Virus record (IMG/VR): IMGVR_UViG_3300009702_000025
Span: 1 to 64,000 of that record
Direction: 5' to 3' (one strand)
Length of the DNA: 64,000 nt
DNA from: a virus
A model generated the notes under the pieces. The model was not told the origin of the DNA and did not search any database. It saw only the letters and a list, made by a program, of their open reading frames with translations. Numbering within the stretch: position 1 is the stretch's first letter; each line of letters begins with the position of its first letter. Positions 1 through 64,000 of this stretch are shown here, piece by piece. Made by a program: the position numbers and the translations under genes.

Positions 1-544
1 AGATACGAATAATCTGTTCGTTGCGAGATAGGAACCAACGCTGGCGTGCTTCATAGAAATCACGTGGACCGAATGCTTCCGTGCAAATACGTGTTACAGT
101 CGTGTTTGATCGACAACAGAGAATACGCCGTAGTACTGAGTAGAGTCCTCCATTTAACCACAACTTCTCTACTTCTGCGCGTCGCTTCTCGGTAAGTAGT
201 ATTTTGTGGCACTTGTGGATATCATCACGTTCTCCCCACTCAGCTTCGCACATCTTTTTCAAAGTCATCTGATTGGCAAGTTGAGTACGCTTCTCCATCT
301 CGGCCCATGACACGTCGTGTTCCCACATAGGCTTGAGCACACGCGCCCATTCGGGTTTCATCTTGAACGCACGGTAGATCGTTTCAGGACGTTTCCATCC
401 ACGGCGATAGCAGAACTGACGTAGAGAACCCGCGCTGTTGAATGCGTACTTGTCCACAAGCTCTTGTGCAGACAATTCGTCTCCCTCATAGTCAAGACGA
501 AGTTGCTCTAATTGTTCTGTAGATATCTGTTTTCGTTTACCCAT
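1..544 (-). CDS. Putative multi-HTH DNA-binding protein (partial)
   Basis: Open reading frame starting at ATG 544 and running off the left edge of the window, with 181 codons visible and no stop. It begins MGKRKQISTEQLEQLRLDYE and continues with segments that look like consecutive helix-turn-helix units (about residues 8-50, 70-105 and 125-170, each ending in an Arg/Trp-rich helix such as CYRRGWKRP). It starts 9 bases after the stop of the tail-fibre megatron gene and is probably the last late gene of this strand. No family was recognised; a DNA-binding role is inferred from the repeated HTH-like pattern. Little Shine-Dalgarno signal is visible, so translational coupling is possible. Confidence 0.6.
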   Translation of the reverse strand, partial: MGKRKQISTEQLEQLRLDYEGDELSAQELVDKYAFNSAGSLRQFCYRRGWKRPETIYRAFKMKPEWARVLKPMWEHDVSWAEMEKRTQLANQMTLKKMCEAEWGERDDIHKCHKILLTEKRRAEVEKLWLNGGLYSVLRRILCCRSNTTVTRICTEAFGPRDFYEARQRWFLSRNEQIIRI

Positions 545-553
545 GTGAGTATA

Positions 554-3500
554 CTACGGGATAACTTTAGTCACAGTCAACGTGGACTTATTACCGTATC
601 CTCGACCATATTTTTCAGAAATTTGATATATGTCTAAGGTAGGATTAGTCTTGTCGTATCCGTAGTCTTCTATTCTCATAGCTTCAGTATAAGTGAAGTT
701 CGGTTCATATGCAGTTATTGTACGAACTACCACATCACTGTCATTGTACACATCTATTTCGTACTTTTCCTCGAACTCGTTAAGAGGGACTTCTTCTAAG
801 TCCCAGCTATCCCCGTTAATTCTAGTTCTGCGTATCCAGTTCATTAAGAAATCAGTTCCATTCTTAGTAATAGAAGGATGTACTACTGAATAGGGTTTTG
901 TTCCAATTCCCTCGAATGCGAAGCTCTCTTGTCTATATGAATAATGATCGATAGAGAAGCCACGAGGACCGTATCGCCAATCATAGCTAGTACTCCAGTC
1001 ATCTATATTCATGTTGGGCTGCGTTATAGAGCCGTCAAAGAACACAAACTTTGCTCCTGCACTGATAGGATCACGCATTTGGTGTTCACTCCCGCGCTTC
1101 CCTCTGAGCAGTCTTGATAACTTGTATTTATTCTCTCCTACAAGTTCCGCTACGGCGAATTGGAAAATTTCCCAATGACCATCAGCATTTTGTACAGCAC
1201 ATGCATTAGCTCCTCCTAGTACATCTATATCTTCCGAACTTGAGAGTTCTCCGTAACTCAACGTCACCCACAATTCGGTAACATCATCCCATACATAAGT
1301 AGGCCCAGAGTAGAAATCCGTATTAGTCACACCAATTAAGGACTGACCTATTATTGTACTGTTAAGTTCGTAGGAACCTCCGGGGAACGATCTGTATAGA
1401 TTAACCCCTCCTGTCCAAGGTTCCTTGAACGTTGCTATATAACCTGCATCTTCATTGTACCCATTAGTTAGTAAAGGCAAATCCATGAAGTAGAAAACGG
1501 CGGAACCAATAACAATTGGTGGAGGCAGAATTACTTCACGGACACTAGTTTCAGCGGGGACATAAGCTGATGTGTCGATACTCAGTGCTTCTATTCTACG
1601 AATGGAACTATCCGCTATCCTGTTAATACGGAAGTCGAACGAACGTCCTCCGTTCAGAACCAACTTCATTACATCAGTCGGTTCTAGTGACATGAGAGAA
1701 GGGGGCAAACCTGTAGACATCTTTTCCCGAGACGCATAGGCTTCCCAGAGCATACCATCAGCTACACGCTTTGCGCGCTGCTGATCCATGATGATAGGAA
1801 GATTTGCCGTGCTCTTACGTAAGGACTGCACATGTTGTCTACTACTTTCGACGGACCCTGACTGATAATCATTGTCACCATCAAAGTAAGTTACATTAAC
1901 ACGTTCCGGTAGCTCAGTCTCTTGCGCACGCGACAAAGAGTACAAGTCGGAACCCGCATTGTCTTCTACCAAGTCGTCTTCGTTTAGTTCTATAGTTACA
2001 CCACGGTATCCACGAGAGCGGAACTTAATCTTCCCTTCGCTCTCATAACTATCGAAAAAGAACGCAAGTTCTAACGGCTGTAATGCCTGACGTGCCGACA
2101 TGACGCGTTCGATAACGTAACCGTCAATGACACCACTGAGACCATCAATAGTGAATTTTGTGAAATCATAGTCAGTGAGGATTGCAGAGACGACCGTAGC
2201 TAGCGGTCCATTGGCTAATCGACCTGTGAGCCAATGACCAAGCTGCCAGTTCGGGCCATCCCCCCATGTGTTCTGGTCAAATGGAAATTGAGGATATGGT
2301 CGAGCATCCCATGTATAAACGAAAATGTTTGCAATATCGACCATGTAGCCAGAGTAGACCGATGATGTTAAATTACTTCCAGCTACATAATCCTCATGAG
2401 TGGGATCGAAGAAGTTGTACATGGCTTGCACGTAACGACGTTGAATATAGTCATCACGTGTGCCGTTCGAGAAGTAAGGAAATAAGCTCTCAGAACTTTT
2501 CGGGTCATAAAAGACGTTAGGTTGGTTTGTGCCTTTATCTACTGCCGGGCAACCTGTTTCAGTAAGCCAGAAAGGCTTACTTTCAGGCACCCAAGCAGTA
2601 GAGGAACCACCCTCTACTCCTCCCGGTCGGTTGTAGTGCTGGTTTGACCACCAGTTTCTAATGTCTTTGAACCGGAAGACCCACGGTTTCCCGGCACCAT
2701 CCGTAATATTCGTCCGAGTTTGCGTTTCCCGGTCTGAAGTACTCGCATAATACCAGTCGTACCCTTCTCCTCCGAAGATGTTTCCTTTGAGGTATTCAAT
2801 GTCATAGATACCATCCGTTCCTGCCTGAGCATCCAAGTGTTCAAGACCGTCACGCCAGTCAGACAGTGGCCAGTAACAGTCAATGCCGATCATATCGACA
2901 TTTGGGTTTGACCACAAAGGGTCAAGGTGAAAGTAAACGTCGTTTGATCCATCGCTCGGTTGGTGCCCAAAGTATTCCGACCAGTCAGCGGCATAAGTGA
3001 CTTTTGTTCCAGCACCGACAACTGATTTAACGTCCGTTGCTAGTTGCACAAGAGCGTCCACGAATGGGTACGTACTTGCGCTATCACGGAGCCACGAGCA
3101 CCCTCGCATTTCTGTCCCAATTAGGAACGCATCCACACCGCCTGCTGCCTTACACAGATGTGCGTAGTGCAAGATCATTCGGCGATAAGAGAACTCAGCA
3201 GGTCCGGTGTATATGACAGTTTCTCCGCTTATCGAGAAGTCAGATACCGCAGCCGTGCCTATGAATGCGTCTACCTGAGTTTGACAAGCAGCCGTCTTAT
3301 CTACTGTACCCGGTTGGTCAGGAGCAGGGTAGCAAGTTATCCTTCCTCTCCAAGGATATGGCGATTGTGATGTAGCACTACTGTACGGATCAGGAAGTGA
3401 GTTACCGTGTGGAATGTCCATGAGAATGAAGGGATATAAAGTGCAACGAATACCGCGCGCTACCGTGTCCTGTATAGCATGTAAGACCGATATGTCCGCA

Positions 3501-4576
3501 GGAGTACCGCCATAAGAAGGGCGACCTTCATAGTTAGATATTAAGTGCGCTTGTGAACGACTGAGGCCAGAAACTTCCCATTGATAAGGAGAAGTTACCT
3601 TGTCTGGATCATCAGTACCGGGCTTAATGTAACAATTACCTATACGAAGATCATTGCCAAACCACGATACAATGATTGAACTAGCTTCCAAGTTGTCCAG
3701 TGTGTCTTCAAGCTGATCCGTAGAGACAGTCCAGTCAGTACCGTCAAGGTACGAATGGACGTTCTCTGCTACAGTCACACCACTGAAACTACCGTTACTG
3801 TCGGCAAGTTGTTTCTCAGTTGTAACCTCAGTTGTATCGTAAGCGAACTCACCAGATGCAGGAATAATGTTAACTGCACGAACAACTTCTTCGAACTCAT
3901 CAACTGCGCGAAACACTTCGAACGTCAAGTTAGGTATACGGTTCCCAAAGTCTACCAAATGCATACGTTCAAAAACTACGTAGGCCGTATTTCTATAGCT
4001 CGGAGTGTTATCTGTTCCTTGCTTGCCAGATATTAAACTATCACGTGACTGATTGCCTTTACCTTTGTAAACACGGAAGTTATGGTTGGATTGTTTAAGT
4101 TCCTTACCATCTGCCCATATACGACCAACGCGAGTTATCTTACCTTCACAAAGTCCTACTGCAAAATTGGCGTAGTAGTCGTATGTGATTTGCGTAACAT
4201 CTCCTCCGCCACCTCCGCCCCCGAAGCCTTTACCTCCGCCGCCGCCTCCTCCGCCACCACCACTCGTTTTGCGTGTGACGACTTCATCATAGCGGGTAGC
4301 CCAAATCATTTGACCACCGATACGTGCACGGCCATAGATGCGAGGAATAGGGGAGCCTTCAGAAGACGACGTAACATTAAGGTCCGTGAGCCGTGGACCC
4401 TCAACCACTTGTGTTTGACCGCTGGAGCTAAAAAGCATGTTATCGATATAGGCACCAACTAGTGAGCCGACGACCCGACCTACAGCCGCACCAACAGCAA
4501 CCCCGGCGAACGCGACACCGGGAAGGACGGCGCTACCAACTGCCGCGCCAACTGCTGCTAGTGCAATAGTAGCCAT
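554..4576 (-). CDS. Baseplate hub/fibre 'megatron' protein, GTA TIM-barrel type
   Basis: 1340-residue tail-tip protein resembling gp15 of Rhodobacterales gene transfer agents. The N-terminus (1-50) is Gly/Ala-rich and hydrophobic, followed by an almost pure glycine tract at about 106-125. A glycoside-hydrolase-like TIM barrel of the GTA_TIM family spans roughly 440-760, with motifs such as AFLIGTEMRG, VTYAADWSEYFG, MIGIDCYWP and FWLTETGCPA. A Phage-tail_3-like region follows at about 850-1010. In GTAs this protein sits at the tail tip and contacts the host surface. It directly abuts the NlpC/P60 gene (start 4576, neighbour stop 4577), as expected for the conserved gp12-gp15 order. The flexible glycine linker is longer than expected. 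Confidence 0.93.
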   Translation of the reverse strand: MATIALAAVGAAVGSAVLPGVAFAGVAVGAAVGRVVGSLVGAYIDNMLFSSSGQTQVVEGPRLTDLNVTSSSEGSPIPRIYGRARIGGQMIWATRYDEVVTRKTSGGGGGGGGGGKGFGGGGGGGDVTQITYDYYANFAVGLCEGKITRVGRIWADGKELKQSNHNFRVYKGKGNQSRDSLISGKQGTDNTPSYRNTAYVVFERMHLVDFGNRIPNLTFEVFRAVDEFEEVVRAVNIIPASGEFAYDTTEVTTEKQLADSNGSFSGVTVAENVHSYLDGTDWTVSTDQLEDTLDNLEASSIIVSWFGNDLRIGNCYIKPGTDDPDKVTSPYQWEVSGLSRSQAHLISNYEGRPSYGGTPADISVLHAIQDTVARGIRCTLYPFILMDIPHGNSLPDPYSSATSQSPYPWRGRITCYPAPDQPGTVDKTAACQTQVDAFIGTAAVSDFSISGETVIYTGPAEFSYRRMILHYAHLCKAAGGVDAFLIGTEMRGCSWLRDSASTYPFVDALVQLATDVKSVVGAGTKVTYAADWSEYFGHQPSDGSNDVYFHLDPLWSNPNVDMIGIDCYWPLSDWRDGLEHLDAQAGTDGIYDIEYLKGNIFGGEGYDWYYASTSDRETQTRTNITDGAGKPWVFRFKDIRNWWSNQHYNRPGGVEGGSSTAWVPESKPFWLTETGCPAVDKGTNQPNVFYDPKSSESLFPYFSNGTRDDYIQRRYVQAMYNFFDPTHEDYVAGSNLTSSVYSGYMVDIANIFVYTWDARPYPQFPFDQNTWGDGPNWQLGHWLTGRLANGPLATVVSAILTDYDFTKFTIDGLSGVIDGYVIERVMSARQALQPLELAFFFDSYESEGKIKFRSRGYRGVTIELNEDDLVEDNAGSDLYSLSRAQETELPERVNVTYFDGDNDYQSGSVESSRQHVQSLRKSTANLPIIMDQQRAKRVADGMLWEAYASREKMSTGLPPSLMSLEPTDVMKLVLNGGRSFDFRINRIADSSIRRIEALSIDTSAYVPAETSVREVILPPPIVIGSAVFYFMDLPLLTNGYNEDAGYIATFKEPWTGGVNLYRSFPGGSYELNSTIIGQSLIGVTNTDFYSGPTYVWDDVTELWVTLSYGELSSSEDIDVLGGANACAVQNADGHWEIFQFAVAELVGENKYKLSRLLRGKRGSEHQMRDPISAGAKFVFFDGSITQPNMNIDDWSTSYDWRYGPRGFSIDHYSYRQESFAFEGIGTKPYSVVHPSITKNGTDFLMNWIRRTRINGDSWDLEEVPLNEFEEKYEIDVYNDSDVVVRTITAYEPNFTYTEAMRIEDYGYDKTNPTLDIYQISEKYGRGYGNKSTLTVTKVIP

Positions 4577-5128
4577 TTATAATTGTCTCTCCTGCGTGCT
4601 CAACTCAACAATGCATGGGTACTCAAACACTGCTGTGATACGTTTCTGCCACCATTCGTTAAGGTCTACTTCGGTACAATTTATACCTTCTTGCGAATGT
4701 ACCATGCACTCGACTTCCATGTCAGTATCACGTTTAGTCAGAATACCAGTGTGTTTAGCGACACCATCACGGTTCATTCGGAACAATAGGATATCACCGG
4801 GAGCGCGAGCCTCAATATCCTCTTTTAACACCATGTGCTTACATGCTAAGTCATACATGATCTCTTTGTTACGGCTTTCCATCCAATTCTGAGAATATCG
4901 GATTGGTACTTCCGGTTCGTTTACGTAAAGATCACGCCAGACACCACGAATAAGGCCGAGACAATCACAGCCCACGCCTTTTACTGTCTCTTGATGATGA
5001 TATGGTGTGCCGATCCATTCACGAACGTTTTGGACGATTTGTGCGCGTGTGATCTGGAACTCATTGGGTTTGTATTTTGGTCCAACGTATTCCGTCTTGA
5101 CTTGTTTTTGTATTGCAACTTCAACCAT
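4577..5128 (-). CDS. NlpC/P60 family tail peptidase
   Basis: 183-residue cysteine peptidase, equivalent to GTA gp14. The catalytic motif GVGCDCLGLI puts the nucleophile at Cys56 (a second Cys is at 54); the catalytic His is His126 in AKHTGIL, preceded by GDILLFR. Such proteins sit in the tail tip and cut cell-wall peptides during DNA injection. The start codon overlaps the stop of the DUF2163 gene by one base (TGATG), so the two are translationally coupled. Confidence 0.92.
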   Translation of the reverse strand: MVEVAIQKQVKTEYVGPKYKPNEFQITRAQIVQNVREWIGTPYHHQETVKGVGCDCLGLIRGVWRDLYVNEPEVPIRYSQNWMESRNKEIMYDLACKHMVLKEDIEARAPGDILLFRMNRDGVAKHTGILTKRDTDMEVECMVHSQEGINCTEVDLNEWWQKRITAVFEYPCIVELSTQERQL

Positions 5129-6021
5129 CAGAAAATACCTCCGTCATTTTTAGGATCATCACGTATCGGATATTGAGTAATAAAGTCATTTCCCGGCATA
5201 GAGGGAAAGCCTTGATAGTTTATCGTGTTAGAGAACTTGTCCCTGCAAGTTTGTGGTTGTTTGTCACACCCTGCAATGATGTCGAACGTGTGCCCTACTT
5301 GAACTTCAAAAGGCATAGACTGCCAAAGTACAACTATAACCTCCCCAAGTTCATTCTTCAGATGTGACTTAACTTCCATGTACCTGTTGAGATTTGGACC
5401 ACTGGTCCACTTCACTAGTCCATGTGTAAACCAAGACTGATTGTAGACATCTAGTCCAGTAGCTTTGAAACTAGAATTATTAGACACAACGTCTACTGTA
5501 CCATTACCTGTGAAGGTAGCTGAGGACAAATCAACTTTACAACGTTCATCTCCTAAATCAGCATCGCACGAATACTGAAATAAACGTCCTCTTTCCTGTT
5601 GAAGTTCATGGGCAAGACCACGCATCTCTGCAACGAACATCTTTTGTGTCCGTTTGAGTTCGCCCATGTTTCCCGTCTTCACTAACAAGTACTGCGTAGG
5701 ATCGATCCAGTTAATTCGGTAGATTTCAACAAACGCATTATCGTACAAGCCAGCAGCAATTTCATCTTCTGATAAACGATCTGACTGAATAGCTCCTTCA
5801 ATATCCAGATTGTCAACATTCAAACCTATGGTGCTCTCGACTTCCGAGGCAGTGATGCCACTCGATGCTTCGAAAGAAGTACCGAGCAAAGAAATGTCCT
5901 CATCATGGTCTGTGAAGCCAAGTTTCACTCCATCTGTTCTAGTCACACGCCAGCACCAAGCTAGCGTTGTGACACCAGTATCTAAGTGGTTTTGCAGTGC
6001 AGTTTGTATACTTCTGACCAT
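5128..6021 (-). CDS. DUF2163 (BR0599-like) tail-tip protein
   Basis: 298-residue protein of the DUF2163 family, GTA gp13-like, a tail distal/baseplate hub component. Recognisable stretches are WCWRVTRTDGVKLGFTDHDE near the N-terminus and YSCDADLGDERCKVDL in the middle, with Cys residues typical of the family. The frame is open further upstream, but I place the start at ATG 6021 (MVRSIQTALQ) because upstream residues lie inside the DUF2460 gene and do not resemble the family. The chosen start lies 4 bases after the upstream stop. A C-terminal pair CDKQPQTCRDKF is also typical. Confidence 0.9.
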   Translation of the reverse strand: MVRSIQTALQNHLDTGVTTLAWCWRVTRTDGVKLGFTDHDEDISLLGTSFEASSGITASEVESTIGLNVDNLDIEGAIQSDRLSEDEIAAGLYDNAFVEIYRINWIDPTQYLLVKTGNMGELKRTQKMFVAEMRGLAHELQQERGRLFQYSCDADLGDERCKVDLSSATFTGNGTVDVVSNNSSFKATGLDVYNQSWFTHGLVKWTSGPNLNRYMEVKSHLKNELGEVIVVLWQSMPFEVQVGHTFDIIAGCDKQPQTCRDKFSNTINYQGFPSMPGNDFITQYPIRDDPKNDGGIF

Positions 6022-6025
6022 TAGT

Positions 6026-6661
6026 CTAAATCCTGATCTCCATGACCTTGATGTTCGGGAACTGGCCGTGTTCACAACTATCAAGGCTGTAGACAATACG
6101 CTCATCGGCGAACCGGACAGGCACATCAAATTCGTAGCCACACGAAATTACGGCTCCGTTCGCAGGAGCAAAGTTGAATGTGACAATACCGGTGTCCAAG
6201 TCCACTGTGTAATCGGTTGTGATAGTTTGAAGCAAACCGTTCACACCAACCAGCAAAGTTCCCGACACCAGTTTCTTTATTTCTCGAACGTAGGGAGAAT
6301 AAACGGAACCGTAAGTCTTGTAGACTTGGAAATCAGTTGTAGAACCATCTCCGGCTGCTATGACTTGATCGTCAAGTGACAAAGCGTTCTTAGGATTAGT
6401 TGAGTTATAATCCATGAAGTCCTTAAAGCGAAACCCATGAAGTTGTCCACGTCTCTCTTCAAAGAACTCCAATATTTCGAACAGTTCGGACACATTTTTT
6501 ACGCCGTATCCTACATCATAGGTCCGCTTGGAATGTGCCCATCGCTGATTACGTTCTTCAAAGCCAGACGACATGGCAACAATATCCGTTCGCCGCTCTG
6601 GTCCTCCCTGAGCGCCGCGTGCAATCTTGTCTGGAAATCTGGTTTCATGAAACACTGACAT
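6026..6661 (-). CDS. DUF2460 (TIGR02217) tail protein
   Basis: 211-residue distal-tail protein, GTA gp12-like. The family signature appears as FHETRFPDKIARGAQGGPER near the N-terminus, then RRTDIVAMSSGFEERNQRWA and EFFEERRGQLHGFRFKDF. It forms part of the tail-tip ring between tube and hub in GTAs. It lies directly downstream of the tape-measure gene (18-base gap), conserving the GTA order. No strong ribosome binding site precedes the ATG. Confidence 0.92.
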   Translation of the reverse strand: MSVFHETRFPDKIARGAQGGPERRTDIVAMSSGFEERNQRWAHSKRTYDVGYGVKNVSELFEILEFFEERRGQLHGFRFKDFMDYNSTNPKNALSLDDQVIAAGDGSTTDFQVYKTYGSVYSPYVREIKKLVSGTLLVGVNGLLQTITTDYTVDLDTGIVTFNFAPANGAVISCGYEFDVPVRFADERIVYSLDSCEHGQFPNIKVMEIRI

Positions 6662-6678
6662 GTCGTGATACTACACCG

Positions 6679-9600
6679 CTACATGTTTCGGCGACCACGG
6701 CCTACTGCCCTACTCAACATTGCTGATACCTGTCCTTCTGATTTCTGGAAGCTCTGTGCATCCGTAGCTGTAACGTTGAAGTTTATTTGTACCATACCTC
6801 CTTTGTCAGGGCCATCATTGTCAGCAATGCCTAGAACTCCCCCTTTTCGCTTCAGGGGAATAATCGCTTCTGATCCAGCTTCACCGAATACTCCGGCTTT
6901 ACCGCCATTGAATGAGAATGGCGTATCTCTGTTCACTACTCCACCTTTAGCAAACGCTTTAACAGGGCCGGGACCAACTGCATTGCTGAATAAATTACTG
7001 AACGCACCTCCTAAAAAGCCGCCCGTACCACTATTAGAAGCACTGGTTTGTCCAAATCCGAACACGCCTTGCATAAGGGGACGGAGAACATTGAACTTTA
7101 TAATCATGGCGAGTATGTCTTTGATTATAGATTTTGCCATGCTTTTGAACGCATCCCCAAATGAACCGAATGTTAGATCACCTTCTACTGCCAAGCCCGC
7201 AATACTATCCGCAAATCCGTCTACTGCTCCAATTATCTTGTCCTTTATTTGCTTATCCAACTTATCTAAATCAGTTTTGACTTCTTTAGTAGAAGCGGAA
7301 ACCTTCTTCGTAGATACACTTAGTGCTTCCAACTTTGTTTTATATTCTTCTGTCTTAGCAGTGATCTCGCTCATAGGCCGACCAGCATTTTCAAGTTCAA
7401 CGCGGAACTTTTCTACTTCTCTATTAATTCGCTGTTGTTTATCGAACACAGCTAATTGTCCTTGTGAGAATGCTTCATATCGTGCACGTAAGGTTTCCAG
7501 AGCAGTATTTGCGCTATTAGCAGCCTTCTCTTGGAACAAAGCTCTCTGTGCTGCTTCTAATTCAGCTATCTTTACTGATACCACTTCAGCAGTAAGACCT
7601 ACTTTTCGCAGCTTTAGTGATAATGCTTGCCCTTCTTCACCTAATTTCCTGAAGTATATTTCAGCACTAGAAGTTGAATTACGCACATCGAAGAGTTCTT
7701 GATTAACCCGTTCAATTTTGTCAAGCAAATTAACGTAGACTTTAGCACCTTCTCCTCCTCGGCCACTACGAAGTAGCGCGCGGTCAGCATCGCCAATCTT
7801 TCGCAGCAATGTATTATACAAACCAGCAGCACGAGACAAATCTATTGCCAACTCGGAATTTTTAGACTTCAATGTATCAAGTGCTTTTACTGCATCCTGA
7901 ACATTTCTGATATTGAACAAATTACCTACATTCTTACGAATTTGAGTTAGTATAGGTTCGTACATGTTAGTAGCGTTTTGTTTGACAGCCGCTTTGTATC
8001 TAACAATTTGAGTAACTAGGTCATCAATCAACCGCTTGTTAGCGTCACGTTGTGCTTTAATATCCTCAATAATCCGTGAAGTAGATTGTAGTGACACTTG
8101 TCCTGACTGTTCGAACGCTTTGAAGAACGCGTCGATACGAGCAGTCAGATCATCCGTATCCTTGATCGCTGCCTTGGCCTCAGAAGAGAAGAATGCAAGT
8201 GCGGCAGCTACACCTGTTAACGCCAAGCCGACCAGACCGAGCGCTTTCTTGAAGCGCCCCATCTTGCCTATGAGGCCAGTCATGGTCTGCCCCCATCTCG
8301 TAAAGCCAAGCACGACCGTGCTGATTTGTAGTGCGGCAATACCTGCTACGACTGTCGACAAGATATTGACCAGCGTATCAGCGTTACCGATAAGGAACTG
8401 TACCACACTACCCCAGAACGTCATAGCTTGTGCAGTGGCTTTTGTCTTCTCATCCAGCTTGGCCATCTGATCGGAGACCTTGAGTATGCGTTCTCTCCAT
8501 GCATCGTATGGAGCATTCGTGCGCTCTACTTGATCTAGGTGCTTCTTCAACCCTGTCTTCAAACGATTAACTTCTCTTGTCCACTTATCTACTGACGCAG
8601 GGCGTGAACTCTGAGACAGGAAGCGTTGTGCACTCTTTAGCGCTTTGTTAAAGGCGGATGTGATCTTGTCTTGTGGCCCGGTGATCTGTGACGTGACGCT
8701 ATCAATTAGAGCATCAGGATCAACGGACGGACGGATAACAATTCCACTTTCAAGATCCTTCTTGAACACCGTGACCATACGGTCCAGTTCTTTACGGATT
8801 GAAGCTTCATTACCAAATAGTGCACCACTTAGATCGAACTCTTTGGTAGAACCACGGATCGATTGAGTAATATGGTCAACTGCTTTCTGTGCACGCTTGG
8901 CTGCGTCTGCGCTCTCGCTGCCTGTACCAAAAATGCGGTCAATCAGGCCCTTACCACCGACAATAGCAACTGCTGACCCGATCACGCCAACAAGTGCTCT
9001 CCACGCAATACCCAACTTGCCGATAGCTTCGCCAGCAGCACGTGCCTTTGAAGCTGACACAGCCAACCACGATACAAGTTTAAGTCCTCCGAGTAGCGAA
9101 AGAACGGAGAACAACAACTTCATTGCTTTAGCAAAACCTTCAGTATTCCCACGTAGAACACGGAGAGCCGCACTAGTATCATTGAACAGGTTCTTAAGTT
9201 CTTCAGTGAAACCAAGTGACTTGTCCAGATCACGAACGAACAGGTCGAAGTTGGTTGAAAGACGGGAATATGCTGCTGACAGTGTGTTGACTGCTCTGCC
9301 TGTTTCGACACCAAACATATCTCGTAGTTCGCGCGTGAACGCTGGAACGAACTTGGTAGCATCGATTAAACCCTTCTGCATGTCCTTGACGAATTGGCCC
9401 ATGGAGATGTTCATATCGCCAAGCATCTTGCGGTAGGTACGCAGTGCGGCTAGTGCAGCACCGGGAAGTCTGTCACCCAATTGCTGACGAAGCTCTTCAG
9501 CGAATACACGACCTTTTGAGAGCATCTGTTCAAGTGCTTTGACAATACCGGCGACTTCATCAGTCGGTAGACCAAATGCACCTGATACAGCGGATATATC

Positions 9601-11202
9601 CTCCACCATGCGTTGAAATCTACGTCCCTCTATACCGGCAGCACGCGTAGCGAACGCGAACTTGGCAAACGGTCGTGCGATCTTACTCAATGCTAGACCA
9701 TACAAGTCAGCTTGCTTGGCAAGAAACTTAAAGGTCTCTCCTTGTTCACGTCCTCCCTTATCAACAAACCCGAGGAGACGTTCTACTTGATCGAGTTCTT
9801 TAGCCACACGGATTGCTTCTTTTGCCAGTTTGGCAAGGATCGCAACACCACCTGAAATAGTAGCAAACAGGAGAGCCATTTTTAGGTCAGCGCGACCGGC
9901 AATAGCAGTCAGAGCAGTAAGTCGTGCGCCAATACCGGATAGAGGACCAACTGCCAAAACGGTCGCGCTGGACAGGTTGCGTATGGATGCAGTCAAATCT
10001 GTAGCTGACGTAGCTGCATCCTTGATACCCTTGGAACTAAGGGCTTTCTGCGCACGTTCTGCTTCTTTTGCCAACTTGGTTTGCAACTTCTCAAGTCGGG
10101 AGACCTCCGTTTGTACCTTCTTGTAAGCAGCTTGTTGCTGTTGAAGACCAAGGTTGATCTTCTGTTGCATCTCAGCTTCGCGAGCTAGCTTTCTGGTAGT
10201 ACCTGTCTCTAACTTAGCTTTCTTCAAGCGTAACTCAGCATCAGCTTCAGCTTCAGTAAGCCGGGTCTTTCTAATCTTGGCCTTAATCTCTTCATTAGCT
10301 GCAAGAGCCGCTTGTTGTGCAGCAGTACGCTTCACTCTCCCCATCTTCTGGATCAACGCGAGTTCATTATCGAACTCCTCATTAATGGCCGTTTCTTGTG
10401 CCTTGCTAGACAATTTGGTAGCTGCAATTTTACGTGCAGCTTCTTCTTCGATAGCTGCAGCACGAGCACGAGCTAACTCCGTAATGGCCTGTATCTCTTT
10501 GCGTCCAGTGTCTTGTATCGCCTGTATTTTGCGTGACTGTGCATTCTTCGTGGCTACAACCTGTCGCTCAGCCGCATCCTGATTAACTTTAGTGATGCGT
10601 TGTTGCGTCTCGACGGCCACACGTTCAGACTGCAAGGCTTCGTTCGCCTTAACCTTTCGTATGATAGCAAGCTGCCGCTCTATCTCCTGTGGAGAGATAT
10701 CACCCTCCACGTTAGTTACCGACTGCATATTTAGCCGAAGCTGTTCCATCTCCTTTGCTAAGTTCTTTACAGCTTTTTTCTTGGACACTACGCCTTCTAC
10801 ATTGAAGGCGGCTTTACTCATGCCCATCTGTCTAGCAAGTTCCTCGGAATGCTTCTTATCCAGAGGCAGCAATTGCGAAACTGTTTTACGATAGGCTTCC
10901 GCTAATTGGCGAAGCTCTCGTTGTGGACGACCGGCAGCAACAAGTTCCCTCTGAAGTGCGCCAACTTCAGAAGTAACTCGCTGTATAGCTTGGAAAGTAT
11001 TCTCAAACTCTTGAACTTTCAAGCGATCTCCTCTGTTACCAAGAAGGTTGCTTGAACTATCGTTCATGCGCTTGACTGCCTCCTCCATCTTTTTGGAGAA
11101 GGCGTCAATACGAAACTCGGCTTCTTTAATACCACGAGCGCTATCTTCCATGCCGACATTAAGTACGGCCTTCAAATTAGCTATGATGGTTTCTGACGCC
11201 AT
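6679..11202 (-). CDS. Tail tape measure protein
   Basis: 1507-residue tail length-determining protein. About 1-400 is charged coiled coil (many E/K/R/Q/A repeats). A tape_meas_nterm-like domain follows at about 450-610, with FVDKGGREQGETFKFLAKQA and LRQQLGDRLPGAALAAL. Hydrophobic segments lie near 700-740 and 960-985. The C-terminus is lambda-H-like, with AKGGVVNRDTPFSFNGGKAG and FGEAGSEAIIPL. At about 1.5 angstrom per residue this predicts a tail near 220-230 nm. It follows the frameshifted chaperone gene, as expected. The start ATG has a G-rich tract immediately upstream. Confidence 0.95.
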   Translation of the reverse strand: MASETIIANLKAVLNVGMEDSARGIKEAEFRIDAFSKKMEEAVKRMNDSSSNLLGNRGDRLKVQEFENTFQAIQRVTSEVGALQRELVAAGRPQRELRQLAEAYRKTVSQLLPLDKKHSEELARQMGMSKAAFNVEGVVSKKKAVKNLAKEMEQLRLNMQSVTNVEGDISPQEIERQLAIIRKVKANEALQSERVAVETQQRITKVNQDAAERQVVATKNAQSRKIQAIQDTGRKEIQAITELARARAAAIEEEAARKIAATKLSSKAQETAINEEFDNELALIQKMGRVKRTAAQQAALAANEEIKAKIRKTRLTEAEADAELRLKKAKLETGTTRKLAREAEMQQKINLGLQQQQAAYKKVQTEVSRLEKLQTKLAKEAERAQKALSSKGIKDAATSATDLTASIRNLSSATVLAVGPLSGIGARLTALTAIAGRADLKMALLFATISGGVAILAKLAKEAIRVAKELDQVERLLGFVDKGGREQGETFKFLAKQADLYGLALSKIARPFAKFAFATRAAGIEGRRFQRMVEDISAVSGAFGLPTDEVAGIVKALEQMLSKGRVFAEELRQQLGDRLPGAALAALRTYRKMLGDMNISMGQFVKDMQKGLIDATKFVPAFTRELRDMFGVETGRAVNTLSAAYSRLSTNFDLFVRDLDKSLGFTEELKNLFNDTSAALRVLRGNTEGFAKAMKLLFSVLSLLGGLKLVSWLAVSASKARAAGEAIGKLGIAWRALVGVIGSAVAIVGGKGLIDRIFGTGSESADAAKRAQKAVDHITQSIRGSTKEFDLSGALFGNEASIRKELDRMVTVFKKDLESGIVIRPSVDPDALIDSVTSQITGPQDKITSAFNKALKSAQRFLSQSSRPASVDKWTREVNRLKTGLKKHLDQVERTNAPYDAWRERILKVSDQMAKLDEKTKATAQAMTFWGSVVQFLIGNADTLVNILSTVVAGIAALQISTVVLGFTRWGQTMTGLIGKMGRFKKALGLVGLALTGVAAALAFFSSEAKAAIKDTDDLTARIDAFFKAFEQSGQVSLQSTSRIIEDIKAQRDANKRLIDDLVTQIVRYKAAVKQNATNMYEPILTQIRKNVGNLFNIRNVQDAVKALDTLKSKNSELAIDLSRAAGLYNTLLRKIGDADRALLRSGRGGEGAKVYVNLLDKIERVNQELFDVRNSTSSAEIYFRKLGEEGQALSLKLRKVGLTAEVVSVKIAELEAAQRALFQEKAANSANTALETLRARYEAFSQGQLAVFDKQQRINREVEKFRVELENAGRPMSEITAKTEEYKTKLEALSVSTKKVSASTKEVKTDLDKLDKQIKDKIIGAVDGFADSIAGLAVEGDLTFGSFGDAFKSMAKSIIKDILAMIIKFNVLRPLMQGVFGFGQTSASNSGTGGFLGGAFSNLFSNAVGPGPVKAFAKGGVVNRDTPFSFNGGKAGVFGEAGSEAIIPLKRKGGVLGIADNDGPDKGGMVQINFNVTATDAQSFQKSEGQVSAMLSRAVGRGRRNM

Positions 11203-11244
11203 GTCCCCCGGTCCCGTAGTAGTGGTATTAGTAAATTACACCAG

Positions 11245-12008
11245 TTACTTCTGTTTATGTGCTTCGTTCTTTATCCTGATGTAGGCTAAGTACCTAGCAA
11301 ACTCTTCGGGTCCAACCGTATCCATTACCTCCCACTCGAATTTGCCTAATAACTCACAGACCGCTAGAACGTTTATGCGGCCTGGGTTGTGCCGGAGTTT
11401 TTTTCCTGATCCTTAACAGACACTTTCGTAAGGTCACGTATGGTATCAGAAAGTCGGTCAAAATCATCACCAAACGGAAGAGACATAAGTTCCTCGGTAT
11501 GTTCAATACCGAAAACTTTCTCATTCGTGCCCGGAACATAGGCGTAGCGAATGATAGTCTTAACCAATGATAACTGCTTGTCACCGTCGTCTTCTTCTGC
11601 TGCCAATTCGGAAATAGCGCCAAGTGTCTGCTGACGAATTTCGATGTCCTGACCAAAGAAGCGAATGACCTTCTTCTTCAGTTGCTTGTTGGCACCTGAG
11701 AAGATCGCAGCGCGCATATTCGCGGCGATATTACCACCACCATTAGCGTGGGGAGGAACAGACGCTTGTGCAACAGGCACGACGTTACCCGGCTGTCCCT
11801 GCCTTGCTACGAGCGCCGCAGCGCTTACTTGACTGTCCCCACTGACATTTGAAGGATCGAATTGTGCAGTACCACCATTCTGTTCGGCCATAAGGTCAGC
11901 CGCCGTTAGCGCCCTTCCCTTACCTGCACCGCTGCTATTTCGTTTCTGCGTCGGTGACTGGACCACTGGGCCTGTAGTTCCGGCTTCGTCCTGTTCTTTC
12001 TCTGACAT
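11245..12008 (-). CDS. Tail assembly chaperone, -1 frameshift (G-T) product
   Basis: Predicted fusion of 254 residues: the zero frame is read from ATG 12008 to the slippery site at 11397-11403 (204 residues), then the -1 frame continues for 50 residues to TAA 11245-11247. The T part contains CELLGKFEWEVMDTVGPEEF and ARYLAYIRIKNEAHKQK, fully open and filling the otherwise empty space before the tape measure. This mirrors lambda gpG/gpGT, where the fusion coats the tape measure while tail tube is recruited. Seen directly: the slippery heptamer and open -1 frame. Inferred: frameshift use and ratio. Confidence 0.85.
11373..12008 (-). CDS. Tail assembly chaperone, zero-frame (G) product
   Basis: 211-residue protein located between tail tube and tape measure, the position of tail chaperones. 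The N-terminal ~95 residues are low-complexity (Gly, Ala, Gln, Pro, Val); the conserved part begins near KKKVIRFFGQDIEIRQQTLG and ends with SDTIRDLTKVSVKDQEKN followed by SGTTQAA. The last seven residues are encoded after the slippery site, so most ribosomes are expected to make this form. The start overlaps the upstream 98-residue gene by 74 bases. Confidence 0.88.
   Translation of the reverse strand: MSEKEQDEAGTTGPVVQSPTQKRNSSGAGKGRALTAADLMAEQNGGTAQFDPSNVSGDSQVSAAALVARQGQPGNVVPVAQASVPPHANGGGNIAANMRAAIFSGANKQLKKKVIRFFGQDIEIRQQTLGAISELAAEEDDGDKQLSLVKTIIRYAYVPGTNEKVFGIEHTEELMSLPFGDDFDRLSDTIRDLTKVSVKDQEKNSGTTQAA
11397..11403 (-). promoter_or_regulatory. -1 ribosomal frameshift slippery site A-AAA-AAC
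   Basis: On the minus strand, codons GAA AAA AAC form the heptamer A AAA AAC in the correct phase for simultaneous -1 slippage. The zero frame stops 22 bases further on (TAA 11373-11375); the -1 frame stays open for 50 codons. This heptamer is a classic efficient bacterial slippery sequence. Confidence 0.85.
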
Positions 12009-12231
12009 ACTCTTTGTACTCCTCGGCTACTTTGTACCATTCATCTCCGTACTTGTCCCAGAGTTCAAAACATTGTGCTAGCGTGAGAACACAATCTGGT
12101 GGGACAGGGACAAAAACTCCATCGATCTCTTTAAGTATTGGTTTTTTACTAGCTTCCCCCTTATCGAAGATCGCTTGTGCTATTTTCCTACCTCTACTAC
12201 TGGGAGGATCAACACTACTCTTGTAAGTCAT
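11935..12231 (-). CDS. Small tail-module protein of unknown function
   Basis: 98-residue ORF between tail tube and chaperone genes, beginning MTYKSSVDPPSSRGRKIAQA, with LAQCFELWDKYGDEWYKVAE in the middle. A good ribosome binding site (AAAGAGGAAA) precedes ATG 12231. Its last 74 bases overlap the start of the chaperone in another frame. Similar small proteins occupy this place in other siphophages, but no family is recognised. The overlap could couple its translation to the chaperone. Confidence 0.6.
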   Translation of the reverse strand: MTYKSSVDPPSSRGRKIAQAIFDKGEASKKPILKEIDGVFVPVPPDCVLTLAQCFELWDKYGDEWYKVAEEYKEYVRERTGRSRNYRPSGPVTDAETK

Positions 12232-12245
12232 TTTCCTCTTTCGGA

Positions 12246-13280
12246 TTAAATTACGGTTATGCCACCGCTCCCTTGGAGGTTGACGGTAAATTGTGATAGT
12301 GAACCAAGACCACCACTCAACGAAAGGTCAGTTGGAATAGCTGATCCTTGTTTGCCTGTTACGCCGTCTTCAAGATAACGAACCTCAATACCATCGCCTT
12401 GCTGCCAAGCAGTCAGCAAGGTCTGTACGGCAGTGTTGAGCGTCGTGTCGATGACGTGATCCCAAGAGAATGGATAAGAGAGACGGTCATCTTTATCAGG
12501 CACGTTGAGCGTATAGGTAATGCTCTCCTCTTCGGTCGCTCCGACGTTCCCGCTCTGCGAGTTCGCCGTAGGTTTGAAGAAGCCACGACCTTTGGACTTA
12601 TCGTTACCATCCGGGTTTAACTCAATGATAACCAGTTCACGCGCCTTGAGCGTGTTGAGGAAATCATTGGACAACTTGTAGAAGCCTGAGAGTTCCAGCG
12701 ACACGGAACGGAGACCTGTTTCGTATTGTCGGAAGCCGCCATTAGATTGCGCAACACACAAATCGGTTACGTCATTTGTCTCCGCTTGTTGGGACAGAGT
12801 GAACGTGTTCATCGAGCAGATTTGTGTTGACGGTAGAGACGAGCCTGTAACTGTGACAGGGCCAGTAACTGTGTAGGTGTTCTTGAAAGTGACCCGACCG
12901 TAAAGATAGTCGATACTTTCTACTTCAGCAGTTTGGTCAACCGCATTGTCGAATACCGTAATAGCTGCGGTCACATCCCAAATTTCTTTAGTAGCATCGT
13001 CAATACGGTAGATTTGCCCAGCCTCTTGTGACATAGCCTCAGTTGTAAAGGCTTGTGCCGAGCCGGTCTTCTTGATAACGGCTTGGTAGCCACCAAAGCC
13101 TTTGTAAATCGCGTTCGTGGAAATCGTCCACGTAAGAATGTCGGGTTGTTCCGACTTGTACTCTTGACCAAAGATGGTATCGTCCAGAGTTTCGGCAGTA
13201 ATGCCAAAGTCACCGGAACTGCCCGGAAGGGTGGCCCATGTCGTAGTCCCTTCGGGCGCAATTCTGATCTTCTTCGCCAT
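12246..13280 (-). CDS. Major tail tube protein
   Basis: 344-residue protein in the tail-tube position, between tail terminator and chaperone. It starts MAKKIRIAPEGTTTWATLPG, is rich in Thr/Ser/Gly/Val beta-structure, and ends with LGSLSQFTVNLQGSGGITVI, as in other siphovirus tube proteins; TDLCVAQSNGGFRQYETGLR then RSVSLELSGFY resembles the conserved core. It is preceded by a 117-base gap holding a hairpin and a GGGGG-type ribosome binding site, consistent with strong expression. Confidence 0.88.
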   Translation of the reverse strand: MAKKIRIAPEGTTTWATLPGSSGDFGITAETLDDTIFGQEYKSEQPDILTWTISTNAIYKGFGGYQAVIKKTGSAQAFTTEAMSQEAGQIYRIDDATKEIWDVTAAITVFDNAVDQTAEVESIDYLYGRVTFKNTYTVTGPVTVTGSSLPSTQICSMNTFTLSQQAETNDVTDLCVAQSNGGFRQYETGLRSVSLELSGFYKLSNDFLNTLKARELVIIELNPDGNDKSKGRGFFKPTANSQSGNVGATEEESITYTLNVPDKDDRLSYPFSWDHVIDTTLNTAVQTLLTAWQQGDGIEVRYLEDGVTGKQGSAIPTDLSLSGGLGSLSQFTVNLQGSGGITVI

Positions 13281-13332
13281 GAGGTATCCCCCTGTTCACA
13301 AATTGGCGTCCACGTTTACTCGAAAGTAACTA

Positions 13333-13349
13333 AGAGACCCTAAGTCTCT
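13333..13349 (-). promoter_or_regulatory. Hairpin in the leader of the tail tube gene
   Basis: In the 117-base gap upstream of the tail tube gene, AGAGAC and GTCTCT arms (6 bp) surround a 5-base loop, followed on the minus strand by a short T-rich stretch. It could be an RNA processing or stabilising hairpin for the highly expressed tube mRNA, or a weak terminator. Only the inverted repeat itself is seen. Confidence 0.3.
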
Positions 13350-13397
13350 ACAACGTCACTCTCTTGCTACTCTACCGAGGAACTAGCTAGTAATTAA

Positions 13398-13829
13398 TTA
13401 GCAACTCTCTCGGTGTGAATTTGACAAATCTCCTTGGTGAATAATAAGTTGGAAGTTCAACGAAAATTCTGGCCTATCCTTCTCATCATATCCAAGGAAG
13501 ATTATATCAGAAGTCATTACAACGGAAGCCCAAAGATCGCCGTTGATCGTTTGAGATGGCAATCCGAGAAGTAAGTCTCTGATCTCTTCACACTTCGCAT
13601 ACGTGGCTTTATAGCCGTTCTGATCGCCTCTTACCAGTAATTGTATGCCGGGACGGTTTATGTCCAAACCGGGCTCAGGAACCAGTCCCGCCGTATCGTA
13701 GATAGTCACTAGACTATCCGGCTTGTCCTTCTGGCGAGATATACGGATTGCCCAGCCGGTTTCGGAGCCAAAACTTCCTACCCCTCCAGTAACCATCAGA
13801 TCTTTAATACCTTCACTAGGTGACGCCAT
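13398..13829 (-). CDS. Tail terminator-like / minor capsid protein
   Basis: 143-residue protein. The core GLDINRPGIQLLVRGDQNGY then KATYAKCEEIRDLLLGLP resembles the phage minor capsid / tail terminator fold (bounded at the C-terminus by FSLNFQLIIHQ). In siphophages such proteins cap the tail tube and join it to the head. Its position after the gp10-like neck protein and before the tail tube supports this role. The start ATG shares a base with the stop of the upstream gene. Confidence 0.75.
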   Translation of the reverse strand: MASPSEGIKDLMVTGGVGSFGSETGWAIRISRQKDKPDSLVTIYDTAGLVPEPGLDINRPGIQLLVRGDQNGYKATYAKCEEIRDLLLGLPSQTINGDLWASVVMTSDIIFLGYDEKDRPEFSLNFQLIIHQGDLSNSHRESC

Positions 13830-14449
13830 CAGACCGATCTACTTTTACCTGCGTTCTCAACGCCCATTGCCATTTTGGCTCCCTTTATAACCCGTTCTTT
13901 AATATTCTCCATGTCCTGTCGAACAGCAGCTTCGAGAAACTTGGCTCTGGTAGGAGCTATATGAGAATATTCCGAAATCTCGTGTACGAAGTTTGCGTAG
14001 AACGGACGACCGTTTTTAGCGTAAGTAATTTCGGCTACTGTAATACCGAACCGTTCTACCATAGATAAATTACCACTCTTTTTCAGAGCACCGGTTTCTA
14101 CAGGAACGTAAAGTTGTGAAATTTGGAAAGTAGGTCGTAGAGCTTCGTAAGCTATACGTCCACCTTGGTTACCTAAGTGAGATACGAAGCGATTAAGTTC
14201 ACGAACAAAGTCTTTGCCTTGTCCCTTACTTATATCGTAAAATCGGCCAACTGAGTTGAACCGAAACGCTTCAGGTACAAGCGGTTCTTCTTGAGAAGCA
14301 TCGAACGATCCGTTCTTAGGAACCTGACGGAACTGGCCCGTTCGACGGTTACGAACTCTCGTTAAAGTGCTTCTGGAAAATGGTCCAATTCTAGCGCCTA
14401 CGCGCTTTCTATTAACACCGTCTGGACCGCTCCTTTTTCGACTTGCCAC
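13829..14449 (-). CDS. HK97 gp10-like tail completion protein
   Basis: 206-residue neck/tail-completion protein. Diagnostic pieces are LYVPVETGALKKSGNLSMV, ITYAKNGRPFYANFVHE and SHIAPTRAKFLEAAVRQDME, the HK97-gp10 pattern (VETG..., Y...VHE..., PTR.FL..A). The N-terminal ~75 residues are extra, Arg-rich and probably disordered. GTG 14449 is the likely start, with an AGAGGG ribosome binding site. Confidence 0.88.
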   Translation of the reverse strand: MASRKRSGPDGVNRKRVGARIGPFSRSTLTRVRNRRTGQFRQVPKNGSFDASQEEPLVPEAFRFNSVGRFYDISKGQGKDFVRELNRFVSHLGNQGGRIAYEALRPTFQISQLYVPVETGALKKSGNLSMVERFGITVAEITYAKNGRPFYANFVHEISEYSHIAPTRAKFLEAAVRQDMENIKERVIKGAKMAMGVENAGKSRSV

Positions 14450-14460
14450 TTAACTGCCCT

Positions 14461-14808
14461 CTATAGGAACGAAACATTCTCAAATTCATTTGCATCAAGC
14501 GAGGGTATGGAACGAATGCGGCGAATTGGGTATGCGACTTCTTTCCCATTAACGTCCACGACCTTCGTAGGATCGGTTTCGGTAGTTTCTCCAAGGAACA
14601 AATAGCCTCCTTCAAGTAACCTGTTCTGCGACCATACTACTGCATGAGAACGTACTAGTTCTCCGCCACCACTTACTACTTCTTCTTCACGCTCTTCCCA
14701 CCTTACATCTATAATTTCAGGTGTACCGTAACTATACCCTCCATAAGCGTCATCTACAGAACGTTCCCAGTAAGTAGCTTTTTGTGGATAATCCAGTCCG
14801 AATGTCAC
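14461..14808 (-). CDS. Putative head closure (head-tail joining) protein
   Basis: 115-residue protein in the head-closure position, between the adaptor-like protein and gp10. It is beta-rich: it begins MTFGLDYPQKATYWERSVDD and contains VVWSQNRLLEGGYLFLGETT, as in minor capsid/stopper proteins that measure a coordinate and return a short barrel. The assignment rests mainly on gene order. The start is GTG 14808. Confidence 0.6.
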   Translation of the reverse strand: MTFGLDYPQKATYWERSVDDAYGGYSYGTPEIIDVRWEEREEEVVSGGGELVRSHAVVWSQNRLLEGGYLFLGETTETDPTKVVDVNGKEVAYPIRRIRSIPSLDANEFENVSFL

Positions 14809-14811
14809 GAC

Positions 14812-15219
14812 TTAGTATCCATTCGTACTTGAGCGCTCGGATGAGTTGAGTACTACAAATTCAGCACGACCAGAAGTTGACATAGAGGCTGTAATCAAGG
14901 TGCCTGTAGCGTCCAATGCGCAAGCTTGTTGACCAAATCGGGTACTCTGAAACCCAACCTTATCCGATGCAGGAACACGGTAGCGTTCTTCACTCTCACC
15001 TGTCTTCTTGTAAGACTTGCCACCTGTTTCCATAGAGACGACGTAGAAGTGACCAGCCAAATAGAGTGCGATCCGATCTTGCGTTGCTTGCGAAATCTCA
15101 CCGAACTCAACAGCGTACCCATCTACTGTAGCTTGGCCTTCAGTCGCAAACAATTGCAAGTCGGTCTCAGCACCTTTGTACTGAGTGAGAGTTTTGAGTT
15201 GAGAAAGGTCTACAGCCAT
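14812..15219 (-). CDS. Putative neck adaptor protein (DUF4054-like)
   Basis: 135-residue protein. The helix-rich start (ISQATQDRIALYLAGHFYVV) and C-terminal STRFGQQACALDATGTLITA resemble DUF4054-type head-tail adaptors, where a YGQ-like motif precedes the terminal strands. These proteins bind under the portal and begin the neck. The position just after the capsid gene cluster fits. Confidence 0.65.
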   Translation of the reverse strand: MAVDLSQLKTLTQYKGAETDLQLFATEGQATVDGYAVEFGEISQATQDRIALYLAGHFYVVSMETGGKSYKKTGESEERYRVPASDKVGFQSTRFGQQACALDATGTLITASMSTSGRAEFVVLNSSERSSTNGY

Positions 15220-15255
15220 TTCATTCTCCGTATCTAAGTCACAAACTGGCCGTTG

Positions 15256-15585
15256 TTACTTTTTAGGAGCGCGATCACCTTTCTGTTTGGCCGCTTCCTT
15301 CTCAACTTCTTTCACAACCTTCTCTTCGACCTCTACCGTCTTCGCAGCAGCTTGTTCTTGCACCTTCTCTACTTCAGCCATGGCTTGTTCCATCTGCTTC
15401 TGCGCATCAGCCTGAGCCTTAGCAACATTGGTAGGAACAAGGATGCTTTTGAAGGCAACTAATTGACTAGGAGTTACCCTAACGTTCGGGTTCTCCGAAT
15501 TTGGGCGAACACAGCGTCGAGAGCCATCAGATTGGGCCTCATGGAACTTACCGCGAACTACTGTGGCCTCGACTGTCTCAACCAT
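15256..15585 (-). CDS. Unknown structural-module protein with coiled-coil tail
   Basis: 109 residues. The N-terminal half (MVETVEATVVRGKFHEAQSD) is compact and has Cys25; the C-terminal half from about residue 55 is almost entirely Ala/Glu/Lys/Val/Gln, predicting a long helix or coiled coil ending in a basic tip. It lies between the major capsid and adaptor genes, with an AAGGAG ribosome binding site. It could be a capsid accessory protein; no family is recognised. Confidence 0.6.
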   Translation of the reverse strand: MVETVEATVVRGKFHEAQSDGSRRCVRPNSENPNVRVTPSQLVAFKSILVPTNVAKAQADAQKQMEQAMAEVEKVQEQAAAKTVEVEEKVVKEVEKEAAKQKGDRAPKK

Positions 15586-15638
15586 TCTTCATTCTCCTTA
15601 CTCAACAATAATGAATAGGTAGCCGTTACGACCCTGCT

Positions 15639-16553
15639 TTACGCAGAGCCATGAACGATACCGTTGTGATCTTCGCCGTCACGCTTAATACGGATCGGCA
15701 TGATAGCCATGACAACGTACTCGTAAACGAAGCCGCCGTGTGACTTCCACTCAACCAGACGTGGCTGAATACCGTCGATGACCTGAATTACATCAGAAGT
15801 CATTTGGACCAAAATCACAGTGTTAGCGGGCAGGTAGTAGTTCGTCTTAATAGCTGACAAACCTTCAATCTTCATCAGACGTTCCCGAATGGTCCGTCCA
15901 GTTGCAGTTGTCGTATCGTAGTCGTCATCCATACGCTGTTGGTAGTTATCAGGGATGTACAGATAGTACGGCCCATACTGGAAGTCGTCACGAGCGGCCT
16001 GCATCATACCAAGAACATCGTCCTTGATTTGCACAGCAGTCCGACCGGTCCATGCACCACAGAGAGTGAAAGCATTCCGGTGTGGATAGTTCGTGAGACC
16101 GTAAAGAGAGCCAGCCCCGCCAGTACCAGTGTTGAACGATCCCTTAACAGCCAAGTCCTCAATGGTCTCAACCACGATACGTGTAGCAACATTGGCGTGC
16201 TCTGTATCAAGTGGAAGTCCCTGACGACGTGAGGCTTCCAAGTGACGAAGGTTGAGGCGGAAACCCTTATGAACAATCGGGATCGGGATACTGTCTTGTT
16301 CGTAAGTCAGACGATCCCTAATGTCTGCTGCTTCCGCCGTCATGTCCACTTGCGCGGGGTCCATGTCGGAAATACGGTCCCATGTCAATTGCATAGTGCC
16401 CATAGCGTTGCCAAGAGAGTACTTAAGGCCAGCGCCCATCAAATCCGAGATGATAGAGAACCGTTCTTGAGCAACTTGTACTACGGCCCTATCATATTCC
16501 TCCCACTCATCACGGCGAAGTACCGAAAGAGTGCGAAGTGCTCCCGTGTCCAT
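15639..16553 (-). CDS. Major capsid protein (encapsulin-like HK97 fold)
   Basis: 304 residues from ATG 16553, in the capsid position between decoration and neck genes. It reads like encapsulin-type phage capsid proteins: RTLSVLRRDEWEEYDRAVVQ near the start, a central TYEQDSIPIPIVHKGFRLN and LPLDTEHANVATRIVVETIE, and YEYVVMAIMPIRIKRDGEDH at the end. No ribosome binding site precedes ATG 16553. In the same frame a second ATG at 16646 has an excellent one (AGGGGG), but the frame is broken by TGA at 16584-16586; the intervening residues DLAQRFLASG look like genuine capsid N-terminal sequence. The full protein would be about 335 residues. Confidence 0.88.
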   Translation of the reverse strand: MDTGALRTLSVLRRDEWEEYDRAVVQVAQERFSIISDLMGAGLKYSLGNAMGTMQLTWDRISDMDPAQVDMTAEAADIRDRLTYEQDSIPIPIVHKGFRLNLRHLEASRRQGLPLDTEHANVATRIVVETIEDLAVKGSFNTGTGGAGSLYGLTNYPHRNAFTLCGAWTGRTAVQIKDDVLGMMQAARDDFQYGPYYLYIPDNYQQRMDDDYDTTTATGRTIRERLMKIEGLSAIKTNYYLPANTVILVQMTSDVIQVIDGIQPRLVEWKSHGGFVYEYVVMAIMPIRIKRDGEDHNGIVHGSA

Positions 16554-16583
16554 GCCGGAAGCAAGGAAGCGTTGTGCAAGGTC

Positions 16584-16646
16584 TCAATGTGCCGCGAAAT
16601 TAAGTCCGTTGCCATCGCCTTGTGCTGTGATTAAATCGACGGGCAT
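16584..16646 (-). other. Interrupted 5' end of the major capsid gene (in-frame TGA)
   Basis: ATG 16646, preceded by CAGGGGGACATTTA, opens a 20-codon frame (MPVDLITAQGDGNGLNFAAH) that ends at TGA 16586-16584 and is in phase with the capsid gene downstream (31 codons before ATG 16553). After the TGA the frame continues open straight into the capsid protein. Explanations are a point change or sequencing error (TGG or CGA to TGA), UGA read-through, or a leader peptide that restarts at 16553. Confidence 0.7.
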
Positions 16647-16699
16647 TAAATGTCCCCCTGTCCTTTCAAACTGTACTAGTGTGTGATGTGGTCTAGTTA

Positions 16700-17149
16700 T
16701 TAAGTAATAGCTACTCGGATGTGAACTTTCGATCCACCACCAGAGTTGTCCACTGCTTCAGCGGCTCGTGCGATCACACCAGCAGCCGTTTCAGCAGAAG
16801 CCTTCCGTAAAGTACCATCGCCAGCACTTTCCAGAGGGTCATTAATGACAATGGCAGCGGCAGAAGCAGCCAATGTGCCATAGACTTCGTTTCCGGGATG
16901 CATGACTTCCGTTAAGACACGATCACCAACCGCGTAGGACTGAAGTACACCGTCATTGTAAACGCCGTTACCGAAGATTTCGTTTTCAATAGCGAACTGA
17001 GGCGTAGCTTTGGCACTAGCAGTTGCATGACGGACGGCCTTACCAGTCGTATCGAGACTGACTAGATCGCCCGGTGTTATTACTCCGGCAGCTTCGGCTT
17101 CACGACGGACGCCAGTGCTTACAGCAATAATAGTACGTGGAGTTGACAT
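16700..17149 (-). CDS. Head decoration protein
   Basis: 149 residues starting at ATG 17149 (MSTPRTIIAVSTGVRREAEA) with AAAGGA upstream. VITPGDLVSLDTTGKAVRHA and QSYAVGDRVLTEVMHPGNEV are typical of small beta-rich capsid decoration proteins (DUF2190-like), which bind the outside of the shell and stabilise it. It is located between protease/scaffold and major capsid genes, the usual place. Confidence 0.75.
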   Translation of the reverse strand: MSTPRTIIAVSTGVRREAEAAGVITPGDLVSLDTTGKAVRHATASAKATPQFAIENEIFGNGVYNDGVLQSYAVGDRVLTEVMHPGNEVYGTLAASAAAIVINDPLESAGDGTLRKASAETAAGVIARAAEAVDNSGGGSKVHIRVAIT

Positions 17150-17223
17150 ATTCAAAATTCCTTTATTCCTTTATCGCTCCGTACTCGACACCAGCCCCGT
17201 CAAGTGGAGGTTAAACCGTCGAG

Positions 17224-17643
17224 TTACGCGGCTTTACTGTCTCCAAATACGTTCGGCGGTGCAGGAGCCATGTTCCCATCTCCACTCAATTTCTTTCCAC
17301 CGGGACGTGCACCGTAATTCTTAGGTTCGGGCTGTCCAGATAGGTCACGACTTTCAGCGTCGTCCTCATCGTCATTAGCTTCAGTGGTGTCACCCAAAAG
17401 TGCTGTCATGTTGTCAAGAACTTCGATGTCCATACCTTGCAATTGTTCTTCAGTGAACTTGTTGCCCGGCGCTGACATAATTTTGGCGACTGCATCAGTC
17501 TTAGCTTTATCGGCAAGCGCAAGGGCAGAAGCGAGTTGCTTCCCAATTTCGCTATTAACACCAACACGCTCCAGAAGTTCTTCGGTCGAAGATACTTCCA
17601 AAGCGTCACCGTCAGTGCCGCCGGTGTCTGTTTTTTTGCTCAT
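17224..17643 (-). CDS. Nested in-frame scaffold protein
   Basis: Internal ATG 17643, codon 383 of the protease gene (MSKKTDTGGTDG), is preceded by AAGGACAAGAAT, an AAGGA ribosome binding site 7 bases away. Translation here would give a 139-residue acidic, helical protein corresponding exactly to the scaffold part. This is the lambda C/Nu3 arrangement, in which a separate scaffold is made from the 3' end of the protease gene. The start site is seen; its use is inferred. Confidence 0.6.
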   Translation of the reverse strand: MSKKTDTGGTDGDALEVSSTEELLERVGVNSEIGKQLASALALADKAKTDAVAKIMSAPGNKFTEEQLQGMDIEVLDNMTALLGDTTEANDDEDDAESRDLSGQPEPKNYGARPGGKKLSGDGNMAPAPPNVFGDSKAA

Positions 17644-18789
17644 ATTCTTGTCCTTATTTTCTCCACCATCAGTGGATTTGGATTTCTTGCTGAGTGGAAC
17701 AAGCTCGGTTCGGAAGGCAACTTCTTCAGGATCGCCAGACAACAAGACTGCGTTGTCGCCATCAGCTACATATTCTTCACGATAGAGTTTGTAGCCCTTA
17801 CCCGGAACCCAAGTGTCATAGACGACGTAAGTGTCATTGTACGCAAGAAGATAAGCTTCGGAATTATCTTCTCGAATAGCGTATGAAAGTAGACTGTGAA
17901 TGTCAGTATTGTAGAGACCATCGGAAAAGCAGAAACGGGCTGCGAACTCTCTGTGACGTGAAAGTTCCGCTTCCGTTTCTGCTTCCGCAGCCAGCACAGT
18001 TGCCGGTTCGTCCTGTTCCGCCGAACAAGAACAAGCCCCATCGCACTGACATCCCCCGTCTGATGACTTTACAGTTTTCGGGTCGCCCTGCAATCCCCTG
18101 TTGCTTCTACCTTTTCTCTTCAGTCTACGTTGATTAGACATATAAACTCTCGCTGCTTTCATTTGGCCACGACTTAGAGCAATCGGCTCTGCTTCGAATA
18201 CCGTAAGTCCCGAACTTTCAGTACGGAAAGTACCGCAACCGTCCGCAACAGAGCAAGCGCCGGTCTCGGTAGCTAGAATAGCAAGGTGGTCTGGGATCAC
18301 AATATCCCAAACTCCCTTGTATTGCTTACCTTCGTACTTGCCTTCCTTGCTAGGGTCAGTGTACACAATAGCACCAACAGAAACTTCTATAGTCTCCCCA
18401 GCGTCCAATCTCTCCCACATGTTAGTGATATCATCGCTTTCACTACTGGAAACATGGCCCAAATCGATCCATGCCTCTACAATTAGCTTGCCATCTTGTA
18501 CTTGGCTGTTCATAATGTAGCCAAGCTGGTAGTTCTCAAGTACTTCAGGATCGGACGCCGACAAGAACGAACCGTCTGCTGCTTGAGGATGGTCAACTAC
18601 TACAGGCCGACCGTCCCAAGTTTGTGGCCACTTGCCAAATGCTTCAGCAAGTACCAACTCAGGATGCTCGGAGCTACCGGAGTGACGAACGCCTTCAACA
18701 AGTGCAACAACCGGAACTACCAAATAGTTACGGCCATTTAGCACTCGTGTGTCAACGGTTTCACTAGCTGTGCCTTTGAGTATTCTCAT
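17224..18789 (-). CDS. Prohead maturation protease with C-terminal scaffold domain
   Basis: 521 residues. The N-terminal ~190 residues match DUF2213-type prohead proteases: WPQTWDGRPVVVDHPQAADG (His67), GETIEVSVGAIVYTD (Ser137 candidate) and WDIVIPDHLAILATETGACS (His168). A Cys-rich bridge, CQCDGACSCS, sits near 248-257, followed by an inserted segment of unknown function (about 275-365). From about 383 the sequence is acidic and helical (EVSSTEELLERVGVNSEIGK), typical of scaffold. It would cleave the scaffold and capsid delta regions during head maturation. It lies between portal and decoration genes. Confidence 0.85.
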   Translation of the reverse strand: MRILKGTASETVDTRVLNGRNYLVVPVVALVEGVRHSGSSEHPELVLAEAFGKWPQTWDGRPVVVDHPQAADGSFLSASDPEVLENYQLGYIMNSQVQDGKLIVEAWIDLGHVSSSESDDITNMWERLDAGETIEVSVGAIVYTDPSKEGKYEGKQYKGVWDIVIPDHLAILATETGACSVADGCGTFRTESSGLTVFEAEPIALSRGQMKAARVYMSNQRRLKRKGRSNRGLQGDPKTVKSSDGGCQCDGACSCSAEQDEPATVLAAEAETEAELSRHREFAARFCFSDGLYNTDIHSLLSYAIREDNSEAYLLAYNDTYVVYDTWVPGKGYKLYREEYVADGDNAVLLSGDPEEVAFRTELVPLSKKSKSTDGGENKDKNMSKKTDTGGTDGDALEVSSTEELLERVGVNSEIGKQLASALALADKAKTDAVAKIMSAPGNKFTEEQLQGMDIEVLDNMTALLGDTTEANDDEDDAESRDLSGQPEPKNYGARPGGKKLSGDGNMAPAPPNVFGDSKAA

Positions 18790-18800
18790 GTAGTGGAAAA

Positions 18801-20312
18801 CTACTCACTTTTGGCTTTATCGTCAACTTTATTCTTCCCCTTCTTCTTGTCTTTCCCGTCTTCTTTAGGAGGAAGTGCTTCGGCTTGAGGAGGGGGATCA
18901 CTCGGAACTTCTACTTCAGTGTTCTTCTCACGCTCTTGTGTGGACAATCGAGGCTTCAATCCGCCGCGTGCAAATATTATATCTCGTGCCTCATGTCCAT
19001 CTAGCAAGTCAGGAATTTCCTTCATAGTACGTGCGATGTTAACTGCCGACCGAGCTTGTTGCGCTGATGTCTGTCCGCGCTCCAATGGAGATAGATTGAA
19101 TGGATCAGGCCAATCAATCTCAAAAGCACCATTTGGCACTGCGCCTGCAAATTGCAACTTACTAATAAGAGGACGTAGTACACGGGGCTCAGAATGTAGT
19201 TCCCGTCTTTCTCTCACTCGTGAAGCAAGGTTGGAACGATCTTGTTCTGAAGCTAGCTTACCTTGCTCAGAGCCAATGAAGACCCTTTGGGGAATACCAG
19301 TGGCCGTGGATATAAGAGATACCACGACATTGAATGCACCAGTAGGATCAATATTGTCTGCGCCAAGTTCATTGATGTTAATACCGCGTGTGCGAATGTG
19401 ACGTTGCAGACCATGGGAGTACTTCTCGATCTCATCCACCATTTTCTCACGGTCATCTTCCGTGAACTGCATATCCTTATCAAGATCGAATTGAAGTCCT
19501 TTATAGAAAGCCTGCCAAGCCGCTTCTGCTCCCCCACCAGCAACCTTTATAATGTCATCCAATTCGTTGTAGACACGCTCAATGATTGGGTAGCCTTCAA
19601 CTTCGTCGTCAAGCAAGCCTTCTGCTATGTGCAGTATTCTAGTGTGATGAACATCGATGCCTTTAGCATTCCTAGGACCACCAGAAGTCTTGACCTGTAC
19701 TGTATATATCTCAGGGAGACCAAAGTTCTCATCGGACGGGTCTTCTGTAAATTTCGTGATCTTACAACTGGAATAACCATAGACTTGAACATAGATAAGA
19801 TTGGTCTTGTTTCCTCCCTTTGGTTTAGGTCCGGGTTTACCTCCTACCGGACGTGCCATAGACCGAGTGTCCTTGACATCATCAAATCCAAGCACCATTA
19901 CTGAATACTTACCTAATCCAGCAAGTCGTTCTGCTCGGTTAATGTAGTGGTAAATACCAACCGTTTGAGCAAGACCGTCCTTAATCTTCTTCTTTTTATT
20001 GTCTTTGCCGCCCAGCTCGAACAGCCCATTCAATGCTTCGTCCAGCTTCTCATTGCCTATATAGATAGGAGGTTGAGACCAAACGGCATCTGGATAAGTA
20101 TTGACGATACGCGATACGATACCTTGCCGTTTGTACTTCTGCATAGCAGCTTCAAACGACACTTCATTTGCGTAACCCAACTCCCTATAAAAGTCGCGCT
20201 TTCCACCAAACATAGAGCCGAACCTTTGAGCAAGGTCGAACCGTTTGGCTATTACACCCATCATACGCTGGAAAGGGATTACTTTTCCGGTACTCTCGTC
20301 ACTATCAGCCAC
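18801..20312 (-). CDS. Portal protein (DUF1073 / Phage_portal_3 type)
   Basis: 503 residues. RQGIVSRIVNTYPDAVWSQP near residue 65, HTRILHIAEGLLDDEVEGYP and STATGIPQRVFIGSEQGKLA mark the DUF1073-type portal family. Twelve copies form the DNA entry vertex. A Lys/Asp/Pro-rich C-terminal tail (from about 465) is probably disordered. GTG 20312 with AGAGG upstream is the likely start. It is placed directly after the large terminase gene. Confidence 0.92.
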   Translation of the reverse strand: MADSDESTGKVIPFQRMMGVIAKRFDLAQRFGSMFGGKRDFYRELGYANEVSFEAAMQKYKRQGIVSRIVNTYPDAVWSQPPIYIGNEKLDEALNGLFELGGKDNKKKKIKDGLAQTVGIYHYINRAERLAGLGKYSVMVLGFDDVKDTRSMARPVGGKPGPKPKGGNKTNLIYVQVYGYSSCKITKFTEDPSDENFGLPEIYTVQVKTSGGPRNAKGIDVHHTRILHIAEGLLDDEVEGYPIIERVYNELDDIIKVAGGGAEAAWQAFYKGLQFDLDKDMQFTEDDREKMVDEIEKYSHGLQRHIRTRGININELGADNIDPTGAFNVVVSLISTATGIPQRVFIGSEQGKLASEQDRSNLASRVRERRELHSEPRVLRPLISKLQFAGAVPNGAFEIDWPDPFNLSPLERGQTSAQQARSAVNIARTMKEIPDLLDGHEARDIIFARGGLKPRLSTQEREKNTEVEVPSDPPPQAEALPPKEDGKDKKKGKNKVDDKAKSE

Positions 20313-20327
20313 TATAGAATAACCTCT

Positions 20328-21830
20328 TTACCAGACACATCCGCTTACTAGCGCTTCTTTATTCTTGTTAACTTTATTAGCTATGAAAGACTCTTCTTCA
20401 TTGTAGTAGCCGCCAGTACCGTTAGTAGCAGTCCACCACACAGGAGAAGTTACCAAGTTGGCGTATAAGTGGTTGTAAGCAATACCAACGGCGACAACTT
20501 GGTCATCATGTCCACTCGTGGCTGGCGGGTACTCATCAAATTCCTGTCTAAAAGGTTCTACCCAAGGACCTTCCTGTGCAACAATACGCTGATACTCTAC
20601 AGCAGCAATGACAGGTTGTACACGGGCAACTTGCTTCTTGCCACCTACCGGAACAGGGATAACGTTAAATTCAGGCAAGACATTGCGCATATAGTGTTCG
20701 ATCAATGCTTTACCTTGCGAGCCCGGTTCTTGCTCTATCAAGATATCCACCGTGGTCCCATCGAACTCAGCAGTGCGACGTATCTCTTCTTCGATCTTCA
20801 GGGGAGAAATCTGTTTACGCCTGACATCAAGTATGTAGCCACGTGAGCTATCTACTTCCTTTCCAAGCAGGGCACCAACGGTAAAGTCGCCGCCACCTTC
20901 AGTCGCAGCCATATCCCATGCACGAGCTTTTTTAAGAGAAGTAAAGTGGTTGTGTCCAAGTGGCTCTACCACTCTCAGCCACTCACCATTCGTCAGTGCT
21001 GAGATATCATCAATCGGACGTTGCTGATACAGACTTTCCCAAAGGAACGTGCCGGTACGAGCCTGCTTAATTTCATTCAAGCGTTCCAGTGGATAACGCT
21101 CAGGGAATAGAGCGTCACCTTTCTTACGTCCAAGAATATCGTCTTCTAACGCTATAGCGGGAAATTCAATGTACTCCCACTTTTCACGGAACGATGAAGA
21201 AAGGATTCTACCAATGATGTCACGAGTTGCCCAGCGTGTCGCAACAATGATGACTGTAGCGCCCGGTTCCAAACGAGTATCAAGGTTAGCAAGGAAGTTA
21301 AGCCACAACTTCTCAAGGTGTGCAGGAGACATAGCCTCCTCAATGCCCTTGATGTAGTCATCCACAATTAACAAGTGTGCGCCCTTACCAGTCGCACCGG
21401 AGTTGATACCAAGGAAGTAGACTTCTGACCCTGCAACGGTCATGAAGTGATCTACTCGTTTAACATCCTTACGTACTTTTACGCTAAACAAGTCTTCACG
21501 GTTGAGCATAGTATCACGGGCTGCTCTACCAAACTTCTCTGCTTGATCCGAGTTGTAAGAGGTTAGGATAACGTCTGATCCGGGGAACTTCTCTAAGAAC
21601 CATGGAATAGTAGTTTCCGAGATCAACCGGGATTTACCCGTACGGGGAGGCATACTTAAAATAAGGCGACCATTACCTTTAAGAATAGCGTGTGCAATAC
21701 GATGTGATGCATACACAAGGTGCTTACCGGGTATCCACCTGTTAGTGCCTGTTGGCCACAGGTTCATAGCTAGAGTAGCAGGTGTCAGGAATGGATCACC
21801 TATGAGAGATTGTAATTCGTTGGCTTGCAT
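20328..21830 (-). CDS. Terminase large subunit
   Basis: Packaging ATPase-nuclease. Walker A RLILSMPPRTGKSR, Walker B HLLIVDDYIKG, a coupling-type IIVATRWATRD segment, and nuclease motifs AWDMAATEGGGDFTVGALLG and SGHDDQVVAVGIAYN. The frame is open to GTG 21869, but a -10 element for this strand lies at 21875-21870, so a transcript would start near 21863. I therefore favour ATG 21830 (MQANELQSLIGDPF), giving 500 residues; GTG 21869 would give 513. It heads the late operon. No small terminase gene lies upstream. Confidence 0.95.
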   Translation of the reverse strand: MQANELQSLIGDPFLTPATLAMNLWPTGTNRWIPGKHLVYASHRIAHAILKGNGRLILSMPPRTGKSRLISETTIPWFLEKFPGSDVILTSYNSDQAEKFGRAARDTMLNREDLFSVKVRKDVKRVDHFMTVAGSEVYFLGINSGATGKGAHLLIVDDYIKGIEEAMSPAHLEKLWLNFLANLDTRLEPGATVIIVATRWATRDIIGRILSSSFREKWEYIEFPAIALEDDILGRKKGDALFPERYPLERLNEIKQARTGTFLWESLYQQRPIDDISALTNGEWLRVVEPLGHNHFTSLKKARAWDMAATEGGGDFTVGALLGKEVDSSRGYILDVRRKQISPLKIEEEIRRTAEFDGTTVDILIEQEPGSQGKALIEHYMRNVLPEFNVIPVPVGGKKQVARVQPVIAAVEYQRIVAQEGPWVEPFRQEFDEYPPATSGHDDQVVAVGIAYNHLYANLVTSPVWWTATNGTGGYYNEEESFIANKVNKNKEALVSGCVW

Positions 21831-21846
21831 CTTAACAAAACTATTG

Positions 21847-21898
21847 TTGACACTTAACTTCAACGACACTATATACAGACTGAACGTGGAAGCAACAA
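21847..21898. promoter_or_regulatory. Symmetric bidirectional sigma70-type promoter
   Basis: Plus strand: TTGACA (21847-21852), 17-base spacer, TATATA (21870-21875). Minus strand: TTGTTG (21898-21893), 17-base spacer, and the same TATATA read from the other side. One self-complementary -10 hexamer thus serves two perfectly spaced -35 boxes, driving the late operon leftwards and a short transcript rightwards. Hexamers and spacings are seen directly; activity is inferred. Confidence 0.7.
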
Positions 21899-22056
21899 CT
21901 TACCACCACAAAAGCCGCCTTTGCTCTACGGCCTGCTACCCGCAACGGCCTAGATCGCAAAGCAGATGTTGCCTCACGAACCAGCCGTCAGACGCCCTCT
22001 GATACGGCACATTGAGAGACCCGGTAGGAAGCCGCAGCCCACCGGGTCTTTCTTTT
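21882..22056 (+). ncRNA. Candidate short non-coding RNA between promoter and terminator
   Basis: The plus-strand promoter at 21847 would start RNA near 21882, and a strong intrinsic terminator ends at 22056, giving about 175 nt with no convincing reading frame. It could be a small regulatory RNA, a packaging-related RNA, or an attenuated leader of the ribonucleotide reductase transcript. No tRNA features were found. The call rests only on the promoter and terminator pair. Confidence 0.3.
22017..22056 (+). terminator. Rho-independent terminator
   Basis: AGACCCGGT (22017-22025) pairs with ACCGGGTCT (22041-22049), a 9-bp perfect stem with a 15-base loop, followed by TTCTTTT. It lies about 140 bases past the predicted plus-strand transcription start. 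Confidence 0.75.
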
Positions 22057-22096
22057 GGCTGGACATATTCCCCATTCCCCGCTATAGGCCACATCA

Positions 22097-22283
22097 CCAC
22101 ACCCGATGCATACGCGAGCCTCCAAGGCAAACGCGTGTGGACGTTAACCTTCAACCCCAAGCGCACATACAGAGCGTTTGGCTACCGTGCCCGGTTAAAA
22201 TGGCCCTGCTCTTCGAAAAATAGCCTTTTTCGGAGCGTATAAGTACGTCTACCCCACACCCGATGCACCACGTCCTCCAAGGC
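22097..22283. repeat. Two-part direct repeat beside the terminase gene
   Basis: CCACACCCGATGCA occurs at 22097-22110 and 22254-22267, each followed 6-8 bases later by CCTCCAAGGC (22119-22128 and 22274-22283). The copies are 157 bases apart. The region, next to the large terminase, has no convincing gene; packaging (cos/pac) recognition or regulator binding is possible. Only the repeat is seen. Confidence 0.55.
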
Positions 22284-22320
22284 CGAGTAGGGCGGTAGCG
22301 AACCCAATACTATGTGAGCC

Positions 22321-22533
22321 ATGTCGGAATTACATTGGGGAGAACCAGAACATCCCAGCAAAATAGCCTTCTTAATAGACGGTTATCACTACAAGTGTAC
22401 TGACGATACTGAATATCGGTTCATCCGTTATCCTGAGCCTCAATGGCAAGAACGGAGAATAAGGGCAATGTACGGTTTCTCTATATTTCATCGCTTTTCT
22501 GGGTACATGAAACTAGGTAAAGTTGAAAAGTAA
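22321..22533 (+). CDS. Small protein of unknown function
   Basis: 70 residues beginning MSELHWGEPEHPSKIAFLID, with many aromatic and charged residues and no recognised domain. It is the first plus-strand frame right of the divergent region, with no clear ribosome binding site. Codon pattern and amino-acid composition look protein-like, but this could still be a chance frame. Confidence 0.5.
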   Translation: MSELHWGEPEHPSKIAFLIDGYHYKCTDDTEYRFIRYPEPQWQERRIRAMYGFSIFHRFSGYMKLGKVEK

Positions 22534-22560
22534 TTCGTCATTTTGAATTATGACTAAATG

Positions 22561-22592
22561 TTGACACTCTGGTTTAACTCTGCCACTATATA
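22561..22592 (+). promoter_or_regulatory. Possible promoter of the ribonucleotide reductase gene
   Basis: A perfect TTGACA at 22561-22566 is followed by TGCCACTATATA (22581-22592). The TATATA lies 20 bases from the -35 box, longer than ideal, so strength is uncertain. The same 12-mer recurs at 31978-31989 and, in part, at 21867-21875, suggesting a shared upstream element. The RNR start codon is 90 bases downstream. Confidence 0.45.
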
Positions 22593-22681
22593 TGCTTCTG
22601 CGGACTGCGGCAAAGTCCATAAGAAAAATGACAGAAACTGAACATCCTGCTCACTAGTAATGGGCGGGAACAACTATTCCT

Positions 22682-25600
22682 ATGGGTGTAGGCATGAAAG
22701 TAGACCGTCTATTCACGATGAACTTAGATGGATCAAAAGGACAAAGCCACGATCCGTTCTCCTTATTCAGATGGAAAGAAGTAGCCGTCCTAATCAAGGA
22801 TGCACAAGGGAACATACTCTGTGATATACCAAATCTCGAAGTACCAGAACATTGGTCGCAACAAGCGGCAGAAATACTTGGACACAAATATCTCCGCAAG
22901 TCAGGCGTTCACTCTGGTTACGAGAAAAAAGATGAGCCCCATGTTCCAAAGTGGCTCCAACGGGTAAAACCCGGTACTGCTACTGAAGAATTACCGGGTA
23001 GCGAAACATCCTTCCGACAAGTTGCTCACCGCATTGCAAGCCATTGGACTTACGCAGGCTGGAACCGTGGATACTTCGGTCCAACAACTACTCTTCAAGA
23101 TGGTGTAGCCGGACAGGAACCTGAAGATTTCGAAACGAGGACAATTATTACTCCTGCTTCGGAAGAAAATGCGAGAGCTTTCTATGACGAGATCGTCTAT
23201 ATGCTCTGCGCACAAATGGTAGCTCCGAACTCTCCACAGTTCTTCAATACTGGCTTGTGGTGGGCATACGGTACTCGTGGCGAAACGATCAACTGGATCG
23301 CAAACCTCAACCAAGACGTAGACAAGTCTGATTTGCGTGTTCCGTCCGAACAGCTTGGTATAGACAATGCCTACGAATACCCACAAACGTCAGCCTGTTT
23401 TATCTCCTCCATCGAAGATACTCTGATCGGCAAGAACGGCATTATGGATGCCTTAACTCGCGAAGCTACGATCTTCAAGTACGGCAGTGGTAGCGGGATC
23501 AACTACTCCACGCTACGCGCCAAGGGTGCAAGCCTCTCTAGTGGGGGTAAGTCTTCTGGCATGATGTCCTTCCTCAAAGTGTTCGATGCGAACGCTGGTG
23601 CAATAAAGAGTGGTGGTACTACTAGACGTGCTGCCCGTATGGTAACTGTAAATGCGGATCATCCAGAAGCACTAGACTTCGTGAAGTGGAAACACCGAGA
23701 AGAACTCAAAGTCGCTGCTATGGAGATAGGTGCTTCCTTTATGGAAGAAGGAGCTGTTGACGCAGGAGAACATGATGATGCTGACTTACTTTCTACATTG
23801 AATGGTGACTATGAAAGCGAAGCCTACGAAACGGTAAGTGGTCAGAACTCCAACAACTCCCTCCGTGTGACTGACGAGTATATGGAAACTCTTTCCGAAG
23901 ACTTAGAAGACGACAAGTTTCATATGTCTTCTACTCCTAGTGGAGTACCAATGGAGCCTTCTGAAGATATCATTAGTGAGCACAATCTTGTAGAAAGGAA
24001 CCAAGAACTCTGGGATGCACTTACTAAGTGTGCTTGGAGTTGTGGTGATCCGGGTATTCAGTTCCACGATACTGCCAATAAGTGGCATACGGTCCCAAAA
24101 GTAGATGCTATAAATGCTTCTAATCCATGTTCAGAGTTCATGTTTTTGGATAATTCGGCGTGTAATTTAGCGTCTATTAACCTAATTGCCTTCTACAAAG
24201 AGGGTAGTTCGCAGTTCGATGCCATGGGTTTCATGCATGTTGTGGACCTATTCATACGAGTTCTGGACATAACAGTAGGTATGTCGAGCTATCCAGACCG
24301 AGTTGTAGCCGAGAACTCTGTTAAATACCGTCCATTGGGCCTTGGTTACGCCAATCTAGGCGGACTTCTCATGGCAATGGGCGTTCCGTATGGTTCAAAA
24401 GAGGGATTACGGGTCGCAGCAGCGGTCACAAGCCTTATGCAAGCCCAATCCTTCCATACTTCGGCTGAGATGGCTCGTAAGATCGGACCTTTCCACGACT
24501 ATTCCACTCATCACGATGATGTAAAGCGAGTTATAGCACTACATAGAGACGGATGCGATCATCTTGAGTACGCCGATATTGTTGACCCTGTGGATAATGA
24601 CCCTATTGGTCGTGTGCTTGAAGAACAAGAAGTATTGTGGAACACACTTGATATATCGGATGGTATACGTAATGCCCAACTTACCTTGTTAGCCCCGACT
24701 GGTACTATCTCATTTATTATGGACTGTGCTACCACCGGGATTGAACCTGAGTTCTCTCTTATCAAAATGAAGAAACTGGCTGGTGGTGGGACCATGAAGA
24801 TGGTCAACCCAATGATAGCTCGCGGTCTTGATGCTTTGGGCTACGATCAATCAGAGATCAATAGCATTCTTGAGTTCATCGAAGAACACGGTGTAGTTCC
24901 TGTTGAAGACTTAGAGCACCCGTCTCATGCCGAAGTATTCGATTGTGCCAATGACATTCCATGGCAACAGCACATAGCCATGATGGCATATGTTCAACCG
25001 TTCCTCTCTGGTGCTATCTCCAAGACAGTGAATATGCCTGCTAATGCGACCAGAAAGGATGTCGCACAGTCTTACGTCATGGCATGGAAGCTCGGTCTGA
25101 AGGCACTGGCGATCTATCGAGATGGCTGCAAAGACTCTCAGCCCCTCACGGCCTTGAAGAAAGACAAGGACACGACCGGGAGCGGTACAGGCGGTAATGG
25201 CTCAGATGAGAACCGCGAGAATACGGGCACGCCACACGATCAGGAGCGTATCCCCGAGCCTGTTATGGAAGCTCCGGCTCCACAGCCCATGCCTAATCCG
25301 GAACCGGAACGTCAGCCTGAGCCGGAACCTGTTGCGGTTCCAGCGGTTGATCCAGCGGTGTCTGAACACATCGATCCAGTGACCGGAAAGTTCGAACCTC
25401 CAAAGGATGAGAACGGGAAGAGGAGTGGACTTCGAAAAACTGGCTACATCCGGTGTGATGCAGAAGGTAATCCTTTGAAAGCAGGAAGCCGTTACAAGCT
25501 ACCTGCTAGACGTGCTGGCTTCACTCAGAAGGTCAGGGTCGGCGGCTACAACATGTACTTGCGGACTGGCGAGTACGAAGACGGTTCCGTCGGGGAAGTC

Positions 25601-26203
25601 TTCATCACCATTGGTAAAGAAGGTTCCATGATGAAGCACGTCGTTGACGCCCTCGCTATCGCGATGTCTCTCGGCTTGCAATACGGTGTTCCATTGGATG
25701 AGTACGTTGAAGCCTTCGTAGATAGCAGATCGGAACCCAGTGGCTTTGTGTCGGGAAGTGAGAATGTACGTATGTGCTCCTCGCTTCTTGACTACATCGT
25801 CAAGGAACTCGACGCGACTTATGGACATGGACAATTCCTTTCTAAGAAGGACGGGGTTGAACCAACTGTTTATGTCGATCACGCTGGTCCCGGTGGAGAT
25901 ACTACTGTCTATCATACCGTGAGCCCAAGTGCACGCCTTGAGCTTCCTAAGAAGGCCAATGAAAGTAAGTTGCCCGTACTTAACCCATCCAAGACGAATA
26001 ATGCAAATGGTTCTGATGGTACGCACATAACAAGTACTGGACTTGTTGCTAATGTACGACACATGACTGCTAATGGGAAAGGGCATGTTACGAAAATTGC
26101 TTATAGCGGAAGTCCGTGTCCGTCGTGCTTTGATTTCACACTACGGCGCAACGGAAGTTGTTTCGTATGTGATAACTGCGGATCAACAACTGGATGTAGT
26201 TGA
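22682..26203 (+). CDS. nrdJ: Adenosylcobalamin-dependent (class II) ribonucleotide reductase
   Basis: 1173 residues; reduces ribonucleotides to deoxyribonucleotides using vitamin B12 coenzyme, supplying phage DNA precursors without a separate radical subunit. Seen: GSGSGINYSTLRAKGASLSS, the cysteine motif NPCSEF at 481-486 with SACNLASINL, the LAPTGTISFIMD loop at about 670, and C-terminal GEVFITIGKEGSMMKHVVDA. A Pro/Glu-rich linker (about 850-890) separates the catalytic core from the C-terminal part. The last 28 residues hold CPSC, CFVC, CDNCG and the terminal GCS, a zinc-ribbon/redox tail. It stands alone between a promoter and a terminator. Confidence 0.95.
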   Translation: MGVGMKVDRLFTMNLDGSKGQSHDPFSLFRWKEVAVLIKDAQGNILCDIPNLEVPEHWSQQAAEILGHKYLRKSGVHSGYEKKDEPHVPKWLQRVKPGTATEELPGSETSFRQVAHRIASHWTYAGWNRGYFGPTTTLQDGVAGQEPEDFETRTIITPASEENARAFYDEIVYMLCAQMVAPNSPQFFNTGLWWAYGTRGETINWIANLNQDVDKSDLRVPSEQLGIDNAYEYPQTSACFISSIEDTLIGKNGIMDALTREATIFKYGSGSGINYSTLRAKGASLSSGGKSSGMMSFLKVFDANAGAIKSGGTTRRAARMVTVNADHPEALDFVKWKHREELKVAAMEIGASFMEEGAVDAGEHDDADLLSTLNGDYESEAYETVSGQNSNNSLRVTDEYMETLSEDLEDDKFHMSSTPSGVPMEPSEDIISEHNLVERNQELWDALTKCAWSCGDPGIQFHDTANKWHTVPKVDAINASNPCSEFMFLDNSACNLASINLIAFYKEGSSQFDAMGFMHVVDLFIRVLDITVGMSSYPDRVVAENSVKYRPLGLGYANLGGLLMAMGVPYGSKEGLRVAAAVTSLMQAQSFHTSAEMARKIGPFHDYSTHHDDVKRVIALHRDGCDHLEYADIVDPVDNDPIGRVLEEQEVLWNTLDISDGIRNAQLTLLAPTGTISFIMDCATTGIEPEFSLIKMKKLAGGGTMKMVNPMIARGLDALGYDQSEINSILEFIEEHGVVPVEDLEHPSHAEVFDCANDIPWQQHIAMMAYVQPFLSGAISKTVNMPANATRKDVAQSYVMAWKLGLKALAIYRDGCKDSQPLTALKKDKDTTGSGTGGNGSDENRENTGTPHDQERIPEPVMEAPAPQPMPNPEPERQPEPEPVAVPAVDPAVSEHIDPVTGKFEPPKDENGKRSGLRKTGYIRCDAEGNPLKAGSRYKLPARRAGFTQKVRVGGYNMYLRTGEYEDGSVGEVFITIGKEGSMMKHVVDALAIAMSLGLQYGVPLDEYVEAFVDSRSEPSGFVSGSENVRMCSSLLDYIVKELDATYGHGQFLSKKDGVEPTVYVDHAGPGGDTTVYHTVSPSARLELPKKANESKLPVLNPSKTNNANGSDGTHITSTGLVANVRHMTANGKGHVTKIAYSGSPCPSCFDFTLRRNGSCFVCDNCGSTTGCS

Positions 26204-26241
26204 GAGGATTACTAAACTTCTTTAGTGAAGGTGGTAAACTG

Positions 26242-26282
26242 GGACCTGATACACTTAGGTGTTGATGGTCCTTTTTTTTTTT
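26242..26282 (+). terminator. Rho-independent terminator after the RNR gene
   Basis: GGACC (26242-26246) pairs with GGTCC (26267-26271), with a further ACAC/GTGT pairing inside the loop, followed by a run of eleven T. It ends the RNR transcript and separates it from the convergent minus-strand genes. Confidence 0.85.
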
Positions 26283-26295
26283 CTAGCTATCACGC

Positions 26296-26649
26296 TCATA
26301 GCTGTGCTGAACTTTCGACGAATAATTGGTAAACAAGACAGTCCGTAATAGACATAAAATCTTCATTCATACGTCGCAATTCCTCAACCTTACCCACATT
26401 ACGTATTACGGTAGCACGCCACCGTTTGAACGTATCGGCCACACGATCCCACGTCCAATTCATCTTCTCCCGTGCGATCCACATAGCAACGTGGCGTGGC
26501 ATAGAGCGATGATTGGTTCTGAGCTCATTGATGAAATAATCCTCTCCGACGCGGTAGTAATCGCCTACAACCTCAAGGAGATCGGTTAAGTCTGGCAGAG
26601 TACTCTCTGACATTGTTGTTATCTCTGCGCTAGTAGCCATGTGTGTCAT
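26296..26649 (-). CDS. DnaA domain IV-like DNA-binding protein
   Basis: 117 residues. About 40-95 resembles the C-terminal DNA-binding domain of DnaA: RTNHRSMPRHVAMWIAREKM, then WTWDRVADTFKRWRATVIRN and VGKVEEL, matching the order 'R...pRqiAmyla......s...Ig..f..r.HttV..a..ki'. The AAA+ ATPase part of DnaA is absent. Such a protein could recognise DnaA-box-like sites as an origin regulator or anti-initiator. It faces the RNR gene, ending just beyond its terminator. The second Met (M4) is an alternative start. The family match is by eye; the role is inferred. Confidence 0.7.
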   Translation of the reverse strand: MTHMATSAEITTMSESTLPDLTDLLEVVGDYYRVGEDYFINELRTNHRSMPRHVAMWIAREKMNWTWDRVADTFKRWRATVIRNVGKVEELRRMNEDFMSITDCLVYQLFVESSAQL

Positions 26650-26736
26650 ATCTTGGTTTTACCTTTTCTCCCCCTCCTCCATCCTTACTCATTTTTGTTT
26701 TTGATTGCCTGATTACGTCTTAACATCTTCAGGTAA

Positions 26737-26970
26737 TCACATAGTGATTGGTACTGCGATAGTTGGGATGTGCGGGAATGTTCTATTCTGCATTTTATCA
26801 GCGTCGTCTTTAGAAGCGAAGCTAATGAATAGGCTTGTGTTCTGTTCTTCCGCCCAAGAAGATAACAAGTCTGCTTGCCCACCAATGTAGTAGAGCGGAT
26901 TAGGATGATCCATACGTTTTAAGTAGAAACCTATTACAACGTAGTCTGCTGTTTTTGCAATGTCAGTCAT
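26737..26970 (-). CDS. Small protein of unknown function
   Basis: 77 residues (MTDIAKTADYVVIGFYLKRM at the start, IPTIAVPITM at the end) with an alternating hydrophobic pattern suggesting a small alpha/beta fold. AAAGGG lies 8 bases before the ATG. It sits between the DnaA-like gene and the 314-residue gene on the same strand, probably in one operon. No family is recognised. Confidence 0.65.
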   Translation of the reverse strand: MTDIAKTADYVVIGFYLKRMDHPNPLYYIGGQADLLSSWAEEQNTSLFISFASKDDADKMQNRTFPHIPTIAVPITM

Positions 26971-27053
26971 GGTGTGAGCCCTTTTGTACGAATTAGTAGT
27001 GGGTTTCGGGTTGTAAGTTGTGGGTTGCGTGTGTGAGTTTCTGTAGTCAGTCG

Positions 27054-27998
27054 CTAGTCGTCGTGATTAGCATGATTAGCTGCTTGAGCTTTCTCATTGA
27101 CAGTCATTAATACAGCCAATGCGGCTTCTTGAAGTTCGGCGGCCTTTTCGGGATCACTCGCTATAGCGGCTTCTACCTTCTTACGCATCTCTCCTGCTTT
27201 AGAAGTTTCTCCTTCAGAACCATCGTGCATCTTGACCGCTTCCTGCATGGAACGGTTGATAGAGGCGTGTTCTGGGATGGCTAGCTCATCTCCGAAGGTG
27301 CGTGGTCCCTTGGCTGGCAAACGCAGTGCGATACGCTGCATTTCAACCATGTCTGCGACTGCTTCGATAAGGTGTTTGGCTGTCATGCCCTCAAAGGGAC
27401 GGTTATTCTGATTTTCGGTTGTGCGAGTTGTAAGTTCCGCGCCCAACAGGTTTAAGACCTTAGTTGAGAACTGGAAGTGAGTGTCCTCTGCCATCAAGAC
27501 CCGTTGGTCACGTAGCTTCGCGGCTGCTACTGGGCGCAATAGATCATAGGCACGAGCACGTTCATCCCAATAGTAGAGGATATAGGCTTCATGCATAGTA
27601 GTGGACGACATAGCGGGTAGTTGATTGCCAAGTTCATACGGACTGCGAATAGGCATATTGAGGTAAGCCGAGAAAGCGCTATAGAAGCTCTCAGGCTCAT
27701 GAGGTAAGCGTTCCCATACTGGTACGTTGAAATTGAAGCTCAAGTAACCCTCAAGTAGTGATAGGGGTATCTTAGCTACTTCAATTAGTTCTAGCTGTTT
27801 GGTTTCTGGCCTCTTGAGGATATCAGTCGGTAAGTGACTGTGATCCAGCAAGTAGGTCGGGAACCCGTTTCTGTCGCGTGGTATGCGCGCCGATAGGCTC
27901 TCGAACGTTTTCAAGAGTTCTTCTTGGGACGCGCTTAGTGCTGGAAGAGTCCCAGTTGGCTCTTTTGGCTCTTGGTCATATGCCGTGTGTTCATCCAT
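27054..27998 (-). CDS. Possible terminase small subunit-like protein
   Basis: 314 residues. The middle has VWERLPHEPESFYSAFSAYL, MPIRSPYEL and YYWDERARAYDLLRPVAAA. This resembles phage proteins with a 'WER..gES..AF..Y......RS........W..RA.AYD' pattern, an HTH-containing type often found in or near terminase small subunits. The C-terminal third is helical and ends AQAANHANHDD. If correct, the small terminase is encoded 5 kb away from the large subunit, although transcribed in the same direction. A family search is needed; the alternative is a phage DNA-binding protein of unknown role. Confidence 0.45.
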   Translation of the reverse strand: MDEHTAYDQEPKEPTGTLPALSASQEELLKTFESLSARIPRDRNGFPTYLLDHSHLPTDILKRPETKQLELIEVAKIPLSLLEGYLSFNFNVPVWERLPHEPESFYSAFSAYLNMPIRSPYELGNQLPAMSSTTMHEAYILYYWDERARAYDLLRPVAAAKLRDQRVLMAEDTHFQFSTKVLNLLGAELTTRTTENQNNRPFEGMTAKHLIEAVADMVEMQRIALRLPAKGPRTFGDELAIPEHASINRSMQEAVKMHDGSEGETSKAGEMRKKVEAAIASDPEKAAELQEAALAVLMTVNEKAQAANHANHDD

Positions 27999-28032
27999 GT
28001 ATGTAGATATACACGTCTTTGTGGCAACTTTC

Positions 28033-28112
28033 TATATAACACAAAAGTCTAACCATTAGTCTTCTAAATCTCGAAATTTCTGGGAACAACTAGTAACACA
28101 AAAGTCTGATTA
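28033..28112 (-). promoter_or_regulatory. Two copies of the GACTTTTGTGT element upstream of the 314-residue gene
   Basis: Read on the minus strand, TTAGACTTTTGTGT abuts TATATA (28038-28033), and a second copy, CAGACTTTTGTGT, abuts TACTAG (28095-28090). The element recurs just before -10-like hexamers at 31990, 39260 and 42760 on the plus strand. The -35 boxes here are poor, so activity may depend on an extended -10 or a phage regulator. Confidence 0.45.
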
Positions 28113-28284
28113 TTAAGTAGTTTCATTTCAGAATTTCTGTGAGTTCCTGAGTACTAGTCCGCAACCGCAGGTTGATCTGCCGCCGAAAATTACTACTTTT
28201 TGGAGCATTTTCAAAGCCATTTTTGTAGGTATGAAGAACGCGAGCGCGCGACTAGCACATAGAGGCAGGCAAGTCTAGCACTCA

Positions 28285-28331
28285 AACATTACAAATTTGT
28301 AATGTTAAAGATGTCGATTTATGTTGCAACA
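28285..28331. promoter_or_regulatory. Operator-like palindromes upstream of the small-gene operon
   Basis: A perfect 22-bp palindrome occupies 28285-28306 (half-site AACATTACAAA), and a second, TGTTGCAACA, lies at 28322-28331, about 90 bases before the next gene. The ATTACA/TGTAAT and TGTTGC/GCAACA half-sites both recur near 37289-37379. The rest of 27999-28418 holds the elements at 28033-28112 and no convincing gene. Confidence 0.55.
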
Positions 28332-28418
28332 CGCATCTAACTATGGCATTGTCTACTCATCGGAAGGGCGAACGCAACCTGCTAAACAGAAGCAAACAAC
28401 TTTAAGGGAAGCAAGATC

Positions 28419-28694
28419 ATGACCGACGTATTTAAGACTATCACGGCAACAGTTATAATCCTAGTTATGGGGGCACTTTCCGCAAGTGCAGCCAATTACA
28501 AATTCGAAGCCATTGGACAAGATGGTAAGCCCGTTGCTACCACGCAAAACTGTTCGAGCAATTGGGCTCGCACTAACGGCGCGGCACGGCGCTTCGAGAA
28601 AGCTAACCCTGGCGCGTTCACCAAGCTTGTAAAGCTCAAAGTCAATGCTACTTGTGACACTGCTAAGACTATTGCCAAGAAAGCCAAGCAGTAA
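28419..28694 (+). CDS. Small exported protein
   Basis: 91 residues. A clear signal peptide (hydrophobic ITATVIILVMGALSASA, residues 8-24, with an ASA-A cleavage site) precedes a basic mature part with two cysteines (CSSNWAR and ATCDTAK) that could form a disulfide in the periplasm. Good ribosome binding site (GGGAAG). A hairpin follows the stop. It is first in the cluster of tiny genes. Superinfection exclusion or an envelope function is plausible but unproven. Confidence 0.75.
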   Translation: MTDVFKTITATVIILVMGALSASAANYKFEAIGQDGKPVATTQNCSSNWARTNGAARRFEKANPGAFTKLVKLKVNATCDTAKTIAKKAKQ

Positions 28695-28708
28695 GTTTAG
28701 AGTAAGGG

Positions 28709-28748
28709 CTGGCAAGTGAAAAGTATAAGTGACTTGCCAGTTCCTTCT
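28709..28748 (+). terminator. Hairpin terminator after the exported-protein gene
   Basis: CTGGCAAGT (28709-28717) and ACTTGCCAG (28732-28740), a 9-bp perfect stem with a 14-base loop, followed by TTCCTTCT. It is weak in T, so partial termination or mRNA 3'-end protection is likely. Confidence 0.55.
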
Positions 28749-28777
28749 AACCTTCACTCGCGCGCGTGCTAGTGCGA

Positions 28778-28893
28778 GCCTATCAGAAAGTAGGCTGTTG
28801 CAGTAGCTACTAAGTTAAGCCGCACACAGACTTAGCATTAAGGCAAGCTCGCTCTGCGCTGCCGACTAGTCGATTTGCACTAGCTTAGTAGCT
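28778..28893 (+). other. Structure-rich non-coding stretch
   Basis: Within the 273-base gap before the next gene: hairpin GCCTA/TAGGC (28778-28795), a 10-bp closing stem AGCTACTAAG (28805-28814) with CTTAGTAGCT (28884-28893), extendable by wobble to 13 bp, and an internal palindrome CGACTAGTCG. This could fold as a branched RNA leader or regulatory RNA. No reading frame or known riboswitch was recognised. Confidence 0.35.
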
Positions 28894-28967
28894 TCTACAA
28901 TAACTTACTACTACTACTAGCATAGCTCTACTGTAGGGGTAGGGTGCAGAACAAAGGGGAAGTAGAA

Positions 28968-29231
28968 ATGTATATAGTAACAGGCATTAGCATTGAGACT
29001 GGCAAACGTGAAGTACTCAGCGAGCACCAAACTAGCGCATCAACTGACAATTGGTTTAATAAGGTAGCACGCTATTGCAATAGCCATTACTTGTTCACTG
29101 TTGTGAATACCGAATTTAAGTCTGAGAATGTCCGCCCAGTAGCTAGGGCTGGTGCGATTAATCGGATATTCAACCACGAAAGCCCTATAGCTCTAACTGC
29201 TATCGACAAAGCGCCAGAACACTTGTTCTGA
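28968..29231 (+). CDS. Small protein of unknown function
   Basis: 87 residues from ATG 28968 (MYIVTGISIETGKREVLSEH), preceded by AGGGGAAG at ideal spacing; a GTG 24 bases earlier is in frame but lacks a site. The sequence looks like a small single-domain protein (beta start, then WFNKVARYCNSHYLFTVV). First of a run with nearly identical 'AGGGGAAG' ribosome binding sites. No family recognised. Confidence 0.7.
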   Translation: MYIVTGISIETGKREVLSEHQTSASTDNWFNKVARYCNSHYLFTVVNTEFKSENVRPVARAGAINRIFNHESPIALTAIDKAPEHLF

Positions 29232-29276
29232 GGCAGCACTTGCACGCGCCCGCGCGCACTCTAAAGGGGAAGCGAT

Positions 29277-29561
29277 ATGCATACTTACAACGTGGAATAC
29301 ACTAATACATTTGCAGGCGAAGCTAACTGCACATGGGTAAAACTGGAAACCGTCACCATGCCAGAACTAACCCATTACGGCTATGACGGCGGCACAAGTT
29401 ACTGCAAAGCTAACAAGGTATTCGAACGGGAGCTCATGAAAAGGGCAAAGGCGGCCATAGGACTAACTAACGTTCGAGGCGTTAAATCAAACTACGGCGA
29501 CACTATAGAGTTTAGGCCGTACAATTCCACAACAGTCATGTTCATAACTTACCGCAACTAA
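29277..29561 (+). CDS. Small protein of unknown function
   Basis: 94 residues (MHTYNVEYTNTFAGEANCTW at the start) with AAAGGGGAAG upstream. Two cysteines, with a mix of beta strands and a central helix (VFERELMKRAKAAIGL). It is in the same operon-like run as its neighbours. No recognisable domain. Confidence 0.7.
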   Translation: MHTYNVEYTNTFAGEANCTWVKLETVTMPELTHYGYDGGTSYCKANKVFERELMKRAKAAIGLTNVRGVKSNYGDTIEFRPYNSTTVMFITYRN

Positions 29562-29581
29562 TAAGAATTAGGGGAAGCAAT

Positions 29582-29836
29582 ATGCATATCACTGGCGGAA
29601 TGACTATAAACACGCGAACTATTGCAGGCATACGGGTTTCACTATGCCAAGAATACGAAAGCGGCGACTATCGCTTTCAAGCGACTTTACTTGCAACTGG
29701 CGAAATAGAACAATCCGGCATGGTCTCACTACGCGACAAACGCGCGTGCCAATACGCGAACAATGATGAATTTTTCGATATAGCAGCCGATGCCTTCGAC
29801 ATTATCTCATTAGGAGATTTGTTCCAATGTGGCTAA
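29582..29836 (+). CDS. Small protein of unknown function
   Basis: 84 residues (MHITGGMTINTRTIAGIRVS), ribosome binding site TAGGGGAAG. The last 10 bases overlap the start of the next gene, which uses GGAG inside this frame, so the two are coupled. Predicted alpha+beta; function unknown. Confidence 0.7.
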   Translation: MHITGGMTINTRTIAGIRVSLCQEYESGDYRFQATLLATGEIEQSGMVSLRDKRACQYANNDEFFDIAADAFDIISLGDLFQCG

Positions 29837-30519
29837 CCAAGCTAGGGCTATTCGCTTCTGTTAGCGGCCTTGCCATAGCGAGCGGATTGAATAACTGGAA
29901 CTATGCCAGCAGCGCAGGCAACATAGGGGGCTTGATTGCGATTAGCGCCGATGCGTTCAAGTTCTTTGCACCACAACAGATTGCAAACCTAATCAACCAA
30001 GATCGGTGGATTAGCGCCTTTGCAACCATAGCGGTTTGGGCTTGTGCTGTATCATTCTCACTAGTCGCCGCAATCAGCGCCAGCAGCCATCAAAGGGCAA
30101 AACTTGAGGCTAAGCAACCGATCATACAGCTAGGCCAAACGGCTAACGCCCAAAGGCGTGCAATACGGCTCGCCATGGCCAAGATCGAAGCTATAAAGGG
30201 CATACGATCAAACAACAGTGTTTGCGGCTTTGACGGCCAATCGATAAACCCCAACGGCAAAACAACGCGCAAGTTTTGCCCAAAATGGCTAACGCTACGC
30301 CAAGAATTGAAAGCCATACCTGAGGACAAGCCAAAAACGGCTAAGCTATCAGGGAAAACCGTTGAGGCTAACGCTATAGCTGACTTCGCAAAATTGGTAG
30401 GCATCAAAAACCTAACGCCACAAATAGCAACCTTGCTTATGGTCTATCTTTGGGTAGCCATGGTTGAATTCGGGTCAAGTCTAGGCGGCTTGGCCATCCA
30501 AACTAGAAAGGATAAGTAA
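29827..30519 (+). CDS. Integral membrane protein of unknown function
   Basis: 230 residues. Hydrophobic segments lie near 5-23, 32-50, 63-86 and 203-224; between the third and fourth is a soluble, basic, helical loop (about 90-195) with two Cys (VCGFDG, KFCPKW). Probably an inner-membrane protein with a cytoplasmic domain. Serine is mostly AGC and Gly/Ala codons are GGC/GCC-rich, unlike the late genes, which may mark separate ancestry of this sub-cluster. It overlaps the preceding gene. Confidence 0.75.
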   Translation: MWLTKLGLFASVSGLAIASGLNNWNYASSAGNIGGLIAISADAFKFFAPQQIANLINQDRWISAFATIAVWACAVSFSLVAAISASSHQRAKLEAKQPIIQLGQTANAQRRAIRLAMAKIEAIKGIRSNNSVCGFDGQSINPNGKTTRKFCPKWLTLRQELKAIPEDKPKTAKLSGKTVEANAIADFAKLVGIKNLTPQIATLLMVYLWVAMVEFGSSLGGLAIQTRKDK

Positions 30520-30521
30520 TT

Positions 30522-30764
30522 ATGAAAATCAAGGTATCGGCATTCGACCGACATGGTTGTGAACTTTGGTCTAATGATTATGGGCAAGGCGACTATGGCG
30601 ATTGGAAAAGCGTTCAAGAATTTAGGTGTTCGGGCGAGTATCATTCACTAACCGCTGGAACACAAGCCAAAGGGCGGGTAACAATCTATCGAGTATATAA
30701 ACACGTACCTAACAAGATATTTCCCGAAATTGTAGAAGATATCTATGTGGGGAACAACGCATGA
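30522..30764 (+). CDS. Small protein of unknown function
   Basis: 80 residues (MKIKVSAFDRHGCELWSNDY), predicted mostly beta. Ribosome binding site AAGGATAAG. It starts 3 bases after the membrane protein stop and overlaps the next gene by four bases (ATGA), so it is part of a tight operon. Confidence 0.7.
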   Translation: MKIKVSAFDRHGCELWSNDYGQGDYGDWKSVQEFRCSGEYHSLTAGTQAKGRVTIYRVYKHVPNKIFPEIVEDIYVGNNA

Positions 30765-30994
30765 ACAAACTTTATGCCAAAATGGCAGTGGATGGGCAAT
30801 GGCAGTACGCTATAACTCGCCGTTCACACAATCGAGCGGTTAGCCAACTTGCTAGCTGGCATGGTGCAATCGAGACGGAAATTAAAGCCAACCCAAACGG
30901 CTCTATCACTTACCAAGTTCGCGAAATACCTTGGCAGGGTATAGGGCAACCAAAACAAGTCGCTAACGGCACTTTGAAAGGTGCAGACCAATGA
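30761..30994 (+). CDS. Small protein of unknown function
   Basis: 77 residues (MNKLYAKMAVDGQWQYAITR). Basic, with a helix SHNRAVSQLASWHGAI, then a beta section. ATGA overlaps on both sides link it to its neighbours. No family recognised. Confidence 0.7.
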   Translation: MNKLYAKMAVDGQWQYAITRRSHNRAVSQLASWHGAIETEIKANPNGSITYQVREIPWQGIGQPKQVANGTLKGADQ

Positions 30995-31350
30995 AACACA
31001 TTAAAACACTACTTCCGGGCATCCTAGCAGGACTTACGGTCATGACGATCAACGGTCCGGTGTCTGCCGAACAAATGGTGATGGTGTGCAAGCAATATCC
31101 GGCTTCACAAGTCCAGGTTACTGGAAAACCAACACCAAGCGCTAATACGGTACAATTCCGCAATCCGGTAGTTACGGCAAGCGACCGAGCACAAGCCAGT
31201 AACACCAAGACGTGGCGAGACGATCCAGCGACGACTAAGCAACTGGCATATTTGCGACGATTGCTAAAAGGCCAAGTACCAAGCCGCATTCGCACTAAGG
31301 GCGAAGCTTCTAATATGATAAAGATACTGCTAGCTGCCAAAAAAGGCTAG
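30991..31350 (+). CDS. Exported protein with a C-terminal 'ATTKQLAYLRRLL' motif
   Basis: 119 residues. A signal peptide (KTLLPGILAGLTVMTINGPV, cleavage after VSA near 27) precedes a spacer and a C-terminal ~45-residue unit DDPATTKQLAYLRRLLKGQV then IRTKGEASNMIKILL. The last unit resembles the small 'AT.KQ..YL..L.....TK.EAS.lI' helical motif usually found attached to cytoplasmic DNA- or protein-binding proteins, so its export is odd. It overlaps the upstream gene by ATGA; a terminator lies 78 bases downstream. Confidence 0.7.
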   Translation: MKHIKTLLPGILAGLTVMTINGPVSAEQMVMVCKQYPASQVQVTGKPTPSANTVQFRNPVVTASDRAQASNTKTWRDDPATTKQLAYLRRLLKGQVPSRIRTKGEASNMIKILLAAKKG

Positions 31351-31427
31351 TGTCGCGTTCCTAGCTAGTCGGCGCTTCCCCGCTTTCCGACTTAGCTAGC
31401 CGGGGCGTTCCTAGCGCCCTGCAACTG

Positions 31428-31464
31428 CCCTGCAAGCCCTTAACCGGGTTTGCGGGGTTTTTTT
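31428..31464 (+). terminator. Rho-independent terminator closing the small-gene operon
   Basis: CCCTGCAAGCCC (31428-31439) pairs with GGGTTTGCGGGG (31446-31457), two CCC/GGG blocks plus GCAA/TTGC, loop of 6, then seven T. A strong terminator at the left edge of the gene-free region. Confidence 0.85.
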
Positions 31465-31862
31465 GCGTTCTTAGTCCATAAGCGGGCAGGGAACAAATCG
31501 TGAACGAGGCTAAAGGGGAACAAAACTAGAACAAAGAGGGATATTCGGTCTGATGGTGACAACGCTACAAACACAACCAGCGCACTGCAAGTCATACTTG
31601 GGGCCCCCCTTCCCTTCGGTAAGGTCATTACATTGCGGCCTACCCCTTTTTGTACCATAAAAGTTCGTAAGTGGCAATGCATAAGTCAACTAGTGTGTCG
31701 CCTGTTAGTCTGACAATGTTTTGGTGAGAAGTCCAAAACTTTCTGAAACTAGGTCATAAACCGAAAGCACTATTAACTAAGATCGTTTGACTCCCATACC
31801 CCTATCTAACCCATTGATATCATTGAACAAATGATTTATACTCAACCTGACAACATGGTTTC

Positions 31863-32156
31863 TTAGGGTTTCTTTAGGGTTTCTCACCACTAAATTGTCC
31901 AGAAATATCAATGGCTTAAGGGGTTTTTAGGGTTTTTAGGGTTTTTTTGAAAAGAGTGTTTAGCGGTTCTCTATTATTGCCACTATATAACTTTTGTGTT
32001 ATACTTAACATTAGTAACACAAGTATTAGATTGGGTCTCTTTTCTTCTTACTCCAAACCTTTTGAAGAAAAAAACCCTAGAAACCCTATAAACCCTAAAC
32101 AGCATTGAAATCATTGACAAATCTACTGAGGGTTTCCCCTAACACAAACCCTAAAA
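31863..32156. repeat. Cluster of AGGGTTT / AAACCCT iteron-like repeats (candidate origin)
   Basis: Inside the gene-free region 31351-32598. Forward copies: two tandem 11-mers TTTAGGGTTTC-like (31862-31883), then AGGG(G)TTTTT three times (31919-31947) and one at 32129-32135. Inverted AAACCCTA copies: three at 32072-32097 and one at 32146-32156. The DNA between is A/T-rich. Arrays of short repeats facing each other around an A/T-rich core are typical of iteron-type replication origins; the assignment as origin is inferred. The resemblance to plant telomere repeats is noted but taken as coincidence. Confidence 0.65.
31977..32005 (+). promoter_or_regulatory. Promoter inside the repeat region, with GACYTTTGTGT-like spacer
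   Basis: TTGCCA (31977-31982), 17-base spacer ending AACTTTTGTGT, then TATACT (32000-32005); TGT just before the -10 makes an extended -10. It is located between the forward and inverted repeat arrays, where a transcript could act as an origin primer or activator, since no gene follows for about 590 bases. Confidence 0.55.
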
Positions 32157-32193
32157 TTTGACAGAAACCCCATATAATCCCGTAAGTGCTGCG

Positions 32194-32290
32194 TGTGTTA
32201 GCGCACAACCGGCACAACACAACACCACTAACACCCACAACACCAGTGTTGAAACACAAAGGTTAGAACACCGCGCTAACACATGTGTTA
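32194..32290. repeat. Inverted repeats in the right part of the gene-free region
   Basis: TGTGTTAGCGC (32194-32204) and its exact inverse GCGCTAACACA (32273-32283) flank a CAACAC-rich stretch; the right arm runs into a perfect 14-bp palindrome TAACACATGTGTTA (32277-32290). CAACACCAGTGTTG lies between. Extrusion as a cruciform or binding of an initiator is possible. Confidence 0.5.
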
Positions 32291-32517
32291 ATGCCATGTA
32301 ACTACGCCCTATTGCCATGCAAACCCCGTGAACATTAAGGGAACACGACCATATACCCCAAAGGCGGGTACATTGCCAACCTACCACGAAATGAAATAAG
32401 TGGCACCCCACTAGTCCAGAAACAAATTAAAATTAGTAACGTCCCTACCCTCTCACGCTACACTATCCCACTACTAAAGTCAATAGCAAAGTACCCAAAG
32501 AAATGTGCAAACTAGTG

Positions 32518-32546
32518 TTGACATACCTATGCTCATTTGCTATTCT
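32518..32546 (+). promoter_or_regulatory. Sigma70-type promoter
   Basis: TTGACA (32518-32523), exact 17-base spacer, TATTCT (32541-32546). It is positioned about 50 bases before the next gene start, at the right end of the gene-free region. Confidence 0.65.
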
Positions 32547-32598
32547 CTAATCATCGGAACAACGAAACCGCGAAACACAAAGTAGATAGGGTATAACT

Positions 32599-32901
32599 AT
32601 GAGTAAGATTTACCGCTCAGGTAAAGTCATACATAGATCAAAGAACCTGCGGGGAATACGTACTCATGCCGCTGAGTACAAAGTAACTAGTGCCTACTTG
32701 AAACAAACCGCCCCGTTGCACGACGCACAACCTTACACATTGAGGGTATTTTTTAGCAACGGAGACGAAGGTATATCATTATTCAGTGACCCTATAGTTG
32801 CCGCTAGGTTCTTGAACACTTGCCGGTCATGGGGTCGTAACTTACCCGTAAGTGGGGAAAACAAGTTCTTAAAAGAATACGCCAAAGGAACAACTTTGTG
32901 A
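32599..32901 (+). CDS. Small protein of unknown function
   Basis: 100 residues (MSKIYRSGKVIHRSKNLRGI): basic N-terminus, then a region with YTLRVFFSNGDEGISLFSDP. First gene after the candidate origin and the promoter at 32518; TAGGG upstream. Not recognised. Confidence 0.65.
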   Translation: MSKIYRSGKVIHRSKNLRGIRTHAAEYKVTSAYLKQTAPLHDAQPYTLRVFFSNGDEGISLFSDPIVAARFLNTCRSWGRNLPVSGENKFLKEYAKGTTL

Positions 32902-32994
32902 GCCCAAGGTCACGGGTACGCCAAGACTAGTGCTAGGACTAGTGCTAGTGAATAAGAGTAGGTAATAAGACATAACCAAAAGGATAGTGTCATA

Positions 32995-33207
32995 ATGAAT
33001 ATTGCAAGCAAGCGCTTCTCTATTAAAACAATGTCACCAACTACTGTAGTTATTCGTGACCGTAACGCACCATATCACTGTCACGTAATAGGTGCGTACA
33101 AAGTACCAACTTTGAATGAACTAACATACATGACTGAAGCACAATTCGACAAGTTCATGTCAGAACTAGTTTACTCGCCTGAAACATACAAAGGAGTAAT
33201 ATCATGA
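32995..33207 (+). CDS. Small protein of unknown function
   Basis: 70 residues (MNIASKRFSIKTMSPTTVVI), beta-rich then helical. AAAAGGATAG precedes the ATG; the stop overlaps the next start (ATGA). No domain recognised. Confidence 0.65.
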   Translation: MNIASKRFSIKTMSPTTVVIRDRNAPYHCHVIGAYKVPTLNELTYMTEAQFDKFMSELVYSPETYKGVIS

Positions 33208-33509
33208 TTAACAGTCTCACGTTTGAAGGTAACGACTGGTTTCTATCTAAGGATGAAATTGACCCGACCTTACTACAAGATTTGATTGATTGCGGTGCAT
33301 CGGGGCCGGCAGATGAGGCTGTTGCCTATGTCATGAATACATGGGAAGTAACTGGCGATCCAATTGATTGCAAGGCCCTACTCAAGGGCCAAGGCGCATG
33401 GAAGGATAATGAGCTAGATGACCACGACGAAAACTTGAAGCGCCTAGTATGGCTCACGGGTTGTGCTTTGCGTGAACTTGAAGGTAAGGCTTACTTCTCA
33501 ATCTACTAA
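33204..33509 (+). CDS. Small acidic protein of unknown function
   Basis: 101 residues (MINSLTFEGNDWFLSKDEID), acidic and helix-rich, with three Cys. AAAGGAG lies within the upstream gene at good spacing and the ATGA overlap suggests coupling. The acidic, compact character is common among phage anti-host proteins, but no specific role can be shown. Confidence 0.65.
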   Translation: MINSLTFEGNDWFLSKDEIDPTLLQDLIDCGASGPADEAVAYVMNTWEVTGDPIDCKALLKGQGAWKDNELDDHDENLKRLVWLTGCALRELEGKAYFSIY

Positions 33510-33542
33510 TCAACGTAACCGCTGACGACATAGGAGAATGTC

Positions 33543-33587
33543 ATGCGAGACCATACGCCCGAATTTGATAGTGAAGTAGGGGAGTAA
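33543..33587 (+). CDS. Possible 14-residue mini-protein or leader peptide
   Basis: ATG 33543 with TAGGAGA upstream encodes MRDHTPEFDSEVGE and stops 4 bases before the next start; its end carries that gene's GGGGAG ribosome binding site. It may be a true mini-protein, a coupling peptide or the remnant of a gene. Confidence 0.35.
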   Translation: MRDHTPEFDSEVGE

Positions 33588-33591
33588 TATC

Positions 33592-33801
33592 ATGAGAATA
33601 AATGTGCACCATGGCCCTAGGCGAGACGCTAACGGAGATATTCAGCAGCCTAAACAATGGATCGTTGAATTTGAAAACGCCGAAACTCACAGTATAGTTG
33701 CAGGCTACTCATTCGATGATGAGAACACTGCGCGTATATTCGCTAATGGTGCAGGGCAAATGGCGACTGAGATTATCGCTAACTTCGGAAATGCAGTGTA
33801 A
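33592..33801 (+). CDS. Small protein of unknown function
   Basis: 69 residues (MRINVHHGPRRDANGDIQQP), probably a small alpha/beta protein (WIVEFENAETHSIVAGYSF, then a C-terminal helix). GGGGAG ribosome binding site. No family recognised. Confidence 0.65.
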   Translation: MRINVHHGPRRDANGDIQQPKQWIVEFENAETHSIVAGYSFDDENTARIFANGAGQMATEIIANFGNAV

Positions 33802-33843
33802 GACGCTGCCCTGATCGCGAACGATAGAACGGGGAAAACTACA

Positions 33844-34104
33844 ATGAAGTCGGAAATGAAAGTCTACAAAGTGCCATTCACATGTCGCACTGGCGATGAT
33901 GGTATGAACTACTCGCAAGCAACCAACAAGGGCTATGTAATGATTGAGGCTAGTAATGAAGCCAAGGCGAAAGAAGCTGCAATTACCAAAGTCTACACAA
34001 AACAACGGGACGCTTCACACGTCAAACCGGGCACGCCAAACGAACTCACGGGCAAAATTGGAAGTCGAGACTTCCACATCTACAAGCTCACCGACGTACC
34101 CTAA
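33844..34104 (+). CDS. Small protein of unknown function
   Basis: 86 residues (MKSEMKVYKVPFTCRTGDDG). It has a central helix IEASNEAKAKEAAITKVY. ACGGGG precedes the start. The pattern 'modified strand, then acidic helix' is similar in its neighbours, suggesting a family of small regulators; not proven. Confidence 0.65.
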   Translation: MKSEMKVYKVPFTCRTGDDGMNYSQATNKGYVMIEASNEAKAKEAAITKVYTKQRDASHVKPGTPNELTGKIGSRDFHIYKLTDVP

Positions 34105-34120
34105 AGACTGGAACGGCTTC

Positions 34121-34270
34121 ATGAGAATATGTGATAAGTGCGCAAAGCGCAAAGGAGGGAACTGGCCAAAGGGCCAATTTGCAGGACCGAACTGGAATGA
34201 GTGCGATCATTGCGGACGAACCGCTGCACTTTCAATGGCAATGGATTGGCTTTGGTGGGAAAAACAATGA
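34121..34270 (+). CDS. Small zinc-ribbon protein
   Basis: 49 residues from ATG 34121. Two CxxC knuckles (CDKCAKRKGG and NECDHCGRTA) separated by 23 residues are typical of a zinc ribbon. It ends by ATGA overlap with the next gene. A longer in-frame extension upstream exists but overlaps the preceding gene and lacks a good start. Probably binds nucleic acid or protein. Confidence 0.6.
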   Translation: MRICDKCAKRKGGNWPKGQFAGPNWNECDHCGRTAALSMAMDWLWWEKQ

Positions 34271-34629
34271 CTTATTCAAGAACAGACACAGACACGGGCA
34301 CGCACACATACACACGTCAAGACTATCTCGACGAGAAATGCACACACAGTGAATACTACTCGCAGTTCGTAAGTACTTGGTGCAAGCAATACGTTGCTGA
34401 GCAGATCGGAAAGGATAAGTTAGTTTCTAATATTGATCCTCATATGAATGACATCCCAGCGTGCAAGTGGGATGCTCTACATTGGGAAATCGCACTTGAT
34501 CCTCACGTATCCGAAACACTTCGTAGGGTACAAGATACTGACGGACTTACAATGAGTAATACAGTTTGTATTGCCAAAGAAGCTGCACGACATTGGCTTT
34601 ACGAAAGACAACTCTGTGAAAACGACTAA
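34267..34629 (+). CDS. Small protein of unknown function
   Basis: 120 residues from ATG 34267 (MTYSRTDTDTGTHTYTRQDY); a frame upstream is open but the ATGA overlap with the zinc-ribbon gene decides the start. It has five Cys and a helix-rich C-terminus (CIAKEAARHWLYERQL). Unknown role. Confidence 0.65.
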   Translation: MTYSRTDTDTGTHTYTRQDYLDEKCTHSEYYSQFVSTWCKQYVAEQIGKDKLVSNIDPHMNDIPACKWDALHWEIALDPHVSETLRRVQDTDGLTMSNTVCIAKEAARHWLYERQLCEND

Positions 34630-34666
34630 CGAGTAAGCTATAAAATTAAGCCAAAGGAGGCCACCC

Positions 34667-35059
34667 ATGACCGACAAACAAGGAGAGACCTTTATGGAAC
34701 ATCTCACTATTGCAGCACTTTACAGCGACACCCCATACAAAGCGGCATCCACCATTGCCGATCTGGCTGAACTTCTACCAGACGCTCATGCTCGCGAATT
34801 AGCTACCGACGTAATCGCGCTAGCCGATGAATGGCTCATACTTTCGGAAGTCCGCAGGAGCGACCTGCGCCCAGGCGCAACCTTCGATTCACTGATAACA
34901 ATTGGTATTCGTAGCTACATTCACGACATCGCGGTAAAGGGTCAGCGTTGCAATCAACAGCACGTAGCCGAGCGGGGCCGCTCTGGCCTATACGCCGCCC
35001 TATCGGATATTCACAGAGCGCTCGATGAGATTAAGGCCCAAGACAAAACCATCAACTAA
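34667..35059 (+). CDS. Helical protein of unknown function
   Basis: 130 residues, almost all helix (STIADLAELLPDAHARELAT). Excellent ribosome binding site (AAAGGAGG). With the next five genes it forms a block of visibly higher G+C content and different codon use than its neighbours, ended by a terminator at 35281. Function unknown. Confidence 0.65.
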   Translation: MTDKQGETFMEHLTIAALYSDTPYKAASTIADLAELLPDAHARELATDVIALADEWLILSEVRRSDLRPGATFDSLITIGIRSYIHDIAVKGQRCNQQHVAERGRSGLYAALSDIHRALDEIKAQDKTIN

Positions 35060-35073
35060 GGGACATTGGTTGA

Positions 35074-35268
35074 ATGCCGTGGCGAAAAAGAGAAACCATT
35101 GCCCGCGTTGGCCCGATCGAAGTGACCGGCGTCAAGCGGACCAAAAACCCGCTAGACCCGGATGGTTCCGCGAAACGGGCAATTCGTCGTTTTCAGATCA
35201 TAATGATCCGGGCACTCCGATTGCGTGAACTGCATGGTGCGCTCGCTCGCATCTTGAAACGGCGCTAA
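35074..35268 (+). CDS. Small basic protein of unknown function
   Basis: 64 residues, strongly basic (17 Arg/Lys), starting MPWRKRETIARVGPIEVTGV and ending ELHGALARILKRR. AAGGGA lies upstream. It could bind nucleic acid; no family seen. Followed directly by a terminator hairpin. Confidence 0.55.
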   Translation: MPWRKRETIARVGPIEVTGVKRTKNPLDPDGSAKRAIRRFQIIMIRALRLRELHGALARILKRR

Positions 35269-35280
35269 ACTTGTGAACAA

Positions 35281-35308
35281 GGACACCGCATTACGCGGTG
35301 CCCTTTTC
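35281..35308 (+). terminator. Rho-independent terminator
   Basis: CACCGC pairs with GCGGTG (outer GG/CC also pair), loop ATTAC, followed by CCCTTTT. It separates the helical/basic gene pair from the HTH gene. Confidence 0.7.
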
Positions 35309-35330
35309 TGTATCAACTAAGGGACCGATC

Positions 35331-35516
35331 ATGAGCAACGCCGAGCGTATGCGCGATTTTCGAAACATCTTTGGCCTCAACACTAAGGCGGCTGGGCGCG
35401 TCCTCGGGCTGTCCTCTCGTACAATCGAGGACATCGAGCAAGGGCGGCGGTGCGTTGGCGACCGAGTGCTAGAGCTGGCTCTAAAAAACATAAAAAAAAG
35501 TGATGTTGAGGGTTGA
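35331..35516 (+). CDS. Small HTH transcriptional regulator
   Basis: 61 residues from ATG 35331 with AAGGGA upstream. A helix-turn-helix of the Cro/XRE kind occupies residues about 14-45: TKAAGRVLGLSSRTIEDIEQ followed by GRR. A TTGACG-TATATA promoter containing a perfect 18-bp palindrome starts inside its stop codon, so it may repress the gene behind it or itself. No cI/cro-like pair or integrase is nearby, so this is not evidence of lysogeny on its own. Confidence 0.75.
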   Translation: MSNAERMRDFRNIFGLNTKAAGRVLGLSSRTIEDIEQGRRCVGDRVLELALKNIKKSDVEG

Positions 35517-35541
35517 CGTGATACGGCATTTGCCGTATATA
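35513..35541 (+). promoter_or_regulatory. Promoter with an 18-bp operator palindrome in its spacer
   Basis: TTGACG (35513-35518), 17-base spacer, TATATA (35536-35541). ATACGGCATTTGCCGTAT, a perfect palindrome, fills 35521-35538, covering the spacer and the first half of the -10. A dimeric HTH protein bound here would block RNA polymerase; the HTH gene directly upstream is the obvious candidate. Confidence 0.75.
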
Positions 35542-35569
35542 TAAACTATCAGCAACACGGAGACAGCCA

Positions 35570-35740
35570 ATGACCGCCCATGACAAAATGCGCATTAAGA
35601 TTGCCGGAATCAGCACAGCGCAACTTAAGGAAATTGCGGCCCATCAAAGCACACCAATAGAAGCATTTCACTTGGTGCTGCAAGAATTAGAAAATCGCAT
35701 GTCGTCAAAAGAATACATCCAATTTTGCGATGCCATCTAA
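35570..35740 (+). CDS. Small protein of unknown function
   Basis: 56 residues (MTAHDKMRIKIAGISTAQLK), with a helical middle and C-terminus, ending YIQFCDAI. CGGAGA upstream. First gene downstream of the operator at 35521; it overlaps the next gene by 11 bases. Confidence 0.55.
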   Translation: MTAHDKMRIKIAGISTAQLKEIAAHQSTPIEAFHLVLQELENRMSSKEYIQFCDAI

Positions 35741-35912
35741 GACTCAACAGCAAACTCTGGCGGCGATGGAGGCCGCCGGAGCCCGCAGTGATCGGAAGGC
35801 GTTTTTTCGGCTATACGTCGAGAATCGTGTCTGCCGCCAAGCATCTGATGAGGCTTGGCGTCGCGGTCAGAGGCTAAAGAGATTTATAGATGATCGCGAC
35901 AACATCAAATAG
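35730..35912 (+). CDS. Small basic helical protein of unknown function
   Basis: 60 residues (MPSKTQQQTLAAMEAAGARS), Arg-rich helices (ASDEAWRRGQRLKRF). It starts inside the previous gene, so it is probably translated by coupling. Not recognised. Confidence 0.5.
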   Translation: MPSKTQQQTLAAMEAAGARSDRKAFFRLYVENRVCRQASDEAWRRGQRLKRFIDDRDNIK

Positions 35913-35986
35913 GGACGATTAAGAACGTCACCCATTTTGCGTCAGTGACTTAGCTGCTGATAATCAAGCCAAAGGAAACTAGAGCC

Positions 35987-36244
35987 TTGGCAACTTGTGG
36001 AAGACTTACACAAACGGATGTAAACAACATGTACCAGTATAATAAGTTCTATATTGATATGCCAGACCATATCAATTACACAGAAGTTTGGAGCGTAAAC
36101 AGCGAACCTTTGTGTATTGCTATACACTACAAGGGCAATAAGGAAAACGTTACTTACGACGGTAGTACTTGTATGTCTTACGTGAACGAATTGGAACGTG
36201 AACTTTATAAGAAGCTAGCAAGAGAATTTGGACTTAGCAGTTGA
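35987..36244 (+). CDS. Small protein of unknown function
   Basis: 85 residues if started at TTG 35987 (AAAGGAA lies 9 bases upstream); ATG 36029 would give 71. The core, YNKFYIDMPDHINYTEVWSV, is tyrosine-rich, and a C-terminal helix ELERELYKKLAREFGL follows. Its stop codon lies within the -35 box of the next promoter. Confidence 0.6.
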   Translation: MATCGRLTQTDVNNMYQYNKFYIDMPDHINYTEVWSVNSEPLCIAIHYKGNKENVTYDGSTCMSYVNELERELYKKLAREFGLSS

Positions 36245-36273
36245 CGAAGTACTAACGAGCTGATATAGTACTT
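36241..36273 (+). promoter_or_regulatory. Sigma70-type promoter with flanking inverted repeat
   Basis: TTGACG (36241-36246), 17-base spacer, TATAGT (36264-36269), about 34 bases before the DUF2786 gene. AAGTACT (36247-36253) and AGTACTT (36267-36273) form an inverted repeat around the spacer and -10, a possible operator. Confidence 0.7.
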
Positions 36274-36302
36274 ACACAGTCAAGAGACGCGAAGGTGTAG
36301 AT

Positions 36303-37142
36303 ATGACAACGAAACAGGAAAACAGGGATAAGATCACGGCCCGTATTCGTGCACTTCTCTCTAAGACACAAGACAATGGTGCAACTGAAGCTGAGGCTAT
36401 GGCTGCTGCAGAAGCCGCCAACAAACTGATGGTCCAGTACGGTATTGAGACTATTGAGACTGAGGAGGATTTAGATGAAGAACGGTACGGCACGCGAAAG
36501 CGCCCGTTCGCTAAGGGAAGCGCGCGCCGCCGCACACGCCATCCTGTCCAGTTCACACACAATGCGATCATGCTCTACACAAGTACCAAGTGTTGGTACG
36601 AACATGACGGTATGCTCAGCTTTTTTGGAACCAAAAGCGATACTGAGTTCGCACACTACTTGTCGGAAAGTATTGCGAACGCGATGGATGCCGAATGGAA
36701 CACGCAAAAGGACGAACTGATAAGTCAAGCTAATACTTATGGCCAGAAAGTCCACGGAAACACACTCCGAGCATCCTTCATGCGTGGCATGGCCTCACGA
36801 GTTTCAGATCGCCTTTATAAAATGAGCCATAAGCGTAATAAAGAAATGCACAACGCACGTGAGAAGCAAATTAGAGAGCAAAAGGTGGCTATTGCAGATG
36901 CACATGCACGTGATGAACCTACCCCGAACTTGCCTGCACTTATCAGCGGAACTGCACTTGTTCATGCTAAACGTAAGAGAACTGAAGCCGAATTTAATGA
37001 GACGGGTGTTAGGTTGAGTTATAGCGGAAGAAGCCGATACTCATCTCATAAAGGTGCCTACAAGTCAGGTCAGCGTAGCGGCAATAACGTGTCGCTCAAC
37101 CGACCAATCAATGGAAACTCAACCGCAGGACTTTTGAACTAA
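36303..37142 (+). CDS. DUF2786 family protein
   Basis: 279 residues. Residues about 8-50 match DUF2786 (TARIRALLSKTQDNGATEAE, then AANKLMVQYGIE); about 85-200 resembles the associated C-terminal region (TRHPVQFTHNAIMLYTSTKC, YGQKVHGNTLRASFMRGMAS). Family members are common in phages and plasmids but have no firm function. The C-terminal tail is Ser/Gly/Asn/Arg-rich. It is controlled by the promoter at 36241. Confidence 0.88.
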   Translation: MTTKQENRDKITARIRALLSKTQDNGATEAEAMAAAEAANKLMVQYGIETIETEEDLDEERYGTRKRPFAKGSARRRTRHPVQFTHNAIMLYTSTKCWYEHDGMLSFFGTKSDTEFAHYLSESIANAMDAEWNTQKDELISQANTYGQKVHGNTLRASFMRGMASRVSDRLYKMSHKRNKEMHNAREKQIREQKVAIADAHARDEPTPNLPALISGTALVHAKRKRTEAEFNETGVRLSYSGRSRYSSHKGAYKSGQRSGNNVSLNRPINGNSTAGLLN

Positions 37143-37157
37143 GGAAAGGAAAGAAAA

Positions 37158-37267
37158 ATGTTATCAGTAAAGTACGCTCGGATGGTTAGTCAGCACTTGA
37201 AGCCGTAGAGCAAGCGATAGATGCGATAAATGATGCGCTTTCGCAACTGTCCGACGCAATGGAGTGA
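37158..37267 (+). pseudogene. Apparently frameshifted small gene
   Basis: ATG 37158, after a superb AAGGAAAGGAAAG site, encodes only MLSVKYARMVSQHLKP before TAG 37206. From 37190 the -1 frame is open and protein-like (ALEAVEQAIDAINDALSQL, then SDAME) to TGA 37265. A single-base change near 37190 would give one ~36-residue helical protein. It may be a decayed gene, a sequence error or a short frameshifted gene. Confidence 0.45.
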
Positions 37268-37288
37268 ACAGTTAAGGCTTAGCTAGCG

Positions 37289-37379
37289 TGTTGCAATGTA
37301 GCAACATTTTGCAAGGAAATGCTCAGGTCTATTCTAAATCGTTGATATACAACGTAAATTACATGTGGATTTATGTAAT
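37289..37379. promoter_or_regulatory. Operator-like palindromes upstream of the membrane protein gene
   Basis: TGTTGC/GCAACA (37289-37306) and ATTACAT/ATGTAAT (37358-37379, 8-base centre) lie in the 294-base gap after the interrupted gene. They repeat the half-sites seen at 28285-28331 in the reverse order. GTTGATATACAAC lies between them. No reliable gene was seen in 37268-37561; a frame at 37288-37587 is judged a chance one. Confidence 0.45.
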
Positions 37380-37561
37380 GTTACTTCTCGTAATGCTTGA
37401 CAGAGAGTTAAGGGTTGTATACGGTACTTTCACAGTGGAGGCGGCTGGTGCGGGACTATCCCTTACAATAACGCATTTCGAATTAGACCTTACGCAAGTG
37501 AGTTCTTGTTCAAGAGCGACTAGCTATGCCTTCCTTAGCGATCTACTTGAGGAGGTACAAG

Positions 37562-38014
37562 ATGATCGAGTACTTGCTAGGTATTAGCCCAGCACTACAA
37601 TTGACAATTGCTAAACTGGCTATTGTTGCGGTTTGTGCAATGATGTTTCATGCGTATATCGCACGCGGACGACCGTTCATTAGTGTGTTCTTCGGGTGTG
37701 TGGCCATACAAGAGGGCTGGTGGTTCACTTTCTGGATGCTCTACTACAATAAGAGCATGGCACACGCTAAACAGTTGGAAACATGGGCACCAAGCATACT
37801 GCCTACAGTGCTGTTTATTGGCATCATTTGCTTGCTAACAGACTTCTTCCAGCAGCGTTCCAGTACTGACAAGGTTGCATCTCTGTTCAACGGCATTATA
37901 TCGGCTTGCTTGGTCTGGACTATAGCTATTGGCGCTACGGTTCTATTCAGAAACCATGGTTCACAATTCGCTAATTTGCTCAATTTAGCCAAAGCAAGCA
38001 TAACGCCAAACTGA
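37562..38014 (+). CDS. Four-helix integral membrane protein
   Basis: 150 residues from ATG 37562, preceded by GAGGAGG. Hydrophobic segments lie near 7-30, 36-58, 78-95 and 112-133. Arg/Lys distribution fits an inner-membrane protein. No recognised family; neighbours do not suggest a lysis role, so superinfection exclusion or host membrane change is possible. Confidence 0.7.
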   Translation: MIEYLLGISPALQLTIAKLAIVAVCAMMFHAYIARGRPFISVFFGCVAIQEGWWFTFWMLYYNKSMAHAKQLETWAPSILPTVLFIGIICLLTDFFQQRSSTDKVASLFNGIISACLVWTIAIGATVLFRNHGSQFANLLNLAKASITPN

Positions 38015-38113
38015 TTGGGTCTACTAACTTACCCCGCTAACTAACCAACTGATTGAAGTAAGTACCGTCAAACATCACTAAGCCGGGGAGACGCAGAAAA
38101 AGGAGTAAAAAGT

Positions 38114-39007
38114 ATGTTCTACTATTCGAAGGAGCCAATCACTATCGATCAAGCAATCGAAATGGCACCTTGTCTTACCGCAACACCACACACAACACGA
38201 TCTGATAGATATCAACATGTTCCAACAACTGACGTATTAAGTGCACTCATGAGAGAGGGCTTCAAGATACACGGTCTTACGGCGGCCAACCCTCGCCAAA
38301 AGGATCGCGTCGGTTTCCAGAAGCACTTGTTGCGGCTGAGACGACCAAGTGATAACTGGGACAAGAAACGTGCGCCAGAGTTACTTCTGATTAACTCACA
38401 TGACGGCTCATGCTCATATCAGTTGATGGGAGGCATTATTGAGTTTGTATGTTCTAATGGTCTCATCCTTGGCGACAACTGGACTTCCGTTCGCATTCGC
38501 CACAAGGGACTACACCCTATCGACCAAGTGATTGATGCGTCCTATAAGGTTGTCAAGGAATTTGACTACGTGCAAGATGCGGTGGCGCACATGCAAGAAA
38601 CGAAATTGGATACCGACGCGCAACTGAAATTTGCAGAAGCCGCGCTCATCACGCGGTATGGAACTGACAAAGACAAAATCCCGGTTGAACCGGATGCGAT
38701 CAACCACGCACGTCGTAATGAAGACCGCAACAACTCTCTTTGGGCTACATACAATCGCGTACAAGAGAACATGATCCGTGGCGGCCTATCTGGTGAGATC
38801 ACAGCAACGAATGGTAAACGGAGAAAAACAAAGCTCCGTGAAGTGAAAGGGATTGACCAGAGTATTCGGCTCAACCAATCCCTTTTCACCCTAGCTGAGA
38901 AGTACGCTGATTTAGCTAGCGCGAACGACGACCGTATTGCGAAGCCATCCGTTCTTGCTAACCTTATTAACCCCAATATGGGCCAGCAAGTCGCCGTCGC
39001 GGCCTGA
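38114..39007 (+). CDS. DUF932 (phage/plasmid-like) protein
   Basis: 297 residues of the DUF932 family: SDRYQHVPTTDVLSALMREG, then ELLLINSHDGSCSYQLMGGI, EFVCSNGLILGDNW and VRIRHKG. Widespread in phages and plasmids and sometimes linked to DNA replication or anti-restriction, but biochemically uncharacterised. AAAGGAG precedes the start. A large hairpin follows at 39036. Confidence 0.92.
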   Translation: MFYYSKEPITIDQAIEMAPCLTATPHTTRSDRYQHVPTTDVLSALMREGFKIHGLTAANPRQKDRVGFQKHLLRLRRPSDNWDKKRAPELLLINSHDGSCSYQLMGGIIEFVCSNGLILGDNWTSVRIRHKGLHPIDQVIDASYKVVKEFDYVQDAVAHMQETKLDTDAQLKFAEAALITRYGTDKDKIPVEPDAINHARRNEDRNNSLWATYNRVQENMIRGGLSGEITATNGKRRKTKLREVKGIDQSIRLNQSLFTLAEKYADLASANDDRIAKPSVLANLINPNMGQQVAVAA

Positions 39008-39035
39008 CACTCAATTAGCCCTACTACGCAGCTAG

Positions 39036-39078
39036 GGCGGGGACCGGGTTAGTTTATACTCAATTACCGGTCCCCGCC
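39036..39078 (+). terminator. 12-bp perfect hairpin, possible terminator or RNA-processing site
   Basis: GGCGGGGACCGG (39036-39047) and CCGGTCCCCGCC (39067-39078), loop 19 bases, only 29 bases after the DUF932 stop. No T-run follows, so it may stop polymerase only with help, or act to stabilise the upstream mRNA. Confidence 0.55.
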
Positions 39079-39145
39079 GACTTAGGGTGGCACACTATGC
39101 CTGACAGAGAGACATGCGTATGCTATGCTATGCTATCACACCAAC

Positions 39146-39247
39146 ATGGATTACAAAATGGCAAAGTTAAAAACGTTTTATCTGCTATCTAGCGTCTGGC
39201 TTTTAGTAGGTTTTATCACCTTGATACTATTGGGCGTCATTAAGTAG
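39146..39247 (+). CDS. Small single-pass membrane protein
   Basis: 33 residues (MDYKMAKLKTFYLLSSVWLL then VGFITLILLGVIK), with one long membrane segment. ATG 39158 is an alternative start. It is preceded by a short TATGC repeat. Ribosome binding site weak. It may be a small toxin-like or lysis-accessory membrane peptide. Confidence 0.45.
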   Translation: MDYKMAKLKTFYLLSSVWLLVGFITLILLGVIK

Positions 39248-39276
39248 TAGACATTTTCAGACCTTTGTGTTAGGTT
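39248..39276 (+). promoter_or_regulatory. Promoter-like element with GACCTTTGTGT spacer
   Basis: TAGACA (39248-39253), 17-base spacer ending CAGACCTTTGTGT, then TAGGTT (39271-39276). Element and spacing match the copy at 42748-42776. If used, transcription would begin near 39283. Confidence 0.5.
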
Positions 39277-39351
39277 ATGAACATAGACTTCACAGAGTTA
39301 TACAACGAAAGCGGAGTAGAAAAATTGTCTATGACCTACCAGTTTTAGGAA

Positions 39352-39639
39352 TTGAAAGTACCCGAAGGACTAGGCTTCCTGATAGATGGCGAGACTCTGT
39401 ATAACGGGGAAGCCGACGTTGAGATAGAGGTTCCAGCTACAGTTGACTATGAAGCATATGGATCAACTTACGTTCCACGTCGTGGTGGAGCGGAATGGTA
39501 CATTACAGAAATCCGCGTCCAAGATGAAAACGGCACATGTCATACTCTAGCATTAACGGCTAAAGATAGAGCGCTCCGTGCTTTGTACGATGGACACGGT
39601 GACAACATAGATTATGAGGTTATACACCTTGAGCATTGA
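39352..39639 (+). CDS. Small protein of unknown function, upstream frame interrupted by TAG
   Basis: 95 residues if started at TTG 39352 (GEADVEIEVPATVDYEAYGS is typical). In the same frame ATG 39277 opens MNIDFTELYNESGVEKLSMT YQF, then TAG 39346-39348 interrupts before the conserved-looking ELKVPEGLGFLIDG. The protein may really start at 39277 with a CAG-to-TAG change, or start at TTG. Predicted beta sandwich. The last 26 bases overlap the next gene. Confidence 0.6.
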   Translation: MKVPEGLGFLIDGETLYNGEADVEIEVPATVDYEAYGSTYVPRRGGAEWYITEIRVQDENGTCHTLALTAKDRALRALYDGHGDNIDYEVIHLEH

Positions 39640-39880
39640 ACCTGAAACACAAGCCGATTTAGACAAGATGAATAAGGGGTTAACTCTATTCATTAAACAG
39701 GGAGCATACAGTTGCGTGATTGCTGCTGTTTTACTTTCCTACATCATGGTCCTATCGTTAGTGTTCCAATTCGATGTGAACTGGTTAGGAGGGTACTTGG
39801 CATTTCTAGTTGCTATGTCGAATATTCTCGTGACCATACTTCAATTCCGCTCTACTGAAGAGGATAAAGACGAAGAGTAA
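39614..39880 (+). CDS. Small two-helix membrane protein (holin-like)
   Basis: 88 residues with two membrane segments (about 32-52 and 58-80) and a charged end FRSTEEDKDEE. The topology fits a holin or antiholin and a lysis cassette follows within 2 kb, but sequence alone does not prove it. It begins inside the previous gene. Confidence 0.6.
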   Translation: MRLYTLSIEPETQADLDKMNKGLTLFIKQGAYSCVIAAVLLSYIMVLSLVFQFDVNWLGGYLAFLVAMSNILVTILQFRSTEEDKDEE

Positions 39881-39958
39881 CGACTTCCGCGAAACTGGTC
39901 TTTATGATACACCAGTTTGATATTGACGAGGGCCTTTGCGTTCTAGGGGGAAAACAGT

Positions 39959-40960
39959 ATGAACATTATCGCAATCGGGTTTCTTCTCCTGTTCGCGTAT
40001 ATTTTCGGTATGCTGCATCACTCGATTATTGCGCGCCGTAGGTTAGGAGAGACTTGGGTTCAAATCATGTTATCCGATAGCCAGCACAGACGGGAGAAAA
40101 AACAACTCCGTGCCGCTTTGCGTGCCCAAGTCAACACAGACACAGGCACAGTCGGAGAAGCTGAAGTTGAGACGAAAGTTGAGCCTGCACCTGCACCTGT
40201 ATCTGAACCTGATGAAGCAACTGTCCAGATTACATCTCGTATATATAAGCCGGGTACTCCTCATGTACCAACTCAAATTGTTGAAGTTGACACTAACTCT
40301 GAAGTACCCATAGAACCTACTTCAATACCAGAAGTGCAATCACAAGTTCCAGCCGTACCCGTACCAGTACTAGTAGAGCCTGCCACGATTATTGCTCCCT
40401 CTGCACCTACTGCGCGCTCAACACAACGCCAACTCATCGAACAGGCTGTCAAGTCATCTGTTGTGGAAACACTACCACATGAGACTGAAGAACCACCTAC
40501 CGCAACAATTACGTTGGACGTAGAGGCATCTCTACGTACTGAAGTACCAGAAGGTATCGACCGTAATGTCATGCTCAAGCAACGTGATGGCGTATTGCGT
40601 ACACTTGATGCACACATGGTCATGGCACGTAACAGCGGGAACCAAGATCGTATCTTGCGGCTATCGGCTGCTATGGACGAAATCCGTCATTCCGAAATCG
40701 AAGTTCTTTTAGGTAGAGGACTTAGTTTAACGAAAGGTACTTCCATGCACGCATGTAAAAAATGTCAGGAGACACTTGTCAAAGGGGCAATTGCAGTACT
40801 GAAGGACCATCTTCAAGTAGCTGAAGCGAACCAGAATGAAGGCGGTATCAAATCTCTAAAAGCCGGTATTAACGATCTTACAGTACTAAATACGGATAGT
40901 ATCTACTCACGAGGGCAACTTGCCCAACGTGCGGAAGCTAAATCCGAAGTAGCAGCCTAA
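39959..40960 (+). CDS. Membrane-anchored protein with Pro-rich spacer
   Basis: 333 residues. An N-terminal membrane anchor (IIAIGFLLLFAYIFGMLHHS, 3-22) is followed by a charged helix, then a long Pro/Val/Glu/Thr spacer (about 70-185) and a helical C-terminal domain (GIDRNVMLKQRDGVLRTLDA; AGINDLTVLNTD). The layout of anchor, extended spacer and coiled end is like a spanin or a periplasm-crossing tether. Strong ribosome binding site (AGGGGGA). The stop overlaps the next start (TAATG). Confidence 0.65.
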   Translation: MNIIAIGFLLLFAYIFGMLHHSIIARRRLGETWVQIMLSDSQHRREKKQLRAALRAQVNTDTGTVGEAEVETKVEPAPAPVSEPDEATVQITSRIYKPGTPHVPTQIVEVDTNSEVPIEPTSIPEVQSQVPAVPVPVLVEPATIIAPSAPTARSTQRQLIEQAVKSSVVETLPHETEEPPTATITLDVEASLRTEVPEGIDRNVMLKQRDGVLRTLDAHMVMARNSGNQDRILRLSAAMDEIRHSEIEVLLGRGLSLTKGTSMHACKKCQETLVKGAIAVLKDHLQVAEANQNEGGIKSLKAGINDLTVLNTDSIYSRGQLAQRAEAKSEVAA

Positions 40961-41523
40961 TGGCAGATATAGCAGTAAATACCGGTGCAAGCATCACGCG
41001 AGTGATAGAGCAAGAATTGTTAATGTCACTCGACCATCTACCAAATTGCCCAACACTTCACATGCCAGTAGAGGAAGTTAGCGAAAAGCATTGCACTTGT
41101 GGTGCAGTACTTGCAGAAAAGAACAAATACATTGCGTTGCTAGGAACACGATTACTCCAGCAGCGTGATGCACGCGACAAACTGTTACGCAACATTGTGG
41201 AAGCTATCGATCAATCAGTTACCCGCTTGGAAAACCCTCAACGTCCACATACTAGCGTTCGAGATGCTAAAGTAAGTGTGGAGACACTTCGTTTTGCTAC
41301 TGGTTTGATTGTGAAAGCGTTCACTGGCTCTCTCAACAAAAATGTCTCAGAACATGCTGACCAGTTAGCAGGACGTTTGACTGATATGATGGAGAATGGG
41401 TTAACTGACCAGTTAATAGAGTTCTGCATTACTGGCTTGGAAGGGGACGTTCGAGAAGCTACCAAAGCTAGAATTGAGAAATCACTTCAATTTGTAGTAC
41501 ATGGTGCAGCCAGCCCAATATAG
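40960..41523 (+). CDS. Protein of unknown function with CxC motif
   Basis: 187 residues. The N-terminal region has a Cys/His cluster (NCPTLHMPVEE and KHCTCGAVLAEK) that may bind zinc; the remainder is helical (DARDKLLRNIVEAIDQSVTR) and hydrophilic. Coupled to the preceding gene by TAATG. Not recognised. Confidence 0.65.
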   Translation: MADIAVNTGASITRVIEQELLMSLDHLPNCPTLHMPVEEVSEKHCTCGAVLAEKNKYIALLGTRLLQQRDARDKLLRNIVEAIDQSVTRLENPQRPHTSVRDAKVSVETLRFATGLIVKAFTGSLNKNVSEHADQLAGRLTDMMENGLTDQLIEFCITGLEGDVREATKARIEKSLQFVVHGAASPI

Positions 41524-41615
41524 ACACAAACTAAGCTATCTGATAAAAAAGATACTGCCTGACACTTGACACCTAACAATACCTGTGGATAGCTCGAAAA
41601 GAGGAATGACAACTC

Positions 41616-41789
41616 GTGAATGATATAGTAAGGTTAGCTAGTCAACTTCACAACGCAGTGGATGCAATCGCCGTAGTTTTAGCCTTCATTGTACTCGCAA
41701 TGACGATCTGGAAGAACCGGAACTTGCAACCACAAGACGCTTCATGGGTAGCTATTGCACTCTGCGCTATCGCTTACGTCACGAAGTGA
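41616..41789 (+). CDS. Putative holin
   Basis: 57 residues, GTG start with GAGGA upstream. Two membrane segments (AIAVVLAFIVLAMTIW at about 18-33; SWVAIALCAIAYV at about 43-55) joined by a short Asn/Gln-rich turn; short charged ends. It is located 204 bases before the endolysin gene, the typical place of a holin. Holins are assigned by topology and context, not sequence. Confidence 0.6.
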   Translation: MNDIVRLASQLHNAVDAIAVVLAFIVLAMTIWKNRNLQPQDASWVAIALCAIAYVTK

Positions 41790-41813
41790 CCTAGACCTAG
41801 ACCTAGACCTAGA
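41788..41813. repeat. CTAGAC hexamer tandem repeat
   Basis: About four copies of CTAGAC directly after the holin stop codon. Short enough to be unstable by slippage; no function is evident. Confidence 0.8.
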
Positions 41814-41887
41814 TCGAGATCGCATTCTCGCGTTCTCGCGTTACAGAACACGCCAAGGCGCTACCCCGCTGTCTTGCGTGCTTGAGA

Positions 41888-41927
41888 GGGAGATGCGGAC
41901 ACGGTATTGCTTCCCGTGTCTCCCTTT
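41888..41927 (+). terminator. Hairpin between holin and endolysin genes
   Basis: GACACGG (41898-41904) pairs with CCGTGTC, extended by GGGA/TCCC with a small bulge, followed by TTTCATTC. It could reduce read-through into the endolysin gene or protect the holin mRNA. Confidence 0.45.
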
Positions 41928-41992
41928 CATTCTCTGAAACTGACCGAACCTCAACACAAAATGGCGACCACTTAGTAAGTGGTAAGGATTTA

Positions 41993-42709
41993 ATGTCTCG
42001 TGCGTCTGCAATTATAGTGGCAGTCATAGCAGCACTAATACCGTTACTCATAATAGCTGAAAAAACCCAATTTGGCAAATGGAATAAATGTACAGGGCTT
42101 GAAGGATTAGAAACTGTAATAAGCAAGGAAGGTATATTGGTTCACTCAGCTTACTTAGGAGTTAAAGACCGATCTAGTAAAACTGCAAAGTACGGAGTAA
42201 AAGCTACCAAGCGTAGAAAAGATTTCTCCGCGATAGTAATTCATTCAACTATAAATCCCGAAATATCAAAACTAATTAAATACGGTCACAGCTACGACTA
42301 TAAACGTAAAGGTTCTTTCGGGTATCATTTCTATATCGACCAAAAAGGCAATATTCAACAAGCTGCCCCACTCACTAAACGTACCAACCACGTTTTGCCT
42401 CCTAAGAATAAGAACCGAAAAAAAAACAAGTGGGGATGGATTGCAAACTGGAACTCAATCAGTATCGGAGTAGTAGGCGCGCTCAGCGTAAAAACTACTG
42501 AGGAAAATGGACAAAAACTCCACATTGCTACGGAGAAAATGACATTTGCTCAGTTGGATGCTCTACTCGCTTTAGTAACTATGCTTCGTGATTACTACGA
42601 AATAGAAAGCGATAATATAGTGGGTCATGGGGAACTTCAAACTAATAGGTTAAGAGTGGAAGGAAATAAAGCCAGAAGTATCAGAGAGAACCCTAAAATC
42701 TGTTATTAA
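41993..42709 (+). CDS. N-acetylmuramoyl-L-alanine amidase endolysin with signal-anchor
   Basis: 238 residues from ATG 41993 (TAAGGA upstream); a longer frame exists but lacks a signal. Residues 5-22 (SAIIVAVIAALIPLLIIA) form an uncleaved signal-anchor-like segment; the rest is an amidase_2/PGRP fold with zinc-ligand candidates His84 (IVIHST), His134 and His212 (GHGELQ) plus YHFYID. The final family motif (usually D-P-G or K-D) is not obvious, near RVEGNKARSI. A SAR endolysin reaches the periplasm by Sec and is released when the holin depolarises the membrane. Confidence 0.85.
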   Translation: MSRASAIIVAVIAALIPLLIIAEKTQFGKWNKCTGLEGLETVISKEGILVHSAYLGVKDRSSKTAKYGVKATKRRKDFSAIVIHSTINPEISKLIKYGHSYDYKRKGSFGYHFYIDQKGNIQQAAPLTKRTNHVLPPKNKNRKKNKWGWIANWNSISIGVVGALSVKTTEENGQKLHIATEKMTFAQLDALLALVTMLRDYYEIESDNIVGHGELQTNRLRVEGNKARSIRENPKICY

Positions 42710-42747
42710 AATTCCATTACTATTTTTGATAAAGAGGAATTATTTCC

Positions 42748-42776
42748 TTGACGCATTCCGACCTTTGTGTTAGTTT
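42748..42776 (+). promoter_or_regulatory. Promoter with GACCTTTGTGT spacer element
   Basis: TTGACG (42748-42753), 17-base spacer ending CCGACCTTTGTGT, TAGTTT (42771-42776). Identical element position to that at 39248. The predicted RNA start near 42783 is just ahead of the nucleotide-kinase gene. Confidence 0.6.
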
Positions 42777-42810
42777 ACACACAAGATAACTAAGGGATGT
42801 GAAGATACTA

Positions 42811-43461
42811 ATGGATGTGAACGAAGTAAGGGTTTGTTGTCTAGCTGGAACTGGTGGTACAGGCAAAACTACGGTTGTCGAAAACCTACTTGAGGCATAC
42901 CCTCGTAAATTCCGTTTCAAACCTTCTATAGTACGAGCATTTTACAAAAAGGCCGGTATTAAAAGAGAAGAAGATTTTTTCAACGGACTTTCAAAATATG
43001 AACAGTCCGACTTTCAAGTTTCCTTGATGAAGTACTACATGTGCACTTTGAACGAAGAAATACAAGATGTCGTCTCGATTGCTCCTGAGCATCGCCCGCA
43101 CTTGCTACTAGATCGTTCAATCTACGATCACGTTGCCTATTGGTTCGTTTACTGCATGACGAGCCTTAGTGAGGCTGACATAGCCACTGTGCAGGTTGAG
43201 ATCGATACGTTCAAGATGTGGCCAACTCGGATCGTTTATTTTCCCTTTCCGGTTGGCTGGGACTACGCGAATGGTGCTGACGGTTTCCGTTTTCGCTCAT
43301 GGGGTAAGGACTTCGTGCACGATAGTGTTCTACGTCGCCTGTTGCGTGACAACTATCTGTCGCGTGGTACTGAACCCTTGAAGCTATTCACTCTTACAAA
43401 TAATAGTGACGTGCCGTTTAGATCAAACTTGGTCTACAAGCACGCCACTGGAAATTGGTGA
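42811..43461 (+). CDS. AAA_28-like nucleotide-binding protein, possible nucleotide kinase
   Basis: 216 residues from ATG 42811 (GTG 42799 would add 4). P-loop LAGTGGTGKTT near residues 12-22, then LLLDRSIYDHVAYW, a kinase-like D-R motif, and Arg-rich FRFRSWGKDFVHDSVLRRLL near the end. It resembles the AAA_28/NadR-like NTPase family that includes deoxynucleotide kinases; with RNR and dCMP deaminase it would feed dNTP synthesis. The substrate cannot be told from the sequence. Confidence 0.75.
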   Translation: MDVNEVRVCCLAGTGGTGKTTVVENLLEAYPRKFRFKPSIVRAFYKKAGIKREEDFFNGLSKYEQSDFQVSLMKYYMCTLNEEIQDVVSIAPEHRPHLLLDRSIYDHVAYWFVYCMTSLSEADIATVQVEIDTFKMWPTRIVYFPFPVGWDYANGADGFRFRSWGKDFVHDSVLRRLLRDNYLSRGTEPLKLFTLTNNSDVPFRSNLVYKHATGNW

Positions 43462-43469
43462 GACGATAT

Positions 43470-43880
43470 CTAGACGTCATTACTAACAGGAGATTTTTCT
43501 TCGCCGTGCTTTCTCTCATACCGAAAACAACCGGGAGGCCACGTTTCACCGGCCTTGGGCTTACAACGGTAAGTCTTAGTATCACCAAAAGGTGGAAGGA
43601 TCGGGTTTTTCTCCTCTGTCTTTACCTTGCGCTTTGCTTCACGTTCGCGGTGCTTGTCGTCGAAACCCTTACTCTTAGTACCCTTTTTATCATTGGCTTT
43701 CTTTTCGTTTGGTTCGACGACTTGTATCTGCGGTTTGTCGCCTTTTGCAGTACAGCCCGCAAGTCCTACGAGAATAGAAAGTGTGAATAGCAACAGGATA
43801 CTAGAGAGCGACACTTGAACACACATGGATAGCTTGTCAAGTTTTGCCTCTTTAATACGGAAGTTAGGATTTAGCCGCAT
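43470..43880 (-). CDS. Antisense-strand lipoprotein
   Basis: 136 residues from ATG 43880, preceded by GGGGAG at 8 bases. A membrane segment SLSSILLLFTLSILVGLAGC (about 24-43) ends in a lipobox-like LAGC, giving lipidated Cys43; it is preceded by a 23-residue N-region that is long for a signal peptide (ATG at Met19 is an alternative start). The mature part is Lys/Glu-rich with two more Cys (RCKPKAGETWPPGCF). It is the only minus-strand gene among the plus-strand genes right of 28 kb, divergent from dCMP deaminase. Candidate roles: o-spanin or superinfection-exclusion lipoprotein. Confidence 0.7.
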   Translation of the reverse strand: MRLNPNFRIKEAKLDKLSMCVQVSLSSILLLFTLSILVGLAGCTAKGDKPQIQVVEPNEKKANDKKGTKSKGFDDKHREREAKRKVKTEEKNPILPPFGDTKTYRCKPKAGETWPPGCFRYERKHGEEKSPVSNDV

Positions 43881-43898
43881 GGAATTTCTCCCCATCTC

Positions 43899-44462
43899 AT
43901 GACGAAATATCCTAACGGAAAATGGCAAAATAGTGAATGGATAAGTATGATGTCACATAAAGTACAATTGATGGTCGGTAAGTGGCAATTAAGGTTCCTC
44001 TTTCTGGCAGGTACGATTTCGAGTTTTTCAAAAGACCCGAGTACAAAGGTCGGAGCAATCATAGCCAGACCAGACAATACAGTCGCTAGCATGGGCTTCA
44101 ACGGTTTCCCACGCGGTATCAAAGACAACCCTGCAATTCTGAGGGACCGGGAGGAGAAATATCTTCGGATCGTTCATGCTGAAGCTAATGCTATCGTAAC
44201 AGCACACGAACCACTTCATGGCTACAACTTTTTCTGCACACACCCACCATGTGGGCAGTGCTGTGGCTTAATTATTCAATCTGGCATTTCACGAGTATAT
44301 TGGGTTAATCCAATAGACCACTATTCCGAGAGATGGCAGAAAAACACTCAAGTAACGTCAATGCTACTTGAAGAGGCCGGTATACCCTATATTAGGGTTG
44401 AAATTGAAAAAGTGATGCGAGAGGCAAGAGACTTAAATCCAATTGAGGACGGAAATGGCTAA
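43899..44462 (+). CDS. dCMP deaminase
   Basis: 187 residues. Zinc and catalytic motifs HAEANAIV (His93, Glu95) and PPCGQCC (Cys118, Cys121), with SKDPSTKVGAIIARP upstream, identify the cytidine/deoxycytidylate deaminase family, which converts dCMP to dUMP for dTTP synthesis. The start is uncertain: ATG 43899, 43947 or 43971 all fit, and the canonical domain begins near residue 30. No good ribosome binding site at the first ATG. Confidence 0.88.
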   Translation: MTKYPNGKWQNSEWISMMSHKVQLMVGKWQLRFLFLAGTISSFSKDPSTKVGAIIARPDNTVASMGFNGFPRGIKDNPAILRDREEKYLRIVHAEANAIVTAHEPLHGYNFFCTHPPCGQCCGLIIQSGISRVYWVNPIDHYSERWQKNTQVTSMLLEEAGIPYIRVEIEKVMREARDLNPIEDGNG

Positions 44463-44510
44463 GAAGAAGTATGATAAGGACTAAATGCTCATACTAATAC
44501 GATAAAAAAA

Positions 44511-44672
44511 ATGAGCGCCGAGTTAAGTATGGGGGAGGAGGAGGGGGTAGGCCCCTACCTGCTTGGCTTCACAGCAGAAGAAAAACCCCGGTTCCAAGAC
44601 CGGATAAAAAGAAGAACTCAGACGATACAGGAGAACATGAGGTATGTCAACTGTAGACACACAAAAGTCTAA
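44511..44672 (+). CDS. Possible small protein
   Basis: 53 residues (MSAELSMGEEEGVGPYLLGF); charged, with no domain. It covers most of the 180-base gap after dCMP deaminase and overlaps the next gene by 29 bases. No ribosome binding site is visible. It may be a chance frame. Confidence 0.35.
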   Translation: MSAELSMGEEEGVGPYLLGFTAEEKPRFQDRIKRRTQTIQENMRYVNCRHTKV

Positions 44673-45009
44673 CCCTTTGAAATCGAAAGGGGAAAAATTT
44701 TCGAAAACGAAACTGGCTCCAAATGAGGTTGTCGTCAAAGTACAGAAACCAATCGCTACGAACGATCCGAGAATGCGTAGGAGCTATCTGATCTATGACG
44801 AAGGCAGGGTCCGTGTCACACAGCAACGCCTCACTAAGCCAGACAAGCAGGCTATCGGCAGTGACTTAAAATGTTACTTCGTTGCTTGCTGGCGCAACAC
44901 GGCTACACAACAGCATAGCGTGAAGCTGATAAATTCACCCGACCAGAAGTTCGGTCAATGGTCTCTCCAATACAAAATCGAGGACGAAAGCTATGAACCA
45001 GACTGGTGA
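44644..45009 (+). CDS. Small basic protein of unknown function
   Basis: 121 residues (MSTVDTQKSNPLKSKGEKFS), Lys-rich N-terminus, then a beta section with RRSYLIYDEGRVRVTQQRL. Ribosome binding site AGGAGA. Within its first codons lies a copy of ACACAAAAGTCTAACC, the same 16-mer found at 28041. It overlaps the next gene by 17 bases. Confidence 0.65.
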   Translation: MSTVDTQKSNPLKSKGEKFSKTKLAPNEVVVKVQKPIATNDPRMRRSYLIYDEGRVRVTQQRLTKPDKQAIGSDLKCYFVACWRNTATQQHSVKLINSPDQKFGQWSLQYKIEDESYEPDW

Positions 45010-45232
45010 TGAGAATAAAGGCTCCTTAGAATATAGAAAAAAAGTCAAATCCAAGGAGGTACTTAGCATAGCCCAAGCACTAATTGATACGGTTATGAAG
45101 GAGACCGATGATCCAATGGTAGCAATGGCCGCGCTAAAGACTGCTGCTACTGCTATCGAGAACATGGTTGCGGCAGAAGGACTAAGGACTGCCCTTCATA
45201 ATGCACTCAACTCTAGTGGAGATAAATTCTAA
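44993..45232 (+). CDS. Small helical protein of unknown function
   Basis: 79 residues, mostly one or two helices (SIAQALIDTVMKETDDPMVA, then ALKTAATAIENMVAAEGLRT). It starts inside the previous gene and its last base starts the next one (TAATGG), so it is in a tightly coupled operon. Confidence 0.65.
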   Translation: MNQTGDENKGSLEYRKKVKSKEVLSIAQALIDTVMKETDDPMVAMAALKTAATAIENMVAAEGLRTALHNALNSSGDKF

Positions 45233-45753
45233 TGGCGTACAGTGACTATGGAGGTTACGCCTTCTTGAATGGTGAGCGTGTAATAGAACGCTCTGATGCA
45301 ACTATCTATCCCGGAGGTAAACTGGACAGTACACCGGGTCAGTATCCGGGTTGGTTCAAGACACTAGAACAGCGTGGACAGGGAGAAGACTTTCACGTCG
45401 TACTTGGGGACGAAAACTTCTTCGTTGGTATGCACAAGCAAAGCTATGTCGTTGCGCTCCACAATGGTAAGCGCACCGTCCTTGAAGTACCTGAAGATAT
45501 AGGAGAGATTATCGAGAAGCGCATCGCAAGTGGTGAGCACGTCGGTTATGAATATAAGATCGACGACTATACCATAAGTGTCTTTTGGGTAGAGACAGAC
45601 AACCACTACGTCTTCGTTGAATTAGTAATGACAAATGACGATGTGTGGACTGGTTTCTCAGGGTACGGTGTAGGTGCCGGCCTTGATGACGGATGCTGCG
45701 GATATAGCACTGAAGCTCAAGTCTCGCTGATGTGGGAGTTATTCAATGTCTGA
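45232..45753 (+). CDS. Protein of unknown function
   Basis: 173 residues (MAYSDYGGYAFLNGERVIER), beta-rich and aromatic/acidic, including WVETDNHYVFVELVMTNDDV. It could be a small beta-sandwich protein; no family is recognised. Coupled to genes on both sides. Confidence 0.65.
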   Translation: MAYSDYGGYAFLNGERVIERSDATIYPGGKLDSTPGQYPGWFKTLEQRGQGEDFHVVLGDENFFVGMHKQSYVVALHNGKRTVLEVPEDIGEIIEKRIASGEHVGYEYKIDDYTISVFWVETDNHYVFVELVMTNDDVWTGFSGYGVGAGLDDGCCGYSTEAQVSLMWELFNV

Positions 45754-45994
45754 CATGAGACGTGGTGGGAGACGCCGTGGTGGCGACGGGCCAACTACTG
45801 AAGAGATCGTTAATCTCGCGTCATTCATCGCGTGGCACGAGAACAACGATGTGCACGCATGTGTTGTTCCTCTCGATGCGTTCGAGACGTTGGCAAAGTT
45901 GGTTGATATCCCGACTGAAAAATTGTTCGATATAGTAAGAGGGTCAGAAGATTGGACGGACTGGGCTGGGTCTTCGGATGGGTCACAACAGTAG
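45746..45994 (+). CDS. Small protein of unknown function
   Basis: 82 residues. An Arg/Gly-rich start (MSDMRRGGRRRGGDGPTTEE) is followed by a compact domain VNLASFIAWHENNDVHACVV. It overlaps neighbours on both sides by a few bases. Not recognised. Confidence 0.65.
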   Translation: MSDMRRGGRRRGGDGPTTEEIVNLASFIAWHENNDVHACVVPLDAFETLAKLVDIPTEKLFDIVRGSEDWTDWAGSSDGSQQ

Positions 45995-46206
45995 TACTGC
46001 TGTTCTTCATCTGGTACAACGCACTTAACTGGTACATAAACGGCGGAGTTAAATCGAATGTAAGAATGGCAAAAAAGATATCAAACCCTACTAACTTCAC
46101 CGAGAAGTTGGTTTTTGCTTATCTTCTTGGTACTCTGCTTGTTTGTTGGTTACTTAATCGCAACAGGGAAGTGGACACTACATCTCAACATACGTTGGAC
46201 GACTAG
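45952..46206 (+). CDS. Small membrane protein
   Basis: 84 residues if TTG 45952 is the start (AGAGGG upstream). Two membrane segments (VTTVVLLFFIWYNALNWYI near 11-29; VFAYLLGTLLVCWLL near 54-68). It begins inside the previous gene. The frame +1 to it is also membrane-like from 46115 (next entry), an overlap reminiscent of nested spanin genes but unproven. Confidence 0.45.
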   Translation: MDGLGWVFGWVTTVVLLFFIWYNALNWYINGGVKSNVRMAKKISNPTNFTEKLVFAYLLGTLLVCWLLNRNREVDTTSQHTLDD

Positions 46207-46279
46207 TACAGTAAACATTCGAGAAGTACCACTTGCAGGTGTTACGTATGAGCCAGTTGACACAGCGGTAACACAATAG
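46115..46279 (+). CDS. Possible small membrane-anchored protein in an alternative frame
   Basis: 54 residues from TTG 46115 with GAGAAG upstream: a membrane segment (LLIFLVLCLFVGYLIA) then a polar, strand-like tail (VPLAGVTYEPVDTAVTQ). It fills an otherwise empty gap before the next gene. No ATG is available; a frameshift from the gene above is an alternative. Confidence 0.35.
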   Translation: MLIFLVLCLFVGYLIATGKWTLHLNIRWTTSTVNIREVPLAGVTYEPVDTAVTQ

Positions 46280-46311
46280 TACGATAACAACACACGCGGG
46301 AGAGATAACGC

Positions 46312-46854
46312 ATGGTTACGAAAACAGATCAACCGGAGAAACCATTCTCCCACATACGAGATGGCAACAAAGCGTACTGGTCAGTGCCATATGATATGGA
46401 GTTCCGCGAAGCCGAACCTCCCAATGTGGAGAACAAAGACCTTCTCGCGCTGTCATGTATCGGGCACCACGTAGTTACATCACAGTTCAAGTACTGTCCC
46501 TCTTATCACGTCGTTTTTTCTCGCAACGTTAAGACACCGGCTGACCAGAAGGGAATGCCTGATCCAGAAGATTACACCATCGTCATTAACAAGGTGACTG
46601 GACGTATCGTCTATCTCTCCCGTGCTTACTCAGAGATGGAAGCCGTGGTCTCATGGTACGCACGTGAGCATGGGCATGACGGATCGGTTCTGTGTTTGGA
46701 TCGAACGACTGATGAGTTCTATATCGAGGCACCACGTACTGATCTTATCGTTGCGTTGAACGATGAGGGTCAAGAAGTCCCATTGGATGAAGCAACAAAG
46801 CGTGAGTACAGGATCGATCTACACTCAAATGCGGTGATGCTTCATGGAGAATAA
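46312..46854 (+). CDS. Protein of unknown function
   Basis: 180 residues (MVTKTDQPEKPFSHIRDGNK). Mixed alpha/beta with Cys and His residues (LSCIGHHVV, KYCPSYHVVFSR). CGGGAGAGATAACGC precedes ATG. No family is recognised. Confidence 0.65.
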   Translation: MVTKTDQPEKPFSHIRDGNKAYWSVPYDMEFREAEPPNVENKDLLALSCIGHHVVTSQFKYCPSYHVVFSRNVKTPADQKGMPDPEDYTIVINKVTGRIVYLSRAYSEMEAVVSWYAREHGHDGSVLCLDRTTDEFYIEAPRTDLIVALNDEGQEVPLDEATKREYRIDLHSNAVMLHGE

Positions 46855-46913
46855 AGGGTATCTACAGTATACCCTCTCGCTACTACTTAGAAACGAGAAA
46901 CGGAGGTAACTAC

Positions 46914-47378
46914 GTGAGCAGTTTTGGAAATGGAAGTACAAATGGTACAGCTAGAAGGCTGACCTTTTCAATCAATACTCCGGAGAACCTAGTAACGGGG
47001 CGGCTTTACAAACTGGCGAAGCGTTTGGATGTCCCGATTGTCAGCCTGTATCGCCACAACCTTGATGTCTATGAACTCCTGCTAAAGCAGGCTGAAGACG
47101 CGCTTGGGTCCGGCGCAAGTAAGATGATGAATGAAGCTGTATCCATGGTCTCTATGTCCACCGTGATCCGCGAGGAAGGTATCGATAATAAGAAGGGGAG
47201 CCAAATACAAGAACTCCTCAAGCGTAGTGGACGGCCTGACCTGTCAGAATTTGTTAACGGCCTCATGACTGTTGAACTAGCGCTACTGATCGACCGCGCA
47301 CGTTACAGGGTAGCGTACCCTGACATTGAAGACGACGATGACAATGAGGATGAAGATACGGAGGCTAATGCTGTCTGA
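46914..47378 (+). CDS. Helical protein of unknown function
   Basis: 154 residues, GTG start with GGAGG. The N-terminal segment and helix RLYKLAKRLDVPIVSLYRHN hint at a DNA-binding HTH; the C-terminus is very acidic (DDDDNEDEDTE). It overlaps the next gene by one base (TGATG). Confidence 0.6.
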   Translation: MSSFGNGSTNGTARRLTFSINTPENLVTGRLYKLAKRLDVPIVSLYRHNLDVYELLLKQAEDALGSGASKMMNEAVSMVSMSTVIREEGIDNKKGSQIQELLKRSGRPDLSEFVNGLMTVELALLIDRARYRVAYPDIEDDDDNEDEDTEANAV

Positions 47379-47764
47379 TGCCTCAACCGCTACGTGTCAG
47401 CGTGCGGATGTCATTTGCTGAAAAGTCCGAACTGTATTGGATATTCACTCGCCGTAAGCGAGAGGGCGAGCGGGACGCGGACGTTCTTCGTAGGATGGTC
47501 ATTCGCTACAATCAGATGCTACAGAACTCCTCCATGCCTGATCCAAATGGTGTGATGGTTCTCTCTCAACTGTTGTCCCAGAACTCTATCGATCTGATGT
47601 TCCAATCGGAATATCCGAAACGTAGTGACGTGTCCAAAGTCATAGAAGCCGCTGCTATACCAGAAGAAGACAGACGCAAACTGACTATCTGGATAGAAGA
47701 GATGACTTATGGAGATTATTGCAAACTCATTGAGGCAGTGGAGAATTATTACAATGGCAGATAA
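47378..47764 (+). CDS. Helical protein of unknown function
   Basis: 128 residues (MPQPLRVSVRMSFAEKSELY), basic helix FTRRKREGERDADVLRRMVI, then an acidic helical C-terminus. It is coupled to the acidic gene upstream, so the two could form a complex; inferred only. Confidence 0.6.
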   Translation: MPQPLRVSVRMSFAEKSELYWIFTRRKREGERDADVLRRMVIRYNQMLQNSSMPDPNGVMVLSQLLSQNSIDLMFQSEYPKRSDVSKVIEAAAIPEEDRRKLTIWIEEMTYGDYCKLIEAVENYYNGR

Positions 47765-47813
47765 GTTCTTCTGTCCCTGCGGTTCCAACGACACACGGAT
47801 ACAATATGTGTAA
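47754..47813 (+). CDS. Possible 19-residue zinc-knuckle mini-protein
   Basis: MADKFFCPCGSNDTRIQYV, overlapping the previous gene end. CPC-G looks like half a zinc ribbon. It could be a truncated gene remnant or a mini-protein. No ribosome binding site is obvious. Confidence 0.25.
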   Translation: MADKFFCPCGSNDTRIQYV

Positions 47814-47833
47814 GAGAGCGGAGTTAAAAAGAG

Positions 47834-48085
47834 ATGGCGACAAGTGAAGAAGAAATACGTTGGAAAATCAATCAGGCTCTCCGTCTGACGAATGGTCAAC
47901 TGACAGAAGGGATGTTAGAACGACATCTCACAAGTAGAGTAACAGCTTCAACAAGAAAGGCGGTGCTGACCAAGATGAAACAGGAGGGACTACTAAATAT
48001 AGTAGAGCGTCCAGAGAACTCCTACAAGGGATACGCAACTACGGTACGTCTCATCAAGAAAGTCGAGACTGATCCTAATGCCTAG
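47834..48085 (+). CDS. Small winged-helix-like protein
   Basis: 83 residues. Helices EEEIRWKINQALRLTNGQL and STRKAVLTKMKQEGLL, followed by a strand pair, fit a winged helix DNA-binding fold. It overlaps the next gene by 8 bases. Function unknown. Confidence 0.6.
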   Translation: MATSEEEIRWKINQALRLTNGQLTEGMLERHLTSRVTASTRKAVLTKMKQEGLLNIVERPENSYKGYATTVRLIKKVETDPNA

Positions 48086-48287
48086 AACACGTAAAGCTAG
48101 TCGATGCTATCGGTGTGGTAAAGCAGTTAAGGCAGGGGATGGTAACTTCGAATTGGTAACTCATTCTCACAAAAAGAAGTGGCCGAAAATCAGGGTAGGA
48201 GTTTGTATTTCGCAACATGCTGATTGTGCCATTACTTATCAAGGCACACCAGTTCACTACAAATACAAACCAGCAAAGGAAGTATGA
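48078..48287 (+). CDS. Small zinc-binding protein
   Basis: 69 residues. CYRCGKAVKAGDGNFEL plus a later VGVCISQHADCAIT supply a four-Cys/His zinc site. The C-terminus is basic. Probably a nucleic-acid-binding or structural zinc finger. It abuts the next ATG directly. Confidence 0.65.
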   Translation: MPRTRKASRCYRCGKAVKAGDGNFELVTHSHKKKWPKIRVGVCISQHADCAITYQGTPVHYKYKPAKEV

Positions 48288-48503
48288 ATGACAGAGTTCT
48301 CATCAAATATAGACAATGAAGACGATGAAGCTAAGATCGTCGAACTCATCAAGAAGAAATTCCCCAGCGCGGTGCGCGTTGTGGTCTCGGTTACGCACAA
48401 GGAACATGATGTACAAGCTCAATACAAAGACGTGAGCGGACCAGATCATGGTGCGTCGTATACTTGTCTCGATGGACATAGTGCTCATAGGCGTAGTGCT
48501 TAA
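48288..48503 (+). CDS. Small protein of unknown function
   Basis: 71 residues: acidic start (MTEFSSNIDNEDDEAKIVEL), then AVRVVVSVTHKEHDVQAQYK. GGAAG upstream. The gene is between the zinc finger gene and the primase-helicase; unknown role. Confidence 0.6.
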   Translation: MTEFSSNIDNEDDEAKIVELIKKKFPSAVRVVVSVTHKEHDVQAQYKDVSGPDHGASYTCLDGHSAHRRSA

Positions 48504-48527
48504 GATCAGAGACAGGAACAACAGAGC

Positions 48528-50810
48528 GTGTCAGCGTCAAAGTCAGCCATTGCAAGTGATTTACGTCCTTTCCGTTTGACGGCAGAGGATATTGATGCTC
48601 GCACGCTCTCCGTTTCTGACCACGAAATACTGAAATTCAACAGGCCAATCAACGGATATAAAATTCCGTACTACGATATTAATGGCCTGCCAGTTAAGCA
48701 CTCTCGCATTCGTCACATTTCCGATAATGATAACGGAGATGGGTTGGAAGGAATAAACGGTTTCATTCGCACAAGCCAAGAGACCGCACGAGTTTATTTC
48801 CCGATTGGTTTCCAAGAGACATTGGAAATCGGACCTCACTACGAGGCATCGGATGGACGTAATCAGCGCGTTCTATTCATTACAGACGACGAGAGAGCTG
48901 CAACTTCCATTGTTAAAAAACACCAACACTCCGCAGTCGCTATTGAAGGGCCTGCCGGTTGGCAACTATTCAATGAAGTAGCTGGTGGGTTTATCGATCT
49001 AGTTGAGACTTGCATTGAAGACGATCTGTGCATCATGCTATGGATCGGGGATGGCAAAGATAAAAACATTCAGCGTGAGGTTGCTAACCTCGCCATGGAA
49101 TTGAAGTTTCGTGGCCTACCGTTCAAGTCTATACGTCAGTACAGAGAAGAGAAATTTGATGCGGACTTCATACGTCGTGACTTTGAGCCACGATCCTACT
49201 TTCCAAGGCACCCCAATATTCGTTCATACCTTCAAGAAAAGATTGGGGACAACGCAAGACTTAGCAGACGGGATCACATTGAGATCGGTTTGGCAATGCT
49301 ATCCGATATGGAAGCCCTAGGAATACGCATTCAATCAGAAACAGACGGCAACTATTACTACTTCAACCATGACACTAATGAGTTGATGCGTGCGACGATC
49401 AATGTGTCATCACGTGACATTCTCACAAACAGTGAGTTCATGAAGTGGATAAATAATCGGTATGGTATCTACATGGGAGACAGTGCGATCTTGAAGACGT
49501 TCGCAACCCAGTTCATGTCAGAAGAACCGATCTATCAGACACGCTCACACAAGGTGATAAAAGGAACACCACGAGGTGAAAACACGTTCCATCTCCAACT
49601 CACGGCATCAGACTTCGTATTCATCCCTGAGAAGATAAACAGGAAGGATGACTATGAGCTTGCACGTGTGACCACAAATGGTACAGGCGGGGTACTGTTT
49701 GAACGTGACGCAATTGAGCCTGTAGACCTTGAGTTGTTTCAGCATCACCTTGAGGAACAGCGATCCAAGAAACAACTCGACTTCTGGTGGGGAAACGTGG
49801 TGGATGAAGTACGCATGGATGCTATTGATGAGCAGCGTACCATCCTTGCACTGCTGTTTTATATCTCCCCTTGGTTGTTAGGATGGAAACGTATTCAACT
49901 TCCTATAGAGGTAGTTGTTGGAGAGGCTGGTAGTGGTAAGAGTAGTTTGTTCGTGTTGCGTCTCTCTATCATGACCGGGCGGCCAGACTTGAAGAACCTG
50001 ACAGGCTCACTCAAGGACTGGCAGGCTAGCGTCGTCAACAACCATGGTCTTATGGTGATGGATAATGTGCATTTAACATCAAAGTCTTTACGTCAGGGTC
50101 TTTCCGATGAGATGTGTCGTTTGGTGACTGAACCACAGCCAACTATCGAAGCGCGGCAACTCTACACGACCGCTGATGTGGCACGCTTTCCTATCGCGTG
50201 CACGTTCGGGATCACGAGTATTGAGAACGTTTTCACTAATGTTGACTTCATTCAACGGGCCGTTGTTACTCAACTTGATAAATCAGTAGGTCCAGCTAAC
50301 GCTAACTTCGATTGGGCGAACTTGAAGCTCAACGAGTTTGGTGGACGTGAAGCGTGGATGGCTCATCATGTCGTTGCGGTAGAGCGCTTCTTCAGAGCAG
50401 CAGACAAGTACTGGGATGATAGCTATAGATCACGGTCTCGCTTGATTAACTTTGAACAATCCATCATCACCATGGCACGTGTCTTTGGTCTGGATGTTTC
50501 ATGGATGCCGAAGGTGCTTCAAGGCATCTCAGATCGGAACATCGTAGAGTTGGATTGGGTACTTGAAGGTCTTCGTGCTTTTGCGTTAGAAAGACTTGAA
50601 AATGGACGTATGACCTTCAAGGCCGCGGAGATTTGCGATTGGGCATCTGGACATGACGATTTTATGGACAACTACGTACTCACAAATCCACGTCGAGTTG
50701 GTCGCTACATAACTTCTCACAAGACCGCTGTTCTTTCCACTACTGGTATAGAACGTCGTCAGACTGGCAAAACAACAGTGTATAGGATAAATTACACGTA
50801 CTTGGAATAG
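48528..50810 (+). CDS. Primase-helicase with DUF3854-like N-terminal domain
   Basis: 760 residues. The N-terminal region (about 20-250) includes DEILKFNRPINGYKIPYYDI, AIEGPAGWQLFNEVAGG and CIMLWIGDGKDKNIQREVAN, in the style of DUF3854/TOPRIM-like primase modules. The C-terminal half carries a helicase P-loop at about 465 (VVVGEAGSGKSSLFV) and a Walker B LMVMDNVHLT. It would prime and unwind the phage replication fork. It opens the replication block and is followed by RuvC-like and helicase genes. The start GTG 48528 is chosen. Confidence 0.8.
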   Translation: MSASKSAIASDLRPFRLTAEDIDARTLSVSDHEILKFNRPINGYKIPYYDINGLPVKHSRIRHISDNDNGDGLEGINGFIRTSQETARVYFPIGFQETLEIGPHYEASDGRNQRVLFITDDERAATSIVKKHQHSAVAIEGPAGWQLFNEVAGGFIDLVETCIEDDLCIMLWIGDGKDKNIQREVANLAMELKFRGLPFKSIRQYREEKFDADFIRRDFEPRSYFPRHPNIRSYLQEKIGDNARLSRRDHIEIGLAMLSDMEALGIRIQSETDGNYYYFNHDTNELMRATINVSSRDILTNSEFMKWINNRYGIYMGDSAILKTFATQFMSEEPIYQTRSHKVIKGTPRGENTFHLQLTASDFVFIPEKINRKDDYELARVTTNGTGGVLFERDAIEPVDLELFQHHLEEQRSKKQLDFWWGNVVDEVRMDAIDEQRTILALLFYISPWLLGWKRIQLPIEVVVGEAGSGKSSLFVLRLSIMTGRPDLKNLTGSLKDWQASVVNNHGLMVMDNVHLTSKSLRQGLSDEMCRLVTEPQPTIEARQLYTTADVARFPIACTFGITSIENVFTNVDFIQRAVVTQLDKSVGPANANFDWANLKLNEFGGREAWMAHHVVAVERFFRAADKYWDDSYRSRSRLINFEQSIITMARVFGLDVSWMPKVLQGISDRNIVELDWVLEGLRAFALERLENGRMTFKAAEICDWASGHDDFMDNYVLTNPRRVGRYITSHKTAVLSTTGIERRQTGKTTVYRINYTYLE

Positions 50811-50822
50811 AGAAGTAGCACC

Positions 50823-51329
50823 ATGGTAGAACTGTCTCGCTTGATTAACAAAGAGTATCGTAACAAGTGGATAGTAGCGTTCGATCCGGGCGAAACGACC
50901 GGAGCATGTGTTTTCCATGGTGCCAAATTAATTCATTCTTCACAGTTGCGTACTCTACCATTGACTGAGGGCATCGACCTTGTTGACTTTTACGTCAGCA
51001 CCTTGGGCGAACAGTACAGCTATGGCCATAGGTATCCCGACTTAGTTGTATATGAAGATTACCGTGTGTATGGTTGGAAAGCCGACACTCATAAGTGGGC
51101 TGACTTACACACACCTAAACTCATTGGAGTGATCGAAGCTGTATGTCACTACTATAACGTTCCTACTAAATGCAGGTTGGCACAGCAAGCTAAGCAATTC
51201 GTTACGGACGGACGATTAAAGGAATGGGACCTCTGGCAGACGGGGCAACAGCACGCACGAGATGCCATTCGACATGGGGTCTACCAACTAGTTCACGGTA
51301 AGACAAAAAAGTTAAAGAAAAGCGCATAA
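50823..51329 (+). CDS. RuvC-like Holliday junction resolvase
   Basis: 168 residues. RNase H-fold motifs: AFDPGETTG (Asp21), LVVYEDYRVYGW (Glu78) and HARDAIRHGVY (Asp147), the acidic triad of RuvC-type nucleases. It cuts recombination or replication branches before packaging. Basic C-terminal tail KTKKLKKSA. It begins 12 bases after the primase-helicase. Confidence 0.85.
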   Translation: MVELSRLINKEYRNKWIVAFDPGETTGACVFHGAKLIHSSQLRTLPLTEGIDLVDFYVSTLGEQYSYGHRYPDLVVYEDYRVYGWKADTHKWADLHTPKLIGVIEAVCHYYNVPTKCRLAQQAKQFVTDGRLKEWDLWQTGQQHARDAIRHGVYQLVHGKTKKLKKSA

Positions 51330-51345
51330 GTTTACACTTTTCCTA

Positions 51346-51374
51346 TTGACAACATGTGTCAACAGTAGTACATT
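51346..51374 (+). promoter_or_regulatory. Sigma70-type promoter with inverted repeat
   Basis: TTGACA (51346-51351), 17-base spacer, TACATT (51369-51374). TTGACA and TGTCAA form an inverted repeat (51346-51362) that begins at the -35 box, a possible operator. The next gene starts 54 bases downstream. Confidence 0.65.
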
Positions 51375-51427
51375 CCTTTTATAGACACGATACATATACG
51401 CAAACACTCCAACCACTGAGGAATAAG

Positions 51428-52582
51428 ATGACGACAATTATCTCCACGTCTTTTCGTTCACGCTTGAAGGATGCCAACCGCGAAGTTGCAGCTATTGAAG
51501 ATGATGCTTCGTTTGAAGATCAGGATGCATTCGCGGAACACTGGTTCGAAAAGATCGATGCTATCGAAGAAAGTGACTACGTTGATGGTGCCGGTGAACA
51601 CGGCATCTTCTCGTCTGGTATGCTCACACAAGCTGCGCAGTTTGCTGACGACACCAAGTTCTGGGGCATCTCGATTGGTCTCGGCATGATCGACTACAAC
51701 GGCAAGTACCCGCAGTACGACCTTGGCAAGTTTGAAACGAGTATGGGCGAACTTATTGCAGACGGTTCACGGTTCATATCCAAGATTTGGTGGAACGCGC
51801 TGACAGAACATCGAGGACCGAAACTCTCCGACGTGATCTTGGAAGCTGTCAACGAACAGGATCGCGTAGTCATTGCTATCCCAGCAGTCATTTACCCGAT
51901 GATCCGCGACGACATTGAAGCTCTGATCCCTATGGAAGCTGACCATGCGGACAAGGATCAAGAGATGGATAACTTTGCTGAAGTCAAGAAGTACCTGCGC
52001 TTCGTCGGTCCTGATCTTGAGGAGACCGTTCATCCTGAGTTCCTTGACTGCGTAATGCCATGGGACAAGAACTTGCTATCTAAGGTGGTTCCCGGCGCGC
52101 GCACCAATGGTGCACGTCGCATGGCGTTCCTACTTGAGAAGGTCTGTGATGTCATAGGTACTGATCCGGCAGACGATTTCGACTCACTTTGGGATGCTCT
52201 GTCCAGTAATGAGCCTGCCGTTTACAGTTACGACGTGTCGGCACCGACTAGCGGTGAAGCTACGAAGTACGCTCGCCTTGAAGATGAGGAAGCGATTGAG
52301 ATCATCAAACGTGAATACTACACACGTTGCCACGGCTCGCCGGTTCGTATCGCTCGCCTAATGCGGAACGATGGCTACCACATGACCAAGGATCGTGTGG
52401 AGGAACTGATGGCCGCTCCCACTCCGAAGAAGAAAAGTAAACCGAAGGGTACAAATGGTTCCAATGGCACGGGTCGGAAGAAAAAGGCACCGGCTAAGAA
52501 GAAAACCGCAGGTGGTCGTCGCAAGCGGGCAACTGCCGCTGCATCGACTGACGAAACGGATGGTGCGGAAGCTGCTGCATGA
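51428..52582 (+). CDS. Unknown replication-module protein with histone-H1-like tail
   Basis: 384 residues from ATG 51428 (GAGGAA upstream); the frame extends further left, but the promoter at 51346 argues for this start. About 1-290 is acidic and globular (WFEKIDAIEESDYVDGAGEH, FWGISIGLGMIDYNGKYPQ); about 295-330 looks like an HTH (AIEIIKREYYTRCHGSPVRI); the last ~60 residues are basic, Ala/Pro/Lys/Arg-rich (KKKAPAKKKTAGGRRKR) before an acidic tip. It has its own promoter. Not recognised; a DNA-coating or replication-accessory protein is inferred. Confidence 0.75.
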   Translation: MTTIISTSFRSRLKDANREVAAIEDDASFEDQDAFAEHWFEKIDAIEESDYVDGAGEHGIFSSGMLTQAAQFADDTKFWGISIGLGMIDYNGKYPQYDLGKFETSMGELIADGSRFISKIWWNALTEHRGPKLSDVILEAVNEQDRVVIAIPAVIYPMIRDDIEALIPMEADHADKDQEMDNFAEVKKYLRFVGPDLEETVHPEFLDCVMPWDKNLLSKVVPGARTNGARRMAFLLEKVCDVIGTDPADDFDSLWDALSSNEPAVYSYDVSAPTSGEATKYARLEDEEAIEIIKREYYTRCHGSPVRIARLMRNDGYHMTKDRVEELMAAPTPKKKSKPKGTNGSNGTGRKKKAPAKKKTAGGRRKRATAAASTDETDGAEAAA

Positions 52583-52754
52583 GCAGGGCTAAGATCACGT
52601 CCGATGGCACTCCGTCTGGAACCCGTCTCACCGGGCCAGATGGGGAGCCTATCCCGGAGAACTGAAATACGTTCTCACACATCCTATAACCGGGGAGAAA
52701 CTAGTAGGCGTCAAAGAGGTTAGTCTTGAAAATGGCAGTACCTACTATCTGTAA
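52579..52754 (+). CDS. Short gene, apparently split by a frameshift
   Basis: ATG 52579 (ATGA overlap) encodes 28 residues (MSRAKITSDGTPSGTRLTGP, ending PIPEN) to TGA 52663. The -1 frame from that point stays open (ELKYVLTHPITGEKLVGVKE, then VSLENGSTYYL) to TAA 52752, three bases before the helicase start. The two parts together look like one ~58-residue beta-rich protein. A single-base deletion or insertion, or frameshifting, would explain it. Confidence 0.5.
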
Positions 52755-52757
52755 CCG

Positions 52758-54140
52758 ATGCTCAATGTTGATCCCCGTCAATACCAAGAGAAAGCAATTA
52801 ACTTCCTTGTTAAACAAGGCAAGGGATTGGTTCGCGCCCGTACTGGCGCTGGCAAGACTATCATGGGACTCGGCGTTGCTGAGCAAGTTGAATATCGTCG
52901 CTGCTTGATTGTCTGTCCGCGTAGTGCACAATGGAAGTGGGCTAATGAGATCGCGGATAGAGGTATCTCCTCTCCTGAAACTGTTCACGTCATGGATAAG
53001 GAGAGTGCACAGGAACGCGCTGAAGTATACGAAAGCTCTACAGTACTAACTAAGTATGTCATCATACGGTACGGTCAACTACTACGTGACGTTGATCTAC
53101 TAGTGAAAGACAAAACTCAATTCGACTTTGTAATATTCGACGAAGCGCACAAGCTGCGCAACCACCAGACTAAGACGTTCAAAGCTGCACGGAAACTGGC
53201 GCGGAAGATAAGACGTAAGTACTTCTTTACTGCGACGGATCAGTCCAAAGGGCCACAAAACCTATGGACAGTGCTTCACCTATTGAACCCTTCTGCTTAC
53301 TCCTCCTATTGGAAATTCGTGAACCGTTATTGTGTTACGGATGAAGGTGGTTATGGAGTTGATATACTAGGTGTCAGAAAAAGTACTGTTAGCGAACTTC
53401 GAACTAGGTTGAGAGGATACGTTCATTACATAAAAGATGATGTAGTAAAGGAGTATGTACCGGAAGTCATACGTCAGAAGCTACCTTGTGTGCCTGACCG
53501 TAAGACTATGAAGGTCTACCGTAAACTTGAAAAGGAGATGATCGCTGAACTACCTGATGGTGATATGCTAGTTTCTTCTACCTCAGTCACAACTCAAATT
53601 CGTTTACGTCAACTACTTGTATGTCCCAAACTCATACATGAGGGTCTGCCTTATGGCAGTGGGATAGATATGATTGGCGAGCACGCATGGGATAATGAGG
53701 ACGCACACATTGTAGTGTTCTGTCCATTTACTCAAGCATTCCCGTTTCTTGAAGATAGATTACGTGCCAAGTGGAAATTCAAACATTTCTATACGATCAA
53801 GGGCGGTATGAATGCTAAGGACATAGTGCTACAAGCTGACCAATGGTCACGACATGCTAACCAACGCGAAGAAGTAGGTAGTGTATTGCTATGTTCTATC
53901 AAGGCAGCAGAAAGTTTTGATCTATTCACAGCACTAAATGGTTACTTCTTACACTATGAATGGAACTTTGAATGGAATGAGCAAGCCGAAGGTAGAATGG
54001 CAAGAGGAGATAAACCGTTCGCTAATGCTCACTATATTACGCACAATAATACTGTTGACACACAGATGTTAGATGTGTTAAACCTTAACAAGAGGATCAC
54101 GGGAGCCACGTTCAAGGACTTCGATAATCTAGCAGCCTAG
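52758..54140 (+). CDS. SNF2/DEAH-type DNA helicase
   Basis: 460 residues. Motif I RARTGAGKTIM (Lys33), motif II DFVIFDEAHKLRN (128-131), motif III FFTATDQSK, then a C-terminal RecA-like domain with VVFCPFTQAFPFLEDRLRAK and EQAEGRMARGDK (motif VI). The QYQEKAINFL Q-motif-like start is also present. It is likely involved in fork remodelling or recombination. The last domain is short for a full SNF2 protein, as usual in phages. Confidence 0.88.
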   Translation: MLNVDPRQYQEKAINFLVKQGKGLVRARTGAGKTIMGLGVAEQVEYRRCLIVCPRSAQWKWANEIADRGISSPETVHVMDKESAQERAEVYESSTVLTKYVIIRYGQLLRDVDLLVKDKTQFDFVIFDEAHKLRNHQTKTFKAARKLARKIRRKYFFTATDQSKGPQNLWTVLHLLNPSAYSSYWKFVNRYCVTDEGGYGVDILGVRKSTVSELRTRLRGYVHYIKDDVVKEYVPEVIRQKLPCVPDRKTMKVYRKLEKEMIAELPDGDMLVSSTSVTTQIRLRQLLVCPKLIHEGLPYGSGIDMIGEHAWDNEDAHIVVFCPFTQAFPFLEDRLRAKWKFKHFYTIKGGMNAKDIVLQADQWSRHANQREEVGSVLLCSIKAAESFDLFTALNGYFLHYEWNFEWNEQAEGRMARGDKPFANAHYITHNNTVDTQMLDVLNLNKRITGATFKDFDNLAA

Positions 54141-54235
54141 TTCGTATTTCTCGTGTTCATCACTACATAACCATATAATCCAGCCCCAAGCCCACTAAAA
54201 AGCTACGGCATGAGGCGACGGTCAGAGGAGAAGAA

Positions 54236-54670
54236 ATGGCCCGTATCTATGTAGCGTCCTCGTGGCGCAACGCTTTCCAACCGCGTGTTGTAGAACTGCT
54301 CCGTTATAACGGACATGAAGTCTACGACTTTCGCAATCCCGGCAATGGACTTACCGGCTTCTCTTGGAATGAACTAGATCCCCAATGGAAAGACTGGAAA
54401 GCTATGGACTACCGAGATAAACTCCTTACTTTACCTCGTGCTGCGCAAGGCTTCACTGCTGACTTTAGAGCAATGGAGTGGGCTGATACTTGCGTAATGG
54501 TTTTGCCTTGCGGTAACTCTGCTCACATTGAAGCAGGCTTCATGGCAGGACGCGGCAAGCGCACTATCATCTACATTCCCGAAAGTGCCGACTTCCAACC
54601 TGATCTGATGTACTTGTGTGCTCAACATATTCTTGTGAGCGAAGATGAACTTGTTGCCGAAATAGGATAG
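54236..54670 (+). CDS. Nucleoside 2-deoxyribosyltransferase-like protein
   Basis: 144 residues. IYVASSWRNAFQPRVVELLR at the start and LPCGNSAHIEAGFMAGRGKR, IIYIPE at the end match the deoxyribosyltransferase-like (DUF4406-type) fold, with a Glu in HIEAGF as the likely catalytic residue. Such enzymes cleave or swap bases on deoxynucleosides; a role in nucleotide salvage or in making an unusual base is possible. GAGGAG precedes the start. Confidence 0.75.
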   Translation: MARIYVASSWRNAFQPRVVELLRYNGHEVYDFRNPGNGLTGFSWNELDPQWKDWKAMDYRDKLLTLPRAAQGFTADFRAMEWADTCVMVLPCGNSAHIEAGFMAGRGKRTIIYIPESADFQPDLMYLCAQHILVSEDELVAEIG

Positions 54671-54750
54671 TTCGTTAACGTCACACATGATACAATACCT
54701 GTCAAAGTAGTAATGACGGGAAGATGGTCAGGAAAGGAGCCTAACAAACA

Positions 54751-55131
54751 ATGAGACGAGACCTACAAGAACAAGTTACTGAGTGGCAGGATCAGAACGG
54801 CGCACATGATGGTGACCTGTCCGACCATGCGTGCAAGGTGCTTGAGGAAGCGATTGAGTTATGCTTCGCAGCAGGTGCCAGTGCCAGTGATGTGCAGAAG
54901 ATTATGCGCACCGAGATCATCAAGGCTGCATTCAAACAGGAGATCACGGAACAGTTCTCAAGTGATGACGTGGCTGAGGAGTTGGCTGATGTATTAATCT
55001 GCCTATTAGCACTTGCTCATCACGCCAATGTGGATATCGATCACGCAGTTGAGCACAAACTGACCGTACTGCGAGAGCGTGAATGGGCCGTGAGCCCTAG
55101 TGGTGTGCTCCGTCGTCGTGATCGTATTTAA
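54751..55131 (+). CDS. MazG-like nucleotide pyrophosphohydrolase
   Basis: 126 residues. ACKVLEEAIELCFAA and AEELADVLICLLALA supply the EExxE...ExxD type metal-binding helices of the MazG/all-alpha NTP pyrophosphatase family. These proteins hydrolyse (d)NTPs or (p)ppGpp-type alarmones and are common in phages. AAAGGAG lies ahead of the start. Confidence 0.8.
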   Translation: MRRDLQEQVTEWQDQNGAHDGDLSDHACKVLEEAIELCFAAGASASDVQKIMRTEIIKAAFKQEITEQFSSDDVAEELADVLICLLALAHHANVDIDHAVEHKLTVLREREWAVSPSGVLRRRDRI

Positions 55132-55169
55132 TAAGAAAAACGCACTACTTAGTAAAGAAAGGTGGTAAT

Positions 55170-55478
55170 ATGTTTGCAAAGTATTACGAAATACCATTCA
55201 CTAGGTACACTTTGCCGAATGGAAAGACTTCTAATTATATGTTTCAAACTACGCGGTCAGACGTTTACGATAAAGCTAAGAGTATTTTAAGTACTGGAAC
55301 TTATAAATTCGAAATAGAAATATTGACCACAGGAGAGGTTTCTGCTACTATACATAATAAGGAAACTGAAGTAGACGTTGCTATAGCAGTTGAGCTTAAC
55401 GTACCTGAGTTAGCGGAAGCTATAGAACAAATGATAATTAACTTTGATGTTGACAAAGACGATAGTAAAGAGGAATAG
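55170..55478 (+). CDS. Small protein of unknown function
   Basis: 102 residues (MFAKYYEIPFTRYTLPNGKT); beta-rich then acidic helix (NVPELAEAIEQMIINFDV). GAAAGGTGG precedes the start. Located just before the nuclease; no family recognised. Confidence 0.65.
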   Translation: MFAKYYEIPFTRYTLPNGKTSNYMFQTTRSDVYDKAKSILSTGTYKFEIEILTTGEVSATIHNKETEVDVAIAVELNVPELAEAIEQMIINFDVDKDDSKEE

Positions 55479-55491
55479 GAAGAATAGTAAA

Positions 55492-56748
55492 ATGTCTAAA
55501 CCTGAAAGAGTTGCAATCATATCCACTTCGGATCGTAACACCTTCCGGCAATGCCGACGCAAGTGGAATTGGTCGTCACATCTCCGTCAAGGTATGGCAC
55601 CACATGAACAGGCTGTCCCATTGTGGTTCGGTTCCGGTTTCCACCACTGCATGGAAGACATTCATGGTCTCGGTGCCTACGAAAGCAATCGTGCTGCATG
55701 GAATGATTACCAACAAGCGATGGTTAAGTTCTACACCGAGGAGCGTCTGCCTTATGACGCTGAAGAACTCGGTGAAATGGCAGTGTCGATGCTGGATTAC
55801 TACGAACAGATTTGGTTGAAGGCACGTAGTCGCGATCCACTCAAAACGTATGAGGTTAATGGGCAACCCCAAGTCGAAGTACCGTTCGAATTTGAAATCC
55901 CGGTCTCTCCTGAAGTACTGGAAGCTAGCGGTTATGATCGTGTGGTCTACAAAGGTGTTATCGACCGCGTTGTCATTGATCGCAACGGTTACTTGTATCT
56001 TGTGGATTACAAATCTGTTGCCAAATTCTCTAATAGACAAACGCTTGAACTCGATCCACAAATTGGTGTCTACTTGTGGGCTGCAACTTATCTGTTCAAA
56101 CGACCAGTTATGGGTTTCTATTACATGCAGTTCAAAAAAGCCGTATGTAAGCCACCGAATATTAAGAAAGACGATACTATGTCCTTGGATAAGAGACAAG
56201 GCACATCTTACTGGATGATCCGTGAGTACTTGAAGGAGAAGTACGGTTCAGTTGATAAGGCACCGATCAAAGAACAGGACTTCATGCACTACTACATGGA
56301 GTTCGAGGATGATGAAAAGGACAACTTTATCTCACGGACGTTAGTAACACGTCATCCGAATACGATGGAGCAAGAGAGCCAGATCGTCATCTCTGAAGTC
56401 GAGGATATGCTTCAGCCGAAGATGCGTATCTATCCCAACCCAACGTGGTTGTGTGGTGCAACTTGTTCGTTCATAGAGCCATGCTTGGAAATGAACCAAG
56501 GCCTCAACTGGAATGCGACATTAGAGACTGACTTTTATCCCCGCGACTACAAGGAGCGGTCGCTCTGGTCCAAGCACCTAAAGGTAAATCCACATGGTGG
56601 TAAAGAGGATCGTAAAGCATCAGGCCATGATCCCTTGCCAACTGCGAAGAAAAAGTCGAAGTCAAAATCAAAATCGAAAGCAGCCACGAAATCGAAACCA
56701 CGTCGAGCAGTTAAGAGGACGACTAGGAAGAAGGCAGTTAAGGCATAA
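55492..56748 (+). CDS. PD-(D/E)XK nuclease, Cas4/RecB-like with Fe-S site
   Basis: 418 residues from ATG 55492. Nuclease core YKGVIDRVVIDRNGYLYLVD then YKS: Asp158, Asp172 and Lys174 form the D...DxK motif. Cys21 (FRQCRRKW) and Cys321, Cys325, Cys331 (CGATCSFIEPC) have the AddB/Cas4 spacing for a 4Fe-4S cluster. The last ~40 residues are a Lys/Ser/Arg/Ala tail (KKKSKSKSKSKAA). It would resect DNA ends for recombination together with the Sak4-like and SSB-like proteins nearby. Confidence 0.88.
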   Translation: MSKPERVAIISTSDRNTFRQCRRKWNWSSHLRQGMAPHEQAVPLWFGSGFHHCMEDIHGLGAYESNRAAWNDYQQAMVKFYTEERLPYDAEELGEMAVSMLDYYEQIWLKARSRDPLKTYEVNGQPQVEVPFEFEIPVSPEVLEASGYDRVVYKGVIDRVVIDRNGYLYLVDYKSVAKFSNRQTLELDPQIGVYLWAATYLFKRPVMGFYYMQFKKAVCKPPNIKKDDTMSLDKRQGTSYWMIREYLKEKYGSVDKAPIKEQDFMHYYMEFEDDEKDNFISRTLVTRHPNTMEQESQIVISEVEDMLQPKMRIYPNPTWLCGATCSFIEPCLEMNQGLNWNATLETDFYPRDYKERSLWSKHLKVNPHGGKEDRKASGHDPLPTAKKKSKSKSKSKAATKSKPRRAVKRTTRKKAVKA

Positions 56749-57011
56749 TGAGCATGGCAGCAGAACCACTTCCCGATCTTGGGAAGTTACAATCTGATGT
56801 GCAGCAAGCGCAAGAGGATTATGAAGCGGCAACTACGAAAAAGAAAGAGGCAAGCTGTGAACAAACGAGTTGTCTTAATCGCCTCAACAGCGCACAAAAA
56901 GCACTAGACGAAGGCGTCAAAGCACTGAAGGATCAATCACCAAGGGATACTGACTGGAAGCGTCCGGAACGCGAACGTGAAATGGTCCCTCACATAGTAG
57001 AGGATACTTAA
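56748..57011 (+). CDS. Small coiled-coil protein
   Basis: 87 residues, long helix (LGKLQSDVQQAQEDYEAATT, KKKEASCEQTSCLNRLNSAQ) with two Cys. It overlaps the nuclease stop. Possibly a partner for the neighbouring recombination proteins; not recognised. Confidence 0.6.
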   Translation: MSMAAEPLPDLGKLQSDVQQAQEDYEAATTKKKEASCEQTSCLNRLNSAQKALDEGVKALKDQSPRDTDWKRPEREREMVPHIVEDT

Positions 57012-57015
57012 ATAA

Positions 57016-57249
57016 ATGAAAAAGTATCACAAGGACGGAATAGAATTTTCGGTAGAAACTAGTAATGATGGAGACAAAAACTTAATTGACACTTTATTTA
57101 TAAAGGGGTCTTCTGGAGGTTTTATACATAAATCAGTACGATATGCTAAAGGTAGTACTCCTAATCCAAAGCACGTTGAAGTGGCGTGCGCGTCAATAAT
57201 AGAGGTTAGAGACGCTAGAAAACGACGAAATAATAAGAAAGGTAAATGA
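57016..57249 (+). CDS. Small protein of unknown function
   Basis: 77 residues (MKKYHKDGIEFSVETSNDGD), two-strand start then basic C-terminus (RDARKRRNNKKGK). Lies between coiled-coil and Sak4-like genes; the gap to the next ATG is 4 bases. Confidence 0.6.
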   Translation: MKKYHKDGIEFSVETSNDGDKNLIDTLFIKGSSGGFIHKSVRYAKGSTPNPKHVEVACASIIEVRDARKRRNNKKGK

Positions 57250-57253
57250 TAAC

Positions 57254-58294
57254 ATGGCCACGGCTACCACACGCACTACTAAACGAGGAGTTCGCACAGC
57301 TAAACGAAACGTTCGTACTAGTAACGCACGCGCAAAGACTTCAGCACGTCGCAGTCGAGTTGAGAATACGAACGACGATGATGCGGATGAAAACGAGGAG
57401 CGTAAGGGTATGTTCTCCATCACACGGGGAACGCGCAAGACCGATCCGTACCTGAAGATTTTGATCTATGGTGAGTACGGCGCTGGCAAGACTACACTGG
57501 CCGCATCTGCCGTGGATGTTCCATCCATGCGCGACGTGCTGTTCGTAAATTCTGAGCGTGGTACGGTGTCTATCGACAAGGCCGTGAATGAAGACGGTCA
57601 TGCTATCATTGAACACACCGACGATATTGACTTCATGACAATTGCGTCATACCCGGAGTTCGCCAAGGTCCACAAATTCCTCCTCTCTCATTGTCGCGCG
57701 CGTGACGATGGAGATGATGAACTAACGGATGATATCAATGAGCGCATGTTTGGTTCGAGCGCAAAGGGCCGTCGCTACAAGACTGTGATCGTTGATAGCT
57801 TGTCGGACATCGACAACTCTAACTTTAACCGCCTGCTTGGCGTCAATACGGCTGACTTGATGCGTGATCCGCAGAAGGCAGAGTGGAATGACTACCAACG
57901 CAACGCGACGGCAATGACTTCTATCCTGTCTGAGTTCCGTAAACTGCCCATGAACGTAATCATGGTAGCGCCATCGGAAGTCAGGGAGGAAAAACAGAAA
58001 CGTGTTTCCAGTACTTACCCGGTACTGGTTGGTAGCTCCCGCGAAAAAGTTAAAGGATACTTTGACATCGTTGGGTACTTGGAAGAAATTGATCCAACAG
58101 TGGAGGATAATGATGATGATGACGTAGGACGCAGAAAGAAGCGGAAGTCAAAAAAACTTGAGTTCCACAAGATAGAAAGGCGCTTGTGGCTAAGGAAGCG
58201 GGATGGCGTTTACGCAAAGTCACGTATCACTCCCGACAACTTGCCTTTCTTGGACAATGTAACTCTTTCAGACCTTTACAAGTATGCCGTATAG
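57254..58294 (+). CDS. Sak4-like RecA-family ATPase (phage nucleotide-binding protein, AAA_24)
   Basis: 346 residues. P-loop ILIYGEYGAGKTTLAA (about residues 68-83), a Walker B-like TVIVDSLSDIDNS, and MNVIMVAPSEVREEKQ resemble the single-strand annealing/exchange ATPase family Sak4 (Pfam AAA_24). The N-terminal ~50 residues are a Arg/Thr/Ala/Lys-rich basic extension (TTKRGVRTAKRNVRTSNARA), absent from normal members. It works with the SSB-like protein directly downstream. Confidence 0.85.
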   Translation: MATATTRTTKRGVRTAKRNVRTSNARAKTSARRSRVENTNDDDADENEERKGMFSITRGTRKTDPYLKILIYGEYGAGKTTLAASAVDVPSMRDVLFVNSERGTVSIDKAVNEDGHAIIEHTDDIDFMTIASYPEFAKVHKFLLSHCRARDDGDDELTDDINERMFGSSAKGRRYKTVIVDSLSDIDNSNFNRLLGVNTADLMRDPQKAEWNDYQRNATAMTSILSEFRKLPMNVIMVAPSEVREEKQKRVSSTYPVLVGSSREKVKGYFDIVGYLEEIDPTVEDNDDDDVGRRKKRKSKKLEFHKIERRLWLRKRDGVYAKSRITPDNLPFLDNVTLSDLYKYAV

Positions 58295-58461
58295 TATACT
58301 GGGTGGCTGGGACGAGATATGTGCGTTACCAGTACAGCCTTAAATGGAGAGTCGCACACTCCGGCCCATATATAATACGAGCACGCTCCACGAGTAAGAG
58401 TAAGAGTGAGTTACGAAAATCAGCCAAATCAACAAACTAGTAACAGTAACGGAGAATAAAA

Positions 58462-59034
58462 ATGGCCAAAGGTGGCGTTTCATTTGATCTGACAGATGTC
58501 TATGAAAGCGATGGCGGATTGGAGGCTTTGCCTCGCGGTAACTATGCTGCTGAAATCGACGAAACCGAGTACTCCGAAAGTTCGAACGGCAATCCAATGA
58601 TTACGTGCCGATACAACGTGATCGACGGTGAGTTCGAAGATCGCAAACTATGGGACCGCATGGTGCTGACTGAAAAGGCACTGCCGGTCCTGAAGAAGAA
58701 GCTCCGCGTCACTATGGAGGCACAAGGTCTCAACAGCCAGTTCAAGAAGCTGATGAAAAAGCTCGACGAAGACAAGTTCGCTGACCTCGCTGAGAGTGGT
58801 GATCTGATCGGAGCACAAGTCCTTTTGACCGTTGGTGTACGTACCTACGAGGGCGAAAAGCGGAACGACATCAAACGTGTCGCTGCCCTTGAAGACATGG
58901 AGGAAGGTGACGACGACTTCATGGACGACTATGAGCCGGATGATGACGTGGAAGACGATGAGGGCGAAGAAGAGAACGAAACCACGTCTAAGAAGGCCCC
59001 GGCAAAAAAGACTGCACGCGGCAAGCGTCGATAA
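58462..59034 (+). CDS. DUF669-type single-strand DNA-binding protein
   Basis: 190 residues of the DUF669 family, whose members behave as SSB partners of Sak-type recombinases. PRGNYAAEIDETEYSESSNG and PMITCRYNVIDGEFEDRKLW mark the fold. The C-terminus is very acidic (about 148-172), as in SSB proteins, but unusually ends in a basic tail SKKAPAKKTARGKRR. A perfect TATAAT lies at 58371-58376 without an obvious -35 box. Confidence 0.82.
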   Translation: MAKGGVSFDLTDVYESDGGLEALPRGNYAAEIDETEYSESSNGNPMITCRYNVIDGEFEDRKLWDRMVLTEKALPVLKKKLRVTMEAQGLNSQFKKLMKKLDEDKFADLAESGDLIGAQVLLTVGVRTYEGEKRNDIKRVAALEDMEEGDDDFMDDYEPDDDVEDDEGEEENETTSKKAPAKKTARGKRR

Positions 59035-59110
59035 CGTAGTAACGCAGTCTAAGTAGTCGCAACAAGCTGCTCTGCTGGCTTCCCCCCTCCCTCTAAGCTG
59101 GCAGACAGGG

Positions 59111-59234
59111 CGAGAGGAGCACCAACCACGCGTCACAGGTGTTTCCTCTCGACATTATCTCTCACCCATTGTAAAGTCACGATGCGAAATTCATGCGTCA
59201 GAATATAATTCGACAACTCTTTACTTGCAATGGG
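59111..59234 (+). other. Two inverted repeats in the gap after the SSB gene
   Basis: In the 313-base gap 59035-59347: CGAGAGG (59111-59117) and CCTCTCG (59145-59151), with CACC/GGTG inside, form a hairpin. CCCATTGTAAAG (59165-59176) and CTTTAC...CAATGGG (59219-59234) form a second, bulged one around a TATAAT at 59204-59209. These may be a terminator and a regulatory element. A 48-residue ATG frame at 59256-59402 is probably a chance one. Confidence 0.45.
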
Positions 59235-59347
59235 TAATGCGGTGCATATGAGAAGATGGATGTAGTAGAGGGGAATGAAAGTAATTTACTGCCTCAAGAT
59301 TGGATATCTATGACGGCAGAGAATGGAAAAGTGGAAGCGAGGGTACT

Positions 59348-59578
59348 ATGTCATTTTACAGAGATAAAGACTATGAGAAGGATGAGTATCAAGTCTTCGT
59401 AATCGCACTTAGTGATAGTGGTAAAGCTATACAGTGTTGCACGGAAGATGACGAAGAAATGGCTAATACTTTCTGGCTTCCCATGTCGCAAATCGAAGTC
59501 GTAGATGTCGGTGAAGAGGGCACCGTCTGGACAGTCGAAGTCCCTCAGTGGCTTGCCGAGGATAAAGGCATGTGTTGA
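59348..59578 (+). CDS. Small acidic protein of unknown function
   Basis: 76 residues from ATG 59348 with AGGG upstream (TTG 59300 gives 92). Acidic and aromatic (DKDYEKDEYQVFVIALSDSG; NTFWLPMSQIEVVDVGEEGT). No family is recognised. It is the first gene of the cluster leading into the DNA polymerase. Confidence 0.6.
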   Translation: MSFYRDKDYEKDEYQVFVIALSDSGKAIQCCTEDDEEMANTFWLPMSQIEVVDVGEEGTVWTVEVPQWLAEDKGMC

Positions 59579-59593
59579 CAGGAGAGAGTAGTA

Positions 59594-59827
59594 ATGGACC
59601 CGAAGACTTGGCTGATGATTATCCTTCTGCTTCCGGCTGAAGCTGGTACAGAAGTACCGAACATGAAGACTATCGAGACAACCGAACGGCAGTGTCGTGC
59701 TTATGTAGACAACACTGGTGGCCCAATCCAGCGCGGTTCTCCTATACTGGTATCCTGTGTATCACCAGAAGGTGAAGTTTATAAGAATTGGGAAATAAAG
59801 TTTGTCCAAGCAAAGCAAAAAGAATGA
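59594..59827 (+). CDS. Small protein with hydrophobic N-terminus
   Basis: 77 residues. The N-terminal WLMIILLLPAEAG is signal-peptide-like, followed by two Cys (RQCRAYVDNT; VSCVSPEGEV), so export is plausible. CAGGAG precedes the start. The last bases overlap the next gene. Confidence 0.6.
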   Translation: MDPKTWLMIILLLPAEAGTEVPNMKTIETTERQCRAYVDNTGGPIQRGSPILVSCVSPEGEVYKNWEIKFVQAKQKE

Positions 59828-60101
59828 GGCGGACAACTCTGAGTTGGGAGTAACCGACTTTTGCAATAACTGTTTGTTCTTCGGTGAGTACGATCCGAAT
59901 GCACCGACCGGGCATTGCAGATTTCGGTTCCCTCAAACTATACCGCACCCGCATAGACGCGAGAATGGTGGGCAGTCGTGGCAGACAGGTTGGCCGAGCG
60001 TAGAGCGGACGGACTGGTGCGGAGATCATGAGCCGTCGCACAAGGTAGTGAAGTCAGCGCGACGTGTGTCAAGGAGATTAAATAGTGAGCGTGAGAACTA
60101 A
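59802..60101 (+). CDS. Small cysteine-rich protein
   Basis: 99 residues from TTG 59802 (GGGAAAT upstream). FCNNCLFFGEYDPNAPTGHC RF and TDWCGDHEPSH give four Cys and several His, a metal-binding pattern like those in phage zinc or Fe-S proteins. It overlaps the polymerase gene start, so it is probably coupled. Confidence 0.6.
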   Translation: MSKQSKKNEADNSELGVTDFCNNCLFFGEYDPNAPTGHCRFRFPQTIPHPHRRENGGQSWQTGWPSVERTDWCGDHEPSHKVVKSARRVSRRLNSEREN

Positions 60102-62736
60102 GGGACGTGTACGTAGAGGGAAACAGTCGAAGGTCATAGTTAAAAACAACTGTGACAACTGCCCCTTCAACTCACGTACTGTTGGTACTCGCGGGAACCC
60201 TAAAAGTAGATTAGTCGTTGTAGGTGAGAGCCCAGGTTCTACGGAAGTCAGAGTAGGCGCACCTTTTGTAGGCCCTAGCGGCCAATTCCTTGATACTCTT
60301 CTTGAAAAAGTCGGCATTCACGAAGAGCCCTTTTATACGAATGCATTCTCCTGTCTCCCTCCACGGTCGAACAAGGAGAAAAAAGATCAGCTTATCAACG
60401 AAGCCTGCAAAGCGTGCTCCACTCGATTGATCGAAGAGATCACATCCCATCCACGCAAACTGATCGTGGCTATGGGGAACGCTGCTCTACGGACGCTGAC
60501 CGGCAACTACAACAGCTACATCACACAAGAGCGCGGTGTTCTACATGCTTCCAATCTGGCCACGGTTGGATTAATCCCGTGCTTCCATCCAGCCCACATT
60601 CTGCGTAACGAAGGTCTGTATCCGCAAGCCCTGTCGGACATGCAGAAGATCGCGAAGATCCTTCAAGAAGAGAACATACCGAGCGACCCGCGATACACAT
60701 ACAAAGTACTTTCCAAGGGCAGTGACCTCAAAGCACTAGCCCAAAAGTGCAACAAAGCAGGGGAAGTATCAGCCGACATTGAAACTACTGGTCTGAGACG
60801 TTTCGATGATGAGTTCATGTGCATTGGGTTAACTCCTATGCCCATACCTCCTCATACATCTAAACAACGGATAGTAGTCTACATAATTGAAGGTCTTAGC
60901 GACTTTAAGAAGTTCCTAAAGTACATAAAAAGTAGTGTGGAGTGGGTTTGGCATAACGGCAAATTCGATTGCACATTCATGTGGGCACAGGACAGTTGGA
61001 TCACAAAGGAGCGCGTACGTATCGATGGAGATACGATGCTGCTCTCCTACTGTCTGGATGAGAACAAAGGCCGTCACGGCCTCGAACGCTGCATCATGGA
61101 TTGGTTGGGCGTGCCTGGTTACAAGGACATGCTTGGGGACTACACGAAGATTGGTTCCGACATACACAAGAAAGTCAATGTTTCAATGAAGAAGAAAGAG
61201 TTTCCTACACATGAAGGGGCGCTCGAATATTGGACACATGAAGTTACGAAGGACAAGGAAGGTATCACGGATGCTATGCGCGCCCAATATGCACGGGTAG
61301 GCTATCCAAAGAAGGCATTTGCCCTTGTGCCAAAGGCAATCCTGAATGACTATCTTGCTAAGGATGTTGTTTATACTGGTTGGCTGAAGATCAAGCTGCA
61401 ACCTATGATTTACAATGATCCGCACCTCAAGTCTTTATACTGGGACATGCTGGTCCCTGCTTCTAACGCACTAGGGAGGGTGGAACTTAATGGTATCCCA
61501 ATTGACCAAGATCAAGTTCGAAGGAGTGAAAGCGACCTCCTTGCAGGGATCGGACCTTACCTTAATAATTTACGACGACTTACAGGAAAGTCCGACTTTA
61601 ACCCCAACTCTCAGCCTCAAGTTATGGCTGCGCTCACAACTGGAGATGAAAAGAAAGGGATTAAGGGCAGAGGACTTAAACTCAAGAAGTCGGATGCAGA
61701 TACACTTGAGCCACTTAAAGACGACGACGAGTTTGTCAAAGCGCTCATGGAATATCGAGGAAGGCAGAAACTCCTTGGTACATACATCAAACCTTACAAG
61801 CCCGGACATGGAAAGTCTATCCCCGGACTGCTTGAACGAGGCCGTATTAACACTTCGTACCTTATCCACGGAACTGTTACCGGCAGACTTAGCTCTAGCG
61901 GACCAAATGTTCAGAACGTTCCCAAGGTCAAGATCATTCGAAGGATCGTCAAAGCACCAAAGGGAAGAATATTCGTCTCCCTCGACTACAGTCAAGCAGA
62001 ACTCAGATCACTTGGCGTACTATCAGGAGATGAAGGACTTCTTAGCATTTTTAGATCAGGTCAGGACTTGCATACCGCCGTGGCAGCACAAGTATTTGGA
62101 GAAGATTTTACAGGACTTGACAAGTCCGACGAGAAGCAAGCCTTCAAATGGAAAGAAATCAGAAGATACGCTAAGACTATCAACTTTGGCGTTGTTTATG
62201 GCGTCACAGCACCAACGCTTGCTGAGAGATTGGGAATTACCGTTGAAATTGCACAATCGCTCATTGATGACTGGTTCAAAAGCTTCCCAGTCGCGAAAGA
62301 GTTCATGGAGGACACGCGGGATGTACGTGAACAGACGCTCATAACCGTCTTTGGACGTAAGCGCCGGTTCCATATTCTGACTGGTCAGAACCAGTACGGT
62401 CTAGCCAATGAAAGCGGGAACTTCCTGCACCAGTCCATGTGCTCTGACTTCACATTGGAGAGTGCAATCATCCTGTCTGATGTCGTGCCGACACTCCCCG
62501 GCAACCCAATGCAGATCAACATCATTCACGATGACAACATGTTCGAGATCGACCGTAACAAGAAAGCGGTCATCAAACTAATTAAAACGGTTAGCAAGAC
62601 TATGCAGAATGTCCCGCCTTCAATGGGTATTGATGCTATCCCATTCACTGTTGATGCTTCTATCGGTGAGAACTGGGCAGACCTCAAAGACATCCGCATG
62701 GACTTACTGGACCAAGGAAAACTGGTGATACAATAA
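60085..62736 (+). CDS. DNA polymerase A fused to a uracil-DNA glycosylase
   Basis: 883 residues. Residues about 20-200 are a family 4 uracil-DNA glycosylase: NNCDNCPF, the motif VVGESPGSTEVRVGAPFVGP (47-66), a second Cys pair EACKACST and the HPAHILRNE loop at 168-176. Then a 3'-5' exonuclease (SADIETTGLR, Asp231/Glu233; WHNGKFD) and a polymerase domain: TVTGRLSSSGPNVQNVPK, DYSQAELR (Asp634), INFGVVYG and motif C IIHDDN (His815-Asp816-Asp817, where HDE is usual). It replicates the genome and can scan for or remove uracil. GTG 60085 follows AAGGAG. Confidence 0.95.
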   Translation: MSVRTKGRVRRGKQSKVIVKNNCDNCPFNSRTVGTRGNPKSRLVVVGESPGSTEVRVGAPFVGPSGQFLDTLLEKVGIHEEPFYTNAFSCLPPRSNKEKKDQLINEACKACSTRLIEEITSHPRKLIVAMGNAALRTLTGNYNSYITQERGVLHASNLATVGLIPCFHPAHILRNEGLYPQALSDMQKIAKILQEENIPSDPRYTYKVLSKGSDLKALAQKCNKAGEVSADIETTGLRRFDDEFMCIGLTPMPIPPHTSKQRIVVYIIEGLSDFKKFLKYIKSSVEWVWHNGKFDCTFMWAQDSWITKERVRIDGDTMLLSYCLDENKGRHGLERCIMDWLGVPGYKDMLGDYTKIGSDIHKKVNVSMKKKEFPTHEGALEYWTHEVTKDKEGITDAMRAQYARVGYPKKAFALVPKAILNDYLAKDVVYTGWLKIKLQPMIYNDPHLKSLYWDMLVPASNALGRVELNGIPIDQDQVRRSESDLLAGIGPYLNNLRRLTGKSDFNPNSQPQVMAALTTGDEKKGIKGRGLKLKKSDADTLEPLKDDDEFVKALMEYRGRQKLLGTYIKPYKPGHGKSIPGLLERGRINTSYLIHGTVTGRLSSSGPNVQNVPKVKIIRRIVKAPKGRIFVSLDYSQAELRSLGVLSGDEGLLSIFRSGQDLHTAVAAQVFGEDFTGLDKSDEKQAFKWKEIRRYAKTINFGVVYGVTAPTLAERLGITVEIAQSLIDDWFKSFPVAKEFMEDTRDVREQTLITVFGRKRRFHILTGQNQYGLANESGNFLHQSMCSDFTLESAIILSDVVPTLPGNPMQINIIHDDNMFEIDRNKKAVIKLIKTVSKTMQNVPPSMGIDAIPFTVDASIGENWADLKDIRMDLLDQGKLVIQ

Positions 62737-62737
62737 G

Positions 62738-63001
62738 ATGACTAAAGAGAAAACAAAAACAGTTCGTTGCTTTACTTTCGGACAAGACCACATGTCGAGT
62801 TACGCTTTACCTCGCGGCGGGCGACTTGCTGACTATTGGGTAGCGGTGGAAGCTAGCGAAGGTCATCGTGAGCATTTTATTGAACACTTTATGTCCTGTT
62901 ACTGTCCTAGACTGACACAGTTCGCTATGGAATATGATGAAGGTGACTTAATTACTGAGTACTTTCCCGGTGGAGAGTTATGTAGGATCACAGCAACATG
63001 A
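62738..63001 (+). CDS. Small protein of unknown function
   Basis: 87 residues (MTKEKTKTVRCFTFGQDHMS). A helix with HREHFIEHFMSCYCPRLTQF, Cys/His-rich. It starts one base after the polymerase stop, so is read by coupling, and its stop overlaps the next start (ATGA). Confidence 0.6.
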   Translation: MTKEKTKTVRCFTFGQDHMSSYALPRGGRLADYWVAVEASEGHREHFIEHFMSCYCPRLTQFAMEYDEGDLITEYFPGGELCRITAT

Positions 63002-63150
63002 CTAAGATTATAAGAATAGTAGAGCCAGAAGATGGTTTTCAAGAAATAATAGATGGTAAAGTAGTAATACTTTGTGATTGCGCATATACAGATAAATGTC
63101 CTCAAGGGAAAAAGAAAGAATTAAAACTAGTTCTATCTAGTAAGAGGTAG
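62998..63150 (+). CDS. Small protein of unknown function
   Basis: 50 residues (MTKIIRIVEPEDGFQEIIDG), with a CDCAYTDKC motif that could bind metal and a lysine-rich end. ATGA overlap with the previous gene. Unrecognised. Confidence 0.5.
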   Translation: MTKIIRIVEPEDGFQEIIDGKVVILCDCAYTDKCPQGKKKELKLVLSSKR

Positions 63151-63155
63151 TGAAA

Positions 63156-63497
63156 ATGACAAATTGGGTAGATATAGTAGACAAGGATGGGAAGCTACTA
63201 GGAGAAGTTGCGTATAACATACGTTGTAGAACTCGCTGGCCAATACATGGTGAAGTCCTTGAATTTGATGCTTCTCCTAGAAATGAAGAAGTGTCCTTTG
63301 ACCCTTCAGTACCAGGAAATCCTACAACGCTATGCCTTAAAAGAGCTAGTTTTAGGTGGTTCCACCAACGTGTAGTTAAGTATGGACGGGAACATGGGTA
63401 CTGGGTACTTATGGCTCAGCACGTTCCCGATAGTTTCTGGTCAAGTAGTAATGAAACCGTAAAGTACTCTTGGAGCTGGAGTTACAGAGAAGGATAA
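63156..63497 (+). CDS. Small protein of unknown function
   Basis: 113 residues from ATG 63156 (AGAGGT upstream); GTG 63150 would add two residues. MTNWVDIVDKDGKLLGEVAY, later RASFRWFHQRVVKYGREHGY. Tryptophan-rich at the end (YSWSWSYREG). No recognisable domain. Confidence 0.6.
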   Translation: MTNWVDIVDKDGKLLGEVAYNIRCRTRWPIHGEVLEFDASPRNEEVSFDPSVPGNPTTLCLKRASFRWFHQRVVKYGREHGYWVLMAQHVPDSFWSSSNETVKYSWSWSYREG

Positions 63498-63565
63498 AAT
63501 TGAAGAGAGACAAGAAAGAGAAGGGTTGTTAAAAACATACGAAGAGACTGGTAAGGTTTATAAAC

Positions 63566-64000
63566 ATGTCCGATGATATAGAACCACTTGAAATTAAAGC
63601 AGAGCACACGTATCTGCCGGTACTTCAGGATGTCGAAGTGACTGAACGTGATCGACCTCTCATTTGGGTAAAGAGACGGGTACGTGTTGACTTGCGTCCT
63701 GAAGTTAGATCGAGTGCTTCAGGCTTCAGTGCAACGTCAGGCTCTATTGAGCATTCTCTTCATACTACATGGGAGGGCATGATATCACGTTGCTACAACC
63801 CATCAGACAGTTCGTATAAGAACTATGGTGCTATTGGTGTGTTCGTAGATGCACGTTGGAGAAGCGTGGAGATGTTTGTACAAGACGTAATGAAAATACC
63901 GAACTGGCAAAACAAAGAAATGGATGTGGGTAAGTACCAGATTGATAAGGATTATTACGGATCGAATTGCTATTCACATGATACTTGTGTATGGTTGCAC
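63566..64000 (+). CDS. Phage HNH/AP2-associated-type protein (partial)
   Basis: 145 codons from ATG 63566 to the window edge. HSLHTTWEGMISRCYNPSDS, YKNYGAIGVFVDARWRSVEM and a DKDYYGSNCYSH segment match the short module found in phage homing-endonuclease-like and AP2-associated proteins ('W..MisRCynp....yknYG..gi.v...W'). The visible part lacks an HNH catalytic motif; it may follow outside the window. It could be a selfish nuclease gene or a DNA-binding domain. Confidence 0.65.
   Translation, partial: MSDDIEPLEIKAEHTYLPVLQDVEVTERDRPLIWVKRRVRVDLRPEVRSSASGFSATSGSIEHSLHTTWEGMISRCYNPSDSSYKNYGAIGVFVDARWRSVEMFVQDVMKIPNWQNKEMDVGKYQIDKDYYGSNCYSHDTCVWLH

Follow-up and report, generated by a model that had tools for sequence, protein, structure and literature searches.

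Capsid proteins of the DUF6260 family (PF19774, phrog_771) are encoded by the Brevundimonas phages vB_BpoS-MaInes and StAshley and by the Halorubrum phage Hardycor1, and align with the major capsid protein described here over nearly the whole core (~38%, ~38% and ~31% identity, respectively). Gene order in these phages is similar, with a small protein encoded directly upstream and an N-arm of ~30–50 residues. Unlike the sequence analyzed here, their N-arm frame contains no stop. Family 1 encapsulins (e.g. Myxococcus xanthus EncA) have the HK97 fold in common with this protein. However, they are cellular rather than viral and begin near the position equivalent to Met 16553. They carry no extended N-arm (PMC8346489). 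Stop-codon-recoded phages (codes 4, 15 and 25) are alike in that an in-frame stop occurs in a virion gene, whereas here there is a single TGA, TGA is still used as a stop, and the record contains no suppressor tRNA.

The window is the whole 64 kb stretch of DNA that was analyzed, part of a metagenome-derived IMG/VR virus record of 70,142 bases in which the capsid gene is single-copy. An earlier note described an in-frame TGA near the 5' end of this gene, and re-reading of the minus strand bears this out. The frame runs from ATG 16646 through 20 sense codons (MPVDLITAQGDGNGLNFAAH) to TGA 16586–16584, continues with DLAQRFLASG and ATG 16553, and is open to TAA 15641–15639. As recorded this copy is broken, and no continuous open frame includes the N-arm. 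The features, in the direction of the gene, are:

16652..16660, minus strand: Shine-Dalgarno region CAGGGGGAC of the capsid gene
16587..16646, minus strand: 20-codon 5' segment of the major capsid gene (MPVDLITAQGDGNGLNFAAH), assigned by homology to the N-termini of relatives and a strong Shine-Dalgarno sequence
16584..16586, minus strand: in-frame TGA; 67 of 70 aligned relatives have glycine in this column
16554..16583, minus strand: DLAQRFLASG, predicted N-arm helix of the capsid protein, 3' of the TGA; motif G-x-V-A-x-R-L-L conserved in relatives, helix at residues 22–29 in the model
15639..16553, minus strand: remainder of the major capsid protein (DUF6260/phrog_771, predicted HK97 fold), with ATG 16553 lacking a ribosome binding site

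Comparison of the relatives' proteins with the window yields 42 protein alignments that span TGA 16586–16584 in frame, so the continuity of the frame past the stop is not due to chance. The capsid TGA is the only recurrent sense-strand stop that this comparison finds inside conserved genes of the window; the remaining recurrent stops fall on the opposite strand, in shadow frames. The strong ribosome binding site previously reported at ATG 16646, and the lack of one at ATG 16553, are both confirmed. Anti-Shine-Dalgarno pairing at ATG 16646 is –9.4 kcal/mol, which is in the top 0.9% among 1060 minus-strand ATGs and equals the value for the major tail protein gene. At ATG 16553 the value is +1.9 kcal/mol, and 98% of minus-strand ATGs are at least as good. 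The capsid gene begins at ATG 16646.

Both the core profile match and the predicted HK97 fold place the protein among the DUF6260/phrog_771 major capsid proteins. In profile searches it matches PF19774 at 6.7e-27 (residues 11–302) and phrog_771 at 1.2e-29. For the structure model, the TGA was treated as an amino-acid position and alignment rows from annotated phage records were left out. The model (pLDDT 87) consists of a hairpin at residues 5–20, the affected residue immediately ahead of a helix (22–29), and a long helix at 45–62, with modest confidence for the first 20 residues (about 60). With E below 1e-17, the fold resembles that of encapsulins and of the capsids of Sf11 and TW1, and the best structural matches are family 1 encapsulins.

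A single-protein search for closest relatives in viral and genome contigs returned none, and an alignment query was needed, which identified 189 IMG/VR relatives. The best 80 of these 189 were kept, and phage records, a sequence found by a terminase search (L089) and three bacterial bins were added. The closest sequences among the best 80 of 189 and the additions are both from IMG/VR, L009 (52% identity) and L089 (48%). The order of genes from the terminase to the head-completion genes is the same in L089 as in the window. In contrast to the window, both have an intact N-terminus, with glycine aligned at the TGA column (in L089 with a local three-residue gap). Across this set the column is represented by 73 distinct relatives, 70 of them ungapped. 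Glycine is found in 67 of the 70, serine in two and aspartate in one, and a stop in none. The glycine codons used are GGT (29), GGC (17), GGA (11) and GGG (10), and the column corresponds to the glycine of the conserved motif G-x-V-A-x-R-L-L. Given this conservation, the residue originally at the TGA is, as judged from the alignment, glycine and not Trp or Arg, and the guess that the codon had been TGG or CGA does not hold. TGA and a glycine codon are separated by a single substitution. In the large genes ~25% of the codons one step from TGA are that glycine codon, so a glycine origin of the stop is ordinary. A strain-level DNA pattern in which the first base of the stop was left free gave no match and no strain-level relative, in a collection from which very near records may have been withheld. 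Phage records searched at the nucleotide level with the virion region gave no match either. A degenerate DNA pattern for DLAQRFLA matches four unrelated loci only.

Elsewhere in the window, a zero-frame slippery heptamer, A AAA AAC, occurs at 11397–11403 on the minus strand, near the end of the ORF that precedes the tape measure gene. The ORFs at this site are 11373–12008 and about 11245–11397 (minus strand), and the –1 frame after the heptamer holds 50 further open codons, with a stop just before the tape measure start. This arrangement looks like the –1 frameshift of siphophage tail assembly chaperones. The frequency of the heptamer in the window is neither lower nor higher than expected by chance. 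On the plus strand, a phage-encoded class II (B12-dependent) ribonucleotide reductase (22682–26203) adjoins the terminase, and in L089 it is also found beside the terminase. Two proteins of the replication region, of 760 and 408 aa (48528–50810 and 51356–52582, plus strand), show no match in PHROGs or Pfam. Among the relatives, L100 and L038, a Zixiibacteriota genome bin and an IMG/VR contig, share the same capsid N-terminus and gene, and this probably reflects a contig of viral origin placed in a bacterial bin.

The 20 codons 5' of the TGA resemble the N-termini of the relatives. Scored against a profile of the relatives' leaders, the peptide reaches 11.6 bits, the best of the 843 ATG-initiated 20-mers of the window that were scored; the second-best reaches 6.9 bits, and 3 of 2000 shuffles attain 11.6 bits. 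In relatives with a readable N-terminus the start lies ~30 residues or more upstream of the position matching Met 16553, and most of these starts have a recognizable binding site. Because the segment is the best match to the leader profile, and because of the relatives' starts and the glycine column, the 20 codons are, on grounds of homology, the genuine capsid N-terminus, and the TGA splits one gene. A regulatory leader peptide had also been suggested; the 20-codon ORF would then have no relation to the capsid protein, and a short ORF with a strong binding site directly before the capsid core is what such a leader would look like. However, the segment is homologous to the relatives' capsid N-termini, in the same frame and at approximately the right length before the glycine. 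This homology appears largely to refute a regulatory leader, which is extremely improbable. The 20-codon ORF could instead be a translated leader if translation started, or re-initiated, at ATG 16553 to give a truncated but functional capsid protein that lacks the N-arm. Re-initiation is conceivable at a distance of ~30 bases, which is that between the TGA and ATG 16553. Since family 1 encapsulins begin near this point without an extended N-arm, the remaining fold could be complete, and a product started here might fold. It would, however, miss a part that is kept in viral relatives, as those with readable N-termini retain the N-arm and mostly also the motif G-x-V-A-x-R-L-L, and in the model the N-arm hairpin and helix both precede Met 16553. 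The unfavorable pairing at ATG 16553 (+1.9 kcal/mol, no ribosome binding site) also argues against such a start, and DLAQRFLASG is still conserved 3' of the TGA, which would be needless if it were untranslated. The earlier note had named homologues that start at the equivalent of Met 16553 as a result that would refute its own observation. Viral relatives with readable N-termini start ~30 residues earlier, and a beginning close to that position is seen only in cellular cousins, the family 1 encapsulins. A functional internal start is quite unlikely.

Decoding of the UGA as an amino acid would involve programmed read-through, a host suppressor tRNA, selenocysteine, or a host in which UGA is read as glycine (code 25, Gracilibacteria/Absconditabacteria). 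The TGA falls exactly on the glycine column, as code 25 would require, and the frame is otherwise perfect. Standard-code phages possibly infecting code-25 hosts have also been proposed (PMC10746230). However, in-frame TGA is dense in code-25 phages (PMC10746230), and 12 large genes of the window (8631 codons, 711 of them glycine) contain none. Eleven of the 50 gene models have TGA as their stop, two of them virion-cluster genes (5128 and 13829), and reading it as sense would extend the TGA-ended genes by up to 88 codons. The whole 70 kb record contains no tRNA genes, hence no phage suppressor tRNA; an Rfam search for a recoding RNA element gives no match, and the sequence 3' of the TGA shows no unusual folding (z –1.2 to –1.6). 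With TGA a working stop, no in-frame TGA in the 12 large genes, no tRNA gene and no RNA family match, a changed code (UGA reassigned as in code 4 or 25), a phage-borne suppressor and selenocysteine are all unsupported, in agreement with the earlier dismissal of a changed genetic code. Selenocysteine was rejected for its lack of both an RNA family match and a sensible role in the capsid N-arm. Recoding limited to late genes was rejected as well, since TGA terminates two virion genes. Relatives in bacterial bins (Spirochaetota, Dadabacteria and Zixiibacteriota) give no hint of a code-25 host. Read-through of the UGA, which had been raised as well, gains no positive evidence. In published practice an in-frame stop is taken as a read-through candidate only when two or more genomes have it in common (PMC7918605), and the capsid TGA is a singleton, found in 0 of 70 relatives. 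Read-through of a few percent would probably starve the virus of an abundant protein. Decoding of the UGA by any of these routes is unlikely. Very unlikely is a genuine, fixed TGA at which the host inserts an amino acid (perhaps glycine) while other UGAs terminate, gating capsid synthesis.

The sequence comparisons strongly favor a lesion of one base, with the phage major capsid gene otherwise normal: an error in the consensus or a nonsense mutation of the ordinary, disabling kind. The conserved glycine that immediately precedes the N-arm helix would have become TGA by one substitution. Either the metagenome consensus base may be wrong, or the sampled virus may bear a disabling nonsense mutation, possibly as a minority variant. 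A true nonsense mutant might survive via complementation or weak natural UGA suppression. As the capsid gene is essential, the virus could not survive a nonsense mutation that was fixed and unsuppressed, and this tips the balance toward an error or a minority variant. The earlier note had listed sequencing error and natural mutation among the possible causes, and both the glycine column and the lack of the stop in any relative support this. The tail protein and other virion proteins have full-length profile matches, and the rest is intact. A second such lesion is present in one relative (L013, positions 2391–2540), where a frameshift in the capsid N-terminus separates LLAGGFKTNA from LRTLDLLRK. 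L013 is one of about 85 relatives in which the region is covered, so single lesions are to be expected now and then in metagenomic contigs, and any screen of many such stretches will turn some up. We infer that the stop has no function.

For annotation the matter is one of hygiene, as gene callers would take Met 16553 as the capsid start and lose the N-arm. On its own, one in-frame stop in a viral contig from a metagenome is no evidence for a code change, even where it falls on a conserved glycine. Should the TGA prove to be fixed in the population of this virus, capsid synthesis would be under a switch of one codon, and that would be new.
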